Shown piece by piece: positions 1 to 49,019 of a stretch of 49,019 bases of DNA (position 1 is the first letter of the stretch; every line of letters starts with the position of its first letter). The notes beneath the pieces were generated by a model. It worked only from the letters and a program-made list of their open reading frames with translations. It was not told the origin of the DNA and did no database searches. A program made the position numbers and the translations under genes. This DNA is from Eubacteriales bacterium (lineage in GTDB: Bacteria; Bacillota; Clostridia; Oscillospirales; Acutalibacteraceae): positions 1 through 49,019 of the forward strand of contig JAQXWS010000045.1 in assembly GCA_029225565.1 (NCBI GenBank). The letters run 5' to 3'.

Positions 1-1104
1 CCTACCCTCTGTACCACGAGAAAGCTGGGCGCAGCAGATAACCGGTATATTAAGGTCCTTTGCCATCATCTTGAGATTACGGGTAATCTCGGATACCTCC
101 TGCACACGATTCTCCTTGCGTGTAGCCGACTGAACAAGGCCGAGGTAGTCAATGATGACTGCATCAACATTTTTTAAGCGGCGCACCTTGGACTTAATCT
201 CGGGAACAGTGATTGATGATGTATCGTCAAGGTAAAGCTGGACATCGTGAAAGCTTGCGGTAGCATTGCCCACTCTGATCCACTCGTCATCTGTTAGCTC
301 GCCTGTTCTGAACTTGGACGAGGATACGCCCGCCTGGGAGGCCAAAAGCCTCTCGGCAAGCTGCGCCTTTGTCATCTCCAGAGAAAAGAACAAAACCTTC
401 TTCCCCGCATTGACGGAAATATTATGTGCCAAGTTAAGGGCAAAGGAGGTTTTACCCATAGCAGGACGGGCACCGATAAGAATGAAATCGGATTTGTTAA
501 GACCGGTTATGTATTTATCTAACAAACCAAAGCCCGTGGGTATTCCCTTGTATTCATTTTTGTCGTCACCGGCAATTTTTTTTAGCTTTTCGTACACATC
601 GTTGATGATAACGTCATTGATGCTCCTGGGAGCGTTATTTTCCTTGCCCTGACGAATATCGTAGATACGCTGTTCTGCGCTGTCGAGTATCAGACTTGCA
701 GTTCCGGTACCGGAGGTTGCGTCCTCAATTATATCCTGGGATACGGTAATCAGCGCTCGCAAATAAGCCTGCTCCTGCACAATCTTGGCATATCGCTCAA
801 CATTGGCGGTGGATGGCACTACCTGGGACAACTGAACAAGGTAATCCCTGCCGCCTGCCATATCGTACACGCCGTCCTTAGCAAGAGCATCGGCAACCAG
901 AACAGGGTCAATGGAGCCGTTAAGAGTCATAAACATGGACAGCATCGCATTGAAGATGTGCTTGTGCTGAGGGAGGTAAAAGCTGTCTGCGTTAATATAA
1001 GGCAGAACATCCTCCATACATCTCGGTTCCAAAAGAATACTGCCCAGTACTGACTGCTCAGCCTCCAGGTTATATGGTAATGTGATATTAATATTATCAG
1101 CCAT
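1..1104 (-). CDS. dnaB: Replicative DNA helicase DnaB, 3' end cut by window edge
   Basis: DnaB is the hexameric helicase that unwinds DNA ahead of the replication fork and interacts with primase. The reading frame is open from the ATG at 1104 to base 1, giving 368 residues of a usual ~440, so the C-terminus lies outside the window. The N-terminal domain reads MADNINITLPYNLEAEQSVL, as in other DnaB proteins. A RecA-type ATPase core follows, with Walker A GARPAMGKTS near residue 209, the LFFSLEM motif, and Walker B VIIDYLGL near residue 318. The start lies 18 bp after the rplI stop, so it is the last visible gene of an rnj-rplI-dnaB operon. Identification is very secure. Confidence 0.96.
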   Translation of the reverse strand, partial: MADNINITLPYNLEAEQSVLGSILLEPRCMEDVLPYINADSFYLPQHKHIFNAMLSMFMTLNGSIDPVLVADALAKDGVYDMAGGRDYLVQLSQVVPSTANVERYAKIVQEQAYLRALITVSQDIIEDATSGTGTASLILDSAEQRIYDIRQGKENNAPRSINDVIINDVYEKLKKIAGDDKNEYKGIPTGFGLLDKYITGLNKSDFILIGARPAMGKTSFALNLAHNISVNAGKKVLFFSLEMTKAQLAERLLASQAGVSSSKFRTGELTDDEWIRVGNATASFHDVQLYLDDTSSITVPEIKSKVRRLKNVDAVIIDYLGLVQSATRKENRVQEVSEITRNLKMMAKDLNIPVICCAQLSRGTEGR

Positions 1105-1122
1105 AACGGTTATCCTTAGTTA

Positions 1123-1566
1123 TTACTCTTCGGTTACTTGAACATTTATTTTGGCAACAATGCCCTGGTAAATCTTGACCTCTGCCTGTACTGTGCCAAA
1201 GGCCTTAATATCGGGCATATTAATTTTGCGCTTGTCAATGGTCTCGCCCATATCCTGCTTGATTTTTTCTGCCACATCCTTTGCGGTTACGGAGCCAAAC
1301 AGTTTTCCGTTGGCGCCGGCCTTCGCTTTAAAGCTAAAGGACTTGCCATCAAGCCTTGCCTTTACCTCGTTGGCTGCCTTAATCTCCTCTGCCTTATGAA
1401 ACTTCTTGGCAGATTCCTTGTTGTAAAAATCATTCATTGCTGTTGCATTTGCCTCAACAGCAAGACCCTTTGGCAACAAAAAATTCCTTGCGTATCCGTC
1501 GCTGGCATTGACAAGGTCACCCTTTTTGCCCAGGGATTTAACATCGGCTTGCAAAATAACTTTCAT
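1123..1566 (-). CDS. rplI: 50S ribosomal protein L9
   Basis: L9 binds 23S rRNA near the base of the L1 stalk and helps keep the reading frame. The 147-residue product has the expected family length and the canonical N-terminus [17 protein letters not shown], followed by the conserved [12 protein letters not shown] segment, a long central helix and a C-terminal domain. The gene starts 10 bp after the rnj stop and precedes dnaB, a pairing common in Firmicutes. The overlapping open frames on the opposite strand are shadows. Confidence 0.97.
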
Positions 1567-1576
1567 TTCTATTCTC

Positions 1577-3346
1577 CTATATTTCCATAAAAATCGGCAG
1601 TATCATAGGACTGCGCTTTGTTCTTTCGTACATAAGGCGAGAAATCTCATCTCGCATTTTTGTCTTAACAGCATTCCAGTCACGATACCGTTTGTCATAA
1701 TATTCGTCAATAACATGACAGGCAACATCACGAGCAGCGTTCATCAGCTCCTCGTTATCACGCACATATACAAAGCCACGGGACACAATGTCCGGACCGG
1801 AAATAACATACCCGCTTTGGGTATCAATGGTGGCCACAATGATGATAATACCGTCCTGGGACAAATGCTTGCGGTCGTTGAGCACAACATTACCTACATC
1901 ACCGACGCCGATACCGTCAACATAAACCTCACCGGCAGGGACATCGGCAACCTGCTTTATTCCGTCACTGCTAATCTCGATAGAATTGCCTATCTCGCCG
2001 ATAAACACATCCTCAATACCCATAGCCTTGCCTAACTGAGCGTGCTTCATAAGATGCTTTTGTTCCCCGTGAACGGGAATAAAGAACTTGGGCTTGACAA
2101 TACCCATCATCAGTTTAAGTTCCTCTTGACAGGCGTGGCCGGAAACATGGACTTCATACATCTTTTCGTATATAACCTCAACGCCTTTTTTCATCAAAGC
2201 GTTGACTACGTTGCCAACCATCTTTTCATTTCCGGGAATTGGAGTAGCGGAAATGATAACATAATCGTTGGGAGTAATGCTAACCTTCCTATGCTCGTTC
2301 TGAGAAATCTTTGTCAGCGCGGACATTGGCTCACCCTGGGAACCGGTTGTAATGATAACCAGCTTGTCATCAGGATAATTGCGTATGGTGTCGATAGGTA
2401 TCATAATATTGTCGGGAATATCAAGATAACCCAAATCGTGACCTACCTGTACCAGATTCTCAAGGCTCCTGCCCACAACAGCCACCTTACGGCCTCGTGC
2501 CTTTGCAACATCAATAATCTGCTGTACACGGTGAATATTGGATGCGAAGGTAGCAACTATGATACGCTTGCCCTTAGCCTTGCGGAACAGAAGCTCAAAG
2601 CTCTCGCCCACCGTTTTTTCGCTCATGGTGTAGCCCGGTCGCTCTGCGTTTGTTGAGTCGGAAAGGAGTGCAAGACATCCCTTTTTGCCATACTCTGCAA
2701 AACGGGGCAAGTCAATCATATCCCCGTCAACAGGAGTGGTGTCAATTTTGAAGTCGCCTGTTTGGATAACAATACCGGCAGGGCATCGAATTGCAAGACC
2801 TACAGCATCGGGAATACTGTGGTTGACATGTATAAGCTCGATATTGAATGCGCCCAGGGTAATATTGTCCCTTGGCTTTATCTCAACAAGCTTGCAGCTG
2901 TTGAGGATGCCGTGCTCCTCCAGCTTGCCCTTGATAAGGCCGATGGTAAGCTTTGTTGCATACACAGGTATGTTGATCTGCTTCAACAAATAAGCAAGGC
3001 CGCCTATATGGTCCTCGTGGCCGTGGGTAATGATGATACCACGAATCTTTTCTGCATTGTTTACCACATGGGTAAAGTCCGGAATAACCAGGTCAACGCC
3101 CGGCAACTCAGCGTTAGGGAATGCCAAGCCACAATCCACAATGAACATATCGTCCTTGTATTCGTACAAGGTCATATTCTTGCCGATTTCGTTCATACCA
3201 CCCAAAAAAGAAATCTTGACCTTCTCCTTCTCAATCGGTGGGAGAACAGCAGATTTCTTCGGTGCCTTTTTGTGGGTGTAAAAGCGTCTTTTAGAATTCC
3301 GTTTTCTGTTGACGCTGTTTGTAGGCACCTTATTCTCTTTTGCCAT
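1577..3346 (-). CDS. rnj: Ribonuclease J
   Basis: RNase J is a metallo-beta-lactamase/beta-CASP nuclease with 5'-3' exonuclease and endonuclease activity, central to mRNA turnover and rRNA maturation in Gram-positive bacteria. The zinc motif HGHEDH lies at residues 108-113, preceded by the family signature [11 protein letters not shown]; later come the beta-CASP domain and the HVSGHA motif. At 589 residues it is longer than the usual ~555 because of a lysine/arginine-rich N-terminal extension of about 40 residues, seen in many clostridial RNase J proteins. The ATG at 3346 is preceded by AGGAGG and a promoter at 3398-3426. It leads the rnj-rplI-dnaB operon. Whether it is J1 or J2 cannot be decided here. 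Confidence 0.95.
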
Positions 3347-3397
3347 TAAAAATGAACCTCCTAAAATAATATTTTTTCGTACAAAATAATTATATAT

Positions 3398-3426
3398 ATT
3401 TTAAAGTATATTGCCATCAATGTCAA
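3398..3426 (-). promoter_or_regulatory. Sigma-A type promoter for the rnj operon
   Basis: On the minus strand TTGACA (3421-3426) is followed by a 17-bp spacer and TAAAAT (3398-3403), about 50 bp upstream of the rnj ATG. Confidence 0.75.
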
Positions 3427-3441
3427 GAGCAATATTCTCTA

Positions 3442-3470
3442 TTGATTATTAGCCAAAACAATGGTAAAAT
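3442..3470 (+). promoter_or_regulatory. Promoter for rnhA
   Basis: TTGATT (3442-3447), a 17-bp spacer and TAAAAT (3465-3470) lie about 20 bp before the rnhA ATG. It is back to back with the rnj promoter. The short leader has no strong ribosome binding site. Confidence 0.65.
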
Positions 3471-3491
3471 ATACCCCGGTGATAATAGTTT

Positions 3492-3929
3492 ATGAAAAAA
3501 GTAGAAATCTATACCGACGGTGCGTGCAGCGGTAATCCCGGACCCGGCGGCTGGGGCGCCGTGCTGGTATGTGGAAGCAAGGAATTGGAGTTATCCGGCG
3601 GAGAACAAAACACCACCAACAACAGGATGGAAATGACTGCTGTTATTAAGGCTCTACAGGCACTCAGATATCCCTGTGAGGTAACGCTCACAACCGACTC
3701 AAAGTATGTATGTGACAGCATAAATCAAGGATGGGTGTACTCCTGGCAGCAAAACGGATGGCGCAAGGCAGACAAAAAGCCTGCTCTCAATATTGACCTA
3801 TGGGAGCAAATGTTGGAGTTGCTGGATATTCATAATGTTACATTCTGCTGGGTAAAGGGACATAACGGACACCCGTATAACGAACGCTGTGACCAATTGG
3901 CTGTGGCAGAATACCAAAAGTGGATATGA
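3492..3929 (+). CDS. rnhA: Ribonuclease HI
   Basis: RNase HI cleaves the RNA strand of RNA-DNA hybrids, removing primers and R-loops. The 145 residues match the bacterial type HI length. All signature parts are visible: [19 protein letters not shown] with the first catalytic Asp, the NNRMEMTAV helix with the catalytic Glu, LTTDSKYV with the next Asp, and the [18 protein letters not shown] segment with the last Asp. The gene has its own promoter and ends at a rho-independent terminator shared with the convergent nrdR. Confidence 0.96.
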
Positions 3930-3938
3930 AATAAAACA

Positions 3939-3972
3939 GGCAGACGGAATCCCCGTCTGCCATTACTTTTTT
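3939..3972 (+). terminator. Terminator between convergent rnhA and nrdR
   Basis: A perfect 9-bp stem (GGCAGACGG at 3939-3947 with CCGTCTGCC at 3953-3961) and a 5-nt loop are followed by a T-rich tract. The A-rich left flank makes it plausibly bidirectional. Confidence 0.85.
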
Positions 3973-4420
3973 AGTCATTGAGCTTTGCTAATTCCTCACG
4001 GAATGACTCGGCTGAGTCAAACTCCTTATATACCGAAGCAAAACGAACATAGGCAACCTCGTCAATGTCCTTTAGCTTTTCCATAATAAGCTCACCTATA
4101 CGCGCAGAAGTAACCTCACGGTCAACCGAGGATTGGAGCGCAGTCTCAATCTCGCTAATCTTGGACTCCAATTCTGCCACGGTGACATGCCGCTTTTCGC
4201 AGGCGCGCAGCATACCCTTGAGTATCTTGTTGCGATCAAACACCTCACGGGATTTGTCCTTTTTTACAACAATAATAGGAACATCTTCGATAATCTCGTA
4301 GGTTGTAAAACGCTTGCTGCACTGAAGGCATTCGCGTCTCCTGCGTATTCTCTCATTTTCGTCGGTCGGACGAGAGTCAATTACCTTGCTTTCCTCATAT
4401 CCACAGAAAGGACATTTCAT
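3971..4420 (-). CDS. nrdR: Transcriptional repressor NrdR
   Basis: NrdR is a zinc-ribbon plus ATP-cone protein that senses ATP/dATP and represses ribonucleotide reductase genes. The zinc ribbon begins MKCPFCGYEESKVIDSR, with the second CxxC pair in ECLQCSKRFTTYE. The ATP-cone follows with the IIVVKKDKSREVFDRNKI segment. The frame is open further upstream to 4477, but the ATG at 4420 gives the canonical N-terminus, a length of 149 residues, and a good AAGGGGG ribosome binding site. It has its own promoter at 4466-4494. No ribonucleotide reductase gene is present in the window. Confidence 0.95.
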   Translation of the reverse strand: MKCPFCGYEESKVIDSRPTDENERIRRRRECLQCSKRFTTYEIIEDVPIIVVKKDKSREVFDRNKILKGMLRACEKRHVTVAELESKISEIETALQSSVDREVTSARIGELIMEKLKDIDEVAYVRFASVYKEFDSAESFREELAKLND

Positions 4421-4465
4421 ACTAAATTCCCCCTTGTTCGGGCAGTCAACCACCCTACGAAACGA

Positions 4466-4494
4466 ATTATAACACAATATATAGAAAAATGCAA
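4466..4494 (-). promoter_or_regulatory. Promoter for nrdR
   Basis: On the minus strand TTGCAT (4489-4494), a 17-bp spacer and TATAAT (4466-4471) lie about 45 bp upstream of the chosen ATG. This promoter also argues against the longer start at 4477. Confidence 0.7.
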
Positions 4495-4526
4495 GTATTT
4501 TCCTTTACAACAACATATAGATATTT

Positions 4527-5414
4527 TTACGCCAATTTGCTGTTATGCCCCTTGTTGTTGTAGATGAACATCCAAACCGCCATGAAACAAATCACAAAAT
4601 AGCCAAAAATCGACCACAAGTCAGGTACCTGGTGATTAAGGAACAAATATCCCTCAATGGCAGTAAAAATCACATTGGAATAATCATAAACCGATATCTC
4701 CCTGCTGGGTGCGAATGTGTACGCCGCCGTAATTGCGAACTGGCCTCCGGCTGCACAAACGCCCACCAGAATCAAATACACAAGTTGCCGTGTAGTCATA
4801 GGATGATAATTGAATATCAAGTAGGGGGCAGTAATTACTACCGAAAATGCGGAAAAGAAGAAAACAGTAAATCTTCCGTTCTCACCCTTGTTGCCCATGT
4901 GACGGACGCAGGTGTAGGCGGCGCCGGCACCTAAACCGCCAAAAAATCCGGCAACAGAAGGCAAAAGCTCCACATTTTGCATACTGGGTTTGATAACAAA
5001 TAATGCGCCTCCAAAGGCAACGGCAATGGCGATTGCCTGCTTTGGCTTGACTTTTTCCTTCAAAAAAACGGCAGAAAAAATCAGGGTAAAGAAAGGCGAA
5101 AGCTTGTTAAGCATGGCGGCGTCAGCAGTATGAGCCATGTGAGTGGTGGCATAAAAATTGCCGAAAAGGCCTAATAATCCCGCTGTAGAACGAATCAAAT
5201 GATAGGGCATGCACCCCTTTGCCGGACGAAAAGGCTCGCCTTTTTTTATCAGCATAAAGGATGCCAAAATAACAGCAACAAGATTGCGGAAAAACACCTT
5301 TTGGGGAGTCGGTAAATCTCCGGAAAGGTTAATGAAAGAACTCATACCGCTAAAACACAGAGCAGATATGAGGATACATATAATTCCCTTTGTCTTGTTG
5401 CTGATATTTTTCAT
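4527..5414 (-). CDS. EamA/DMT-family membrane transporter
   Basis: A 295-residue integral membrane protein of the drug/metabolite transporter superfamily. It shows about ten hydrophobic segments arranged as two EamA repeats: the first holds ALCFSGMSSFINLSG and the AMLNKLSPFFTLIFSAVFLKEK signature, the second holds DYSNVIFTAIEGYLFL. Family members export amino acids, nucleosides or other small metabolites, but the substrate cannot be read from sequence. It begins 9 bp after the TIM-barrel gene and is the third gene of the aminotransferase operon, so a link to amino-acid or sugar-amine metabolism is an inference only. Confidence 0.85.
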   Translation of the reverse strand: MKNISNKTKGIICILISALCFSGMSSFINLSGDLPTPQKVFFRNLVAVILASFMLIKKGEPFRPAKGCMPYHLIRSTAGLLGLFGNFYATTHMAHTADAAMLNKLSPFFTLIFSAVFLKEKVKPKQAIAIAVAFGGALFVIKPSMQNVELLPSVAGFFGGLGAGAAYTCVRHMGNKGENGRFTVFFFSAFSVVITAPYLIFNYHPMTTRQLVYLILVGVCAAGGQFAITAAYTFAPSREISVYDYSNVIFTAIEGYLFLNHQVPDLWSIFGYFVICFMAVWMFIYNNKGHNSKLA

Positions 5415-5423
5415 TATATTATG

Positions 5424-6209
5424 TTAAACCTCGAATTGCTTTAAATACTCCCTACTGTTTTTAAGTTCGTTATACACATCGTAGCCCAAAGAATATATCT
5501 CAATAATATAGGAGCCGTTATAATTTGCGTTATGCATAATGTCAAACAACTTGCCAAAATCAAAATTGCCGCGTCCCGGGGGCATACAATCAGCGACAGC
5601 ACAATGGTCGCTGATATGAATATGGGCAATATCTTCCTTGAACTCATTTATGAAGTCAAATGGGTCAAAGCCTGCTCTTACAGCCTGCTTTACATCAAAT
5701 ACCATATTGAAGTCATCACCCAGACGACTCCTCATTCTCTTGCAAAAGTCGATTGATTGACTGCGAAAGCGATTGACATTCTCCTGGCATACCTTAACGC
5801 CCTCAGCCTTGCCAATATCCACAAGTCCCTTGAATCGTTCAAAATAATGTTCCTCGGGCAACGGTCGCTTAGGTCTCTCCAGCGCACCGTGAATAACAAC
5901 AATCCCGGCGCCCAAAACAGCCGCCGCGTGACAGGTCCTGCGATAAATATCAATATAATCATCATATCTGCGCTGATAATCGCCGAATATACAATTACTC
6001 TCCAAAAAGGAGGAAAAGGGATGCACCGAGTCAATGCTTACGCCGTTGGAGTCCGCCCTGTCCTTGAGCATCTTTACGAACGAAGTATCCAGCTCGCTTT
6101 CGGCATTAAAAAATATTTCTGTCCTGTCATATCCTAAGTCGATTACCTGCTGCAGAGCCTGCTCAGTCTCCATAGGATAAAAACAGGATGTTGATGCACC
6201 GATATTCAT
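5424..6209 (-). CDS. Sugar phosphate isomerase/epimerase family (AP-endonuclease-2-like TIM barrel)
   Basis: A 261-residue TIM-barrel protein of the xylose-isomerase-like fold. Expected metal ligands are visible in segments such as KVCQENVNR, NMVFDVKQAVRAG, DIAHIHISDH and SYIIEIYSLG near the C-terminus. The family covers sugar and polyol epimerases/isomerases and endonuclease IV, but the endonuclease IV signatures are absent, so an isomerase/epimerase role is preferred. The frame opens further upstream to 6254, but the ATG at 6209 overlaps the stop of the aminotransferase as TAATG, a classic coupling arrangement, and gives a normal N-terminus (MNIGASTSCFYPM). The substrate is unknown. Confidence 0.8.
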   Translation of the reverse strand: MNIGASTSCFYPMETEQALQQVIDLGYDRTEIFFNAESELDTSFVKMLKDRADSNGVSIDSVHPFSSFLESNCIFGDYQRRYDDYIDIYRRTCHAAAVLGAGIVVIHGALERPKRPLPEEHYFERFKGLVDIGKAEGVKVCQENVNRFRSQSIDFCKRMRSRLGDDFNMVFDVKQAVRAGFDPFDFINEFKEDIAHIHISDHCAVADCMPPGRGNFDFGKLFDIMHNANYNGSYIIEIYSLGYDVYNELKNSREYLKQFEV

Positions 6210-7468
6210 TAGCCCACCAACTTTTCGATACAAGCAAGCTGAACGCTGACACAAAGAATTTGAGTAGCAAGGTCAAGTTCGGCAACAGGAGGTAATGACG
6301 GAGCGATACGGATATTGCTGTTGTCGGGGTCGTTGCCGTAGGGATAGGTAGCGCCAACTGTGGTAAGAGTAACTCCTGCCTCCTTACAAAGCTCGCCAAC
6401 TCTCTTTGCACAGCCGGGCATAACATCAAGGCTGATGAAATAGCCGCCCTTTGGGTCAAGCCACTGCGCAATGCCTTTTCCGCCGAGCTCGTTCTCAAGA
6501 TGGTTGAGCACCATATCGAATTTTGGCTTCATAATATCAGCATGCTTTTTCATATGCTTTTTTATGCCGTCAACATTGCCAAAGAACTTTACATGCCGAA
6601 GCTGATTCATCTTGTCGTAGCTAATTGTCTCGCAATTGAGGCGTTTCTTAATCTGTGCAATATTTGCGTCGCTGGCAGTCAATGCAGACACACCTGCGCC
6701 GGGGAATGTCATCTTTGCTGTGGAGCAAACCTCAATTACCATATCCTCGTTGCCGTACTTAGGCAGAATGTCAAAGATATTGAGAAGAACATCGCCCTCC
6801 TCTTTTAGGTCATGGACGCAATATGCGTTGTCCCAAATAATTCTAAAATCCTTGGCAGCGGGCTTCAGCGCAGCTATACGCTCAACTGTTGCATCGCTAA
6901 AGGTGATACCCTGGGGGTTGCTGTACTTAGGCACGCAGAACATACCCTTTACGCTCTCGTCCTTAACCAATTCCTCGATGGCGTCCATATCGGGACCGTC
7001 GGGAGTCATAGCTACATTAATCATCTCTATGCCATAGTGCTCAAGAATAGTAAAATGCCTGTCGTAGCCGGGTACGGGACAAAGAAACTTAACGCTGTCA
7101 AGCTTGCACCAAGGGGTGGAGCCCAATGCGCCCTCTGTATAACATTGTGTGATATAATCAAACATAAGATTAAGGCTTGCGCTGGGACCGATAACAACAT
7201 TCTTTGGCTCAACGCCCATAAGCTCTGCAAAAAGCTCCTTACAGCAAGGAATACCGTCGAGAATGCCGTAATTACGCACATCAAAGCCATCAACAACATA
7301 ATCGATGGGCAGGAGCATATCCATAGAGAGGTCGAGCTGCTCCTTGGAGGGCTTACCTCTGGACATATCCAGACTAAGGCCCATAGCCTTGTAGTCCTCA
7401 AATCTCTTTTGCAGCTGCTCCTTTTCTGCCAAAAGCTGCTGCTTTGTCATATCCTTATATTCTGCCAT
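6209..7468 (-). CDS. Class I aminotransferase of the aspartate aminotransferase Ic-like group
   Basis: A PLP-dependent fold-type I aminotransferase of 419 residues. The PLP lysine is Lys252 in STAKMTFPGAG; Asp213 and Tyr216 in WDNAYCVHD match the PLP ring contacts; SNPQGITF and the C-terminal GGYFISLD are typical. The long N-terminal helix and the LSLDMSRGKP opening resemble the Corynebacterium-type aspartate aminotransferases (subgroup Ic). Amino-donor specificity is an inference. It leads an operon with the TIM-barrel and DMT genes and has its own promoter. Confidence 0.88.
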   Translation of the reverse strand: MAEYKDMTKQQLLAEKEQLQKRFEDYKAMGLSLDMSRGKPSKEQLDLSMDMLLPIDYVVDGFDVRNYGILDGIPCCKELFAELMGVEPKNVVIGPSASLNLMFDYITQCYTEGALGSTPWCKLDSVKFLCPVPGYDRHFTILEHYGIEMINVAMTPDGPDMDAIEELVKDESVKGMFCVPKYSNPQGITFSDATVERIAALKPAAKDFRIIWDNAYCVHDLKEEGDVLLNIFDILPKYGNEDMVIEVCSTAKMTFPGAGVSALTASDANIAQIKKRLNCETISYDKMNQLRHVKFFGNVDGIKKHMKKHADIMKPKFDMVLNHLENELGGKGIAQWLDPKGGYFISLDVMPGCAKRVGELCKEAGVTLTTVGATYPYGNDPDNSNIRIAPSLPPVAELDLATQILCVSVQLACIEKLVG

Positions 7469-7497
7469 AGTAACACCTCTAAATTAAATTATGTGCT

Positions 7498-7526
7498 ATT
7501 TTATCATATTTTGTACATTAATGCAA
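7498..7526 (-). promoter_or_regulatory. Promoter for the aminotransferase operon
   Basis: On the minus strand TTGCAT (7521-7526), a 17-bp spacer and TAAAAT (7498-7503) lie about 30 bp before the ATG at 7468. It sits directly downstream of the terminator of the preceding dinB unit. Confidence 0.7.
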
Positions 7527-7557
7527 TAAAAAAAGCAGGAGATATTTATCCCCTGCC
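7527..7557 (-). terminator. Terminator of the dinB operon
   Basis: On the minus strand a stem pairing GCAGGGGAT-like and ATCTCCTGC arms (one mismatch, short AT loop) is followed by a run of eight T. It directly follows the small gene after dinB. Confidence 0.8.
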
Positions 7558-7560
7558 ATA

Positions 7561-7827
7561 CTACACTGCCGGCTCAAAAAACCAGCGGGTATCCTCTAAA
7601 AACAAATAGGTCAGCTTGCCGTCAACCATACAGGTGTAGCGTATGCCTGCGCCTCCCGACTTAAGCGACGCGGCAGGTCTGATGTCGGTAACTCTGTCTA
7701 TGGTAAACTCTTGATGGTCATAGGTCATAGACAGGGGCATAATATTGCCGCAGGTATCGAACTCCGCCTTTACGGTGGTATAATGCTTGTTTGGATTATC
7801 ATATTCCTTTGGTGTAAAATCTAACAT
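7561..7827 (-). CDS. Small protein of unknown function coupled to dinB
   Basis: An 88-residue, probably soluble, beta-rich protein I cannot assign to a named family. It has no signal peptide or membrane segment. Its C-terminal half, with RPAASLKSGGAGIRYT followed by GKLTYLFLEDTRWFFEP, looks like a conserved compact domain. It starts 8 bp after dinB and ends at that unit's terminator, so it is very probably co-expressed with the polymerase under SOS control. A role as a translesion-synthesis accessory factor is inferred purely from this position. Confidence 0.7.
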   Translation of the reverse strand: MLDFTPKEYDNPNKHYTTVKAEFDTCGNIMPLSMTYDHQEFTIDRVTDIRPAASLKSGGAGIRYTCMVDGKLTYLFLEDTRWFFEPAV

Positions 7828-7835
7828 AATTCCTC

Positions 7836-9065
7836 CTAACCGAAATAGCCCACAGGATGTATAACATGCTCATCGTGGGGATTAAAGCGGGACAATTCCC
7901 TGTCCTGCATCTGGCAAGCACGGGTGATACAATAGTTGCCGAATCTACGCTTGAGAGTATCAATCGCAGTTTCCAGACGCTCCATCTTTTCCCGTTGTTC
8001 AACACTGCCTGCCAAATCGAACTGCTCATATTCAAAATCAAATCCGCTGACGGATACGCCCAGAGAACGCACCGGATACGCCCAATTATAATTCGATGTA
8101 AACAGCCTCATAGCGGCGTCCAGAAGCTCGGTGCTGATGTCGGTATGCGCCTTCAACTTAGTCTGGCGAGTAAAGGAGGATAACCGGTTAGAACGCACCC
8201 AAACGGTAACCACATTGCCCCTGAGTCCCTGCTCTCGCAATCGAGTGGCAACACTCTCGCACAGCACACGAAAAACCATCTTTATATCCTCATTATTAAC
8301 CAAATCGCGAGGGGTTGTGGTAGAATTGCCCACGGACTTAACATCAACCGTATCATCAATATGGCGTACCGGAGATGACTCAGTTCCGTTGGCAAAGGAA
8401 TGGAGCATATCACCGTTTTTTCCAAAAACGCTACGCAAAAAAGTCGGGTCGCTGTTGGCCAGGTCCCCAATAGTATTTATGCCGTAGTAATTAAGCTTTT
8501 TTGTAGTAGAGCGCCCTACCATAAGCAAGTCGCTGCAAGGCAAAGGCCACACAATGTCCCTGTAATTATTTTTGCTTATTACGGTAACGGCGTCGGGTTT
8601 TTTGTAATCCGAGCCCAGCTTGGCAAAAATCTTGTTAAAGCTGACACCAATGCTGACTGTAATGCCAAGCTCCTCCTTTACCCTCCTGCGAATCTCCTGT
8701 GAAATCTCCTCACCGGACATCATACAGCCGGTAACATCCAGCCAGTTCTCGTCCAATCCAAAGGGCTCAATATAATCGGTATAGTCGGCATAAATTCTGC
8801 GTGCCAATGCCGAAAATCGCATATACAAAGGATAATTCGGAGGTACTACCACAAGGTCGGGGCATTTTTGGTAAGCCTTCCACAAAGGCTCTCCCACGGA
8901 TATATTGTACCTTGAGGCAATCTCGTTTTTTGTGAGAATTATGCCATGCCTGTTTTCCGGATCACCGCCCACAGCCACAGGCTTGTTCCTAATCTCCGGA
9001 CGGTACAGACACTCTACCGAGGCATAAAACTTGTTGCAATCAACATGTAGTATTGTTCTTTCCAT
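7836..9065 (-). CDS. dinB: DNA polymerase IV / Y-family translesion polymerase
   Basis: A Y-family error-prone polymerase of 409 residues. The N-terminus ILHVDCNKFYASVEC carries the first metal-binding Asp; the catalytic Asp-Glu pair lies in PFGLDENWLDVTGC, a slight variant of the usual S-x-DE motif; the thumb helix-hairpin-helix and little-finger domains follow. It copies damaged DNA. A well-matched Gram-positive LexA operator lies at 9075-9088, between the promoter and the start codon, so expression is expected to be SOS-inducible. The next gene is a small unknown protein 8 bp downstream. Confidence 0.93.
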   Translation of the reverse strand: MERTILHVDCNKFYASVECLYRPEIRNKPVAVGGDPENRHGIILTKNEIASRYNISVGEPLWKAYQKCPDLVVVPPNYPLYMRFSALARRIYADYTDYIEPFGLDENWLDVTGCMMSGEEISQEIRRRVKEELGITVSIGVSFNKIFAKLGSDYKKPDAVTVISKNNYRDIVWPLPCSDLLMVGRSTTKKLNYYGINTIGDLANSDPTFLRSVFGKNGDMLHSFANGTESSPVRHIDDTVDVKSVGNSTTTPRDLVNNEDIKMVFRVLCESVATRLREQGLRGNVVTVWVRSNRLSSFTRQTKLKAHTDISTELLDAAMRLFTSNYNWAYPVRSLGVSVSGFDFEYEQFDLAGSVEQREKMERLETAIDTLKRRFGNYCITRACQMQDRELSRFNPHDEHVIHPVGYFG

Positions 9066-9074
9066 AGCGCCTCC

Positions 9075-9088
9075 CGAACATTTGTTCT
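9075..9088 (-). promoter_or_regulatory. SOS box (LexA operator) of dinB
   Basis: CGAACATTTGTTCT matches the Firmicutes SOS consensus CGAAC-N4-GTTCG except at the last base. It lies a few bases downstream of the -10 element and 10 bp before the dinB ATG, where bound LexA would block transcription. No lexA gene is in the window. Confidence 0.85.
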
Positions 9089-9094
9089 ATACGT

Positions 9095-9123
9095 ATTTTA
9101 TACCACACAAGCGTTGATGTCAA
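9095..9123 (-). promoter_or_regulatory. Promoter for dinB
   Basis: On the minus strand TTGACA (9118-9123), a 17-bp spacer and TAAAAT (9095-9100). The SOS box begins six bases downstream of the -10, overlapping the expected transcription start. Confidence 0.75.
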
Positions 9124-9159
9124 GTGTAAAATTATGGTTTTTGTGTCGAATTAAAATTC

Positions 9160-9188
9160 TTGAAACAGTATCACAAATATGCTATAAT
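9160..9188 (+). promoter_or_regulatory. Promoter for the SCP2-domain gene
   Basis: TTGAAA (9160-9165), a 17-bp spacer and TATAAT (9183-9188), followed by the ribosome binding site AGGAGG and the ATG at 9212. Confidence 0.75.
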
Positions 9189-9211
9189 GACAAAAAAAGG
9201 AGGTAATAACC

Positions 9212-9541
9212 ATGGCAATGACATACGAATCGCTGGTGGAGGCCACCAGAGACAAATTTTATCCCATCGACGCATCCGCCGTTCAGGGCACAATGGCTTT
9301 TCAAATCAATATCGAGGGCAAAAGCGGCAACGGCATCTTTTACATCGAGATTAAGGACGGCAAGGTAAGTGTTGAGCCTTATGAATACTACGACAGAAAT
9401 GCTATTATTCATATCAACGGCACCAACTGGCTCAAGCTCATCAACAACAAGCTTGACCCGGTAACCGCATTCACTACCGGCAAAATCAAGGTGGACGGCG
9501 ATGTCGGCGCAGCGCTGGAAATGATTAAGTTCCTAAAGTAA
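9212..9541 (+). CDS. SCP2 sterol-binding-domain protein
   Basis: A 109-residue single-domain protein of the SCP-2 fold, a small alpha/beta domain with a hydrophobic lipid-binding tunnel. The core FQINIEGKSGNGIFYIEIKD and the terminal segment TAFTTGKIKVDGDVGAALEM are diagnostic; the latter corresponds to the F-x-G-K-x-K-x-x-G-D motif of the family. The physiological ligand in Clostridia is not established; a fatty-acid or lipid-binding role is inferred from the fold. The gene stands alone, with its own promoter, an AGGAGG site and a strong terminator. Confidence 0.85.
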   Translation: MAMTYESLVEATRDKFYPIDASAVQGTMAFQINIEGKSGNGIFYIEIKDGKVSVEPYEYYDRNAIIHINGTNWLKLINNKLDPVTAFTTGKIKVDGDVGAALEMIKFLK

Positions 9542-9552
9542 ATACATAAGAT

Positions 9553-9584
9553 ATTCCCCGGTGAGCACCACCGGGGAATTTTTG
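9553..9584 (+). terminator. Terminator of the SCP2-domain gene
   Basis: A perfect 11-bp stem (9553-9563 with 9569-9579) with a 5-nt loop is followed by a T tract. Confidence 0.9.
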
Positions 9585-9602
9585 TTATCATAATATAAGG
9601 AA

Positions 9603-11021
9603 TTATCCAATTTTGTTGGCATCGGAAGACTGCAATTTTGCATGCATTTTTTCCAGTTCCTTTTTGGAAAACTTATAACCGAAAAAGAGAATTACAAAAA
9701 GAGCAATCAAAATAATTGCAGGCACCAATGTGGCGATGCCATAAAGCTTTTCTATAACCTCGGCAGGCTGATTGGAAAGCTTGCCATCATATCCGATTAT
9801 GCCAAGAATAGCGGGAACGCCTGCGCCTGCGGCAGTCTGTCCTAATTTTCTTACAAAGGAGTAAAATGAGTAGGCTGTGCTTTCCTCTCTTCTGCCCGAA
9901 AGCAGCTCGTGGTAATCAATAACATCCATAACCATTGCCCATATTTCAAGTACAAGGAAGGTCTGTCCTGCGCCGGAAAGGAATGTCATCACAAGGAAAA
10001 GATAGGGATTTGCAGAAAGTGCGGTAAATCCAAACAAATACATAACAATGTTGACTACTGCCGCAAAAGCAATACCTGCGCTGCAAATTTCTTTTTTGCC
10101 GAATTTACGCACAAGCTTGCCTATAACAGGCAGAAACATAGCCATGGGAAGATAGGTACAGATTGTTACAATACTGTAAAGCCCCGGCTTTTCGTAAAAA
10201 TTCTTGAACAGATAATTATACACGGTTTGTGTGTACATCTGGAAGCAAATCAAAAGCATGGAAACGCCGCAAAGAGCAATGAACGGCTTGTTCTTCATCA
10301 GCATACGAACACTGCGAAACAGATTATAATTACTTTTTGCCTGATTTGGCGAAACGGTTATTCTTTCCTTAGTCAGCTTAAAATGAACAAAAAATGTTAT
10401 TACTGTAACTAATGAAAGACCGCCTACTGCGATGCTAAGCTTGTTTGCGTCAAGAACCTTTGCCGTATTGCCAACACCTGCAACCGTTGAATACACAAAC
10501 AGCGGCAAAAGAATCTGTGCCGGCAGACCACCTACGCCGGCGCCCACGGACCTCCACATAGAAAGCGAAGAACGCTCAATCTCGTCATCGGTAATAACAG
10601 AGGCAAGGGAGCCGTAAGGTATATTAACGCCTGTGTACATCATGCCGTAAATAATGTATGTAACATAGGCATAAATCAAGTATTGCTTTTCGCTGAGGCC
10701 GGGTATCTTGAAAAACATAAAAAAGGCGGCAATTGCAAGAGGAACGGACATACCGAGAATATACGGACGGAATCTACCGTATTTTGTCGGTCGTCGCGAA
10801 TCCAAAAACGCGCCCCACATCGGGTCGTTGACTGCATCCCAGATTCTTGCAACCAACATCAAAACAGTAATTGACGCTGTAGCAATACCCAAAATATCTG
10901 TATAAAACATTGTTAAGAAGGAATTGACTAATGAAAAGGTCAAAATCCCTCCCATATCGCCCAAAGCATAGCCTATCTTGTCTATTGCTTTTATTCCGTG
11001 TGTTTGTCGGTTATCGTTCAT
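9603..11021 (-). CDS. GPH-family sugar:cation symporter
   Basis: A 472-residue, 12-helix transporter of the glycoside-pentoside-hexuronide:cation symporter family (MelB/YicJ-like). The N-terminus KIGYALGDMGGILTFSLVN, the cation-site region ARIWDAVNDPMWGAFLDSR and the GRFRPYIL loop are family hallmarks. It probably imports a di- or oligosaccharide with Na+ or H+. It starts 19 bp after the GH31 gene and is the last member of the esterase-GH31-symporter operon, which suggests that it brings in the GH31 substrate. It has no fused IIA regulatory domain, unlike LacS. Confidence 0.9.
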   Translation of the reverse strand: MNDNRQTHGIKAIDKIGYALGDMGGILTFSLVNSFLTMFYTDILGIATASITVLMLVARIWDAVNDPMWGAFLDSRRPTKYGRFRPYILGMSVPLAIAAFFMFFKIPGLSEKQYLIYAYVTYIIYGMMYTGVNIPYGSLASVITDDEIERSSLSMWRSVGAGVGGLPAQILLPLFVYSTVAGVGNTAKVLDANKLSIAVGGLSLVTVITFFVHFKLTKERITVSPNQAKSNYNLFRSVRMLMKNKPFIALCGVSMLLICFQMYTQTVYNYLFKNFYEKPGLYSIVTICTYLPMAMFLPVIGKLVRKFGKKEICSAGIAFAAVVNIVMYLFGFTALSANPYLFLVMTFLSGAGQTFLVLEIWAMVMDVIDYHELLSGRREESTAYSFYSFVRKLGQTAAGAGVPAILGIIGYDGKLSNQPAEVIEKLYGIATLVPAIILIALFVILFFGYKFSKKELEKMHAKLQSSDANKIG

Positions 11022-11040
11022 AATAACTATCCCTCTCTGT

Positions 11041-13320
11041 TTATTCTTCTGTTACTATTAGTTTTCTGGAATCTTGGAGACACAGACGGATTGTGGGAGA
11101 AAATGGGCTGTTACCTGTGTTTTTGTATGTTACAGCAACCGTATCTTCGTCACAAATCACAGTAAAGCCGAGCTTTACGCAATCGTTGTTTATATAGCCG
11201 TAAGTTAAGCCGTCATCAGTAAAAAAGTCGCTGACAAAGGTGCCGTTCTCAATTGGATAAACGGTAAAGACGGTATTTTCGTCATCCGTGGGAATTACGC
11301 AGCCGGCTTTTACAATCAAAGGCATTTCTTCTGTTAAAGGTATTGGAACCCGAATTATTTGACCGCCCTCATATAACCTTGAACCAAAATACCAGGAGTC
11401 ATTTTTTGGCAGATAAACCTCCGCATATTCCCTGCCCTCGTCAAAAACAAACGGAACAAGAATATCCCTGCCCACCATCATACTGTCATTTTGGGAATAA
11501 AGCTCCTGGTCGTCATAGTACAACAGCGGTGGCGCATTCATCGGTATTTCATTTTCCACGGCATTGTAAGCGCAGTTGTAAAGATAGGGCAAAAGTCTTT
11601 TTCTTTGCTCAAAAAGTTTTTTTACGGCAGGCATAATGTCAGGATAACTCCATGGCATTGTTGCAGAGCCGTCCTCATTCCAGCTGTGAATAGTGAATCT
11701 GGGTTCAAAAATCCCATGCTGCAGCCATCGTATAAGCAATTCTCTTGATGGCATATCCCCGTGAAATCCGCCCAAATCGTGGCCGTAAAAATGCAATCCT
11801 GACAGCGACATCGTAAGCCCGATGTTATGACAATATCTCAAATCCTTAAAGCAGGTTCTGTTATCTCCCGACCAGGTTTGTGCCAAGCGACGAAGAGCAA
11901 TATTCCCGCTGCGAGTAGAAAGGAACGGTCTTAAATCGGGTCTGTTACTAACCTGAGCCCGGTATGATGAGGCAACCATCAAGTAGGTCAGGTTGGGTCT
12001 TATTCTGCTTGCCGGGACAGGATTATTTCCAAAGCCCTGCGCCACAGCATCACAGTCGCGAATATCAAATTCGTTATTATCATTCCAGGTGGATAAGATA
12101 CCTAAATCCAGCAAGGTTTCCTTCACCTTCGATTTCCAATAATCAAAAGCGTCGGGATTTGTAAAATCCAAATAACTGCCGAGTCCGTCCCAAAACTCTG
12201 TCAAAAACGGAGTGCCGTCGGCATTCTTAATGAAATAACCTTTATTAGCAAGTTCGTCATAAAGAGGATGACTGTCAAGGAACGCCGGCTTAATATTGGG
12301 AATAATCTGAATGTCCCTGTTGGCAAATTTTTTTACAAAGGCTTTTGGGTCAGCAAATTTTTCGTAATTCCAGTTGAAGACATATCTTCTGCTGCCGATG
12401 GAGGTGTACCCTGAAGAAAGATAAAATCCATTGCAGGGCAAGTCATATTCCGTCAGTTTGTCAAGAAATCCGTCCATCTGTGCTTCCGAGTCGGGAGCGT
12501 CGGTATATGCCATGGTGCTTGCACAATAATTAAAGCTCCATTTAGGTGGGAACGCCTGCTTGCCGCACATTCTTGAAAACTGCTGCAAAACAGAGAGCTT
12601 TGTTCCAAAAAAAACATAATAAACAAGGCAATTATCCTCTGTTTTGAAATACTTGTACGCAGGATAATAGTTGTTAATTTCCTTACCCAAATCAATGTAC
12701 GATGTATCGGAGGTATCGTAAAAAATACCGTAACAGCCAACACTGTTTTCGCAAATATAAAAAGGAATATGCTTGTAGAGAGGGTCGCTGCTTTCGGCGT
12801 CATAACCCATACTATCTGCTGTTTCTATACGGAAGGCTCTGCCGGATTTGTTAAGCGAGCCGCCCTTGTCACCCATGCCGAATATATATTCGCCCTTTTC
12901 TCTTGTAATATAATGGTAGCTCTCTTTTCCGAACTCGCCCTCAAAATTGTATGCTAACGGAGAACGGTCAGAAAACAAAAGCCTGCCGTCCTTGTAATAT
13001 TTGAGAATAAAGTTGTATTTGTCAAGCTCCACATCCACACCGCAAGGTAAGGCAAAATGCTCCGTATCATCGCTGAAGCTTATGTCAGGTGAGCACAGTC
13101 CAAATCCGTCGGTGCTAAGTCGGCTCCTGCCCGTTGTCAAAAACTCGTTATTGGGGTTAATGCAGAAGGTGGGCAGCATTCCCGCCTCATCATTATACAC
13201 CGCAACACGCATACAGCTATCGCTGACAAAATCAATGCGCACATAGCTGTCACCGCTGGTGTATGTACGGCAGGTGTCAGTATATTTTGAAAGAACAAAT
13301 TTATGCTTGAATTTTGGCAT
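11041..13320 (-). CDS. Glycoside hydrolase family 31 (alpha-glucosidase/alpha-xylosidase type)
   Basis: A 759-residue GH31 retaining glycosidase. The nucleophile lies in WNDNNEF at residues 412-418 (Asp414), corresponding to the W-x-D-x-NE signature, and the acid/base is Asp486 in QTWSGDN. An N-terminal beta-sandwich precedes the barrel and beta-rich domains follow it. No signal peptide is present, so it acts in the cytoplasm. The ATG overlaps the esterase stop as TAATG, indicating translational coupling. Activity could be alpha-glucosidase, alpha-xylosidase or a related one; the sequence alone does not decide. An imported, possibly acetylated oligosaccharide substrate is inferred from the neighbours. 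Confidence 0.92.
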   Translation of the reverse strand: MPKFKHKFVLSKYTDTCRTYTSGDSYVRIDFVSDSCMRVAVYNDEAGMLPTFCINPNNEFLTTGRSRLSTDGFGLCSPDISFSDDTEHFALPCGVDVELDKYNFILKYYKDGRLLFSDRSPLAYNFEGEFGKESYHYITREKGEYIFGMGDKGGSLNKSGRAFRIETADSMGYDAESSDPLYKHIPFYICENSVGCYGIFYDTSDTSYIDLGKEINNYYPAYKYFKTEDNCLVYYVFFGTKLSVLQQFSRMCGKQAFPPKWSFNYCASTMAYTDAPDSEAQMDGFLDKLTEYDLPCNGFYLSSGYTSIGSRRYVFNWNYEKFADPKAFVKKFANRDIQIIPNIKPAFLDSHPLYDELANKGYFIKNADGTPFLTEFWDGLGSYLDFTNPDAFDYWKSKVKETLLDLGILSTWNDNNEFDIRDCDAVAQGFGNNPVPASRIRPNLTYLMVASSYRAQVSNRPDLRPFLSTRSGNIALRRLAQTWSGDNRTCFKDLRYCHNIGLTMSLSGLHFYGHDLGGFHGDMPSRELLIRWLQHGIFEPRFTIHSWNEDGSATMPWSYPDIMPAVKKLFEQRKRLLPYLYNCAYNAVENEIPMNAPPLLYYDDQELYSQNDSMMVGRDILVPFVFDEGREYAEVYLPKNDSWYFGSRLYEGGQIIRVPIPLTEEMPLIVKAGCVIPTDDENTVFTVYPIENGTFVSDFFTDDGLTYGYINNDCVKLGFTVICDEDTVAVTYKNTGNSPFSPTIRLCLQDSRKLIVTEE

Positions 13321-14657
13321 TACACGGTTTTTCCTTTTCCTGTTAAAGTATATTTAATATTGTCCCCTGTTTTCCATTTTGCGCACGCTGTATTTTCGCA
13401 AAATGCCATGGGCGTTCTGTAATCCGCTGTCCACCGGGGCAGCGAAGAACAGTTTGGGTCTCCGCTTTTTGCAAAAGCGCATATACTATCCGAAATCTGC
13501 CTTGATATATCATAATCAACCTTATCGAACGGACGCCAGTTAAAATCAAGGGTCGAGAACACATACAACAAATCTGCCGCATGCCAGCAGCCCATATCAT
13601 CACCGGGCAAAAATCTGTTGAAGTTGTAAAAATAACACGGGCTCGAATTATGCTTTTTGGCATACTTGCCCCATTTCTTATTAACGCCCTCAAGTACAAT
13701 GGGTATCATATCGGTACAAGTCGAGCCTATGATATAAGGTATATCGGGAATTGTGCTCAATTTGAAGTTACTCCGACTCAAAATCACCCCGTCATATACA
13801 GGAAACGTATATGGCATACTGAATTTGCTGTCCTTACACGCCTTGAGCCAAGCATAGTAAAGGTCCTTGGCATCTGTCTTTTTTAGTTCATCAATAGTTT
13901 GGACTCCGACATTTTTCATTATTCCGTCCCAAAAAGGCGTAATTTTTTCAATACTCAATGGCTTAAGTAAAAATCTTTGGAGTCCCGAACCGCTAAGCAT
14001 AATCGCTCTTTTGATATTACATTTAATGATGGGATTGTTCAAATGTATGTCAACACTCATAGCGCCTGCGCTTTGTCCCATAAGAGTGATATTATCGGGG
14101 TCTCCACCGAATGCGGATATATTATGTACTACCCACTGAATAGCCGTTGTTTGGTCATAAAGGCCGAAATTCGCCATAACACCTTTGTCATTTTTTAAAT
14201 CCTTATGGGCGCAAAAGCCGTAAGGACCCAGGCGATAATTCATGGCAACCGTAATAATTCCCTTTTCGGCAAAGCGTTCGCCTTTAATATGTCCTTCGTC
14301 GGTGCTGCCTCCGGTAAAGCTTCCGCCGTGGATAAACACCAAAACCGGACAATTCTCGGCATTTTTAGGTGCCCAAATATTGAGAAAGAAGCAATCCTCG
14401 CTGTATGTAAAGCATAGCCCTTTGCGAAATTCCTTGTGGTAAAACGGATTCACCCTTGAATCGTCCTCGAAGGCACGATGCTGGTAGCAGCAAGACTTGT
14501 ACTGGGTCGCATCATACACACCGTACCATGATTTTTCCTCTACAGGATATTCGTATCGTCCTGCACGGGCGTAACGAATGCCCCTAAATTCAACGCAGCT
14601 GTCTGTTTCCAGGCCTTGTATTATACCGAGAGGTGTTTGTTTTGTAATATACCCCAT
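13320..14657 (-). CDS. Type B carboxylesterase
   Basis: A 445-residue alpha/beta-hydrolase of the carboxylesterase B family. The nucleophile elbow GQSAGAMS places the catalytic serine at Ser196; the oxyanion HGGSF starts at residue 110; EDCFFLNIWAP is another family signature; the likely catalytic His lies in the CWHAADLLYVF segment. At 445 residues it is shorter than the usual ~500-550. There is no signal peptide. As the first gene of an operon with a GH31 and a GPH symporter, a role in deacylating imported sugars is plausible but inferred. A TATAAT -10 is seen upstream at 14714-14719 without a convincing -35. Confidence 0.88.
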   Translation of the reverse strand: MGYITKQTPLGIIQGLETDSCVEFRGIRYARAGRYEYPVEEKSWYGVYDATQYKSCCYQHRAFEDDSRVNPFYHKEFRKGLCFTYSEDCFFLNIWAPKNAENCPVLVFIHGGSFTGGSTDEGHIKGERFAEKGIITVAMNYRLGPYGFCAHKDLKNDKGVMANFGLYDQTTAIQWVVHNISAFGGDPDNITLMGQSAGAMSVDIHLNNPIIKCNIKRAIMLSGSGLQRFLLKPLSIEKITPFWDGIMKNVGVQTIDELKKTDAKDLYYAWLKACKDSKFSMPYTFPVYDGVILSRSNFKLSTIPDIPYIIGSTCTDMIPIVLEGVNKKWGKYAKKHNSSPCYFYNFNRFLPGDDMGCWHAADLLYVFSTLDFNWRPFDKVDYDISRQISDSICAFAKSGDPNCSSLPRWTADYRTPMAFCENTACAKWKTGDNIKYTLTGKGKTV

Positions 14658-14817
14658 AATTTGCCAATGACCCCTTGCAAAATAATTGATAATTCATACC
14701 GTTATTCTACCAAATTATACAGATAATATCAATCATATTTTGTATATAACAGGTTCAGGGAACTAACGACTCATCGGAGCCATAGCCTTTGTTGACACTT
14801 ATATATTCCTACATAAC

Positions 14818-14850
14818 AAAAAGGCAAGCCGAATACAGCTTGCCTTTTTT
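14818..14850 (+). terminator. Rho-independent terminator with no gene directly upstream
   Basis: AAAAAGGCAAGC (14818-14829) pairs perfectly with GCTTGCCTTTTT (14838-14849) around an 8-nt loop. It could work in both directions. No plus-strand gene precedes it. Confidence 0.7.
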
Positions 14851-14903
14851 GGCTACAAACGCATTTTTTGATACGGGTTGCAAAAGTTGCATTTTTGAGT
14901 TTG

Positions 14904-14929
14904 GGTTGCATTTCAATGCAACCTTTTTT
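14904..14929 (+). terminator. Second terminator before the controller gene
   Basis: GGTTGCAT (14904-14911), a TTCA loop and ATGCAACC (14916-14923) are followed by six T. It would block transcription entering the C-box region from the left. Confidence 0.75.
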
Positions 14930-14942
14930 GTTTATGCACCAT

Positions 14943-14970
14943 ACACTTATTGTGTGTAGACTTATTGTGT
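14943..14970 (+). promoter_or_regulatory. Tandem C-box operator of the controller-endonuclease operon
   Basis: Two copies of an interrupted palindrome, ACAC-TTATT-GTGT (14943-14955) and AGAC-TTATT-GTGT (14958-14970), are spaced 15 bp centre to centre. They sit about 45 bp before the ATG of an XRE-type controller gene, and a TAAAAT/TATATG-like -10 follows at 14980-14990. This spacing and symmetry match the C-box arrangement known for controller proteins of type II systems, in which two dimers first activate and then repress transcription. Confidence 0.7.
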
Positions 14971-15014
14971 TCTAACGATTAAAATATATGTAGTACTTTG
15001 TCGAGGTGCAGCCA

Positions 15015-15224
15015 ATGGATATTATAAAAGTTTTTGGAAGCAATGTGCGTAAATATCGCACACAAAAGCAAATATCTCAAGAAAAGTTTGCAGAGCTTTG
15101 TGGATTACACAGGACGTATATTAGTGATATTGAATGTTTTCGCCGGAGTATTTCGCTGGATAATATTCAAAAAATTGCAGACGCACTTGAGGTTGAAACT
15201 TACAAATTGTTTGTGGAGGAATGA
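15015..15224 (+). CDS. XRE-family HTH controller (C) protein of a restriction-modification system
   Basis: A 69-residue protein that is almost entirely a lambda-repressor-type helix-turn-helix: SQEKFAELCGLHRTYISDIE gives helices 2-3 and RSISLDNIQKIADALEVE the last helices. The size, lack of an effector domain and position immediately before an endonuclease gene match controller proteins that time endonuclease expression after methylation. An in-frame GTG lies at 15006, but the ATG at 15015 is correctly spaced from the GAGGTG ribosome binding site at 15003-15008. Its stop overlaps the endonuclease start, and two C-boxes lie upstream. Confidence 0.85.
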   Translation: MDIIKVFGSNVRKYRTQKQISQEKFAELCGLHRTYISDIECFRRSISLDNIQKIADALEVETYKLFVEE

Positions 15225-15823
15225 TTATGACAAAAACAGAGTTATTTTTACAATTAGCCCAACCGGATAAAAACGGTGTCAGTCGTTGGGTTTCCACCAC
15301 TGAATTTGTAGGTGAATATGCCGATCTTAAATTTGGTAATGGAGCATCTTGGGCGCGCAAAGAATCTACTTTAGCAAAGAAATACAAAATTGAATTTGAC
15401 AAAACTATTACATCTGGAAATGGTATTGATAGAATTCGTTTGGCAGGATTTAATGACGGAGATTATTCTCAACATATTCGCGCAGATATTAAGCGTGAAA
15501 TATCTAGTCGTCGCTGTGTAGTTTTAGGAACCTCAAAACCAGAAGTAGATCACAAAAATGGCATGAAAAACGAAGGCCGCGTTATGCGCAACGAGGATCA
15601 GCAACTTTCAGATTTTCAGCCTTTGAGTAAAGCGGCTAACGACGCAAAGCGTCAATATTGCAAAGAGTGCCGTAGAACTGGAATAAGATATGATGCTAAG
15701 AAACTAGGTTATCCTATGTCTTATTACGCAGGGGGACCAACTCACAATATGGAAGAAGATGCTTGTGTGGGTTGTTATTGGTATGATCCGTTAGAATTCA
15801 AAAGACATCTTAAACAGAAATAA
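15221..15823 (+). CDS. Type II restriction endonuclease, HNH family
   Basis: A 200-residue protein with a central HNH nuclease motif: CVVLGTSKPEVDHKNG supplies the His of the beta-beta-alpha-metal fold (His111), and DFQPLSKAANDAKRQ supplies the later Asn/Lys. Four cysteines in two CxxC pairs (147/150 and 182/185) probably bind structural zinc. The residue 1-90 region is likely the DNA-recognition part. It is translationally coupled to the controller gene (ATGATTATG; the second ATG at 15227 is an alternative start) and convergent with two methyltransferase genes. HNH enzymes with two methyltransferases, such as HphI and MboII, recognise asymmetric sites; that specificity class is inferred here. 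Confidence 0.82.
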   Translation: MIMTKTELFLQLAQPDKNGVSRWVSTTEFVGEYADLKFGNGASWARKESTLAKKYKIEFDKTITSGNGIDRIRLAGFNDGDYSQHIRADIKREISSRRCVVLGTSKPEVDHKNGMKNEGRVMRNEDQQLSDFQPLSKAANDAKRQYCKECRRTGIRYDAKKLGYPMSYYAGGPTHNMEEDACVGCYWYDPLEFKRHLKQK

Positions 15824-15827
15824 AGCG

Positions 15828-15861
15828 AAAGGTGAAGTAGGAAATCCTACTTCACCTTTTT
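15828..15861. terminator. Bidirectional terminator between endonuclease and methyltransferase
   Basis: A near-perfect 14-bp stem (15828-15841 with 15846-15859) with a short loop is flanked by A-rich and T-rich tracts. It overlaps the stop codon of the minus-strand methyltransferase. Confidence 0.85.
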
Positions 15862-16632
15862 GAATATAAAGATGTATTCATGGTCAAATACGTAGAAATC
15901 GCTTGCTAATGCTCTGTATCTCCAGATAGCAGCTTGATTTGCCTTTCCGCGAGTGCGATCAAAGTTTTTAACAAGGATAGCTTTCATCATAAAGCCTCTT
16001 TCGAGGAACAAGTTCATACAATGAAATCCAAGTGGTATCAGCTGGCTATTTGCATACTTATCGCCAATGACAACAGCACAGTAGCGATTTTTTTCTAACA
16101 CCTTAGTCGTGTTATCAATTACCTCGCCAAAAGAATTGAGAAACTCCTCAAGCGTTTTGCTGTTAGATAAATCTCGCTTGTCTTCGGAAAATTTAATGAT
16201 ATCCCAATAAGGCGGATGCATAATTACGAATTGCACATTTTTAATTCCGTAATAATCAACCATCTTATTTGTGTCTATTGTTTTGCTGTCTGCCACTAGG
16301 ATATTGGTAGAACACTTTGGGTTGTGTTCTAATTTGATTCTTTCGCGAACTTCTTCAGCTACCGGCTTCTGAAGCTCTATGCCAATAGAATTACGTCCCA
16401 TTCTTTGCGCTTCAATAAGTGAAGTGCCACTTCCCATAAAGGGGTCTAATATCCAATCACCTTTCTTAGTATAGCGGCTGAATAATTGACGAGGAACCTG
16501 AGGAATAAAGTTACCATGATAACTTGCATTATGTATGCCGGAATTTTCTCTATGGAAGAACCAAAATGAATTGGTAAGGATATCTGTATATTCTTTCCAC
16601 TTTTTTGTGTCAATATCATTATACTTCGGCAT
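15847..16632 (-). CDS. DNA methyltransferase (N4-cytosine or N6-adenine class)
   Basis: A 261-residue SAM-dependent amino-methyltransferase. The SAM motif is DPFMGSGTSLIEAQRMGR at residues 63-80; the catalytic tetrapeptide is HPPY at 139-142, where DPPY, NPPY or SPPY is usual. The segment just before motif I (VPRQLFSRYTKKGDWILDPF) is typical of motif X in methylases of this group. Its ATG overlaps the stop of the cytosine-C5 methyltransferase as TAATG, so both are coupled. It should protect one strand or target base of the endonuclease site. Base specificity (N4C versus N6A) cannot be decided from sequence reading. Confidence 0.88.
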   Translation of the reverse strand: MPKYNDIDTKKWKEYTDILTNSFWFFHRENSGIHNASYHGNFIPQVPRQLFSRYTKKGDWILDPFMGSGTSLIEAQRMGRNSIGIELQKPVAEEVRERIKLEHNPKCSTNILVADSKTIDTNKMVDYYGIKNVQFVIMHPPYWDIIKFSEDKRDLSNSKTLEEFLNSFGEVIDNTTKVLEKNRYCAVVIGDKYANSQLIPLGFHCMNLFLERGFMMKAILVKNFDRTRGKANQAAIWRYRALASDFYVFDHEYIFIFKKVK

Positions 16633-17900
16633 TATTTATCTTCCTCCAGCTGATCCAGTCCCTTCATAACAGCAATACCAATTGCCTTTCCCAACAAGGC
16701 AGGAACAGCGTTTCCGATTTGAACTAGTTGCCACTTTTTAGAACCTTGGAAAATAAAATCGTCAGGGAAAGACTGGAGTGATGCCAATTCTCTTGGCGTA
16801 AGTACACGAGGTAATTTTGGATGGATATTAACTCCACCATGATTTTCCTTTACGGTGCAAGAAGGTTTATCCCAAGGAGATTTCTTCCACGCATCAGAAT
16901 AATTGCCATATAAGCTTTGACCTTCAGGAACTGCAGCGATTTGCTCCATCATTTTCTCGGAGTGGCGTGTGAAAATGTGATTGATTTGCTTGTTTTCAGG
17001 AATGGACATAAAACGCTTTATTCCTTCACCTAAAGTAACATAGTTTTCCGGAGAATAAATAGGCTTGGGATGATAGTTTTTCAAACCGTGTCTGTTGCCA
17101 ATAAAGATTACTCTTTTTCTAATCTGCGGTACGCCGTAATCTGCGCTATTAAGAACTGTGACATTAATATCATATCCAGCCTCTTTATAGTCGTTAATTA
17201 TTTTTGCTTCAACTTTGCCGTCGAGCATAGATCTAAGACCCTCGACATTCTCCATAACAACATAGTCAGGCTGAACACGTTTTACAATCTCAAGCATTTC
17301 AAGGTAAAGACTATTTCTCGGGTCTGTCACAACTCGGTGACCTGCCATACTGAATCCTTGGCAAGGGAAGCCTCCAACAATCAAATGCACGTGCTTATCT
17401 GCAACGGAATCATATAGTTCCTGCTTAACCGCTTCTTCTCTGATATCTCTTGTTTGAACATTTTCATTGAAACCTTTTTGCTCAACGAAATTGTATTTGT
17501 ATGTAGCAACGGCTTCTGGCATTATTTCTACTGATGCGACAGGCGTAAAGCCAGCCATTGTCAAACCACAGCTAAGACCACCAGCACCCGAGAACAAATC
17601 AATAAAGTTGAATCCGTTACGATAGTTAACATTAGACCATCCGTCATATACCCATTTGTCAGTAATGTCAATCCAATTGACTTCGTCTGCGGTCTGATCT
17701 TCAACAATTGCTTCGTTAAAAATATTATCCTTTTCGGGATCTAAATCTGAGATTAACCACTTATTGTAGTTTTCTTTTGTAATACGATAGCAGTTTCCTA
17801 TTTTATCTGCCTTTAATTTTCCGGCAGCAATATGTCTACGTATGGTCTTTTGGCTTTGACCACTCATTTGCGCCGCTTCGGCAATCGAATAAAATTCCAT
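16632..17900 (-). CDS. DNA cytosine-C5 methyltransferase with N-terminal HTH domain
   Basis: A 422-residue C5-cytosine methyltransferase with motif I FIDLFSGAGGLSCGL (from residue 99), catalytic Cys180 in GGFPCQGFS, ENV at 217-219, the QIRKRVIFIG motif VIII, and IGNAVP (motif X). The first ~50 residues, SIAEAAQMSGQSQKTIRRHI followed by YRITKENYNKWL, form a MerR/excisionase-like DNA-binding domain. Such N-terminal domains can repress the methylase promoter in other systems (SsoII, EcoRII). It leads the methylase operon from a strong promoter with an AGGAGG site. Length and motif set indicate an intact enzyme. Confidence 0.93.
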   Translation of the reverse strand: MEFYSIAEAAQMSGQSQKTIRRHIAAGKLKADKIGNCYRITKENYNKWLISDLDPEKDNIFNEAIVEDQTADEVNWIDITDKWVYDGWSNVNYRNGFNFIDLFSGAGGLSCGLTMAGFTPVASVEIMPEAVATYKYNFVEQKGFNENVQTRDIREEAVKQELYDSVADKHVHLIVGGFPCQGFSMAGHRVVTDPRNSLYLEMLEIVKRVQPDYVVMENVEGLRSMLDGKVEAKIINDYKEAGYDINVTVLNSADYGVPQIRKRVIFIGNRHGLKNYHPKPIYSPENYVTLGEGIKRFMSIPENKQINHIFTRHSEKMMEQIAAVPEGQSLYGNYSDAWKKSPWDKPSCTVKENHGGVNIHPKLPRVLTPRELASLQSFPDDFIFQGSKKWQLVQIGNAVPALLGKAIGIAVMKGLDQLEEDK

Positions 17901-17929
17901 ACAAAATCCTCCTGAACAACTACGTGTCC

Positions 17930-17958
17930 ATTATACATGTTTTTTGTCCAAAAGTCAA
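17930..17958 (-). promoter_or_regulatory. Promoter of the methyltransferase operon, with a direct repeat
   Basis: On the minus strand TTGACT (17953-17958), a 17-bp spacer and TATAAT (17930-17935). The hexamer TGGACA occurs twice (plus-strand TGTCCA at 17926-17931 and 17945-17950), once inside the spacer and once overlapping the -10, where a repressor could act. Confidence 0.75.
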
Positions 17959-18053
17959 TGCTTTTATAAAAATCAGGATGTTAACACGCAATGAAACTAA
18001 TCTTTTGTACTTGAACGGCAAAAGCCTTGTGCCTCAAAGCTTTTAGAGCATAG

Positions 18054-18102
18054 AAAAAGAACGAAAGTTGCAATACTAATGGTATCATAACTTTCGTTCT
18101 TT
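18054..18102 (-). terminator. Terminator of the tRNA-Leu gene
   Basis: A perfect 14-bp stem (18089-18102 with 18056-18069) around a 19-nt loop starts two bases after the CCA end of the tRNA and ends in a T-rich tract on the minus strand. Confidence 0.8.
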
Positions 18103-18104
18103 AG

Positions 18105-18189
18105 TGGTGCACCTGACAGGAATCGAACCTGCACATGTCTCCATACTAGATCCTAAGTCTAGCGCGTCTGCCAGTTCCGCCACAGGTGC
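18105..18189 (-). tRNA. tRNA-Leu, anticodon TAG
   Basis: The minus-strand sequence folds as a class II tRNA of 85 nt including an encoded CCA: acceptor arms GCACCTG and CAGGTGC, discriminator A, D-arm GGCGGAACTGGCAGACGC, anticodon stem CTAGA/TCTAG with loop CTTAGGA (anticodon TAG), a short variable arm and the T-loop TTCGATT. It would read CUN leucine codons. Confidence 0.93.
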
Positions 18190-18243
18190 ATTGCTCAAAT
18201 ATAATAGCACAAAGAAATTGCAAATGCAAGAACTTTTTGCGGT

Positions 18244-18858
18244 TTACCGGCCTTTATCAAATGAGCGACAAACGAACTTTACGCCCATATCATCAGCTAT
18301 TTTTTTTGACTTTGCGATATTCTCGGCGCCGATAACATCCACAACGGACAGGCGCACATCATCGCAGTACTTGCCACACTCTTTTGCAAAATCCAGCATG
18401 GCGGGATAAGCCCTGCCGGGATAAATATTGCGAGTAATCTTGTCATAAGCGTCAGAGTCCGGCTCGTTTAGAGAGATGGACACGCTGTCAAAAGCCAAGC
18501 CTATCTCCTTGGCGGTGGGACGCTGGTTGATAAGGTCGGACAGTCCGTTGGTGTTGAGCCTCAGCTTTATTTGCGGATTCACAGTTCGAAGGTACCGCGC
18601 AGCAGCCAACAAAACGTCCAATCTGCAGGTGGGCTCGCCATATCCACAGAACACGGCGTTGTCCACATTGCTAAAGCCCCATTGGTCTATAGCCGCCTTG
18701 ACTTCCTCCAAGGTGGGCTCGCTGCCGTGATACCACATTTCCTTTGCCTCACCTACGGTATCGGTCTGGTTGCGTATGCAAAAGGCACAGTTGCACGGAC
18801 ACTGATTGGTAATATTAAAATAAACTCCGCCCTCCAGGGTATAAATAATATCTGCCAT
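18244..18858 (-). CDS. Radical SAM protein, TatD-linked family
   Basis: A ~204-residue radical SAM protein. The 4Fe-4S motif is CPCNCAFC (C-x3-C-x2-C) in NITNQCPCNCAFCIRNQ; CGYGEPT is the SAM-binding glycine motif and LRLNTNG the next conserved strand. This short form, opening with IIYTLEGGVYFNITNQCPC, resembles the TatD-linked radical SAM family of Firmicutes, whose substrate is unknown. The frame extends to an ATG at 18879, but the AGGAG site overlaps that region, so the start at 18858 is preferred. No tatD lies next to it; it is divergent from a MocR regulator. Confidence 0.85.
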   Translation of the reverse strand: MADIIYTLEGGVYFNITNQCPCNCAFCIRNQTDTVGEAKEMWYHGSEPTLEEVKAAIDQWGFSNVDNAVFCGYGEPTCRLDVLLAAARYLRTVNPQIKLRLNTNGLSDLINQRPTAKEIGLAFDSVSISLNEPDSDAYDKITRNIYPGRAYPAMLDFAKECGKYCDDVRLSVVDVIGAENIAKSKKIADDMGVKFVCRSFDKGR

Positions 18859-18885
18859 AATATACACATCTCCTTGCAATACAAT

Positions 18886-18913
18886 AGTATATAGTATATA
18901 ATAATTCTGTCAA
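18886..18913 (-). promoter_or_regulatory. Promoter for the radical SAM gene
   Basis: On the minus strand TTGACA (18908-18913), a 16-bp spacer and TATACT (18886-18891). It lies in the 75-100 bp divergent spacer shared with the MocR gene, so that regulator could control it. Confidence 0.65.
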
Positions 18914-18954
18914 TAGATAAATAAACAAATTTCATAATATTTTAGGGTACAGAT

Positions 18955-20214
18955 ATGAAAAAATACATAGAAATATACGAATACTACCGTCGGCTGATAA
19001 CAAACGGACAAATGAAATACGGAGACAAAATGCCGTCAATACGCAGCGCAACCACAATATTTTCGGTCAGCAAGACCACTATTGAGAACGCATACTTTGA
19101 GCTACAAGCAGACGGATACATAATATCCAGCCCAAAAAGCGGCTACTATGTGTCGAACTACACACCGATTGAAGCAACGCAGAGCAATGCGGACCCTGAC
19201 GCCCAACACATACTGTACGACCTAAAAAGCGGCGGCGCGGACAAAAACAGCTTTGACATATCTCTGTGGCAAAGATACATAAAAAGCGCATTACGCCAAC
19301 AGGACAGATTGCTGTCGTACAGCGATAATCAGGGCGAAGCAGATTTGCGAGAGGCGCTGGCAAAATATATCAGAGAAAAAAGGAATGTTACAGCCTCCCC
19401 CGACAGAATAGTGGTTGGCGCAGGCGTGCAGAACCTGCTGGGGATTCTGTGTTCCCTGATAGATGACAGGGATACCGTATCCTTTCCGGACAAAAGCTTT
19501 GTGCAGGGAATCAGCGTGTTTAAGGACTACGGCTTTACGGTAAAAACCAGGGACAAAAACGCAAAAATAATATATGTTTCACCGTCCCACATGACCTCCT
19601 ACGGCGATGTAATGAAAACAAAGAGAAGGCTGGAATTGGTAAAGCACAGCGAAATCAATCACAGTCTGGTAATCGAAGATGATTACGACAACGACTTTTT
19701 GTATCAATCAAAGCCTACACCCTCCCTGTTCGCACTGTCAGGGGGAGGAAATGTGGTATATATGGGCTCATTTTCCAATGTGTTGATACCGGGTATTCGT
19801 ATCAGCTTTATGGTACTGACAAAGGAACTGGCAGAAAAGTACAAAAAAAATATAGACAAATATGCTCAGGCCGCCAGCAAAACAGAGCAAATTGCGTTGT
19901 GCCAATACATAAGAGACGGTCATATCAATACCCAAACGAGAAAAATAAGAAGACTATATACAGCAAAGACAAAGCAATTCTACGACGAAATTAACAGACA
20001 AATGAAAAATGTAAATTGCAAAATAAGTGACAACGGTCTGCAAGTAAAAATAGAAGTTCCCCCATTCGATACAACAAGGCTGACGGATAACGGTATAGCT
20101 GTGAATATAAAAGAAGTAACCCAAGATTACGCAAAGCTGGTGATTGTTCCCTCGGCTATTGACAGCAGTGATATTCCGCATATAGTATCCCTGCTCAAGA
20201 AGTCAATAGAATAG
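18955..20214 (+). CDS. MocR-type regulator (GntR HTH fused to an aminotransferase-like domain), PLP lysine position altered
   Basis: A 419-residue fusion. Residues 1-70 form a winged HTH of the GntR family (GDKMPSIRSATTIFSVSKTT and DGYIISSPKSGYYV). Residues 100-419 form a fold-type I aminotransferase-like domain with VGAGVQNLLGIL, SPSHMTSYGDVM and IEDDYDNDFLY. MocR proteins sense PLP or PLP adducts and activate or repress neighbouring genes. In GabR and PdxR the PLP lysine sits in the (T/S)FSK motif; here the motif reads GSFSNVLIPG, with asparagine at residue 275. The domain is otherwise intact and slightly short. It is divergent from the radical SAM gene. Confidence 0.88.
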   Translation: MKKYIEIYEYYRRLITNGQMKYGDKMPSIRSATTIFSVSKTTIENAYFELQADGYIISSPKSGYYVSNYTPIEATQSNADPDAQHILYDLKSGGADKNSFDISLWQRYIKSALRQQDRLLSYSDNQGEADLREALAKYIREKRNVTASPDRIVVGAGVQNLLGILCSLIDDRDTVSFPDKSFVQGISVFKDYGFTVKTRDKNAKIIYVSPSHMTSYGDVMKTKRRLELVKHSEINHSLVIEDDYDNDFLYQSKPTPSLFALSGGGNVVYMGSFSNVLIPGIRISFMVLTKELAEKYKKNIDKYAQAASKTEQIALCQYIRDGHINTQTRKIRRLYTAKTKQFYDEINRQMKNVNCKISDNGLQVKIEVPPFDTTRLTDNGIAVNIKEVTQDYAKLVIVPSAIDSSDIPHIVSLLKKSIE

Positions 20215-20228
20215 GAAACATTTGTTCT

Positions 20229-20252
20229 GATAGTCCGTTTTTCAGGACTATC
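20229..20252. other. Hairpin after the MocR gene
   Basis: GATAGTCC (20229-20236) pairs perfectly with GGACTATC (20245-20252) around an 8-nt loop. It lacks a following T run, so it may be a weak transcript end or a structured leader of the small membrane protein gene. Confidence 0.45.
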
Positions 20253-20327
20253 ATCGTCGATGGTATTGTAATTAATCCTCGTTAAATATACAATGAGATT
20301 GTAACGAAAACACAAGGAGGATTCATT

Positions 20328-20612
20328 ATGAACACAAAGAATTTACTAAAAGGAATTATACTGACAATCGTATCACTGGCAGGCGGATTTTTTGCATTGA
20401 GCGTACCCTTTCGCATATTCTCCACCCTAAGCGGCGACGGAGTAAGAATTCTGTTTGTTACGGAAATTGCGGTTTACTTTGCGGTAGGTATGATATTTCT
20501 TGTTGTCAAGGATAATAAGGAGCAAAAGAAAAGAAAGCAAAAGCAGCAGCAGTTCGCCAGGCAAGAAAAGATAAACAGAGTGAGGGACGAGTGGTATAAT
20601 ATCGCCGCCTGA
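20328..20612 (+). CDS. Small membrane protein of unknown function
   Basis: A 94-residue protein with two predicted membrane helices (about residues 8-28 and 40-60, GIILTIVSLAGGFFALSV and VTEIAVYFAVGMIFLVV), followed by a strongly basic, glutamine-rich cytoplasmic tail (residues 62-90) that could form a helix. I do not recognise the family. The ATG follows a perfect AAGGAGG. A TTGTAA/TACAAT promoter-like pair lies upstream. It is downstream of the MocR gene with a 113-bp gap containing a hairpin, so probably transcribed separately. Function unknown. Confidence 0.6.
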   Translation: MNTKNLLKGIILTIVSLAGGFFALSVPFRIFSTLSGDGVRILFVTEIAVYFAVGMIFLVVKDNKEQKKRKQKQQQFARQEKINRVRDEWYNIAA

Positions 20613-20748
20613 GTAGAGCATACGCTCTCCTCAGACTGTCGATAAAGTGGGTTGAACCACGCCAAATAATATATATAATATGTAACCGATTTCTGCCTCT
20701 CTTTGTAAAGAAAAAAGGGGGTGCGATTTATCGCACTCGGGAAATTGT

Positions 20749-20790
20749 AAAAGTGGCTTAGACATCTAATGATGAATCTAAGCCACTTTT
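20749..20790 (-). terminator. 14-bp hairpin, terminator-like
   Basis: AAAAGTGGCTTAGA (20749-20762) pairs perfectly with TCTAAGCCACTTTT (20777-20790). Flanking A/T runs allow function in either direction. Confidence 0.6.
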
Positions 20791-20910
20791 GGCGTTTTTC
20801 GTTTTTTGCTCAGTCAAGGTACCATCGTACATCTTCCCTCGCAAGAAAACGAAATTCAATCCCATTTCTCGCAGTCTGTCAGCGTGTAGAAATTTATAAT
20901 TTGACTTTTT
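20758..20910 (-). pseudogene. Possible 3' remnant of an unidentified gene
   Basis: A minus-strand frame is open for about 50 codons and ends in TAA at 20758-20760, inside a 14-bp hairpin that would make a natural terminator for it. The product contains HADRLREMGLNFVFL and TEQKTKNAKSGLDSS, which look protein-like rather than random. The only internal ATG (20863-20865) has no clear ribosome binding site, and the frame is blocked upstream. I read it as a degraded 3' end, perhaps from a lost mobile gene, with low confidence. Confidence 0.3.
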
Positions 20911-20920
20911 CTACACGCTG

Positions 20921-20946
20921 AGGAGAGCGAATGCTCTCCTTTTTTG
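20921..20946 (+). terminator. Terminator just before the beta-mannosidase promoter
   Basis: AGGAGAGC (20921-20928) with GCTCTCCT (20933-20940) and a T run to 20945. It isolates the beta-mannosidase promoter from upstream transcription. Confidence 0.75.
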
Positions 20947-20975
20947 TTGACATACAGAAAGCATTATTATATTAT
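20947..20975 (+). promoter_or_regulatory. Promoter for the beta-mannosidase gene
   Basis: TTGACA (20947-20952), a 17-bp spacer and TATTAT (20970-20975), followed by AGGAGAG and the ATG at 21004. A TATAAT at 20975-20980 is an alternative but badly spaced -10. Confidence 0.65.
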
Positions 20976-21003
20976 ATAATTACAACAAAATAGGAGAGAA
21001 GCT

Positions 21004-23541
21004 ATGAAAATCACACTTAACGGAAAATGGATGTTCAAAGCCACGGACGACACAAAGTGGATGAATGCAACCGTACCGGGCTGCAATTTTTTGGACCTGA
21101 TGGACAACGGAATTATCGAAGACCCGTTTCTCTACACCTACGAAAAGGATGTACAATGGGTAGGAAAAAAGGACTGGGAATACAAACGCAGCTTTACTGT
21201 TGACGAAAATCTGCTTGAGGCAGATGATATTTTGCTGAATGCCGATATGCTGGACACAATATGCGATGTCACAGTTAATGGTAAAAAAGTGTTCAGCGGT
21301 GACAACTGCTTTGTGGCATACAGTGTGTCAATAAAGGATTATATTGTACCCGGCGAAAATGAGATTCATATCCTCTTTCACTCGCCGGTAAATTATGTTA
21401 GCGCCAAGTACAAGGAATGTATAACCCCTATCAACAGCAACGGACAGAACGGAATAGTGCATATTCGCAAGCCCCAGTGTCACTTCGGCTGGGACTGGGG
21501 ACCGGTACTGCCTGCCAGCGGTATCACAAAGGATATAGAAATAGAGTTTGTTGACAAAGGCAGGATTGATTACCTTGGTGTAACACAAAAGCTTGAGGGC
21601 GATACTGCCACAATTACCGCAAATGTGGATATAACCGCATACACGGATACAGAATGCAACATCACGGTTATCTCCCCCAACGGCGAAAAGATTACAAAGG
21701 ACGGTGCATCTGCCACCTTTACAATCGAAAATCCTGAGTTATGGTGGACAAAAGAATTGTCCGGCAGCGACAATCAGCCGCTGTACACCGTTACTGCCCA
21801 ACTAAAAAGCGGTAACAAGATGCTGGACACCGCAGAAAAGAAAATCGGAATCAGGACTATTGAGCTTAATAGAGAGCGTGACGAATACGGCCGCAACTTC
21901 CAATTCATACTCAACGGAGTGCCCATATTCATTAAAGGAGCAAACTATATTCCCCCTGACAGCTTTATCACCCGATTTGGCGAAAAGGAATTGAATTATC
22001 TGCTGGACGCAGTACAATTCAGCAATATGAATATGGTCAGAGTGTGGGGCGGCGGCTACTACGAGAGCGACAGTTTCTATGCCGAGTGTGACAAGCGGGG
22101 CATACTGGTATGGCAGGACTTTATGTTTGCGTGTCAGGCATATCCGTTCTTTAATGATGACTTCCTTGATAATGTAAAGAGGGAGGTAGAATACAATGTA
22201 AAGCGTCTGAGTCACCACCCGTCCTTGGCTGTATGGTGCGGCAACAACGAGATTGAGGATATGCACATGGCCTGGGTCCACATGACAAAATATGTTGACT
22301 GGACAGAAACCTTCTTTCACAACATTCTGGGTGAGGAGATTAGGAAGTACGACAATGCAACCCCATACACACCGGGCTCACCCATCGGTGTCAGCCACAA
22401 CAAGGGCGTTGGTGCAGACAATGTTGGCGACACCCACCTGTGGGGCGTGTGGCACGGTCTGCAGCCGATGAATTATTACAGAAAGAGAATGACTCGATTC
22501 TGCAGTGAATTCGGCTTTGAGAGCCTGCCGGACATTAAGTCAATAGAAAAATTTGCAGGCAAAGGAGAACACTCCCTTAACGACAACATATTCCTGGCAC
22601 ACCAAAAATGCACAGGCGGTAATGACAAGATGGTATATTACATAGCTACCCGCTTTCATTTGCCAAAGGAATTTAAGGACTATGTATATCTGTCACAGGT
22701 AACTCAACTGGAATGTATTGCAGATGCTACCGAGCACTGGCGCAGGAACAAGGGCAGATGCAACGGCTCAATGTACTGGCAGTTCAATGACTGCTGGGGC
22801 GTATGCTCGTGGTCCGGCATCGACTACTACGGCAACTACAAGGCGCTCCAATACGGCGCAAGGCATTTTAACGAGCCGCTGTCGTTATCCATCGAGGATA
22901 ACGAAAACCAAATTAACATCTACGCTCTCAACGATTTGAGAGAGGCTAAGGATATTACCTGCCGATACGAAATATTTGATTTTTCCACCGGTGTAATAAA
23001 GACAGAGGAAAAACAGCTTAACATCGGCTCCGTATCAAATCAGTTGGTATTCTCCCTTGACGCAAAGGAGTTGGCAAAGAAATACAACAAGGCCACAACA
23101 GGCGTTGCTGCAAAGCTGATTGCCGACGGCAAAATTGTTCAGCAAAAAACGATACTGCAGGATAAGGAAAAGAATTTGTCCCTACCTAAAGCAAAGCTAA
23201 AAACAAAAATCGAAGTTAACGGACACCGTCTTACTCTCGCTATAACCAGCGACAAATTTGCAAGACTGGTAAATGTGGAGAGCAGTATATCCTCAGCTCC
23301 TTTCAGCGACAACTTTTTTGATATTCTGCCCGGCGAAACAAAGGAGATTACAATAACCGACAGCAGTATATCCGGCAGAGAATTGGCAGAGAGCATAAAT
23401 GTGTACAGCCTGTGCAACATCAATTTTGATAAAAACAAGCTGCACTCATTGGCAAAGCAAATAAAGGTGTATATGTCCCCTACCAACATTGCAAACGCAG
23501 TCCACCACGGCAAGCTGTCAACTGATGTAAAATTTGACTGA
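21004..23541 (+). CDS. Beta-mannosidase, glycoside hydrolase family 2
   Basis: An 845-residue GH2 enzyme. The jelly-roll N-terminal domain contains FGWDWGP (residues 161-167), a signature of beta-mannosidases. The TIM barrel carries the acid/base Glu416 in VWCGNNE and the nucleophile Glu502 in FCSEFGFES. No signal peptide is present, so it cleaves beta-mannosides in the cytoplasm, probably from imported manno-oligosaccharides. The ATG follows an AGGAGAG site, and the gene has its own promoter and hairpin terminator. Together with the GH31 operon it points to plant glycan use. Confidence 0.93.
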   Translation: MKITLNGKWMFKATDDTKWMNATVPGCNFLDLMDNGIIEDPFLYTYEKDVQWVGKKDWEYKRSFTVDENLLEADDILLNADMLDTICDVTVNGKKVFSGDNCFVAYSVSIKDYIVPGENEIHILFHSPVNYVSAKYKECITPINSNGQNGIVHIRKPQCHFGWDWGPVLPASGITKDIEIEFVDKGRIDYLGVTQKLEGDTATITANVDITAYTDTECNITVISPNGEKITKDGASATFTIENPELWWTKELSGSDNQPLYTVTAQLKSGNKMLDTAEKKIGIRTIELNRERDEYGRNFQFILNGVPIFIKGANYIPPDSFITRFGEKELNYLLDAVQFSNMNMVRVWGGGYYESDSFYAECDKRGILVWQDFMFACQAYPFFNDDFLDNVKREVEYNVKRLSHHPSLAVWCGNNEIEDMHMAWVHMTKYVDWTETFFHNILGEEIRKYDNATPYTPGSPIGVSHNKGVGADNVGDTHLWGVWHGLQPMNYYRKRMTRFCSEFGFESLPDIKSIEKFAGKGEHSLNDNIFLAHQKCTGGNDKMVYYIATRFHLPKEFKDYVYLSQVTQLECIADATEHWRRNKGRCNGSMYWQFNDCWGVCSWSGIDYYGNYKALQYGARHFNEPLSLSIEDNENQINIYALNDLREAKDITCRYEIFDFSTGVIKTEEKQLNIGSVSNQLVFSLDAKELAKKYNKATTGVAAKLIADGKIVQQKTILQDKEKNLSLPKAKLKTKIEVNGHRLTLAITSDKFARLVNVESSISSAPFSDNFFDILPGETKEITITDSSISGRELAESINVYSLCNINFDKNKLHSLAKQIKVYMSPTNIANAVHHGKLSTDVKFD

Positions 23542-23552
23542 TAAACACAACA

Positions 23553-23585
23553 AATCCTCCCTATGCTCAATGCGCAGGGAGGATT
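23553..23585 (+). terminator. Hairpin at the end of the beta-mannosidase gene
   Basis: AATCCTCCCT (23553-23562) pairs with AGGGAGGATT (23576-23585). The following CTTGTTAATT tract is only moderately T-rich. Confidence 0.6.
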
Positions 23586-23649
23586 CTTGTTAATTTATGC
23601 CTATGATTCAGGCTTATAAATCACCATCTTTTTTCTGCCAATGTGACAT

Positions 23650-23680
23650 AAAAAGGACAGAAGACAAAAGCCCTCTGTCC
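23650..23680 (-). terminator. Terminator of the CoA-transferase/acyltransferase operon
   Basis: On the minus strand GGACAGA (23674-23680) pairs with TCTGTCC (23655-23661) and is followed by five T. Confidence 0.7.
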
Positions 23681-23692
23681 AAAAATCAATAA

Positions 23693-24613
23693 TTACTTCC
23701 AGGTTTGGATAATCTCCGGGTTTGCAAATATCTCGTCAAGCTTTGCAAAAAACGGAATTGTGTCGCCAAAATCAAGCGCCTTGTGGTCAATACACAAAGA
23801 AATGGGCATTACCAAGCCGACTTCTACCTTGTCATTGCCGTTTTCGTCCTGAACAACAACGGGCTTCTTTTGTGTGGCATTGATACAAAATGCACAAACC
23901 TGCGGCGGAATAATCTCCAGCAATGTACAAGCGCCTCTGAAGTTGCGATACGCAGAACCGATATTGGAAATAGTGGTAGTGCCCTGCTCAATATCGTGCT
24001 TTGTGAGACGGTCGGTTGTAGGTATGGAGTAATATTTTTTCTTTGCATTACCGCTAAGGGTCTTAACCTTATGCTTGCCTGTTTTTGAGCCAACCAGTCG
24101 ATTGATTGTCTGGGCAATCTTGCCTTTTTTGAGGCCCCGGAGAGTATTGTCAAGGGACACCTCAAACATTACCTCGTTCATATCGCTGTTACTCGCTCTG
24201 CGTACAGAATCATTGATGGACTCGGTCATCTCTGTGAGGGACTTGTTGCCCATATCGTGCATATTAATAGTCATCATTTCGCCATTTGGCAGCATCATAG
24301 GCATGGACACATCTACATGGTCGTATGTAGTAAGACAGCCTCTAACCAGCCTTCTGTTGAACTCCAGGTGTGCGTTCATATTGGGTGCGGCCTTAAGACC
24401 CTCACAAATAACCTTGAGCATAACTGTGTTTATGGTGATTTTTTTGCTTTTATCGGTGCAGCCCTCATTGAGCTTTTTGCACTCTGCCATGAACTTGGTT
24501 ACTTCAGGCTCGTAAACAAGGCCTGCGTGTGGGATTGTCTCCCAGCTTTCTGCAGTCATATTGGATACAATTTTTCTTGCAATGCCAAAATGCTTTCTAT
24601 CGGTTACCGCCAT
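23693..24613 (-). CDS. Lipoyl-less 2-oxoacid dehydrogenase E2-like acyltransferase
   Basis: A 306-residue protein consisting only of the CoA-dependent acyltransferase (E2 catalytic) fold. The catalytic motif DHKALDFGD near residue 280 corresponds to DHRxxDG of E2 proteins, with the His and Asp kept but the Gly displaced by Phe-Gly. TTISNIGS matches the conserved TxSNxG strand. There is no lipoyl domain and no E1-binding domain, so it is not a standard pyruvate dehydrogenase component. It lies 26 bp downstream of a CoA-transferase gene. Acyl transfer from a CoA thioester to an unknown small acceptor, as in chloramphenicol acetyltransferase, is a reasonable but unproven idea. Confidence 0.78.
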   Translation of the reverse strand: MAVTDRKHFGIARKIVSNMTAESWETIPHAGLVYEPEVTKFMAECKKLNEGCTDKSKKITINTVMLKVICEGLKAAPNMNAHLEFNRRLVRGCLTTYDHVDVSMPMMLPNGEMMTINMHDMGNKSLTEMTESINDSVRRASNSDMNEVMFEVSLDNTLRGLKKGKIAQTINRLVGSKTGKHKVKTLSGNAKKKYYSIPTTDRLTKHDIEQGTTTISNIGSAYRNFRGACTLLEIIPPQVCAFCINATQKKPVVVQDENGNDKVEVGLVMPISLCIDHKALDFGDTIPFFAKLDEIFANPEIIQTWK

Positions 24614-24639
24614 TATTAATGTCCTCCTAACATTAAATG

Positions 24640-26076
24640 TTAAATTTTTTTAATTTTATTTTCTAAATTATCGATATTCTCTCGGATATCTTCCTTTAGT
24701 TTTTTGTGGTCATTCTTTATTTTTTCCTTAAGCTCGTCAATAATTTCGGAAGTGAACTCTCGCTGCTCTTCGGCAGTAAAGGGAGCCTCGCCAAATCTTT
24801 TTTTGTACTCTATCATAAGATACGGCCTGAACTTCGGGTGAGCAATCTTGATTAATTCCTTGGCCCTTTCCTTAAGGGTACGGCCTTTTAGCTGAGCAAC
24901 GCCGTACTCTGTTACAATATAGTTTACATCATTACGGGGTGTAGTAATTGCACTGCCCTCGGTGATAACAGGAACGATTCTGCTGACGGTGCCGCGCTTT
25001 GCCGTTGCAGGCATAGCGATAATGGAGCGACCGCCCTTGCTCATAGTTGCACCGCGCACAAAGTCAACCTGGCCTCCAACTGCAGAAAACTGCGACAGAC
25101 CGATGGTATCGGACACCACCTGACCCAATAGGTCAACCTGCAAACAGGAGTTAATGGATACCATATTGTCATTTTGGGCAATAACAACCGGATTGTTTAC
25201 ATAATCTATCGGGTGTAATTCTACAGACGGATTATTGTTGATATAATCATTGAGAATCTGTGAACCAAAGGCGGCGCCCAAAACAGTCCTGCCGCGATGT
25301 ATGTTCTTGCGCTTATTGTTGATTATGCCGCTTTCCAGCAAAGGCACAACGCCATCGCCCACCAGCTCACTATGGAGCCCCAAATCCTTTTTTCCGCCGA
25401 GTTGGGCGCAAACAGCATTGGGGATTCCGCCTATTCCCAGCTGAAGACAGTCGCCGTCGTTAATAAGGGAGGCACAGTACTTGCCTATCTCCATCTCTAC
25501 TGCGCTAATCTCCGTTCCCTTTACCTGTGGCAAAGGCTCGTCATGCTCTACAAAATATGTAAATTCGCGTACATGCCTGATGCTGTTGCCAAAGGTACGA
25601 GGTACATGCTTGTTAACCTGGGCAATGACAATCTCGCAATAATCAACGGTACCAAAGGTGTAATCAACAGTAGTACCAAAGGAAACATAACCATGCTCAT
25701 CAGGCGGGGAGACCATAACAACTGATACTCTGGGGCACATATAATGCTCAATAACATCAGGTATCTCGTAAAAATGTGAAGTGGTAAACTCACTGTCGCC
25801 GTTAGAAACAGCGGCTCTGTTCGACTGGGAGGCAAACAAAGTATTGAGCCTGATATGACCGCGCATTTTTGGGTCGCACCAGGGGGAATGTCCCATGGTG
25901 AGCATATTGATTATCTCCACATCTCTGTAATCCAGATAATGCTTTTCCAATGCGCGCAAAATCTCAAAGGGCTCGCCGCAACCGAATCCGGTTACCACCT
26001 TGTCGCCGTTTTTGATTTGCTTGATAGCTTCTTCCGCTGTAACAAGCTTGGATTGATATATTTCTTGCCAAGTCAT
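24640..26076 (-). CDS. Acetyl-CoA hydrolase/transferase family (butyryl- or 4-hydroxybutyrate CoA-transferase type)
   Basis: A ~478-residue class I CoA-transferase. LQLGIGGIPNAVCAQL is the oxyanion/CoA segment, and the catalytic glutamate is in LHSELVGDGVVPL; FSAVGGQVDFVRGA and SRIVPVITEGSAIT are conserved in this family. Such enzymes swap CoA between acetate and butyrate, 4-hydroxybutyrate or propionate in fermentation. The start at 26076 has a well-placed AGGAG site, unlike the in-frame upstream start at 26115. The last ~50 residues form an extra charged coiled coil (EIIDELKEKIKNDHKKLKED) not usual for the family. The substrate is uncertain. Confidence 0.85.
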   Translation of the reverse strand: MTWQEIYQSKLVTAEEAIKQIKNGDKVVTGFGCGEPFEILRALEKHYLDYRDVEIINMLTMGHSPWCDPKMRGHIRLNTLFASQSNRAAVSNGDSEFTTSHFYEIPDVIEHYMCPRVSVVMVSPPDEHGYVSFGTTVDYTFGTVDYCEIVIAQVNKHVPRTFGNSIRHVREFTYFVEHDEPLPQVKGTEISAVEMEIGKYCASLINDGDCLQLGIGGIPNAVCAQLGGKKDLGLHSELVGDGVVPLLESGIINNKRKNIHRGRTVLGAAFGSQILNDYINNNPSVELHPIDYVNNPVVIAQNDNMVSINSCLQVDLLGQVVSDTIGLSQFSAVGGQVDFVRGATMSKGGRSIIAMPATAKRGTVSRIVPVITEGSAITTPRNDVNYIVTEYGVAQLKGRTLKERAKELIKIAHPKFRPYLMIEYKKRFGEAPFTAEEQREFTSEIIDELKEKIKNDHKKLKEDIRENIDNLENKIKKI

Positions 26077-26205
26077 AGTATATCTCCTTAAGTCACTATG
26101 GCCGCAAAATGCCACAAATACAGTTTACAACATAATATTAAAATATGTCAAGCAGGTATTGATTTGAAGGATTAAAATTGTTATTATAAACATATAATTA
26201 TCCAC

Positions 26206-26229
26206 TTTATTGTCAAATTTATTGTCAAA
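26206..26229. repeat. Two perfect tandem 12-bp repeats in a divergent spacer
   Basis: TTTATTGTCAAA occurs twice head to tail (26206-26217 and 26218-26229) between the divergent CoA-transferase and histidine phosphatase genes. Read on the minus strand each copy contains TTGACA, so it may supply -35 elements for the CoA-transferase, or be an operator with two sites about one helical turn apart. Confidence 0.6.
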
Positions 26230-26303
26230 TATGTCTATAAGAAAAGTGACAATATTGCAAACATTACTAACAATAAATACTGCAGATAAAAGGAAACGAA
26301 ACA

Positions 26304-26837
26304 GTGAAAAGCATATATTTTACCCGCCACGGACAAACTGTATGGAATGTAGAAAACAAAATTTGCGGTGCAACCGATATTGACCTGACCGAGCTTGGAC
26401 ATCAACAGGCTGTAGAACTGGGAAAAGTAATAAAAGAACAGGAATTACACATTGACGAAATACTGTACTCCCCTCTTTGCCGAGCAAGGAATACAGCTCT
26501 GCATATAGCAGAAATAACCGGCATACCGGCCAGGGTTGAGCCGAGATTAAAGGAACAGGCCTTTGGCAAATGGGAGGGCACTGCCAGGGACGGCAAGGAA
26601 TTTTACCGGGACAAAATGCAATTTGTTACTAATTACGGTGACGGCGAATCAATGCTCCGTTTGGCACAGCGAATTTATAATCTGTTGGATGAAATAAAAA
26701 AAGATGACAAGGTATATCTTTTGGTGGCACACAACGGAATTGCACGGGTTATCAACTCTTATTTTTTTGATATGACCAACGAGGAATACTCGTCTTTCGG
26801 CATAAAGAATTGTCAAATACTGGAATACAAGATATAA
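26304..26837 (+). CDS. Histidine phosphatase family protein (phosphoglycerate mutase-like)
   Basis: A 177-residue histidine phosphatase. The catalytic motif FTRHGQTVWN lies at residues 6-15, with CGATDIDLTELGHQQA, the LYSPLCRARNTA segment and LLVAHNGIARV (second catalytic His). The family includes cobalamin-pathway CobC, GpmB-like phosphatases and others; the substrate cannot be named. The start is GTG, with AAAGGAA upstream. It ends 30 bp before uvrC. Confidence 0.85.
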   Translation: MKSIYFTRHGQTVWNVENKICGATDIDLTELGHQQAVELGKVIKEQELHIDEILYSPLCRARNTALHIAEITGIPARVEPRLKEQAFGKWEGTARDGKEFYRDKMQFVTNYGDGESMLRLAQRIYNLLDEIKKDDKVYLLVAHNGIARVINSYFFDMTNEEYSSFGIKNCQILEYKI

Positions 26838-26867
26838 GCAAAAGGCAAAATTGTATTATTTTGAACT

Positions 26868-28700
26868 ATGGGTAATAATATGACAGAAAAAGAATTGCGA
26901 AAAAAGGCAATGGCGCTGCCCCAAACTCCCGGGGTATATAAAATGCTGGACAAGGACAAGCACATCATATATATCGGCAAAGCAAAGGCTCTTAAAAACA
27001 GAGTGTCTTCATACTTTGGCTCCCACTCTAATCACTCAATAAAGGTTGTAAGAATGGTGGAGCATGTGGATGACTTTGACTACATTCTGTGCGATACAGA
27101 ATTTGAGGCTCTTGTGCTGGAATGCTCTCTTATCAAACAGCACATGCCGAAATATAATATCTTGCTAAAGGATGACAAAGGCTATAACTATATCAAAATC
27201 ACTAAGGAAGAATTCCCAAAAATCAGCGAATGCAAGCAAATGCAGGATGACGGAGCAACCTATATCGGCCCATTCGTATCCACATTTTCTGTAAAAAATG
27301 CTGTTGAGGAAACACTAAAAATATTCAAACTACCCAGATGCAACAAGCATTTTCCCAGAGACTACGGCAAGTCCCGTCCCTGCCTGAACGGATTTATGGG
27401 CCTATGCTCAGCCCCCTGCGCCGGAAAGATAACAAAAGAAGAATACATTGCCAATGTTAACGACGCCATCAAATTCCTAAAGGGCGGAAGTACCGCTTCT
27501 GTTAGGGAAATGCAACAAAGAATGCAGGAATACTCCGACGCACTGGAATTTGAAAAAGCAGCAAAGCTCCGCGATAGAATAAAAGCAATACAAAACCTTG
27601 ACGAACGACAAAAGGTTGTATCCATCAATGTGCCCGAAGAGGATGTTTTTGCACTTGTCAACTCCCAAAAGAAAGCCTGTTTTGATGTAATCAGATTCAA
27701 AAACGGCAGACTCACCGACAGCGAACACTGGATAATTGACAGTGTAGATAATCCATCCGAAGCAAGGCTTGAACTGATAGAACGATACTATTCAATGCGT
27801 GACTATGTACCCTCCAGAATTGCTGTGGACGGCGATATAGAAGACGAAAAACTGCTGCATCAATGGCTGGAATCCAAGCGTGGCAAAAAAATGGAGATAA
27901 TTCACCCAAAAAAAGGAGAGCATCTTGCCATTGTCAATATGTGTATTAAGAATGCTAACGAGCATTTGGCACAGAATCAAGGCAGATTAGGTAAGGAAAT
28001 GGCGGCTCTGGAGGAGCTGGCAAATCTGCTGGGACTGCCTAAGCCTCCGGAATACATCGAGTCCTACGACATATCCCACACATTTGGTGCTGACAATGTG
28101 GCCGGTATGGTGGTATTCCATAACGGCAGACCGCTAAAAAGCCACTATAAAAAATTTTCAATAAAGGGCTTTGACGGCCAAAACGACGTGGGCTCAATGA
28201 ACGAGGTACTGACTCGTAGATTTAAACATTACTACGAAGATGATGACAGCAGTACATTCAAGCAATTGCCGGACTTAATTTTGCTGGACGGCGGGCAGCC
28301 GCAGGTTAATGCCGTACTGCCGGTAATCAAGCAAATGAATATTGATGTCCCCATATTCGGTATGGTAAAGGACACAAAGCACAGAACAAGAGCGATCGCC
28401 TTTGACGGAGGTGAAATTGAGATAAATTCCCATCGCTCGGCATTCACTCTGGTATCCACAATACAGGAGGAGGTACACAGATTTGCCATTACCTACCATC
28501 ATAAAAAACACAAAAAATCATCATTTTCCTCCGGATTGACACAAATTGAGGGCATTGGCGAAAAGAAAGCGAAAGCGTTGCTAAAGCATTTCAAAACCAT
28601 TGGTGCAATAAAGAAAGCCAATATGGACGAGTTGATGGCAGTACCGAATATAAGCAAAAAAAATGCAGCCAGCATACTGGAGTATTATGCCAAAATGTAA
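26868..28700 (+). CDS. uvrC: Excinuclease ABC subunit C
   Basis: UvrC makes both incisions in nucleotide excision repair with UvrA and UvrB. The 610 residues show the GIY-YIG domain (PGVYKMLDKDKHIIYIGKAK), the UVR motif (ALEFEKAAKLRDRIKAIQ), the RNase H-like C-terminal nuclease with SYDISHTFG and ILLDGGQPQV, and terminal helix-hairpin-helix motifs (IEGIGEKKAKALL). A second ATG (26880) is a possible start. No SOS box was found upstream. It is probably co-transcribed with the histidine phosphatase gene. Confidence 0.96.
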   Translation: MGNNMTEKELRKKAMALPQTPGVYKMLDKDKHIIYIGKAKALKNRVSSYFGSHSNHSIKVVRMVEHVDDFDYILCDTEFEALVLECSLIKQHMPKYNILLKDDKGYNYIKITKEEFPKISECKQMQDDGATYIGPFVSTFSVKNAVEETLKIFKLPRCNKHFPRDYGKSRPCLNGFMGLCSAPCAGKITKEEYIANVNDAIKFLKGGSTASVREMQQRMQEYSDALEFEKAAKLRDRIKAIQNLDERQKVVSINVPEEDVFALVNSQKKACFDVIRFKNGRLTDSEHWIIDSVDNPSEARLELIERYYSMRDYVPSRIAVDGDIEDEKLLHQWLESKRGKKMEIIHPKKGEHLAIVNMCIKNANEHLAQNQGRLGKEMAALEELANLLGLPKPPEYIESYDISHTFGADNVAGMVVFHNGRPLKSHYKKFSIKGFDGQNDVGSMNEVLTRRFKHYYEDDDSSTFKQLPDLILLDGGQPQVNAVLPVIKQMNIDVPIFGMVKDTKHRTRAIAFDGGEIEINSHRSAFTLVSTIQEEVHRFAITYHHKKHKKSSFSSGLTQIEGIGEKKAKALLKHFKTIGAIKKANMDELMAVPNISKKNAASILEYYAKM

Positions 28701-28717
28701 AAAATTGTTATTAGACC

Positions 28718-28747
28718 TTGACTAATATTAAATTATTATAGTATAAT
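28718..28747 (+). promoter_or_regulatory. Promoter for rsmD-coaD
   Basis: TTGACT (28718-28723), an 18-bp spacer and TATAAT (28742-28747), about 50 bp before the rsmD ATG at 28797. Confidence 0.7.
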
Positions 28748-28796
28748 ATTGTAGATTGAGGTGGAGCGAACACCCACCCTTAAGGAAGAAAACTAT

Positions 28797-29336
28797 ATGA
28801 GAGTAATTACAGGCACTGCCAGGGGGCGCAATCTGGACACTCTTGAGGGAGACAGTATTACACGGCCCACTACCCAAGCAACCAAAGAAGCGCTGTTCAG
28901 CTCAATTCAGTTCGAAATTGAGGGCGCCGAGGTGCTGGATTTGTTTGCAGGATGCGGACAATTAGGCATAGAGGCACTGTCCCGCGGAGCAAGATTTTGC
29001 ACCTTTGTAGAAAGCAACAGAGCAGCTCATAAGATTGTTGAGGGCAATATAAAAAAGTGCAGAATGGAGAATTCCTCCCTGCTGGTATTATCCGACGCCC
29101 GCACATTTTTGCAAAGGAACAACACATTCGACATTGCCTTTCTGGACCCGCCGTACAAGGCAGGGTTGATAGAGGATTGCCTACCGAAGCTAACAGAATT
29201 AATGAGTGATGACGGCGTAATAATTTGCGAAACAGCAAAGGATGAGATTCTGCCGGAGGCCTGCAACGGCTGGACTGTCAGCAAGCAAAAGGGATATGGC
29301 AGAACGGCGCTCACTTATTACCGAAAGGAAGCATAA
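28797..29336 (+). CDS. rsmD: 16S rRNA (guanine966-N2)-methyltransferase
   Basis: RsmD methylates G966 of 16S rRNA. The 179-residue product begins MRVITGTARGRNLDTLEG, has ITRPTTQATKEALFSSIQ, SAM motif VLDLFAGCGQLGIEALSRG and the catalytic FLDPPYKAG. The frame is open 12 codons further upstream (28761), but only the ATG at 28797 gives the family N-terminus and has an AAGGAAG site. It is the first gene of an rsmD-coaD operon, a standard pairing. Confidence 0.94.
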   Translation: MRVITGTARGRNLDTLEGDSITRPTTQATKEALFSSIQFEIEGAEVLDLFAGCGQLGIEALSRGARFCTFVESNRAAHKIVEGNIKKCRMENSSLLVLSDARTFLQRNNTFDIAFLDPPYKAGLIEDCLPKLTELMSDDGVIICETAKDEILPEACNGWTVSKQKGYGRTALTYYRKEA

Positions 29337-29339
29337 GGT

Positions 29340-29825
29340 ATGAGTATAGCGATTTGTCCGGGCAGCTTTGACCCGGTTACACTGGGCCATCTGGACATTA
29401 TTAACAGAGCTGCACACCTATTTGACCGGGTTATTGTTCTCGTTATGAGCAACAGGTCAAAAAAAGATTCACTTTTTACTGTTGAAGAACGAATGGAGCT
29501 GCTTGAGCGCAGCATCAAGTTTGACAACGTAAAAATAGATACCTACGACGGCCTTTTGGTAAACTACGCAAAAGAAAAGGGCGCTGTCGCTATTGTTAAG
29601 GGATTGAGGGCTATGTCTGATTTTGAGTACGAATTTCAGCAGGCATTAACCAACAAGGAGCTTAACCCCGATGTTGAAACCGTGTTTCTCACCACCGAGG
29701 GCAAGAATATGTACCTTAGCAGTAGTATGGTAAAGGAAGTATGTACACTTGGCGGAGATATAAGCGCATTTGTACCTGCAGAAATAGCAAAAGACATTAA
29801 CAAAAGATGTAAAGGAGACGCATAA
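29340..29825 (+). CDS. coaD: Phosphopantetheine adenylyltransferase
   Basis: CoaD makes dephospho-CoA from 4'-phosphopantetheine and ATP, the fourth step of CoA biosynthesis. The 161 residues match family length. The nucleotidyltransferase signature CPGSFDPVTLGHLDII and the second motif YLSSSMVKEVCTLGGD are present. It starts 3 bp after rsmD and is followed 1 bp later by a coiled-coil protein gene. Confidence 0.97.
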   Translation: MSIAICPGSFDPVTLGHLDIINRAAHLFDRVIVLVMSNRSKKDSLFTVEERMELLERSIKFDNVKIDTYDGLLVNYAKEKGAVAIVKGLRAMSDFEYEFQQALTNKELNPDVETVFLTTEGKNMYLSSSMVKEVCTLGGDISAFVPAEIAKDINKRCKGDA

Positions 29826-29826
29826 T

Positions 29827-30384
29827 ATGACTAACACCGATATTCTGTTGGAAGATCTTGAGGACGTACTTGACGACGCAACCAGTATTCCACTATCAAA
29901 AAAGTGTGCTGTAGATGTTGACAAAATCAAGACAATAATTGAGGACATCAGGCTCAACACCCCACAGGAAACAAAGCAAGCAAAGGCTATTGTTGATTCC
30001 CGCAACTCAATCCTTGAGGATGCAAAAAAAGAGGCTGAGGAAATCATCAAAAAGGCACAGGCCCAGGCCAGAGATATGATTGCTCGTGACGAAATCACCA
30101 AGATTGCACAGGCTGAGGCCACCGAGATTATCGCAAAGGCAAACGAGCAAGGAAAGCAGATGGTAACAGAAGCACAGAATCAGGCATCTGAGATTCTCGG
30201 CAACGCTACTACACAGGCTAACGAGATGGTTACCAGCGCTCAGAACAAGTCAAAGGAAATGCTGATGGCAGTAAATAACTATGCCGATGATACACTCCTT
30301 TCCATTGATGACGCTCTGTACAAGGCACTCACCGATGTGCGCCGTATTCGTCAAGGTATCTCTAACGCACAAAAGAAAGACTAA
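29827..30384 (+). CDS. Coiled-coil protein of unknown function downstream of coaD
   Basis: A 185-residue, highly charged protein. Residues ~45-150 are a long alanine/glutamate/lysine-rich helix with repeats of the type AEEIIKKAQAQARD, AEATEIIAKANEQ and QANEMVTSAQNKSKEM, like DivIVA-tail or ATP-synthase b-subunit coiled coils. There is no membrane segment or enzyme motif. Similar proteins follow rsmD-coaD in other Clostridia and are often loosely labelled ATPase; no ATP-binding motif is visible here. The N-terminal LLEDLEDVLDDA region may be a separate small helix. It ends at a strong terminator. Confidence 0.7.
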   Translation: MTNTDILLEDLEDVLDDATSIPLSKKCAVDVDKIKTIIEDIRLNTPQETKQAKAIVDSRNSILEDAKKEAEEIIKKAQAQARDMIARDEITKIAQAEATEIIAKANEQGKQMVTEAQNQASEILGNATTQANEMVTSAQNKSKEMLMAVNNYADDTLLSIDDALYKALTDVRRIRQGISNAQKKD

Positions 30385-30419
30385 TCATATAATACTAAAG
30401 ACTAATCATATAATATCAA

Positions 30420-30450
30420 AGAGCAGACCTTTTGGGTCTGCTCTTTTTTT
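30420..30450 (+). terminator. Terminator of the rsmD-coaD operon
   Basis: AGAGCAGACC (30420-30429) pairs perfectly with GGTCTGCTCT (30435-30444) and is followed by a T run. Confidence 0.92.
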
Positions 30451-30452
30451 GC

Positions 30453-30482
30453 AAAAAAAATGCACAGCCATTTGGCTGTGCA
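30453..30482 (-). terminator. Terminator of ptsH
   Basis: On the minus strand TGCACAGCC (30474-30482) pairs with GGCTGTGCA (30461-30469) and is followed by eight T (30453-30460). Confidence 0.9.
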
Positions 30483-30494
30483 AATCTATACTAA

Positions 30495-30758
30495 TTACTC
30501 GTTGAAGCCACTCTTAACAAGAGCTACAAGACCCTCAACTGCGTCCTCCTCATCGGAGCCGTCAGCGATGATACGAATATCGGTACCACCCATAATGCCA
30601 AGTGAAAGTACACCGAGAAGGGACTTTGCATTGACTCTTCTCTCCTCTTTTTCTACCCAGATTGAAGACTTGAATTCGTTAGCTTTCTGGATGAAGAAAG
30701 TTGCCGGACGAGCGTGAAGTCCTACCTGATTCTCAACAGTTACATCTTTTACGAACAT
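30495..30758 (-). CDS. ptsH: Phosphocarrier protein HPr
   Basis: HPr transfers phosphate from enzyme I to sugar-specific EIIA proteins and, when phosphorylated on Ser46 by HPr kinase, acts with CcpA in catabolite control. The 87 residues contain the active His15 in GLHARPA and Ser46 in NAKSLLGVL, so it is HPr rather than Crh, which lacks His15. It is a single-gene unit with its own promoter and terminator; ptsI is not adjacent, unlike in Bacillus. Confidence 0.94.
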   Translation of the reverse strand: MFVKDVTVENQVGLHARPATFFIQKANEFKSSIWVEKEERRVNAKSLLGVLSLGIMGGTDIRIIADGSDEEDAVEGLVALVKSGFNE

Positions 30759-30790
30759 ATCAATTACCTCTCAATAACAGTATAGTTACT

Positions 30791-30816
30791 AATGTCAATT
30801 TGCTTACATTGACATT
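30791..30816. promoter_or_regulatory. Inverted repeat in the ptsH leader
   Basis: AATGTCAAT (30791-30799) and ATTGACATT (30808-30816) are perfect 9-bp arms around 8 nt. The dyad begins at the -10 element and covers the transcription start and early leader, so it could be an operator or a 5' hairpin. Confidence 0.6.
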
Positions 30817-30841
30817 ATATCACGAAAAACAAAAAGTTCAA
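30814..30841 (-). promoter_or_regulatory. Promoter for ptsH
   Basis: On the minus strand TTGAAC (30836-30841), a 16-bp spacer and TATAAT (30814-30819), about 55 bp before the ATG. Confidence 0.65.
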
Positions 30842-30928
30842 CACCCTTTTTTATAATTCGTATGAGTAATAAATAATTACCAAAGTGCATCGGCAATATT
30901 TGTGCAATTTGACAAATAATCCAAGATA

Positions 30929-31660
30929 TTACACATTATGTAGTGAATCAAGGAAGATTTTGTCATCCTTTGTAAGTTCGGCGTTCTCCAACATATCCGG
31001 CCTGCGTTCCTTAGTACGCAGCAAGGACTGTTCCCTGCGCCACCTGTCAACATTGGCGTGGTGACCGCTAAGCAATACCTCCGGCACCTCCCTATCCTGC
31101 CATACCGACGGATGGGTGTACTGGGGATATTCCAGCAGGCCGTTGTAGTGACTCTCGTCAGTAAAACATTCGTCGTCCGACAGAACACCGGGCAGCATAC
31201 GGGATATGCTGTCCGCCACAATAAGCGCCGGTAATTCGCCGCCGGTGAGGACATAGTCGCCAATTGATATTTCTTCCGGCTGAAGAACATCAATTACTCG
31301 CTCGTCTATACCCTCATAGTGTCCGCAGAGAATAGCAATATTATTCAACTTTGCAAGCTCCTTTACTCTATCCTGGGTTAAGGTCTTGCCCTGGGGTGTC
31401 ATATACAGCAAATGCGGCGTGGTACCCAACTCATCACACAAGGACCGAAAACAATCATAAATAGGTTGCGGCTGCATAACCATACCCATACCGCCGCCGT
31501 AGGGTTTGTCGTCAACCCTGCGATGCTTATCCCGGGTGTAATCCCTTATGTCACGACAATTAATCTCTACCTTACCTGCTGCACGGGCTCTGCCGATGAT
31601 ACTCTCATTGAGCACTGCACTGCACATATCGGTAAATAAAGTTAGTATATCAATCCTCAT
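30929..31660 (-). CDS. trmD: tRNA (guanine37-N1)-methyltransferase
   Basis: TrmD methylates G37 of tRNAs and prevents frameshifting. The 243 residues include the SPOUT knot segment LCGHYEGIDERVI and GDYVLTGGELPALIV, and the LLSGHHANVDRWRREQ motif. The ATG at 31660 overlaps the rimM stop; a TTG one codon earlier is not needed. It is the last gene of the ffh-rpsP-khpA-[beta-helix]-rimM-trmD run. Confidence 0.96.
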   Translation of the reverse strand: MRIDILTLFTDMCSAVLNESIIGRARAAGKVEINCRDIRDYTRDKHRRVDDKPYGGGMGMVMQPQPIYDCFRSLCDELGTTPHLLYMTPQGKTLTQDRVKELAKLNNIAILCGHYEGIDERVIDVLQPEEISIGDYVLTGGELPALIVADSISRMLPGVLSDDECFTDESHYNGLLEYPQYTHPSVWQDREVPEVLLSGHHANVDRWRREQSLLRTKERRPDMLENAELTKDDKIFLDSLHNV

Positions 31661-32159
31661 CAAAAAGTCCCTTCATAGGAATAATAGTTACAACCCTGTT
31701 TTCTGTATCCACTCGGTCAATAATATCCGGAATGGCAGGAATCAGCGTATGCTTTTTGTCCAAAACGGTATCGAATATATCGCAGGAGCCGTAGTTAGTA
31801 ACATCAACAATCTCGCCGTAGTCCCTTCCGTCATTTTTGTCAACAACGCGACAGCCGATAACATCTGCTATATAATATGCGTCATCATCAATATGGGCAT
31901 CGTCACGATTGCAGTAAATTATCTTTTTTTTCAGCTCCTGTGCCTGCTCAATTGTGGTAATCTCGGCAAACTTGAGTATGCCGATATTTTTTTGGGGACG
32001 GGCTGATATGAGGGTTAACCTCTTGTCACCCCTATCATCAAGATACACATATTTTAGCTGCTTGACATAGGATATATCATCGCACCAAAGTGCGACCTTG
32101 ACTTCTCCTCGCAGGCCGTGAGTATTATTTACCTTGCCTAATTCTAAATACTGATTCAT
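31650..32159 (-). CDS. rimM: Ribosome maturation factor RimM
   Basis: RimM binds ribosomal protein S19 and assists maturation of the 30S head. The 169 residues show the N-terminal beta-barrel (YLELGKVNNTHGLRGEVKV) and the C-terminal PRC-barrel (AYYIADVIGCRVVDKNDG and HTLIPAIPDII). The start is 1 bp after the stop of the secreted beta-helix gene, and the 3' end overlaps trmD by 11 bp. Confidence 0.94.
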   Translation of the reverse strand: MNQYLELGKVNNTHGLRGEVKVALWCDDISYVKQLKYVYLDDRGDKRLTLISARPQKNIGILKFAEITTIEQAQELKKKIIYCNRDDAHIDDDAYYIADVIGCRVVDKNDGRDYGEIVDVTNYGSCDIFDTVLDKKHTLIPAIPDIIDRVDTENRVVTIIPMKGLFDED

Positions 32160-32160
32160 A

Positions 32161-33909
32161 TTACTTTTTTGTTAGCTCCAACTTGTACTGAAAATCTGTG
32201 GACTGGCCGTCTTTTGTACCGGCATATACCATAACATAAGGTCTGTCAACATGTGAACCGGAATATGTGTTATCCTCGGCAAAGGACCTAATCTCATCAT
32301 CGCTGAAATGATTGTAGCTGATTGGGTATCCCTTGTTCTCCTTTGGGAACAGGCGTATGCACTCGTACAAATTCTTGAATGAATTATTCTTGATAACAAG
32401 TCCTGAGCTGCCTGCAACAAACAAGCCCTTGACATGAGTAATAAATTCTGTATTGAGCACATTGCCGTATGTGTCCTTGCCGATACCGTTGAAGGTATTG
32501 TTTTGGATAACTGAATCCTTCCAGTTCATAATACCGATACCGCCGTTAAAGCACTTTGTAAAGGAGCAGTTGCTGATATTGATATTGGTATGATACTTGT
32601 CACCGCTGTACTGATGCGTACCCAAGCCACGCTGCACATTGGTAAACTTGCAGTAGGATATGGTAACATTCTTGTTAGGGGTCTTGTCGTATGATGTCCA
32701 TGTCTGGTGAAAGCCGTCGGTCTGCTTGTCCGGTGTGTCAATATTGATGCACTCGGATGAAGAATTATACTCGTCATGGATTTCGTTCTTAAAATTACAA
32801 TTCTTAACTAACACATCGCAGGATGCGTCCATCTCAATAAAATGGCCGTACCTGAGATTGGTGAATGTGATACCGGTAATCTTTATATTCTTTGAGTGAC
32901 ACATAACAATTGTACATCCAATGCATCCTACCGGCGCTTTTTTGTAATCAATTGTTGCCGTGCCGGTGCCTACAATACCCGAATCATGGACTCCGTTGTA
33001 CTTGCTGTATGCGCCGGAAACATTTGCCTTGCTTGGAGCAACGAACATAAAGCCGGTACCGGGAGCATTATTGGATGATGAGGAACTGGTTTTTGCTGTC
33101 TTCTTTATAGTTGCGCCGTCGGACAGCTTGATGGTGGTATTGCTGGGAATACAAACAGTGCCGCTGAGGACATAGGTGCCTTTTAGTAATTTGACGGTGC
33201 CGCCCCCATGCTTTTCAAAATACTCCATATATGAACGCAGGGCATAATAATCGTCGCTGTAGCTGTTGTAAGTGCTGCTGAAATTAAGGAATTTGCCATT
33301 CAGCGGAGCCGAGCCCGGCTTGATAGAATATGTTTTTGAGTTAATAACCTTGATGGTAATAATACGGAACATTCTTGTATTGGATTTCAGCTTAACCTTA
33401 ACCTTGGCGGTACCTGCCTTAATTCCCTTTACATACCCGTTTTTATCAACTGTTGCCACGGAAGAATTACTGCTTTTGAAATAAACAGTACCGCTACCGG
33501 CACGCTTGCCCTTGTAGTAAACTACCAATCTGTTGCGGCTGCCCTTAGCGAACGGAATCGTTGACTTGGGGGTGGTAAGATAATTTTTCTTTACTCTTAT
33601 GCTGATTTTGCAATACTTGCTTCTGTTGGACTTAAGGCGGATTGTAATGGTGGCGGTACCGGCTTTGACGCCCTTTACATATCCGGAAGATGATACGGTA
33701 GCCACATTTTTGTTGGAAGTGTAAAAGTTACAGTCGCTGTTAGATACTTTTTTTGAGCCAACCTTAACCTTAAGCTTGGTGGTATTGTGGGTATAAATAG
33801 TGGTTTTACACTTAGCACTCATACTGCCGGCATAGACGCTTGCAGGCACGGAAAATGCTATGGAAAGTACTACAATAAGCGCTAATGCAGAAGATAAAAC
33901 CTTTTTCAT
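32161..33909 (-). CDS. Secreted protein with Ig-like (Big2) repeats and a right-handed beta-helix
   Basis: A 582-residue exported protein. The signal peptide (KKVLSSALALIVVLSIAFSV, cleavage near ASVYAG) is followed by two bacterial Ig-like repeats with the typical ATVSSSGYVKGVKAGTATI and ATVDKNGYVKGIKAGTAKV motifs. From about residue 220 a pectate-lyase-like parallel beta-helix follows, with GGTVKLLKGTYVLSG and repeated NISNCSFT/VIQNNTFN coils. This suggests surface or secreted carbohydrate binding or cleavage, but catalytic residues could not be assigned. The start at 33909 has an AGGAGAG site; the frame extends upstream into a terminator-like hairpin. Its place inside the ribosome-biogenesis operon is unusual. 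Confidence 0.82.
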   Translation of the reverse strand: MKKVLSSALALIVVLSIAFSVPASVYAGSMSAKCKTTIYTHNTTKLKVKVGSKKVSNSDCNFYTSNKNVATVSSSGYVKGVKAGTATITIRLKSNRSKYCKISIRVKKNYLTTPKSTIPFAKGSRNRLVVYYKGKRAGSGTVYFKSSNSSVATVDKNGYVKGIKAGTAKVKVKLKSNTRMFRIITIKVINSKTYSIKPGSAPLNGKFLNFSSTYNSYSDDYYALRSYMEYFEKHGGGTVKLLKGTYVLSGTVCIPSNTTIKLSDGATIKKTAKTSSSSSNNAPGTGFMFVAPSKANVSGAYSKYNGVHDSGIVGTGTATIDYKKAPVGCIGCTIVMCHSKNIKITGITFTNLRYGHFIEMDASCDVLVKNCNFKNEIHDEYNSSSECINIDTPDKQTDGFHQTWTSYDKTPNKNVTISYCKFTNVQRGLGTHQYSGDKYHTNINISNCSFTKCFNGGIGIMNWKDSVIQNNTFNGIGKDTYGNVLNTEFITHVKGLFVAGSSGLVIKNNSFKNLYECIRLFPKENKGYPISYNHFSDDEIRSFAEDNTYSGSHVDRPYVMVYAGTKDGQSTDFQYKLELTKK

Positions 33910-33925
33910 ATTACTCTCCTTTATG

Positions 33926-33959
33926 CAATAAAAACTCCACATTTATGTTGTGGAGTTTT
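33926..33959 (-). terminator. Terminator or attenuator after khpA
   Basis: On the minus strand AAAACTCCACA (33949-33959) pairs perfectly with TGTGGAGTTTT (33931-33941) around 7 nt, followed by TATTGC. It ends 10-15 bp before the ribosome binding site of the beta-helix gene, so transcription of that gene, rimM and trmD must either read through it or start elsewhere. Confidence 0.75.
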
Positions 33960-33966
33960 AGTTGTT

Positions 33967-34209
33967 TTAGTCTATTTCAACTGATATTTTTGCATCATTG
34001 CGAGTAGCTGCGGCGCGCATAACAACACGAATTGCCTTTGCAATTCTGCCCTGCTTGCCAATTACTCTGCCCATATCGCTTTCGGCAACATGGAGATGAT
34101 ATACGGTTACGCCTTCTTCGTTTGGCTCATTAACATCAACTGAAACTTGCTCCGGGTTATCGACCAAACCCTTGGTTATGGATATCAATAATTCCTCCAA
34201 AGAAAACAC
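33967..34209 (-). CDS. khpA: KH-domain RNA-binding protein KhpA
   Basis: An 80-residue single KH domain of the KhpA/YlqC family, with the GxxG-type loop in VIGKQGRIAKAIRVVMRA. It forms a complex with KhpB/Jag and influences cell division and RNA metabolism in Gram-positive bacteria. It sits between rpsP and rimM as usual, except that a secreted-protein gene intervenes downstream here. AGGAGG precedes the ATG. Confidence 0.93.
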   Translation of the reverse strand: MFSLEELLISITKGLVDNPEQVSVDVNEPNEEGVTVYHLHVAESDMGRVIGKQGRIAKAIRVVMRAAATRNDAKISVEID

Positions 34210-34244
34210 CTCCTAATATATCCTGAATCAAAAACAATTAAGGA

Positions 34245-34487
34245 TTAAAGGATGCCTTCTTTTTTGAGAATTGCCTTTACAGTGTCAGTTGGCTGAGCAC
34301 CGTTAGCTATCCACTTCTTTGCCTTGTCTGCGTCAATCTTGATTTCTGCAGGGTCAGTCATTGTGTTGTATGTGCCGATTTCCTCGATGAAACGACCGTC
34401 ACGAGGATATCTTGAGTCTGCTACTACTACACGGTAGAAAGGTGCCTTTTTTGCACCCATTCTGCGAAGTCTGATTTTTACTGCCAT
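34245..34487 (-). CDS. rpsP: 30S ribosomal protein S16
   Basis: An 80-residue S16 protein beginning [21 protein letters not shown] and containing [18 protein letters not shown]. The open frame continues upstream to 34565, but the family start is the ATG at 34487, preceded by TGGAGG. It lies between ffh and khpA in the conserved operon. Confidence 0.96.
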
Positions 34488-34554
34488 TTTTATTACCTCC
34501 AAAATATAAAATGTAAAATATAATACCAATAAATAGTAACTTATTGGGTTTTGA

Positions 34555-35949
34555 CTAAAATCCAAAGGGGTTATTGCCCTTGGTATTGCCCATCAGCTTT
34601 TCTGCCATTTCGGGATTTTGCTGCATCATACGGCGCATTTTTTTGCTAATCTTGGGGCCTTTGTTGCCGCCAAACTGCTTCATCATCTTTTGCATCTGCT
34701 TGAATTGGGACAGCAGCTTGTTAACATCCTCAACCTGCTTGCCGCAACCGGCAGCAATTCTGCGTTTGCGTGATGCGTTGATAATTTCCGGGTGAGCACG
34801 CTCATCCTTTGTCATAGAATAAATGATGGACCTGAAACGGTCAAATGCCTTTTCGTCAATATCTTCGTCCTTAACCTGCTTGCCGATGCCGGGTATCATC
34901 TTGATGGTATCCTTGAGAGAGCCCATACGCTCAATCTGCTCAAACTGGTCAAGCAAATCGTTAAGGTCAAATTTGTTTTTAGCTAACTTTTTTTCAAGCT
35001 CCTGCGCTTTCTTTTCGTCGAGGGCAAGTTCGGCACGCTCGATAAAGGACAGCACATCGCCCATACCCAAAATACGGGATGCCATACGACTGGGGTGAAA
35101 AGTCTCTAAATTATCAAGCTTTTCGCCGGTGCCCACAAACTTGATAGGCTTGCCGGTAACAGCCCTAACTGACAATGCGGCGCCGCCACGGGTATCGCCG
35201 TCCAGCTTGGTAAGGATAACGCCGTCAATACCCAAAACATCGTTAAAGCTCTTGGCTACATTAACAGCGTCCTGACCGGTCATAGCGTCAATAACCAACA
35301 AAATCTCGTGAGGATGAACTGTGGCTCTGATATTAGTCAGCTCTGCCATCAGCTCCTCGTCAATATGGAGTCTGCCGGCAGTATCAATAATTACATAATC
35401 ATTGCCGTGGTCCTTGGCGTACTTGACGGCTTCCTGAGCAATGTGCACAGGATTTTCCGTTCCCAGCTGGAACACAGCGGAGCCAACCTGCTCGCCCACA
35501 ACCTGCAACTGCTTGATAGCGGCAGGACGGTAAACGTCACAGGCAACAAGCAACGGTCTGTGGCTCTCTTTTTTTAACTTCAGGGCTAACTTTGCGGAGT
35601 GAGTGGTCTTACCGCTACCCTGCAAACCGCACATCATAATGATGGTAGGCGGATGATTGGCAATAGCCAATCGGCTCTCGTTACCGCCCATAAGGTCGGT
35701 CAGCTCTTCGTTAACTATCTTAATTACCATCTGGCCCGGTGTCAATGACTCCATAACATCGGAGCCGATGGCACGGTCGGTAACTTTTTTTGTAAATTCC
35801 TTTGCTACCTTGTAGTTTACATCAGCCTCAAGCAAGGCAAGACGAACCTCACGCATAGCCTCCTTAACATCTGCCTCGGTAAGCTTACCCTTGGCGCGGA
35901 GCTTTTTGAAGGAATTTTCTAATCTGTCGCTCAAGCCCTCGAATGCCAA
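34555..35949 (-). CDS. ffh: Signal recognition particle protein Ffh
   Basis: Ffh is the SRP54 GTPase that, with 4.5S/scRNA, targets membrane and secreted proteins to FtsY and the Sec translocon. The 464 residues show the N domain, the P-loop [42 protein letters not shown], and a methionine-rich M domain ending in KMMKQFGG. It starts 4 bp after ylxM and shares its promoter. Confidence 0.97.
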
Positions 35950-35953
35950 GTAA

Positions 35954-36322
35954 TCACTCCCTATCCATTAAGTAATCTGCTATGGACTTAATCCTGGTAG
36001 CATTGTCGTTAACCTCCATAGAGAGGCTGTGATTAAGATTGTACTCATATATCTTGTCGGCACAATCCTTAATTTCGCTCAAGTTATCCTTGAGTTCCTT
36101 GAATCGGGCGGCAAGTCCCAACTTTGATTCCATATCGAAGAGCTGAGCCTCGGCACGCTTGATTGCATCGCGTACGCCCTGACGAGTAATGCCCTCGTTC
36201 TCGGCAATCTCGGACAGCGAGAGGTCCTCATCATAGTAGTAGCTCAAAAAATCGTGTTGCTTCTTGGTAAGCATTACGCCGTAAAAATCCAACAAATAGG
36301 ATATGCTCAAATCCTTTGCCAC
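35954..36322 (-). CDS. ylxM: YlxM/p13-like HTH protein, SRP-associated
   Basis: A 122-residue helix-turn-helix protein of the YlxM family, partner of Ffh/FtsY in Gram-positive SRP operons. The sigma-70 region-4-like HTH is in DLSLSEIAENEGITRQGVRDA, preceded by LLDFYGVMLTKKQHDFLSYYY. The start is a GTG at 36322, five bases after GGAGGGG; upstream frame extension to 36439 runs through the promoter and is not used. Confidence 0.9.
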   Translation of the reverse strand: MAKDLSISYLLDFYGVMLTKKQHDFLSYYYDEDLSLSEIAENEGITRQGVRDAIKRAEAQLFDMESKLGLAARFKELKDNLSEIKDCADKIYEYNLNHSLSMEVNDNATRIKSIADYLMDRE

Positions 36323-36383
36323 CGTGACCCCTCCTGTAAAGTAATTTGCTTTGTAAAGCATTTTATCTTTACAACACTTGATT

Positions 36384-36412
36384 ATTATACTAAATACCCT
36401 TGCCAATGTCAA
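36384..36412 (-). promoter_or_regulatory. Consensus promoter for ylxM-ffh-rpsP-khpA
   Basis: On the minus strand TTGACA (36407-36412), exactly 17 bp, then TATAAT (36384-36389). The leader before the GTG contains several TTTACA/TGTAAA elements that can pair. Confidence 0.85.
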
Positions 36413-36448
36413 GACAATTATCACAAAAAATTGTAACAATTTTTTCTG

Positions 36449-36477
36449 TTGAATATTGCAGGGGTATCATATATAAT
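36449..36477 (+). promoter_or_regulatory. Promoter for azlCD
   Basis: TTGAAT (36449-36454), a 17-bp spacer and TATAAT (36472-36477), 28 bp before the azlC ATG. Confidence 0.75.
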
Positions 36478-36504
36478 AGTAAAAAATCAGCAAGAGAGGG
36501 AAAA

Positions 36505-37227
36505 ATGAAAATCAGTAAGACTGCTACCCTAAGGTATGCAATAAAACAATCCCTGCCCGTGTTATTCGGCTACCTCTTTTTAGGCTCTGCCTTTGGCATT
36601 ATGCTGTACGAGGCCGGATACAACTGGGTGTGGGCAATGTTAATATCCATTGTAGTATATGCAGGCTCCGGACAATTCCTGTTGGTGTCACTTATCAACA
36701 GCCGTGCCGGACTGCCCACAGTGGCTATGATGACCCTGTTCATCAACACAAGACATATGTTTTATGGACTGTCGTACATAGAAAAATTCAAAAAAGGCGG
36801 CTGGAGATACCCTTTTACAATATTCACTCTGACGGACGAAACATATTCTGTTAATTCATCAATAACCTCAGTACCGGATAATGTTGACGAAGGGAGAGCC
36901 AGATTCTTGATAGGAGAATTTGACCACCTATATTGGATAATCGGTTCGGTGTTGGGTTCGTTGCTGAGCCAAATGATACCCATTGACTTTGCCGGTGTTG
37001 ATTTTAGCATGACAGCGCTGTTTGTGGTTATCTTTATCGACCTTATTAGGGACAAGGGCATAAAGCTAAAAATGATTGGCGGTATCGGTGTATTTTGCGC
37101 CATCATTTGCCTGATAATATTCGGTCCGGAAAAGTTCCTGCTCCCTACTCTGGGCATCATTGTGCTTACCCTGTCCATGGGCAAAAAGTATTTTGACACA
37201 GAAGGCGAGGTGGCAACTAATGACTAA
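36505..37227 (+). CDS. azlC: AzlC-family branched-chain amino acid exporter subunit
   Basis: A 240-residue membrane protein of the AzlC/YgaZ family, the large subunit of a branched-chain amino acid exporter. ALRYAIKQSLPVLFGYLFLG-type opening, the GSGQFLLVSL helix and NTRHMFYGLSY are family signatures. The frame is open to 36400 upstream, but the ATG at 36505 has a GAGAGGG site and follows the promoter. It overlaps azlD by 8 bp. Confidence 0.92.
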   Translation: MKISKTATLRYAIKQSLPVLFGYLFLGSAFGIMLYEAGYNWVWAMLISIVVYAGSGQFLLVSLINSRAGLPTVAMMTLFINTRHMFYGLSYIEKFKKGGWRYPFTIFTLTDETYSVNSSITSVPDNVDEGRARFLIGEFDHLYWIIGSVLGSLLSQMIPIDFAGVDFSMTALFVVIFIDLIRDKGIKLKMIGGIGVFCAIICLIIFGPEKFLLPTLGIIVLTLSMGKKYFDTEGEVATND

Positions 37228-37549
37228 CACCTACCTTATCGCCATGATTGCCGTGGCGTCAGTCTGTACCTTTGCCACACGACTGTTCCCCTTTGCATTA
37301 TTCGGCGGCAGCAAAGAAGTACCCAAATTCATAAAGTACCTGGGCGGAATTTTGCCGGTGGCAATAATCGGCGCTCTGATAATTTACTGCCTGAGAGATT
37401 TTACAAAGGGAGATATAAATTACATTGCTCCCCAACTGATGGCTGTGGCAATGACGGCAATAGTGCATATACTAAAAAAGAATGTATTGCTAAGCATCGC
37501 AGTAGGCACAATAGGATATATGCTGCTGATACATTTTGTGTTTATATAA
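37220..37549 (+). CDS. azlD: AzlD-family branched-chain amino acid exporter small subunit
   Basis: A 109-residue membrane protein of the AzlD/YgaH family, partner of AzlC. It has about four hydrophobic helices and the conserved TRLFPFALF and KYLGGILPVAIIGALIIY segments. The start at 37220 overlaps the end of azlC; the frame upstream of it belongs to no gene. A terminator follows. Confidence 0.9.
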   Translation: MTNTYLIAMIAVASVCTFATRLFPFALFGGSKEVPKFIKYLGGILPVAIIGALIIYCLRDFTKGDINYIAPQLMAVAMTAIVHILKKNVLLSIAVGTIGYMLLIHFVFI

Positions 37550-37582
37550 AAAAGTACAGTCCGTAGCGGCTGTACTTTTTTT
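37550..37582 (+). terminator. Terminator of azlCD
   Basis: AAAAGTACAG (37550-37559) pairs with CTGTACTTTT (37570-37579) and is followed by further T residues; it lies between convergent azlD and mutS2. Confidence 0.88.
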
Positions 37583-37621
37583 ATACAATGCAGGCGAGCT
37601 GAGTACGCCTGTGTTGTTATG

Positions 37622-39991
37622 TTATTTTAGTTTAGCGATAGTGACACCGTCCTCGCCCTCACCGTACTTGCCAAGTCTATACTCAAGTATATTGGGGTGA
37701 TGCTTAAGCTCCTCGTTTACGGCGGCACGCAAAGCGCCTGTTCCCTTGCCGTGGATAATGCGCACCTCGCTCATATTATTGAGTACGCACTTGTCAATGA
37801 ACAGAAGCAAATTGCCTATCGCCTCGTCAACAGTCTGGCCTCGCAGGTCACACTCGGTCTTAACATCCGAGTCGGCACGGGATGAAGTGCGATATAAATT
37901 TCTGCCGGTAGTTACGGGCTTTTTCTTTTTTTCGGTAATCATAATGTCCGACAGCTTAACCCTTGTCTTAATTAAGCCTGCCTTAACAAACACCTGATTC
38001 TTATTTATATCAATTATCTCGCCTTCACCGAGACCCCTGATAATAACAGAGTCGCCAACAACCGGGTCCCGGGGTAGCTTGTAGTCATAATCCCAGTGCT
38101 CGGCAAGTTCCTGCGGATTGACAAGGTCGTCCATCTCGCCCATCTGGGACTTTATTACCCGACGGGTCTTGCGAGCAATATCCCTAGCGTTGGAGCCGTC
38201 CTGCTCTTTTTTTAATTTTTCCAGTTCCAGCAGGAACTCGGCAGATTGCCGTTTTGCCTGCTGAATTAGTTTTTCTGCCTGACGCTTTGCCTTATCCATC
38301 TCTTTTTCGGTAAGAATTTTGATTTTATCCTTTTCCGATTGCGCCTTGGATTCCATCTTTTTTGCGCGCAGGGTGACTAATTCTGCCTGCTTGCGCTCCT
38401 CCTCCAAGGCCTGACGGGTATTCTCCAGTTTTTCCAACACAGCCTCAAAATCACGGTTATTTGTACCTACTATATTCTTGGCGTGGTCTATCACGGCGCT
38501 ATCCATACCCAAACGCTGTGATATGGCAAAGGCGTTTGACCTGCCGGGTACACCGATAAGCAGACGGTAAGTAGGACTGAGAGTATCTACATCGAACTCA
38601 CAGCAGCCATTAGTAACACCGGGTGTATCCAGAGCGTAGGCCTTAAGCTCGGCATAATGGGTAGTGGAGGCAATCTTTGCGCCCTTGCTCCTGAGATTCT
38701 CAATAATCGATACAGCCAATGCGGCGCCCTCTACCGGGTCGGTACCGGCGCCAAGCTCGTCGATAAGAACTAAAGAGCTGTCATCTGCCTGTGACATAAT
38801 ATCTATTGTATTAATCATGTGAGAAGAAAAGGTGGATAAGTTTTGGGCAATGCTTTGCTCATCACCTATATCTACCAAAATCTTGTTAAAAATTGATATT
38901 CTGCTGCGGTCGCTGACAGGAATCAGCAAGCCACACATAGTCATAAGGGTAAGCAAGCCTATTGTCTTGATAGAAACGGTCTTGCCGCCGGTATTAGGTC
39001 CGGTAATAACCAAGGTATCAAATTCCTCGCCAAGACAAATATCAATGGGGACCACCCTGTTTTTGTCTATAAGGGGGTGGCGAGCCGACTTAAGGTCAAT
39101 AATTCCGTCGGTATTGACAATTGGCTTTGCCCCTTTCATCTTGTATGCCAGATGTGCTTTGGCAAAAATCAAATTAAGCTGCACGCAGGACTCATAGCTA
39201 TGCTTGATAGCTTCGGCAAATCCCCCCGCCTCCACAGACAGCTCATACAGAATACGGGCAATCTCGTCCCGTTCCTTACCCTGCAGCATTTTTATGTCAT
39301 TATTGGCGTCAACAACACTAACCGGCTCAATAAACACGGTGGCACCGCTGGATGAGGTGTCGTGCACCAGTCCGGGCACACTGCTGCGACACTCACTTTT
39401 GACCGGAACTACAAATCTGCCGCCACGCTGGGTAACGATAGCCTCCTGCAAAAATTTTGTATAATGTGGGGAGTGAATCATAGAATCCAGCTTGTCCCTA
39501 ACCGACGAGGACTTGGCTCTAATCTTGCGCCGAATGTCGGCAAGAGCCTCGCTGGCCTTGTCGCTAATCTCGTCCTCATTGATAATACAAGCAAAAATTC
39601 TGTCCTCCAGGTACTTGTTTACCGTAATAGAATCAAACAAAAAGTCCAGCGATGTATTGACGCCGCTGCAATGACTGCGCCACTCGTAAACCGTTCTGAT
39701 AGCTCTCAGGGTATATCCTATAGTCAAAAGCTCACGCTGATTGAGTGAGCCACCTGCATTGGCACGAGCCAAAGAATTGTTTACATTACGCAGGCCCGAA
39801 AAGGAGGGACCGCCAAATCTTGCCAATAACGAAAAGGCGTCCTCTGTCTGGGTCAGCAAATTGCACACGGTGATAAAGTCGGCGGATGGCTGTATGGACA
39901 TTGCCAACTCCGCCGCGTCACTGCAGGTTGTCTCCTTGCTAAGTAATTCAAGCACCTTATTCAATTCTAATGTTTCGTAATGCTTGTTCAT
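37622..39991 (-). CDS. mutS2: Endonuclease MutS2 / ribosome rescue factor
   Basis: A 789-residue MutS2. The ATPase core has Walker A GPNTGGKTVSIKTIG, the LIDELGAGTDPVEGAALA Walker B/signature region and a long coiled coil; the C-terminal Smr domain carries ECDLRGQTVDEAIG and RIIHGKGTGALR. It lacks the MutS mismatch-recognition domain. MutS2 suppresses recombination and, in Bacillus, splits collided ribosomes. Its ATG overlaps the recO stop (ATGA). Confidence 0.96.
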   Translation of the reverse strand: MNKHYETLELNKVLELLSKETTCSDAAELAMSIQPSADFITVCNLLTQTEDAFSLLARFGGPSFSGLRNVNNSLARANAGGSLNQRELLTIGYTLRAIRTVYEWRSHCSGVNTSLDFLFDSITVNKYLEDRIFACIINEDEISDKASEALADIRRKIRAKSSSVRDKLDSMIHSPHYTKFLQEAIVTQRGGRFVVPVKSECRSSVPGLVHDTSSSGATVFIEPVSVVDANNDIKMLQGKERDEIARILYELSVEAGGFAEAIKHSYESCVQLNLIFAKAHLAYKMKGAKPIVNTDGIIDLKSARHPLIDKNRVVPIDICLGEEFDTLVITGPNTGGKTVSIKTIGLLTLMTMCGLLIPVSDRSRISIFNKILVDIGDEQSIAQNLSTFSSHMINTIDIMSQADDSSLVLIDELGAGTDPVEGAALAVSIIENLRSKGAKIASTTHYAELKAYALDTPGVTNGCCEFDVDTLSPTYRLLIGVPGRSNAFAISQRLGMDSAVIDHAKNIVGTNNRDFEAVLEKLENTRQALEEERKQAELVTLRAKKMESKAQSEKDKIKILTEKEMDKAKRQAEKLIQQAKRQSAEFLLELEKLKKEQDGSNARDIARKTRRVIKSQMGEMDDLVNPQELAEHWDYDYKLPRDPVVGDSVIIRGLGEGEIIDINKNQVFVKAGLIKTRVKLSDIMITEKKKKPVTTGRNLYRTSSRADSDVKTECDLRGQTVDEAIGNLLLFIDKCVLNNMSEVRIIHGKGTGALRAAVNEELKHHPNILEYRLGKYGEGEDGVTIAKLK

Positions 39992-40725
39992 GAAAATAAT
40001 CCTTTGTAAAACTCTAAGGTAGTAACTCTACCCTCTATCTTTGTTAACAAATACTGCTCGCTGATACTGCAAAGCAATGCCATATTATCCTCTGCTAAAG
40101 AAAATGAAAAAATCTTGTTAAGCTCTGCAAAGCAGATAAAACGCATTGCAGAAATAACCGACAAGGGTACAACCAGGGCGTTGTTGCGATAACAATCGCT
40201 GCAATATATACAACCCTCCTGCATATCAAAGGACATTGTATCCGTCTCGTAGGTGCCGCATCTGTAGCAGGCAACCAAATTGGGCATATATCCTGCAAGG
40301 GTAGTAAGCCGAAGTTCGAAAACGGTTTTGATTAAGCTCAAATCTTTTTTTCCTCGGCACAACAGATGCAGAGAGTTAAGGAGCAATCGCAGCATTTCCG
40401 GTGCAGGCTGTTCCTCACCTGCCATATAATATGTAATTTGTGCAAAATACTGTGCCAAAGCCAAGCGCTCAATATCTGCCCTCAATTCAAAAAACACCTC
40501 AACAGGCGTTGCATTGTCAATAATAAAAGCGTCTTTGCCACGGTACAGCGAAAATTCGCCGTAAACAAACAACGAGGTGGCAGAAAGGTTTTTGTTTTTT
40601 ATTGTTTTCGCCCGTCTTACAAAGGCTTTTACAAGTCCAAAATCAGCAGTAAGGAGGGTGACCAGTCTGTCACTCTCCCCAATTGTCTGTTCTCTGATTA
40701 TAATGCCCTTGGTCGTCGTTTGCAT
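39988..40725 (-). CDS. recO: DNA repair protein RecO
   Basis: RecO loads RecA onto SSB-coated DNA with RecR. The 245 residues have the N-terminal OB fold (TKGIIIREQTIGESDRLVTLL) and the zinc-binding domain with CYRCGTYE and CIYCSDCYR cysteines. It lies between the small yqzL-like gene, which overlaps its first 56 bp, and mutS2. Confidence 0.93.
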   Translation of the reverse strand: MQTTTKGIIIREQTIGESDRLVTLLTADFGLVKAFVRRAKTIKNKNLSATSLFVYGEFSLYRGKDAFIIDNATPVEVFFELRADIERLALAQYFAQITYYMAGEEQPAPEMLRLLLNSLHLLCRGKKDLSLIKTVFELRLTTLAGYMPNLVACYRCGTYETDTMSFDMQEGCIYCSDCYRNNALVVPLSVISAMRFICFAELNKIFSFSLAEDNMALLCSISEQYLLTKIEGRVTTLEFYKGLFS

Positions 40726-40819
40726 CCTTTACCTCTGCGTCGGCAGTCGGCTGGGAATTCTTGTAAGTCAAGTAATCCTCAACGCTGCCGCTGTTCCAAA
40801 ATTGCTGCCACAAATCCAA
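40670..40819 (-). CDS. yqzL: YqzL-like small protein with a TTG start, overlapping recO
   Basis: A 49-codon frame on the minus strand, starting at TTG (40817-40819) six bases after GGGGGC and ending in TGA at 40670, inside recO. The product begins (M)DLWQQFWNSGSVEDYLTYK, closely resembling the B. subtilis YqzL pattern (short, tryptophan-rich, ending in a TYK/LYK motif), and YqzL is known between era and recO. The acidic C-terminal ~25 residues are additional. No in-frame ATG exists. Function unknown. The match rests on memory of the family and gene order. Confidence 0.65.
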   Translation of the reverse strand: MDLWQQFWNSGSVEDYLTYKNSQPTADAEVKDANDDQGHYNQRTDNWGE

Positions 40820-40873
40820 AATATCGCCCCCATACTATTTTATCCTATGGAGAGATTATTGATTTGTGCCAAT

Positions 40874-41761
40874 TTAATCCAATCCGAAATTGTGGATAAG
40901 ACCCTCTCTGTTTCGCCAATCTTCTTTTACCTTAACCCAGGTTTGCAGGTTAATTTTTATATCAAAAAACGCCTCCAAATCCTGTCTTGCAAAGGTAGAA
41001 ATCTTTTTTAGCATTGCGCCTTTTTTGCCAATTACCATGCCCTTGTGTGTCTCGCGCTCACAGTATATAACAGCCTCTATATCCATAATGGGCTGATTAT
41101 CGCGCTCACGCATTTTTTCTATCGACACAGCGATGCCGTGGGGCACCTCCTTGTCCATAAGGCGCAAAATCTTTTCCCTGATTATCTCGGCTGCCAGCAC
41201 TCTCTCCGGCTGGTCGGTAAGAGTATCATCAGGAAAAAAATGCGGTGACTCGAAGGATAGCTTTTCCATTTCGTCAATTAGGTCGCTAACGCCCTGGCCA
41301 TCGGTTGCGCATACCGGAACAATTGCCTCAAAATCGTACAATTTGTTAAGCTCCACTATTCTTTGCAGCAGTTCTTCCTTGTCCTTTAGCATATCAATCT
41401 TGTTGATTGCCAGGATAACAGGCATATCCATCTTGCCGAACTTTTCTACCAGTTCCAGCTCGCCTTTTTTTATATCGCCCTTTGACTCTACTACAAAAAG
41501 GCATGCATCAACTCCGCCGATGGAATCACCGACTGCCTGATTCATCTTTTCGCCCAGCTTGTTGTGGGGCTTATGATAGCCCGGTGTATCCGTAAACACA
41601 AGCTGAATATCCCCCTGGGTAAGAACGCCCATAATGCGGGTGCGGGTAGTCTGGGGCTTGGAGGATACAATGGCAATCTTTTGGCCCAGCATCTTGTTAA
41701 GTAACGAAGACTTGCCCACATTGGGACAGCCGACTATTGCAATGAATGCGGTTTTTGTCAT
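40874..41761 (-). CDS. era: GTPase Era
   Basis: Era is a GTPase that binds the 3' end of 16S rRNA during 30S assembly. The 295 residues contain GCPNVGKSSLLNKMLG (G1), DTPGYHKP (G3), NKID (G4) and the C-terminal KH domain with VIGKKGAMLKKI. It starts 2 bp after ybeY; a 54-bp spacer separates its stop from the yqzL-like gene. Confidence 0.97.
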   Translation of the reverse strand: MTKTAFIAIVGCPNVGKSSLLNKMLGQKIAIVSSKPQTTRTRIMGVLTQGDIQLVFTDTPGYHKPHNKLGEKMNQAVGDSIGGVDACLFVVESKGDIKKGELELVEKFGKMDMPVILAINKIDMLKDKEELLQRIVELNKLYDFEAIVPVCATDGQGVSDLIDEMEKLSFESPHFFPDDTLTDQPERVLAAEIIREKILRLMDKEVPHGIAVSIEKMRERDNQPIMDIEAVIYCERETHKGMVIGKKGAMLKKISTFARQDLEAFFDIKINLQTWVKVKEDWRNREGLIHNFGLD

Positions 41762-41763
41762 AA

Positions 41764-42261
41764 TTATTCTCCCATATAGTAGCTGTTGTCGCGCTTTAAG
41801 CCAAGCTTGGTAAGTACGGTCTCTTCCTTTTCGCGCATATGTACCTGCTCCAGGCCGCCGTTGACATGGTCGTAGCCCAGCAAATGGAGCATTGAATGCA
41901 CGGTGAGAAATCCGATTTCTCTCTCCAAAGAATGATTGTACTCCTCCGCCTGCTCCATTGCCTTTGGTATGCTGATAACAATATCACCCAAAAGCTTTGC
42001 GCCGGTGTCAAGGTCAATATCGTACTCGCCGTTTTCGCCCAATGGGAATGACAGCACATCGGTGGGTCGGTCCACATTACGATACTGACTGTTGAGTTGA
42101 TGTATTGTCTCGTTGTCAACAAAGGTAACGCTGACCTCTGCATCGCTGCCGAAGGCCTCCTCCTCAAGTACTGCATGACAGCAACGACGAATCAGTAATC
42201 TGGTACCTCTGGGGATTTTGACCTTCTTTTGGTCATTTGATATTATTACTTTTACATTCAT
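41764..42261 (-). CDS. ybeY: Endoribonuclease YbeY
   Basis: YbeY is a zinc-dependent RNase for 16S rRNA 3' maturation and ribosome quality control. The 165 residues include the metal motif HSMLHLLGYDH (H-x3-H-x5-H) and RPTDVLSFPLGE. The start overlaps the phoH stop (ATGA). The dgkA/cdd genes that often lie between ybeY and era are absent. Confidence 0.95.
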   Translation of the reverse strand: MNVKVIISNDQKKVKIPRGTRLLIRRCCHAVLEEEAFGSDAEVSVTFVDNETIHQLNSQYRNVDRPTDVLSFPLGENGEYDIDLDTGAKLLGDIVISIPKAMEQAEEYNHSLEREIGFLTVHSMLHLLGYDHVNGGLEQVHMREKEETVLTKLGLKRDNSYYMGE

Positions 42262-43223
42262 CTTTTGCTATGCTCCTCATCATATTTTTCGTAGGCAGTG
42301 ATAATATCCTGTACCAGTCTGTGGCGTACAACATCCTTTTGGCTGAACCTACAAATCATAATATCATCAACATCTTTTAGTATATTGAGTACCGTCTTGA
42401 GTCCCGAGCGCTTGCCGTCGGGCAAATCTATCTGTGTTATATCCCCTGTTACCACCATCTTTGACCTGAATCCGAGGCGTGTAAGGAACATCTTCATTTG
42501 CTCGGGGGTGGTGTTTTGTGCCTCGTCAAGTATGATAAAGCTGTCATCCAATGTGCGGCCTCTCATATAAGCCAAAGGAGCGACCTCAATAGCTCCACGC
42601 TCCTGATAGCGCGCAAAATTTTCTGCACCCAGCATATCGAACAGTGCGTCGTACAACGGACGCAGATACGGGTCAACCTTGCTTTGTAAATCACCGGGCA
42701 AAAAGCCCAGCTTTTCGCCTGCCTCCACCGCAGGACGGGTTAGAATGATACGATTGACCTCCTTTGCCCTAAAGGCTGTTACTGCCTTGGCAACAGCGAG
42801 ATATGTCTTGCCGGTACCGGCAGGGCCTACACCAAATGTAATAGTGTTTTCGTCAATGGCCTGGGTGTATTTTTTTTGACCCAGGGTTTTTGGCTTAACA
42901 GGTCTTCCCTTGGAGGTAATGCAAATTGAGTCGGTGGTAATTGAGCCAATCTTGTCCTCGTTGCCCTCACTGACCAGGGACAGAACATAGCGTACATTCT
43001 GGTCGGTTAGAGCCTCGCCCTTGTTAATCAACACCAGCATAGAATTAATGGCACGAACAGCCTTGTCCACACGCTCGGGGTCGCCGATAATCTTTATATC
43101 AGAGCCACGGGATACAATGGATACGCCGTACTCTCGTTCAATCACGCGCACATTCTCATCAAAAGCTCCGAACAACGCTACCGCCTGTTCCATTTCGTCA
43201 AAAGTAATTGTCTGTTCTGTCAT
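42258..43223 (-). CDS. phoH: PhoH-family ATPase
   Basis: A 321-residue PhoH/PhoL protein: an N-terminal KH-like segment followed by a P-loop ATPase with GPAGTGKTYLAVAKAV, FIILDEAQNTTPEQMKMFLTR and VTGDITQIDLP. It is linked with YbeY in RNA metabolism in many bacteria. Both ends overlap neighbours by 4 bp (corC-like gene upstream, ybeY downstream). Confidence 0.94.
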   Translation of the reverse strand: MTEQTITFDEMEQAVALFGAFDENVRVIEREYGVSIVSRGSDIKIIGDPERVDKAVRAINSMLVLINKGEALTDQNVRYVLSLVSEGNEDKIGSITTDSICITSKGRPVKPKTLGQKKYTQAIDENTITFGVGPAGTGKTYLAVAKAVTAFRAKEVNRIILTRPAVEAGEKLGFLPGDLQSKVDPYLRPLYDALFDMLGAENFARYQERGAIEVAPLAYMRGRTLDDSFIILDEAQNTTPEQMKMFLTRLGFRSKMVVTGDITQIDLPDGKRSGLKTVLNILKDVDDIMICRFSQKDVVRHRLVQDIITAYEKYDEEHSKR

Positions 43224-44023
43224 ATAATCTCTGCCTTTATTTTGTCTATTTGGCGTTCGTCGATTGCCATAATGGTAAATCTGATATTTTCAAAAACTAT
43301 TTCTGTGCCCTCGTCCTTGCTCTCGGTAGGGATAAATCCAAGTTGGTTAATCAGGAATCCCGCAATGGTACTGTAATTACCCTCCGGAATTTTTATACCA
43401 AGTGCTTCTTCCACCTCGTCAATATCGGATTCGCTGTCTATAATAAAAGTATTTTCATCAGTCTTTTCGATATTAATTTCCTGCTGGTCGTATTCGTCCT
43501 CAATGTCGCCGACAAGCTCTTCGACAACATCCTCAAGGGTTACCAAGCCGGCAGTTCCGCCGTACTCGTCAACAACGATTGCCAGCTGCTTTTGTTCACT
43601 CTGCATACGGGCAAACAGCTTTGCACAGGGAATGGTCTCCGGCACAAACAACGGATTGCGTATATAATCATCCAACGGCTCGCCCTCATCAATAGTCTTG
43701 CCAATAAAGAATAATAAATCCTTGATATACACAATGCCCACAATGTGGTCCAAATCCTCGTGATACACAGGAATACGGGAATATCCCTCATCTATGGCGC
43801 ACTTGACTACAGCCATAACGCCGTCGCAATCCTCCACAGCGCATATATCGGTACGATGAGTCATAATATCCCCCGCTGTGGTATCATCAAAGTCAAATAC
43901 ATTTTTAATAATTTCTCGTTGGCTGGACTCAAGGTCGTTCTCATCCTCATTAACTAATTGCTTGATTTCCGCCTCGGTGCTGCTGTCCTTTTTGAATAAG
44001 CCGAATAAACCGCCGCTTGCCAC
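43220..44023 (-). CDS. CorC/HlyC-like CBS-domain protein
   Basis: A 267-residue cytosolic protein with two CBS repeats (DDTTAGDIMTHRTDICAVED and GYSRIPVYHEDLDHIVGIVY, then VVDEYGGTAGLVTLEDVVEEL) and a C-terminal CorC_HlyC domain. Unlike CNNM-type transporters it has no DUF21 membrane domain. It is related to E. coli CorC/YbeX, which sits by ybeY there too and affects magnesium homeostasis and ribosomes. The start is GTG at 44023 with GGAGGG upstream. It leads the phoH-ybeY-era-recO-mutS2 operon. Confidence 0.88.
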   Translation of the reverse strand: MASGGLFGLFKKDSSTEAEIKQLVNEDENDLESSQREIIKNVFDFDDTTAGDIMTHRTDICAVEDCDGVMAVVKCAIDEGYSRIPVYHEDLDHIVGIVYIKDLLFFIGKTIDEGEPLDDYIRNPLFVPETIPCAKLFARMQSEQKQLAIVVDEYGGTAGLVTLEDVVEELVGDIEDEYDQQEINIEKTDENTFIIDSESDIDEVEEALGIKIPEGNYSTIAGFLINQLGFIPTESKDEGTEIVFENIRFTIMAIDERQIDKIKAEII

Positions 44024-44081
44024 TTGGCAAATCCCTCCATTACATTCAAATTAAAGATTATTATATAATAAAAAATTAGAT

Positions 44082-44110
44082 TTGTAAATAGTGATATATT
44101 ATGCTATCAT
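44082..44110 (+). promoter_or_regulatory. Promoter for the FkbM methyltransferase gene
   Basis: TTGTAA (44082-44087), a 17-bp spacer and TATCAT (44105-44110), about 20 bp before the ATG at 44129, in an AT-rich divergent spacer. Confidence 0.55.
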
Positions 44111-44128
44111 ATATAGCGAGGTAATGAT

Positions 44129-45181
44129 ATGATAGAAAGAATAACAGACGCCGATGTATGGACAGCCCTGCAGAATGAAGAGCGCCCCATCTTCTTGTAC
44201 GGTATGGGCCTTGGGGCAGAAAAAATACTGGCAGAATTTGAACAGCATAACATAAAAGCCGAGGGCATATTTGCCAGCGACGAATTTGTGCGAGGTCATT
44301 CATTCAAGGGCTATTTGGTACAAAAATACAGCGATATATGTGCCCAGTACGATGACTTTTGCGTAGTACTGTGCTTTGCCACCAGGCTGGACAATGTGCT
44401 GGATAATATAAGAAAAATCAACAGCCGACACACAGTATATGCACCCGATGTGCCTGTAGCCGGTGACGGACTGTTTACACGAGAGTTTGTTGCACAGCAC
44501 GACGACGAGTTTGAATATATATATAACAACCTTGCCGATGAAGAAAGCAAGCGAGTATATCTGGATGTTATAAGATACAAGGTCAGCGGCAAAATAGGAT
44601 ACCTGCTGGACACATTCGCCGAGAAAGACGAAATATACAGCAATATCCTAAGACTGGGAGACAACGAGAATATAATTGATTTGGGTGCCTACGACGGTGA
44701 TACGGTACAAGAGTTTATAATGGCAACCGGCAACAAATACAGGCATATAACAGCCTTGGAGCCGGACCCAAAGAATTACAAAAAGCTTGTGCGCAATGTG
44801 GGCGAGTTACCTAATATCAGCTGTATCAATATGGGCGCCTGGGACAAAAAGGACACATTGATTTTTTCGGCACAGGCAGGCAGGAACTCAAGGCTGTCAG
44901 GCACAGGAAACACCGTTGAGGTTACGGATATTGACTCTCTTAACATACCGGCTACTTTTATTAAAATGGATGTTGAGGGCAGCGAGCTAAAGGCACTCAA
45001 AGGAGCCGAGAATACTATTGTCACACACAGCCCAAAGCTCTATGTATGCGCCTACCACCGCAACGAGGACTTGTTCGTTCTGCCTAAAACTGTATGGTCC
45101 TTCTGCAAGGACTACAAAATCTACTTTAGACACAGCAAATACATACCGGCATGGGAGAGCAATTTTTACTGCGTGATATAA
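44129..45181 (+). CDS. FkbM-family methyltransferase
   Basis: A 350-residue protein with an N-terminal ~140-residue domain starting PIFLYGMGLGAEKILAEF (a Rossmann-like nucleotide-binding segment often fused to FkbM) and a C-terminal FkbM methyltransferase domain: NIIDLGAYDGDTVQEF is the SAM loop, and ATFIKMDVEGSELKALKGA is the family signature. FkbM enzymes methylate sugars or polyketides. Position next to an acyltransferase remnant suggests surface polysaccharide or glycan decoration, by inference. The ATG follows GAGGTAA. Confidence 0.87.
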   Translation: MIERITDADVWTALQNEERPIFLYGMGLGAEKILAEFEQHNIKAEGIFASDEFVRGHSFKGYLVQKYSDICAQYDDFCVVLCFATRLDNVLDNIRKINSRHTVYAPDVPVAGDGLFTREFVAQHDDEFEYIYNNLADEESKRVYLDVIRYKVSGKIGYLLDTFAEKDEIYSNILRLGDNENIIDLGAYDGDTVQEFIMATGNKYRHITALEPDPKNYKKLVRNVGELPNISCINMGAWDKKDTLIFSAQAGRNSRLSGTGNTVEVTDIDSLNIPATFIKMDVEGSELKALKGAENTIVTHSPKLYVCAYHRNEDLFVLPKTVWSFCKDYKIYFRHSKYIPAWESNFYCVI

Positions 45182-45214
45182 GAACAAGACACTATCGGTA
45201 AGTACTCAGCATAC

Positions 45215-45264
45215 AATCCCTCAGTTTTGCAAAAGCAAAACAGCCCCCTTTGTACAAGGGAGCC
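45215..45264. repeat. Intergenic repeat, copy 1
   Basis: The element reads CAATCCCTCAG, then the hairpin TTTTGC-AAAA-GCAAAA (45225-45240), then CAGCCCCCTT, a 5-nt loop and AAGGGAGCC. The same layout (CCCTCA, variable hairpin, CAGC(T/C)CC) recurs at 48987-49019, so it appears to be a dispersed repeat with a conserved frame and a variable stem. Confidence 0.6.
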
Positions 45265-45308
45265 GTAATCGGTTTAATTATTTGTAGCTAAAACCATTTT
45301 TCACTACC

Positions 45309-45340
45309 AGAGAAGCGCAAAATCAGCGCTTCTCTTTTTT
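45309..45340 (+). terminator. Terminator downstream of the FkbM gene
   Basis: AGAGAAGCGC (45309-45318) pairs perfectly with GCGCTTCTCT (45326-45335), followed by T residues. It overlaps the 3' end of the convergent acyltransferase pseudogene. Confidence 0.85.
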
Positions 45341-46195
45341 ATTTGCAAAATAATTTGAAAACAAACTTTTTTTAGTTCTTTCATTTTGAATAAAAAATCT
45401 GTTTTTGTTCATATTTTCAAAAAGTGTTTTCTTTAGGTACTCAAGCCTTTTCTCGCTGCTATTCAACAAATCAAGCTGTTCATCAATAATATCAAAACAA
45501 AGCTGTTTTCCGTCTTCACTGAAAAGATAAGTATCCTCATTACATTCCATTGAGGCTTTTGTTTCTTTTTCGGTATAGGCGTGAACCGATTGCTTTAGCC
45601 AAAAAATATTATCCTTAATCAGCTTACAAGGTACTCCCGCATAACTACAATTTGAAGCAAGGGTTTTTCCACCTGTAACACATTTTGCACCAACGATTGC
45701 ACCTGAGCCGATTTTCGTTCCTTTTGATACAAAAGCCTCCTGCCCGAACCAAACGTGGTCCCCGATAAAAACACTTTTGCTTGGGTTTATCCTTTTATTT
45801 GTACTGCCGTCATATATCAAGTGTGGATCGGCATTTCTAAACCATACATCAAAAGAAAACAGACAATCATCACCGATAATTATATGCTTTTCCTCACTGA
45901 GTACAACATGAATCGATCTTGTTGTGTTGCAGCTTTTTCCCATATAAAACACGCTGTTGTTGTAAATATCCAGTTTAATTTTAGTCTTATGATTATCGCT
46001 ATTTGATAAAAACACAACGCTGTTATCACCGATGAAACGAACAGTTTAAGAATGCAAAATAACACCTTTATCAAAGAAAATCACATTGCCTTCACCATGA
46101 AATTCAACTCTTGAATTATTCATTTCACACGGCAATCCTACTACTATGTTGTTTTCAACCGAAGAAAAATCTTCAGCAGAAACACAAAATTACAT
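45323..46195 (-). pseudogene. Broken hexapeptide-repeat acyltransferase gene (two in-frame TAA codons)
   Basis: From 46048 down to 45323 the frame encodes a left-handed beta-helix acyltransferase (FIGDNSVVFLSNSDNHKTK, IIIGDDCLFSFDVWFRNADP, VFIGDHVWFGQEAFVSKG, SGAIVGAKCVTGG, AGVPCKLIK). Coding similarity continues upstream in the same frame (GLPCEMNNSRVEFHGEGN, FFDKGVILHS) to an ATG at 46193-46195 with a good GAGGAGGG site. This frame is interrupted by TAA at 46190-46192 (codon 2) and at 46046-46048. The internal GTG at 46015 could only give a truncated protein without a ribosome binding site. Such enzymes acetylate sugars of surface polymers. Probably inactive. Confidence 0.8.
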
Positions 46196-46217
46196 TTATT
46201 CCCTCCTCGTTACCAAA

Positions 46218-48380
46218 TTATGCATTTATCGTCTGCAAATCCAAAGAGTTATATCTCTCAACTAATTCATCCATGCATCTATAAGCATCCTGCTGAATAA
46301 TCAGTTTTTTTGCATCGACAAAGGGCTTTACTGCGTGCTTGTAATTTGAACGCTCTTTAACAGCCTGATTAACAGCCATCTTGCGAGCAATAGTCTGCTT
46401 GATAGAATCCGTCGGCATATCCTGTGCACGCTGAACAGCATCAGCGTCAGGCTCAATTACGCCGTTGGCATAATATTTGTTTTGGATTTTCAAAGCGTAC
46501 TTAACATTGCTCACAGTCTTTTTTAAATCGGATAGTATAAGCTTATCTTCCTGTGTGGCAGGCTCGGGCATATCCGCAATTTGCTGTGTAAGATAGGAGA
46601 GAATCGACTCTAATCCGCTATTCTCGTTGGCGGTAATATACTCTGCTATTTCTACCTGCTTTTTGTACTGCTCGGTAGAGAATTTGTTAAGCTCTGCCAA
46701 TACAAAGGGTGCCAGCGCAATATCCTCATTGTATGCTTTTTGCTGATTTATCTTATCCTTGGCGGCTTTTATAGCGAGAGCGCGGGCCTCCTTTTCCTCA
46801 GGTGTTTTCTTGGGCATAGCCTTGGCGGCGAGGAGTTCGTCCTTGGATAGCTCTACAGGCTGCGCGCCATCGGAGGCCTTGATTCGGTCGATAATATTCA
46901 TTGTGGTCACCAGGGTCTCGTCATCAAGAACATCTGCGCTGTAATCGTCAAACATAGCGCGAATACGCAAAACATAGGTAATACCCTTATGCTTTTGTTC
47001 CGTCAGGTCATAAAACAAATACGGAATTACATTAAGGCTGGCGCCGATAACCGAAGCAATAATCATTGTCTTGAACAGATTGTCACGGATAGCAGCATCA
47101 TACAGAACATCGTAGTTATCCTTTAGACCGCAGCGCTCCTGCAGGAACGGCACAACCGAGCCTGTAAAATAACTAATTACAGTACCGATTAGGCCTACAA
47201 CACCGAACATACCGTCAATACGCTCGCCAGTAATATATTGCTGGTAATCACGCATATCCGCCTGAATACCGGGGTTGTATATATTACCAAGCACCAATAC
47301 AAAGTTGTTGATATAGAAAATAGCAATAATAACATATACATTATGGTAAGTGAACAATAATATCGCCAATAGCAGAATATTGGTCAAATTGCAGAATATC
47401 AGCAGCTTGCGCTTGCCGATTTTCCTGATAAGGAAGGGGCAAGCTATCATAGCCCACAGAGCGCCGTTGCCTATAACAGTATTGGCGACACCCAGTAATT
47501 TTTCCTTTTCGGGAAATGCGTACACAAATGTCCACTGCAAAATCACATAATAGGACATTTCCAAAAAGCCAATCCACCCTGCTATGCTGGTAATCCAAAA
47601 GTACTTGTTCTTCGCGATAGCACGAATTGCGTCAAAAAATCTAATTTCATTTTCCTTGGACTTGGGCTTGATGATACGCTCATTGGTATATTTATATACC
47701 GGAAAAGCCAGGAACAAGCCGATAACAGACATCAACGGATAGATGATACGATAGGTTTTTATGTCAGTAAGACCACCTGTGAACTGTGCCAAAAAAGGAA
47801 TGGCAAAATTAGTTACGGTAGGTGCAAAGGAGTAAATAATCTGGGAAATAGACATTACATCCGTTCGCTCATCTGAATCCGGGGACATAACCTGAATCAG
47901 CATCTGGAACGAATCGGTATAAAACGGACTGAATATATTGATTACCAAATACAGTATGAATACGGTAACCGCTTTTTGGTTATAGGTCATTGTCTCATAT
48001 GGCATCCACACAAATATGCATGCAGCCAACACACTGGGCACACCCATCCACTTTAGGAACGGACGGAACTTGCCCATTGGGGACTTAATATTATCCATTA
48101 TGTACGAACGCGCAATGGTAAACGACAGACCTATGATATTGGCAACCACCAGCATATAGTAAAGGTGAGTCGGCTTGAGGCCGATACACGAACCCACCAG
48201 AAGATTGGACGCCGACAAGCCCACTGCGCTGATTACCACCGTAGCAAGGTGTACACCCATGCCGCCGAATCCATAGGCAGCAACCTCTTTGTTTGGAATA
48301 TACCTACCCTTGTAAGGCTCATTCCAATGGGCAAAAAAATCTGTTACATAATTCTTTGCAGTCTTAATAATATTAGCCAT
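46218..48380 (-). CDS. GPH-like MFS transporter with a large helical C-terminal domain
   Basis: A 720-residue protein. Residues ~30-470 form a 12-helix transporter related to GPH/MFS sugar symporters (SYIMDNIKSPMGKFRPFLKW resembles the GPH loop with GxFRP). Residues ~480-720 are a soluble, mostly helical and charged domain (KTPEEKEARALAIKAAKDK, QQKAYNEDIALAPFVLAEL, EYITANENSGLESILSYL) that is not the IIA domain found in LacS. I do not recognise it; it could be a regulatory or partner-binding domain. It has its own promoter at 48486-48514 and a GGAG site before the ATG. Confidence 0.82.
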   Translation of the reverse strand: MANIIKTAKNYVTDFFAHWNEPYKGRYIPNKEVAAYGFGGMGVHLATVVISAVGLSASNLLVGSCIGLKPTHLYYMLVVANIIGLSFTIARSYIMDNIKSPMGKFRPFLKWMGVPSVLAACIFVWMPYETMTYNQKAVTVFILYLVINIFSPFYTDSFQMLIQVMSPDSDERTDVMSISQIIYSFAPTVTNFAIPFLAQFTGGLTDIKTYRIIYPLMSVIGLFLAFPVYKYTNERIIKPKSKENEIRFFDAIRAIAKNKYFWITSIAGWIGFLEMSYYVILQWTFVYAFPEKEKLLGVANTVIGNGALWAMIACPFLIRKIGKRKLLIFCNLTNILLLAILLFTYHNVYVIIAIFYINNFVLVLGNIYNPGIQADMRDYQQYITGERIDGMFGVVGLIGTVISYFTGSVVPFLQERCGLKDNYDVLYDAAIRDNLFKTMIIASVIGASLNVIPYLFYDLTEQKHKGITYVLRIRAMFDDYSADVLDDETLVTTMNIIDRIKASDGAQPVELSKDELLAAKAMPKKTPEEKEARALAIKAAKDKINQQKAYNEDIALAPFVLAELNKFSTEQYKKQVEIAEYITANENSGLESILSYLTQQIADMPEPATQEDKLILSDLKKTVSNVKYALKIQNKYYANGVIEPDADAVQRAQDMPTDSIKQTIARKMAVNQAVKERSNYKHAVKPFVDAKKLIIQQDAYRCMDELVERYNSLDLQTINA

Positions 48381-48485
48381 AATTCACTCCAAATTTTTAC
48401 TTCTTTTGTTGTTAGGCTCAAGTACGGCATAATTTCTTGCCGGGTAAATAAGCTGACTTGACAAAACGAAGCATAATACATAACT

Positions 48486-48514
48486 ATAATAACAAAATAC
48501 CGCTAATAATGCAA
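48486..48514 (-). promoter_or_regulatory. Promoter for the GPH-like transporter gene
   Basis: On the minus strand TTGCAT (48509-48514), a 17-bp spacer and TATTAT (48486-48491), with a leader of about 100 nt before the ATG. Confidence 0.6.
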
Positions 48515-48523
48515 GAAATAAAA

Positions 48524-48546
48524 TATCGAGGGCAATTGCCCCCGAT
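48524..48546 (-). terminator. Terminator of the MGMT-like gene
   Basis: On the minus strand ATCG-C-GGGC arms fold around AATT with one mismatch (48525-48546) and are followed by a T-rich tract. It lies between the MGMT-like gene and the transporter promoter. Confidence 0.7.
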
Positions 48547-48575
48547 TGTGGAAACTATACTATGGTAGAAATATA

Positions 48576-48881
48576 CTATTTATTCTGCCATTGATATGTA
48601 TTTAGGTCAACTCTGCCGTTACGCACCTCAATGCCCTCTGCTCTAAGGTATATCTCCTGTCCCTCATTACCGCCGAAGGCAAAATGCTCCGCTGTTTGCC
48701 CCCTGCTGTTTACCACTCTGTAGCAAGGGATTATTTCAGGATTAGGATTTTTGTGCAATGCATTACCGACAGCTCTTGCGTAATAGGGATTACCGCACAT
48801 GGTTGCAATTTGCCCATAGGTTGCAACCTTACCGTAGGGTATTTTCTTAACCGCATCGTATATTTTTTTGCTTAAAGTCAT
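48576..48881 (-). CDS. MGMT-family DNA-binding-domain protein (alkyltransferase-like)
   Basis: A 101-residue protein made only of the C-terminal domain of O6-alkylguanine-DNA alkyltransferases: VKKIPYGKVATYGQIATMCG (winged HTH) and IPCYRVVNSRGQ (active-site loop). The acceptor cysteine is present, but the usual PCHRV histidine is tyrosine. Alkyltransferase-like proteins keep the HTH and lack the cysteine (PWHRV), so this is an intermediate form. It may repair or flag alkylated guanine; activity is uncertain. It is a single-gene unit with a TATAAT -10 upstream. Confidence 0.82.
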   Translation of the reverse strand: MTLSKKIYDAVKKIPYGKVATYGQIATMCGNPYYARAVGNALHKNPNPEIIPCYRVVNSRGQTAEHFAFGGNEGQEIYLRAEGIEVRNGRVDLNTYQWQNK

Positions 48882-48986
48882 ATTGTATTATCACCGATGA
48901 AAATTATAACACATAAACATAAAGAACACAAGAAAAAGAGTGGGTTAATGCCTGCAGCAATATGCAGGTAAGTTAGATTGTTTATA

Positions 48987-49019
48987 TCCCCTCAATCGCA
49001 TATAAAATGCGACAGCTCC
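48987..49019. repeat. Intergenic repeat, copy 2, cut by window end
   Basis: TCCCCTCAA, then the hairpin TCGCA-TATAAAA-TGCGA (48996-49012), then CAGCTCC at the window end. It follows the same frame as the copy at 45215-45264 but with a different hairpin stem, and continues beyond the window. Confidence 0.55.

Follow-up and report, generated by a model that had tools for sequence, protein, structure and literature searches.

The restriction-modification cassette described here encodes one endonuclease and two DNA methyltransferases of unlike predicted chemistry, and so poses the question of whether the two methylases divide between them the strands of an asymmetric site or independently guard the same palindrome. 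In HphI and MnlI a C5 methylase serves one strand and an amino (adenine) methylase the other, and the original prediction for this locus was an asymmetric, type IIS-like specificity of the HphI kind. The cassette spans positions 14942-17960 of a 49,019-nucleotide stretch (the window), which is contig 45 in a draft genome of 1.76 Mb and 85 contigs. Protein family assignments bear out the compact type II system that was proposed: a controller, an HNH endonuclease of the zinc type and two methyltransferases whose differing chemistries are predicted from their families.

The genes form two convergent units (Table 1). In the rightward unit paired C-boxes precede the controller gene and then the endonuclease gene, which overlap by 4 bases; in the leftward unit a promoter-like site precedes the C5 methylase gene and then the amino-methylase gene, with one base shared between the stop of the first and the start of the second, as expected of the coupled operons that had been proposed. 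Promoter-like sites overall were not significantly over-represented (16 found, against 10.9, s.d. 3.5, expected). The element between the units had been described as a bidirectional terminator: the stem itself is present, the terminator scan lists it for the minus strand only, and the T run on the plus strand was read by eye.

Table 1. Features of the cassette, in window coordinates.
Feature	Position	Strand	Remarks
Tandem C-boxes (two), putative controller operator	14942-14955 and 14957-14970	+	direct repeat, 15-bp period
Controller (C) protein gene, HTH_3	15006-15224	+	likely true start ATG 15015
HNH endonuclease gene, ICEA/NlaIII family	15221-15823	+	likelier start ATG 15227; four-cysteine site
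15-bp perfect stem-loop, terminator-like	15828-15859	.	between convergent units
Compact amino-methyltransferase gene (N6_N4_Mtase)	15847-16632	-	motif I DPFMGSGTS, motif IV HPPY
C5 cytosine methyltransferase gene, N-terminal HTH_17	16632-17900	-	in place of the D12 usual in relatives
Promoter-like site of the methylase unit	17930-17958	-	11/12 consensus matches
Nucleotide homology with the L015 copy	14945-17960	.	blastn

Three other copies (L015, L016 and L020) define the right edge of the cassette. In blastn comparisons the homology with L016 covers 15224-17960 and that with L020 reaches 17958, so that all three copies stop at 17958-17960, in agreement with the edge first proposed at 17960. 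The flanks of the cassette (window positions 10000-24000) gave no blastn match in the fetched stretches of these three loci. As homology ends at the edge and the flanks are unmatched, the 3-kb cassette sits in different surroundings across copies; it is mobile, and no mobility gene belonging to it was seen. It is also, as anticipated, AT-rich relative to its surroundings: its GC content is 0.384, that of the remainder of the window 0.439, and values as low are reached by 2.4% of 496 overlapping segments of equal size (drawn from the remainder of the window and from 20 of the 85 contigs, of which at most the leading 20 kb was used). The adjoining tRNA is a tRNA-Leu at 18105-18189, which looks like a bystander because no repeat of at least 9 bp is common to the tRNA and the left edge of the cassette, and because, of the 30 loci of the neighbouring radical-SAM gene that were fetched from the genus, the window's is the only one to contain tRNA-Leu.

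The endonuclease has a single Pfam match, to ICEA (PF05315; E 3.1e-69, 233 bits against a curated cut-off of 24), covering its residues 4-196 and profile positions 1-200 of 218, and none in NCBIfam, PADLOC or PDB sequences. An alignment of 43 endonuclease sequences shows Glu108, Asp110, His111, Asn140 and Lys143, and also Cys147, Cys150, Cys182 and Cys185, to be invariant; the HNH residues and four cysteines are likewise invariant in 10 sequences that include six Campylobacterota members, and Campylobacterota endonucleases are 42-58% identical in 17 matches of at least 195 residues. Within this family IceA1 is reported to be 52% identical to NlaIII (PMC2749054), and the Helicobacter pylori enzyme is described as a functional isoschizomer of NlaIII (PMC2816704), whose cut site is given as CATG (PMC6449724); M.HpyAI is reported to mark CATG with m6A (PMC3936762). 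The observed/expected ratio for CATG is 0.44 in the window's genome, against 0.24-0.42 in four other carriers and 0.26-0.61 in four non-carriers, so that avoidance of the site gives no guide to the specificity. On the basis of family membership, the endonuclease is probably a CATG enzyme like NlaIII, directed against foreign DNA.

The controller matches HTH_3 (5.7e-13) and the PADLOC model Control_protein (4.4e-23), the later of its two starts being judged likelier from relatives and from an upstream GAGGTG. All 12 loci examined (the window and the 11 loci whose controller scores above 80 bits) have a tandem C-box with the same period ahead of the controller; no controller was detected in L016. 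The window's boxes resemble both the form GACTtatAGTC, described as repeated about a central GT (PMC3115060), and the Esp1396I oligonucleotides presented in PMC3758141. With a small helix-turn-helix controller gene overlapping the endonuclease gene and tandem C-boxes upstream, the system has the sequence features of a C-protein-controlled type II system. On entry into a new host the methylase unit would presumably be read at once, whilst the controller would have to accumulate and bind the paired C-boxes before activating its own gene and that of the endonuclease. M.SsoII is reported to control its own promoter (PMC3978073), and the helix-turn-helix of the C5 enzyme suggests a similar role here.

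The C5 methylase matches DNA_methylase (5.2e-70) and HTH_17 (3.5e-9) and contains the catalytic and cofactor motifs DLFSGAGG, GFPCQGFS, ENV and QIGNAVP; its N-terminal helix-turn-helix aligns in six of seven C5 enzymes, that of L082 being without it. The amino-methylase matches N6_N4_Mtase (6.6e-24), and its HPPY residues are invariant in 32 relatives; its weak PDB matches include DpnA, an adenine methylase, aligned over motif I only, and no description of the specificity of its family was found in the literature searched. Comparison of the window with L016, L015 and L020 gave low dN and saturated dS for the endonuclease and for both methylases. A D12 methylase is absent from the cassette (by Pfam) and from the window's genome, which is 91% complete.

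The partners of this endonuclease were compared across 78 loci, 76 from a scan of one genome per species and two from a viral scan; 77 were scored, L078 being left out for want of a callable endonuclease ORF. D12 lies beside the endonuclease in 50 of the 77 and C5 in six (L015, L016, L020, L070, L074 and L082), and no locus has both. The combination of C5 with the amino-methylase is found in the window and in L015, L016 and L020, all three also clostridial. Close loci with D12 plus amino-methylase number 42, a count that includes L073, in which the amino-methylase is broken, and L018, in which it is in two ORFs; a further two (L032 and L077) have a split endonuclease. Six loci have the amino-methylase with neither D12 nor C5, of which L038, L039 and L041 are complete; L047 and L071 are truncated at contig ends and L022 at the limit of the sequence fetched. 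At four close loci no methylase was seen: L030 and L075 run into contig ends, in L063 the D12 and the amino-methylase both lie on another contig, and L065 has an endonuclease with none of the three methylases found in its genome. Eleven distant loci have none of the three above threshold, although ten have a sub-threshold match (22-47 bits) to the amino-methylase model beside the endonuclease; in the two distant loci scanned (L083 and L085) these are N6_N4 methylases of another kind.

The endonuclease occurs in five of 60 genomes of the window's genus, the window's included, and the other four loci there have D12 plus amino-methylase (by translation, apart from the D12 of L008). The family is found in two of 295 genomes of the order, again counting the window's, and in 35 of 298 Campylobacterota genomes; the carrier of the window's cassette is a gut bacterium. 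Among 30 fetched Campylobacterota loci of 2.4-3.7 kb, 26 have D12, 12 have the amino-methylase (two of these matches being 53-residue pieces) and none has C5. The amino-methylase is therefore part of classical IceA-type neighbourhoods; a Campylobacter jejuni locus is described as holding an iceA1/nlaIII homologue, an hpyIM orthologue and one more gene resembling a methylase (PMC4687069).

Loci with a single methylase bear on the choice between an asymmetric site and a palindrome. In L038, L039 and L041 the endonuclease and amino-methylase lie directly between housekeeping genes, and in their genomes D12 has no match and C5 only distant ones (32-37%). The L045 locus holds endonuclease and D12, with no amino-methylase or C5 match in the genome, whilst L033 and L036 have D12 at the locus, with weak generic amino-methyltransferase matches and distant C5s in the genomes; L079 is a D12-only locus with a 33-residue piece of amino-methylase at the contig edge. 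The endonucleases of the three amino-only relatives and of those with D12 but without the amino-methylase are 74-79% identical to the window's, and no close copy of the missing partner was found in the genomes of the close single-methylase relatives, nearly all of which are drafts in which a methylase could be missed. C5 is the sole cassette methylase in L070, L074 and L082; L070, a named species record whose endonuclease is 60% identical to the window's, has divergent D12-like and amino-methyltransferase genes elsewhere in its genome but no close copy of either missing partner. In L073 the amino-methylase is a remnant missing the HPPY stretch, and the frames of D12 and endonuclease are open. 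Any one of the three methylases thus seems, from gene content, to suffice, which fits a palindromic site, and its standing as the only one found in L038, L039 and L041 suggests that the amino-methylase protects resident double-stranded DNA. Exceptions that tell against this pattern are L065, with none of the three found, and the amino-methylase piece of L079, as do the divergent genes elsewhere in the L070 genome.

Accounting for these observations, we consider it likely that the cassette is an NlaIII/IceA1-like system whose CATG sites are guarded by the C5 methylase and, independently, by the amino-methylase, both the site and the chemistry being predicted from relatives. The HNH endonuclease would attack unmethylated CATG in foreign DNA; the C5 methylase would mark host CATG, presumably on the cytosine, and block cutting, and the amino-methylase would do the same on its own and may be sufficient. 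The C5 methylase, with its own helix-turn-helix, would have taken the place of a D12 (HpyI-type) N6-adenine methylase, endonuclease and amino-methylase being kept. The two methyltransferases look redundant rather than strand-specific, though the wide retention of the second suggests a role beyond bare redundancy. The broader proposition, that three unrelated families, D12, C5 and HPPY amino-methylase, can stand in for one another in guarding a single endonuclease and a single palindrome, with m5C plus m6A or m4C at CATG in the window, is advanced tentatively, its chances being a little short of even.

Three other readings were weighed. The asymmetric site originally predicted, at which each strand would have its own methylase, C5 for one and the amino-methylase for the other, on the pattern of HphI and MnlI, accords with the presence of an HNH endonuclease beside two unlike methyltransferases, with the retention of two methyltransferases in most relatives, and with HpyAV, an HNH enzyme whose site CCTTC is reported to carry m5C and m6A on opposite strands (PMC3936762). 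This reading is not supported, since the endonuclease belongs to ICEA, the characterised members of which are CATG enzymes according to the papers cited above, and since 74-79% identical endonucleases occur with one methyltransferase; D12 has, moreover, been swapped for C5 beside a retained amino-methylase. A palindromic site with interchangeable methylases fits better than one methylase per strand because of these single-methylase relatives, the swapped partners and the decayed amino-methylase beside an intact D12, and we regard the asymmetric site as unlikely. It is distinctly improbable that maintenance of CATG falls to C5 and that the amino-methylase specialises in incoming DNA that is single-stranded or hemimethylated, by analogy with DpnII, in which DpnM is reported to act on double-stranded and DpnA on single-stranded DNA (PMC3573125): the retention of the amino-methylase in both D12 and C5 contexts and its motif I similarity to DpnA agree with such a role, but it is the only methylase found in three loci. 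The third possibility, that the amino-methylase modifies some other site and works with a different endonuclease or in regulation, C5 alone guarding the ICEA enzyme, would suit L012 (amino-methylase with another HNH endonuclease, R12, and no ICEA enzyme), the extra genes often lying between amino-methylase and endonuclease and its solitary occurrence on viral contigs, but is very unlikely, as the window has no other candidate endonuclease between the two genes and three loci hold only amino-methylase and ICEA enzyme.

On the endonuclease tree a single clade of the window, L015, L016 and L020 endonucleases is allowed (p-AU 0.32), whereas one comprising all seven C5-bearing endonucleases is rejected (p-AU 0.0146), with caution called for by long branches such as L082. 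D12-bearing relatives reach 85% identity to the window's endonuclease. Comparison of the window with L070, L074 and L082 gave 60, 63 and 45% identity for the endonuclease and 60, 55 and 46% for C5, so that divergence of the C5 genes keeps pace with that of the endonucleases. The survey demonstrates that the second methylase has been exchanged among relatives.

The kind of defence is already known, the unusual part being the pair of unrelated methylases. NlaIII and IceA1-HpyIM, both CATG systems, share with the window the Pfam family over the whole endonuclease and the same catalytic residues, and Campylobacterota IceA-type loci, where D12 and often an amino-methylase adjoin the endonuclease, share the amino-methylase. 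Unlike NlaIII and IceA1-HpyIM, the window has a controller with C-boxes, and its genome is without D12, a C5 enzyme with helix-turn-helix standing instead; because D12 is missing, we do not class the cassette as an NlaIII/HpyI pair, though it may still work alike. UPV229, an annotated C5 methylase of Ureaplasma parvum OMC-P162, is reported to block CATG cutting by UpaP162 and NlaIII, its authors favouring m6A because long reads showed no m5C (PMC6191088). By description, it resembles the window in joining an annotated C5 methylase to CATG protection, but the UpaP162 endonuclease differs in being reported to lack homology to known ones and to cut blunt (PMC6191088). In the HphI, MnlI and HpyAV systems, too, an HNH endonuclease is accompanied by methylation of both kinds, cytosine-C5 and adenine, but their sites are asymmetric, whereas the window's endonuclease belongs to ICEA and has relatives with single methylases. 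DpnII likewise has two methylases (DpnM and DpnA), described as serving one palindrome (PMC3573125), but both are adenine-type and its endonuclease is of another family. If the reading proposed here is right, the cassette would caution against inferring an asymmetric site from two unlike methylases.

If the proposed reading is true, the family would constitute a natural experiment in which different marks, all on the same four bases, block a single restriction enzyme, and would show how methylase genes can be exchanged without death of the host; CATG-specific C5 and amino-methylases might also be of use as reagents. Relatives of the amino-methylase also occur by themselves on viral contigs, where they would then make sense as protection against such systems.

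Of the 78 loci scanned, 22 have a protein of about 376–430 amino acids (where whole) adjoining the endonuclease of the ICEA family (relatives of NlaIII and IceA1). In the two members of this recurrent protein scanned against Pfam, a weak EVE match (E 0.0003 and 0.004) lies under the family cut-off, and the C-terminal part resembles a PD-(D/E)XK nuclease by eye; PADLOC returned no match for the one member submitted to it. The protein may be a modification-reading nuclease. Its slot next to the endonuclease is occupied elsewhere by other genes: those for a GmrSD_N protein and for two proteins, of 282 and 208 amino acids, for which Pfam and PADLOC searches gave nothing significant.

Features of related loci in other genomes and contigs (positions within each fetched locus, L-number)
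Feature	Position	Setting
Recurrent protein	L018:5602-6732; L029:1089-2225; others too	next to ICEA endonuclease
282-aa protein	L017:5609-6457	same slot as recurrent protein
208-aa protein	L026:5600-6226	same slot as recurrent protein
GmrSD_N protein, adjoining HEPN protein	L021:3202-4949	same slot as recurrent protein
Second HNH-type endonuclease	L012:2933-3583; L020:5625-6284; L074:980-1603	
Open ICEA endonuclease frame	L065:1593-2246	flanked by housekeeping genes
Amino-methylase relatives	L235:4001-4768; L236:203-997	viral contigs
Amino-methylase relative with the genes ahead of it	L014:3363-6729	Fusobacterium vincentii

In L020 and L074 the ICEA enzyme is accompanied by an adjoining second HNH-type endonuclease, which matches ICEA weakly; L012 has this second type but no ICEA enzyme, and its copy matches PADLOC REase_II (1.3e-27). 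The ICEA frame of L065 is open, and a search of its draft genome for the D12 adenine methylase, the C5 cytosine methylase and the amino-methylase found none of the three.

Endonucleases 67–81% identical to that of the window occur in five loci (L043, L081, L046, L029 and L057) whose drafts bear the labels Alphaproteobacteria, Elusimicrobiales, Gastranaerophilales and Bacteroidetes, and these endonucleases nest among clostridial enzymes; transfer between phyla within the gut, or faulty binning, may account for this.

Relatives of the amino-methylase are also encoded on viral contigs (L235, 46% identical; L236, 44%), and the ICEA endonuclease, D12 and a window-type C5 are absent from the fetched stretches of all viral loci found (0/10). 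The F. vincentii relative is 34% identical, and the genes ahead of it appear by eye to encode a DpnM-like protein and two nucleases, one a DpnII-like endonuclease and the other Mrr-like.

Nine genomes (that of the window and eight of the same genus) were sampled over 18–315 kb each, and in most of them the palindromes CTAG, GATC, GGCC, ACGT and CATG are far rarer than expected, with an observed/expected ratio for GATC of 0.11 in the window's genome.
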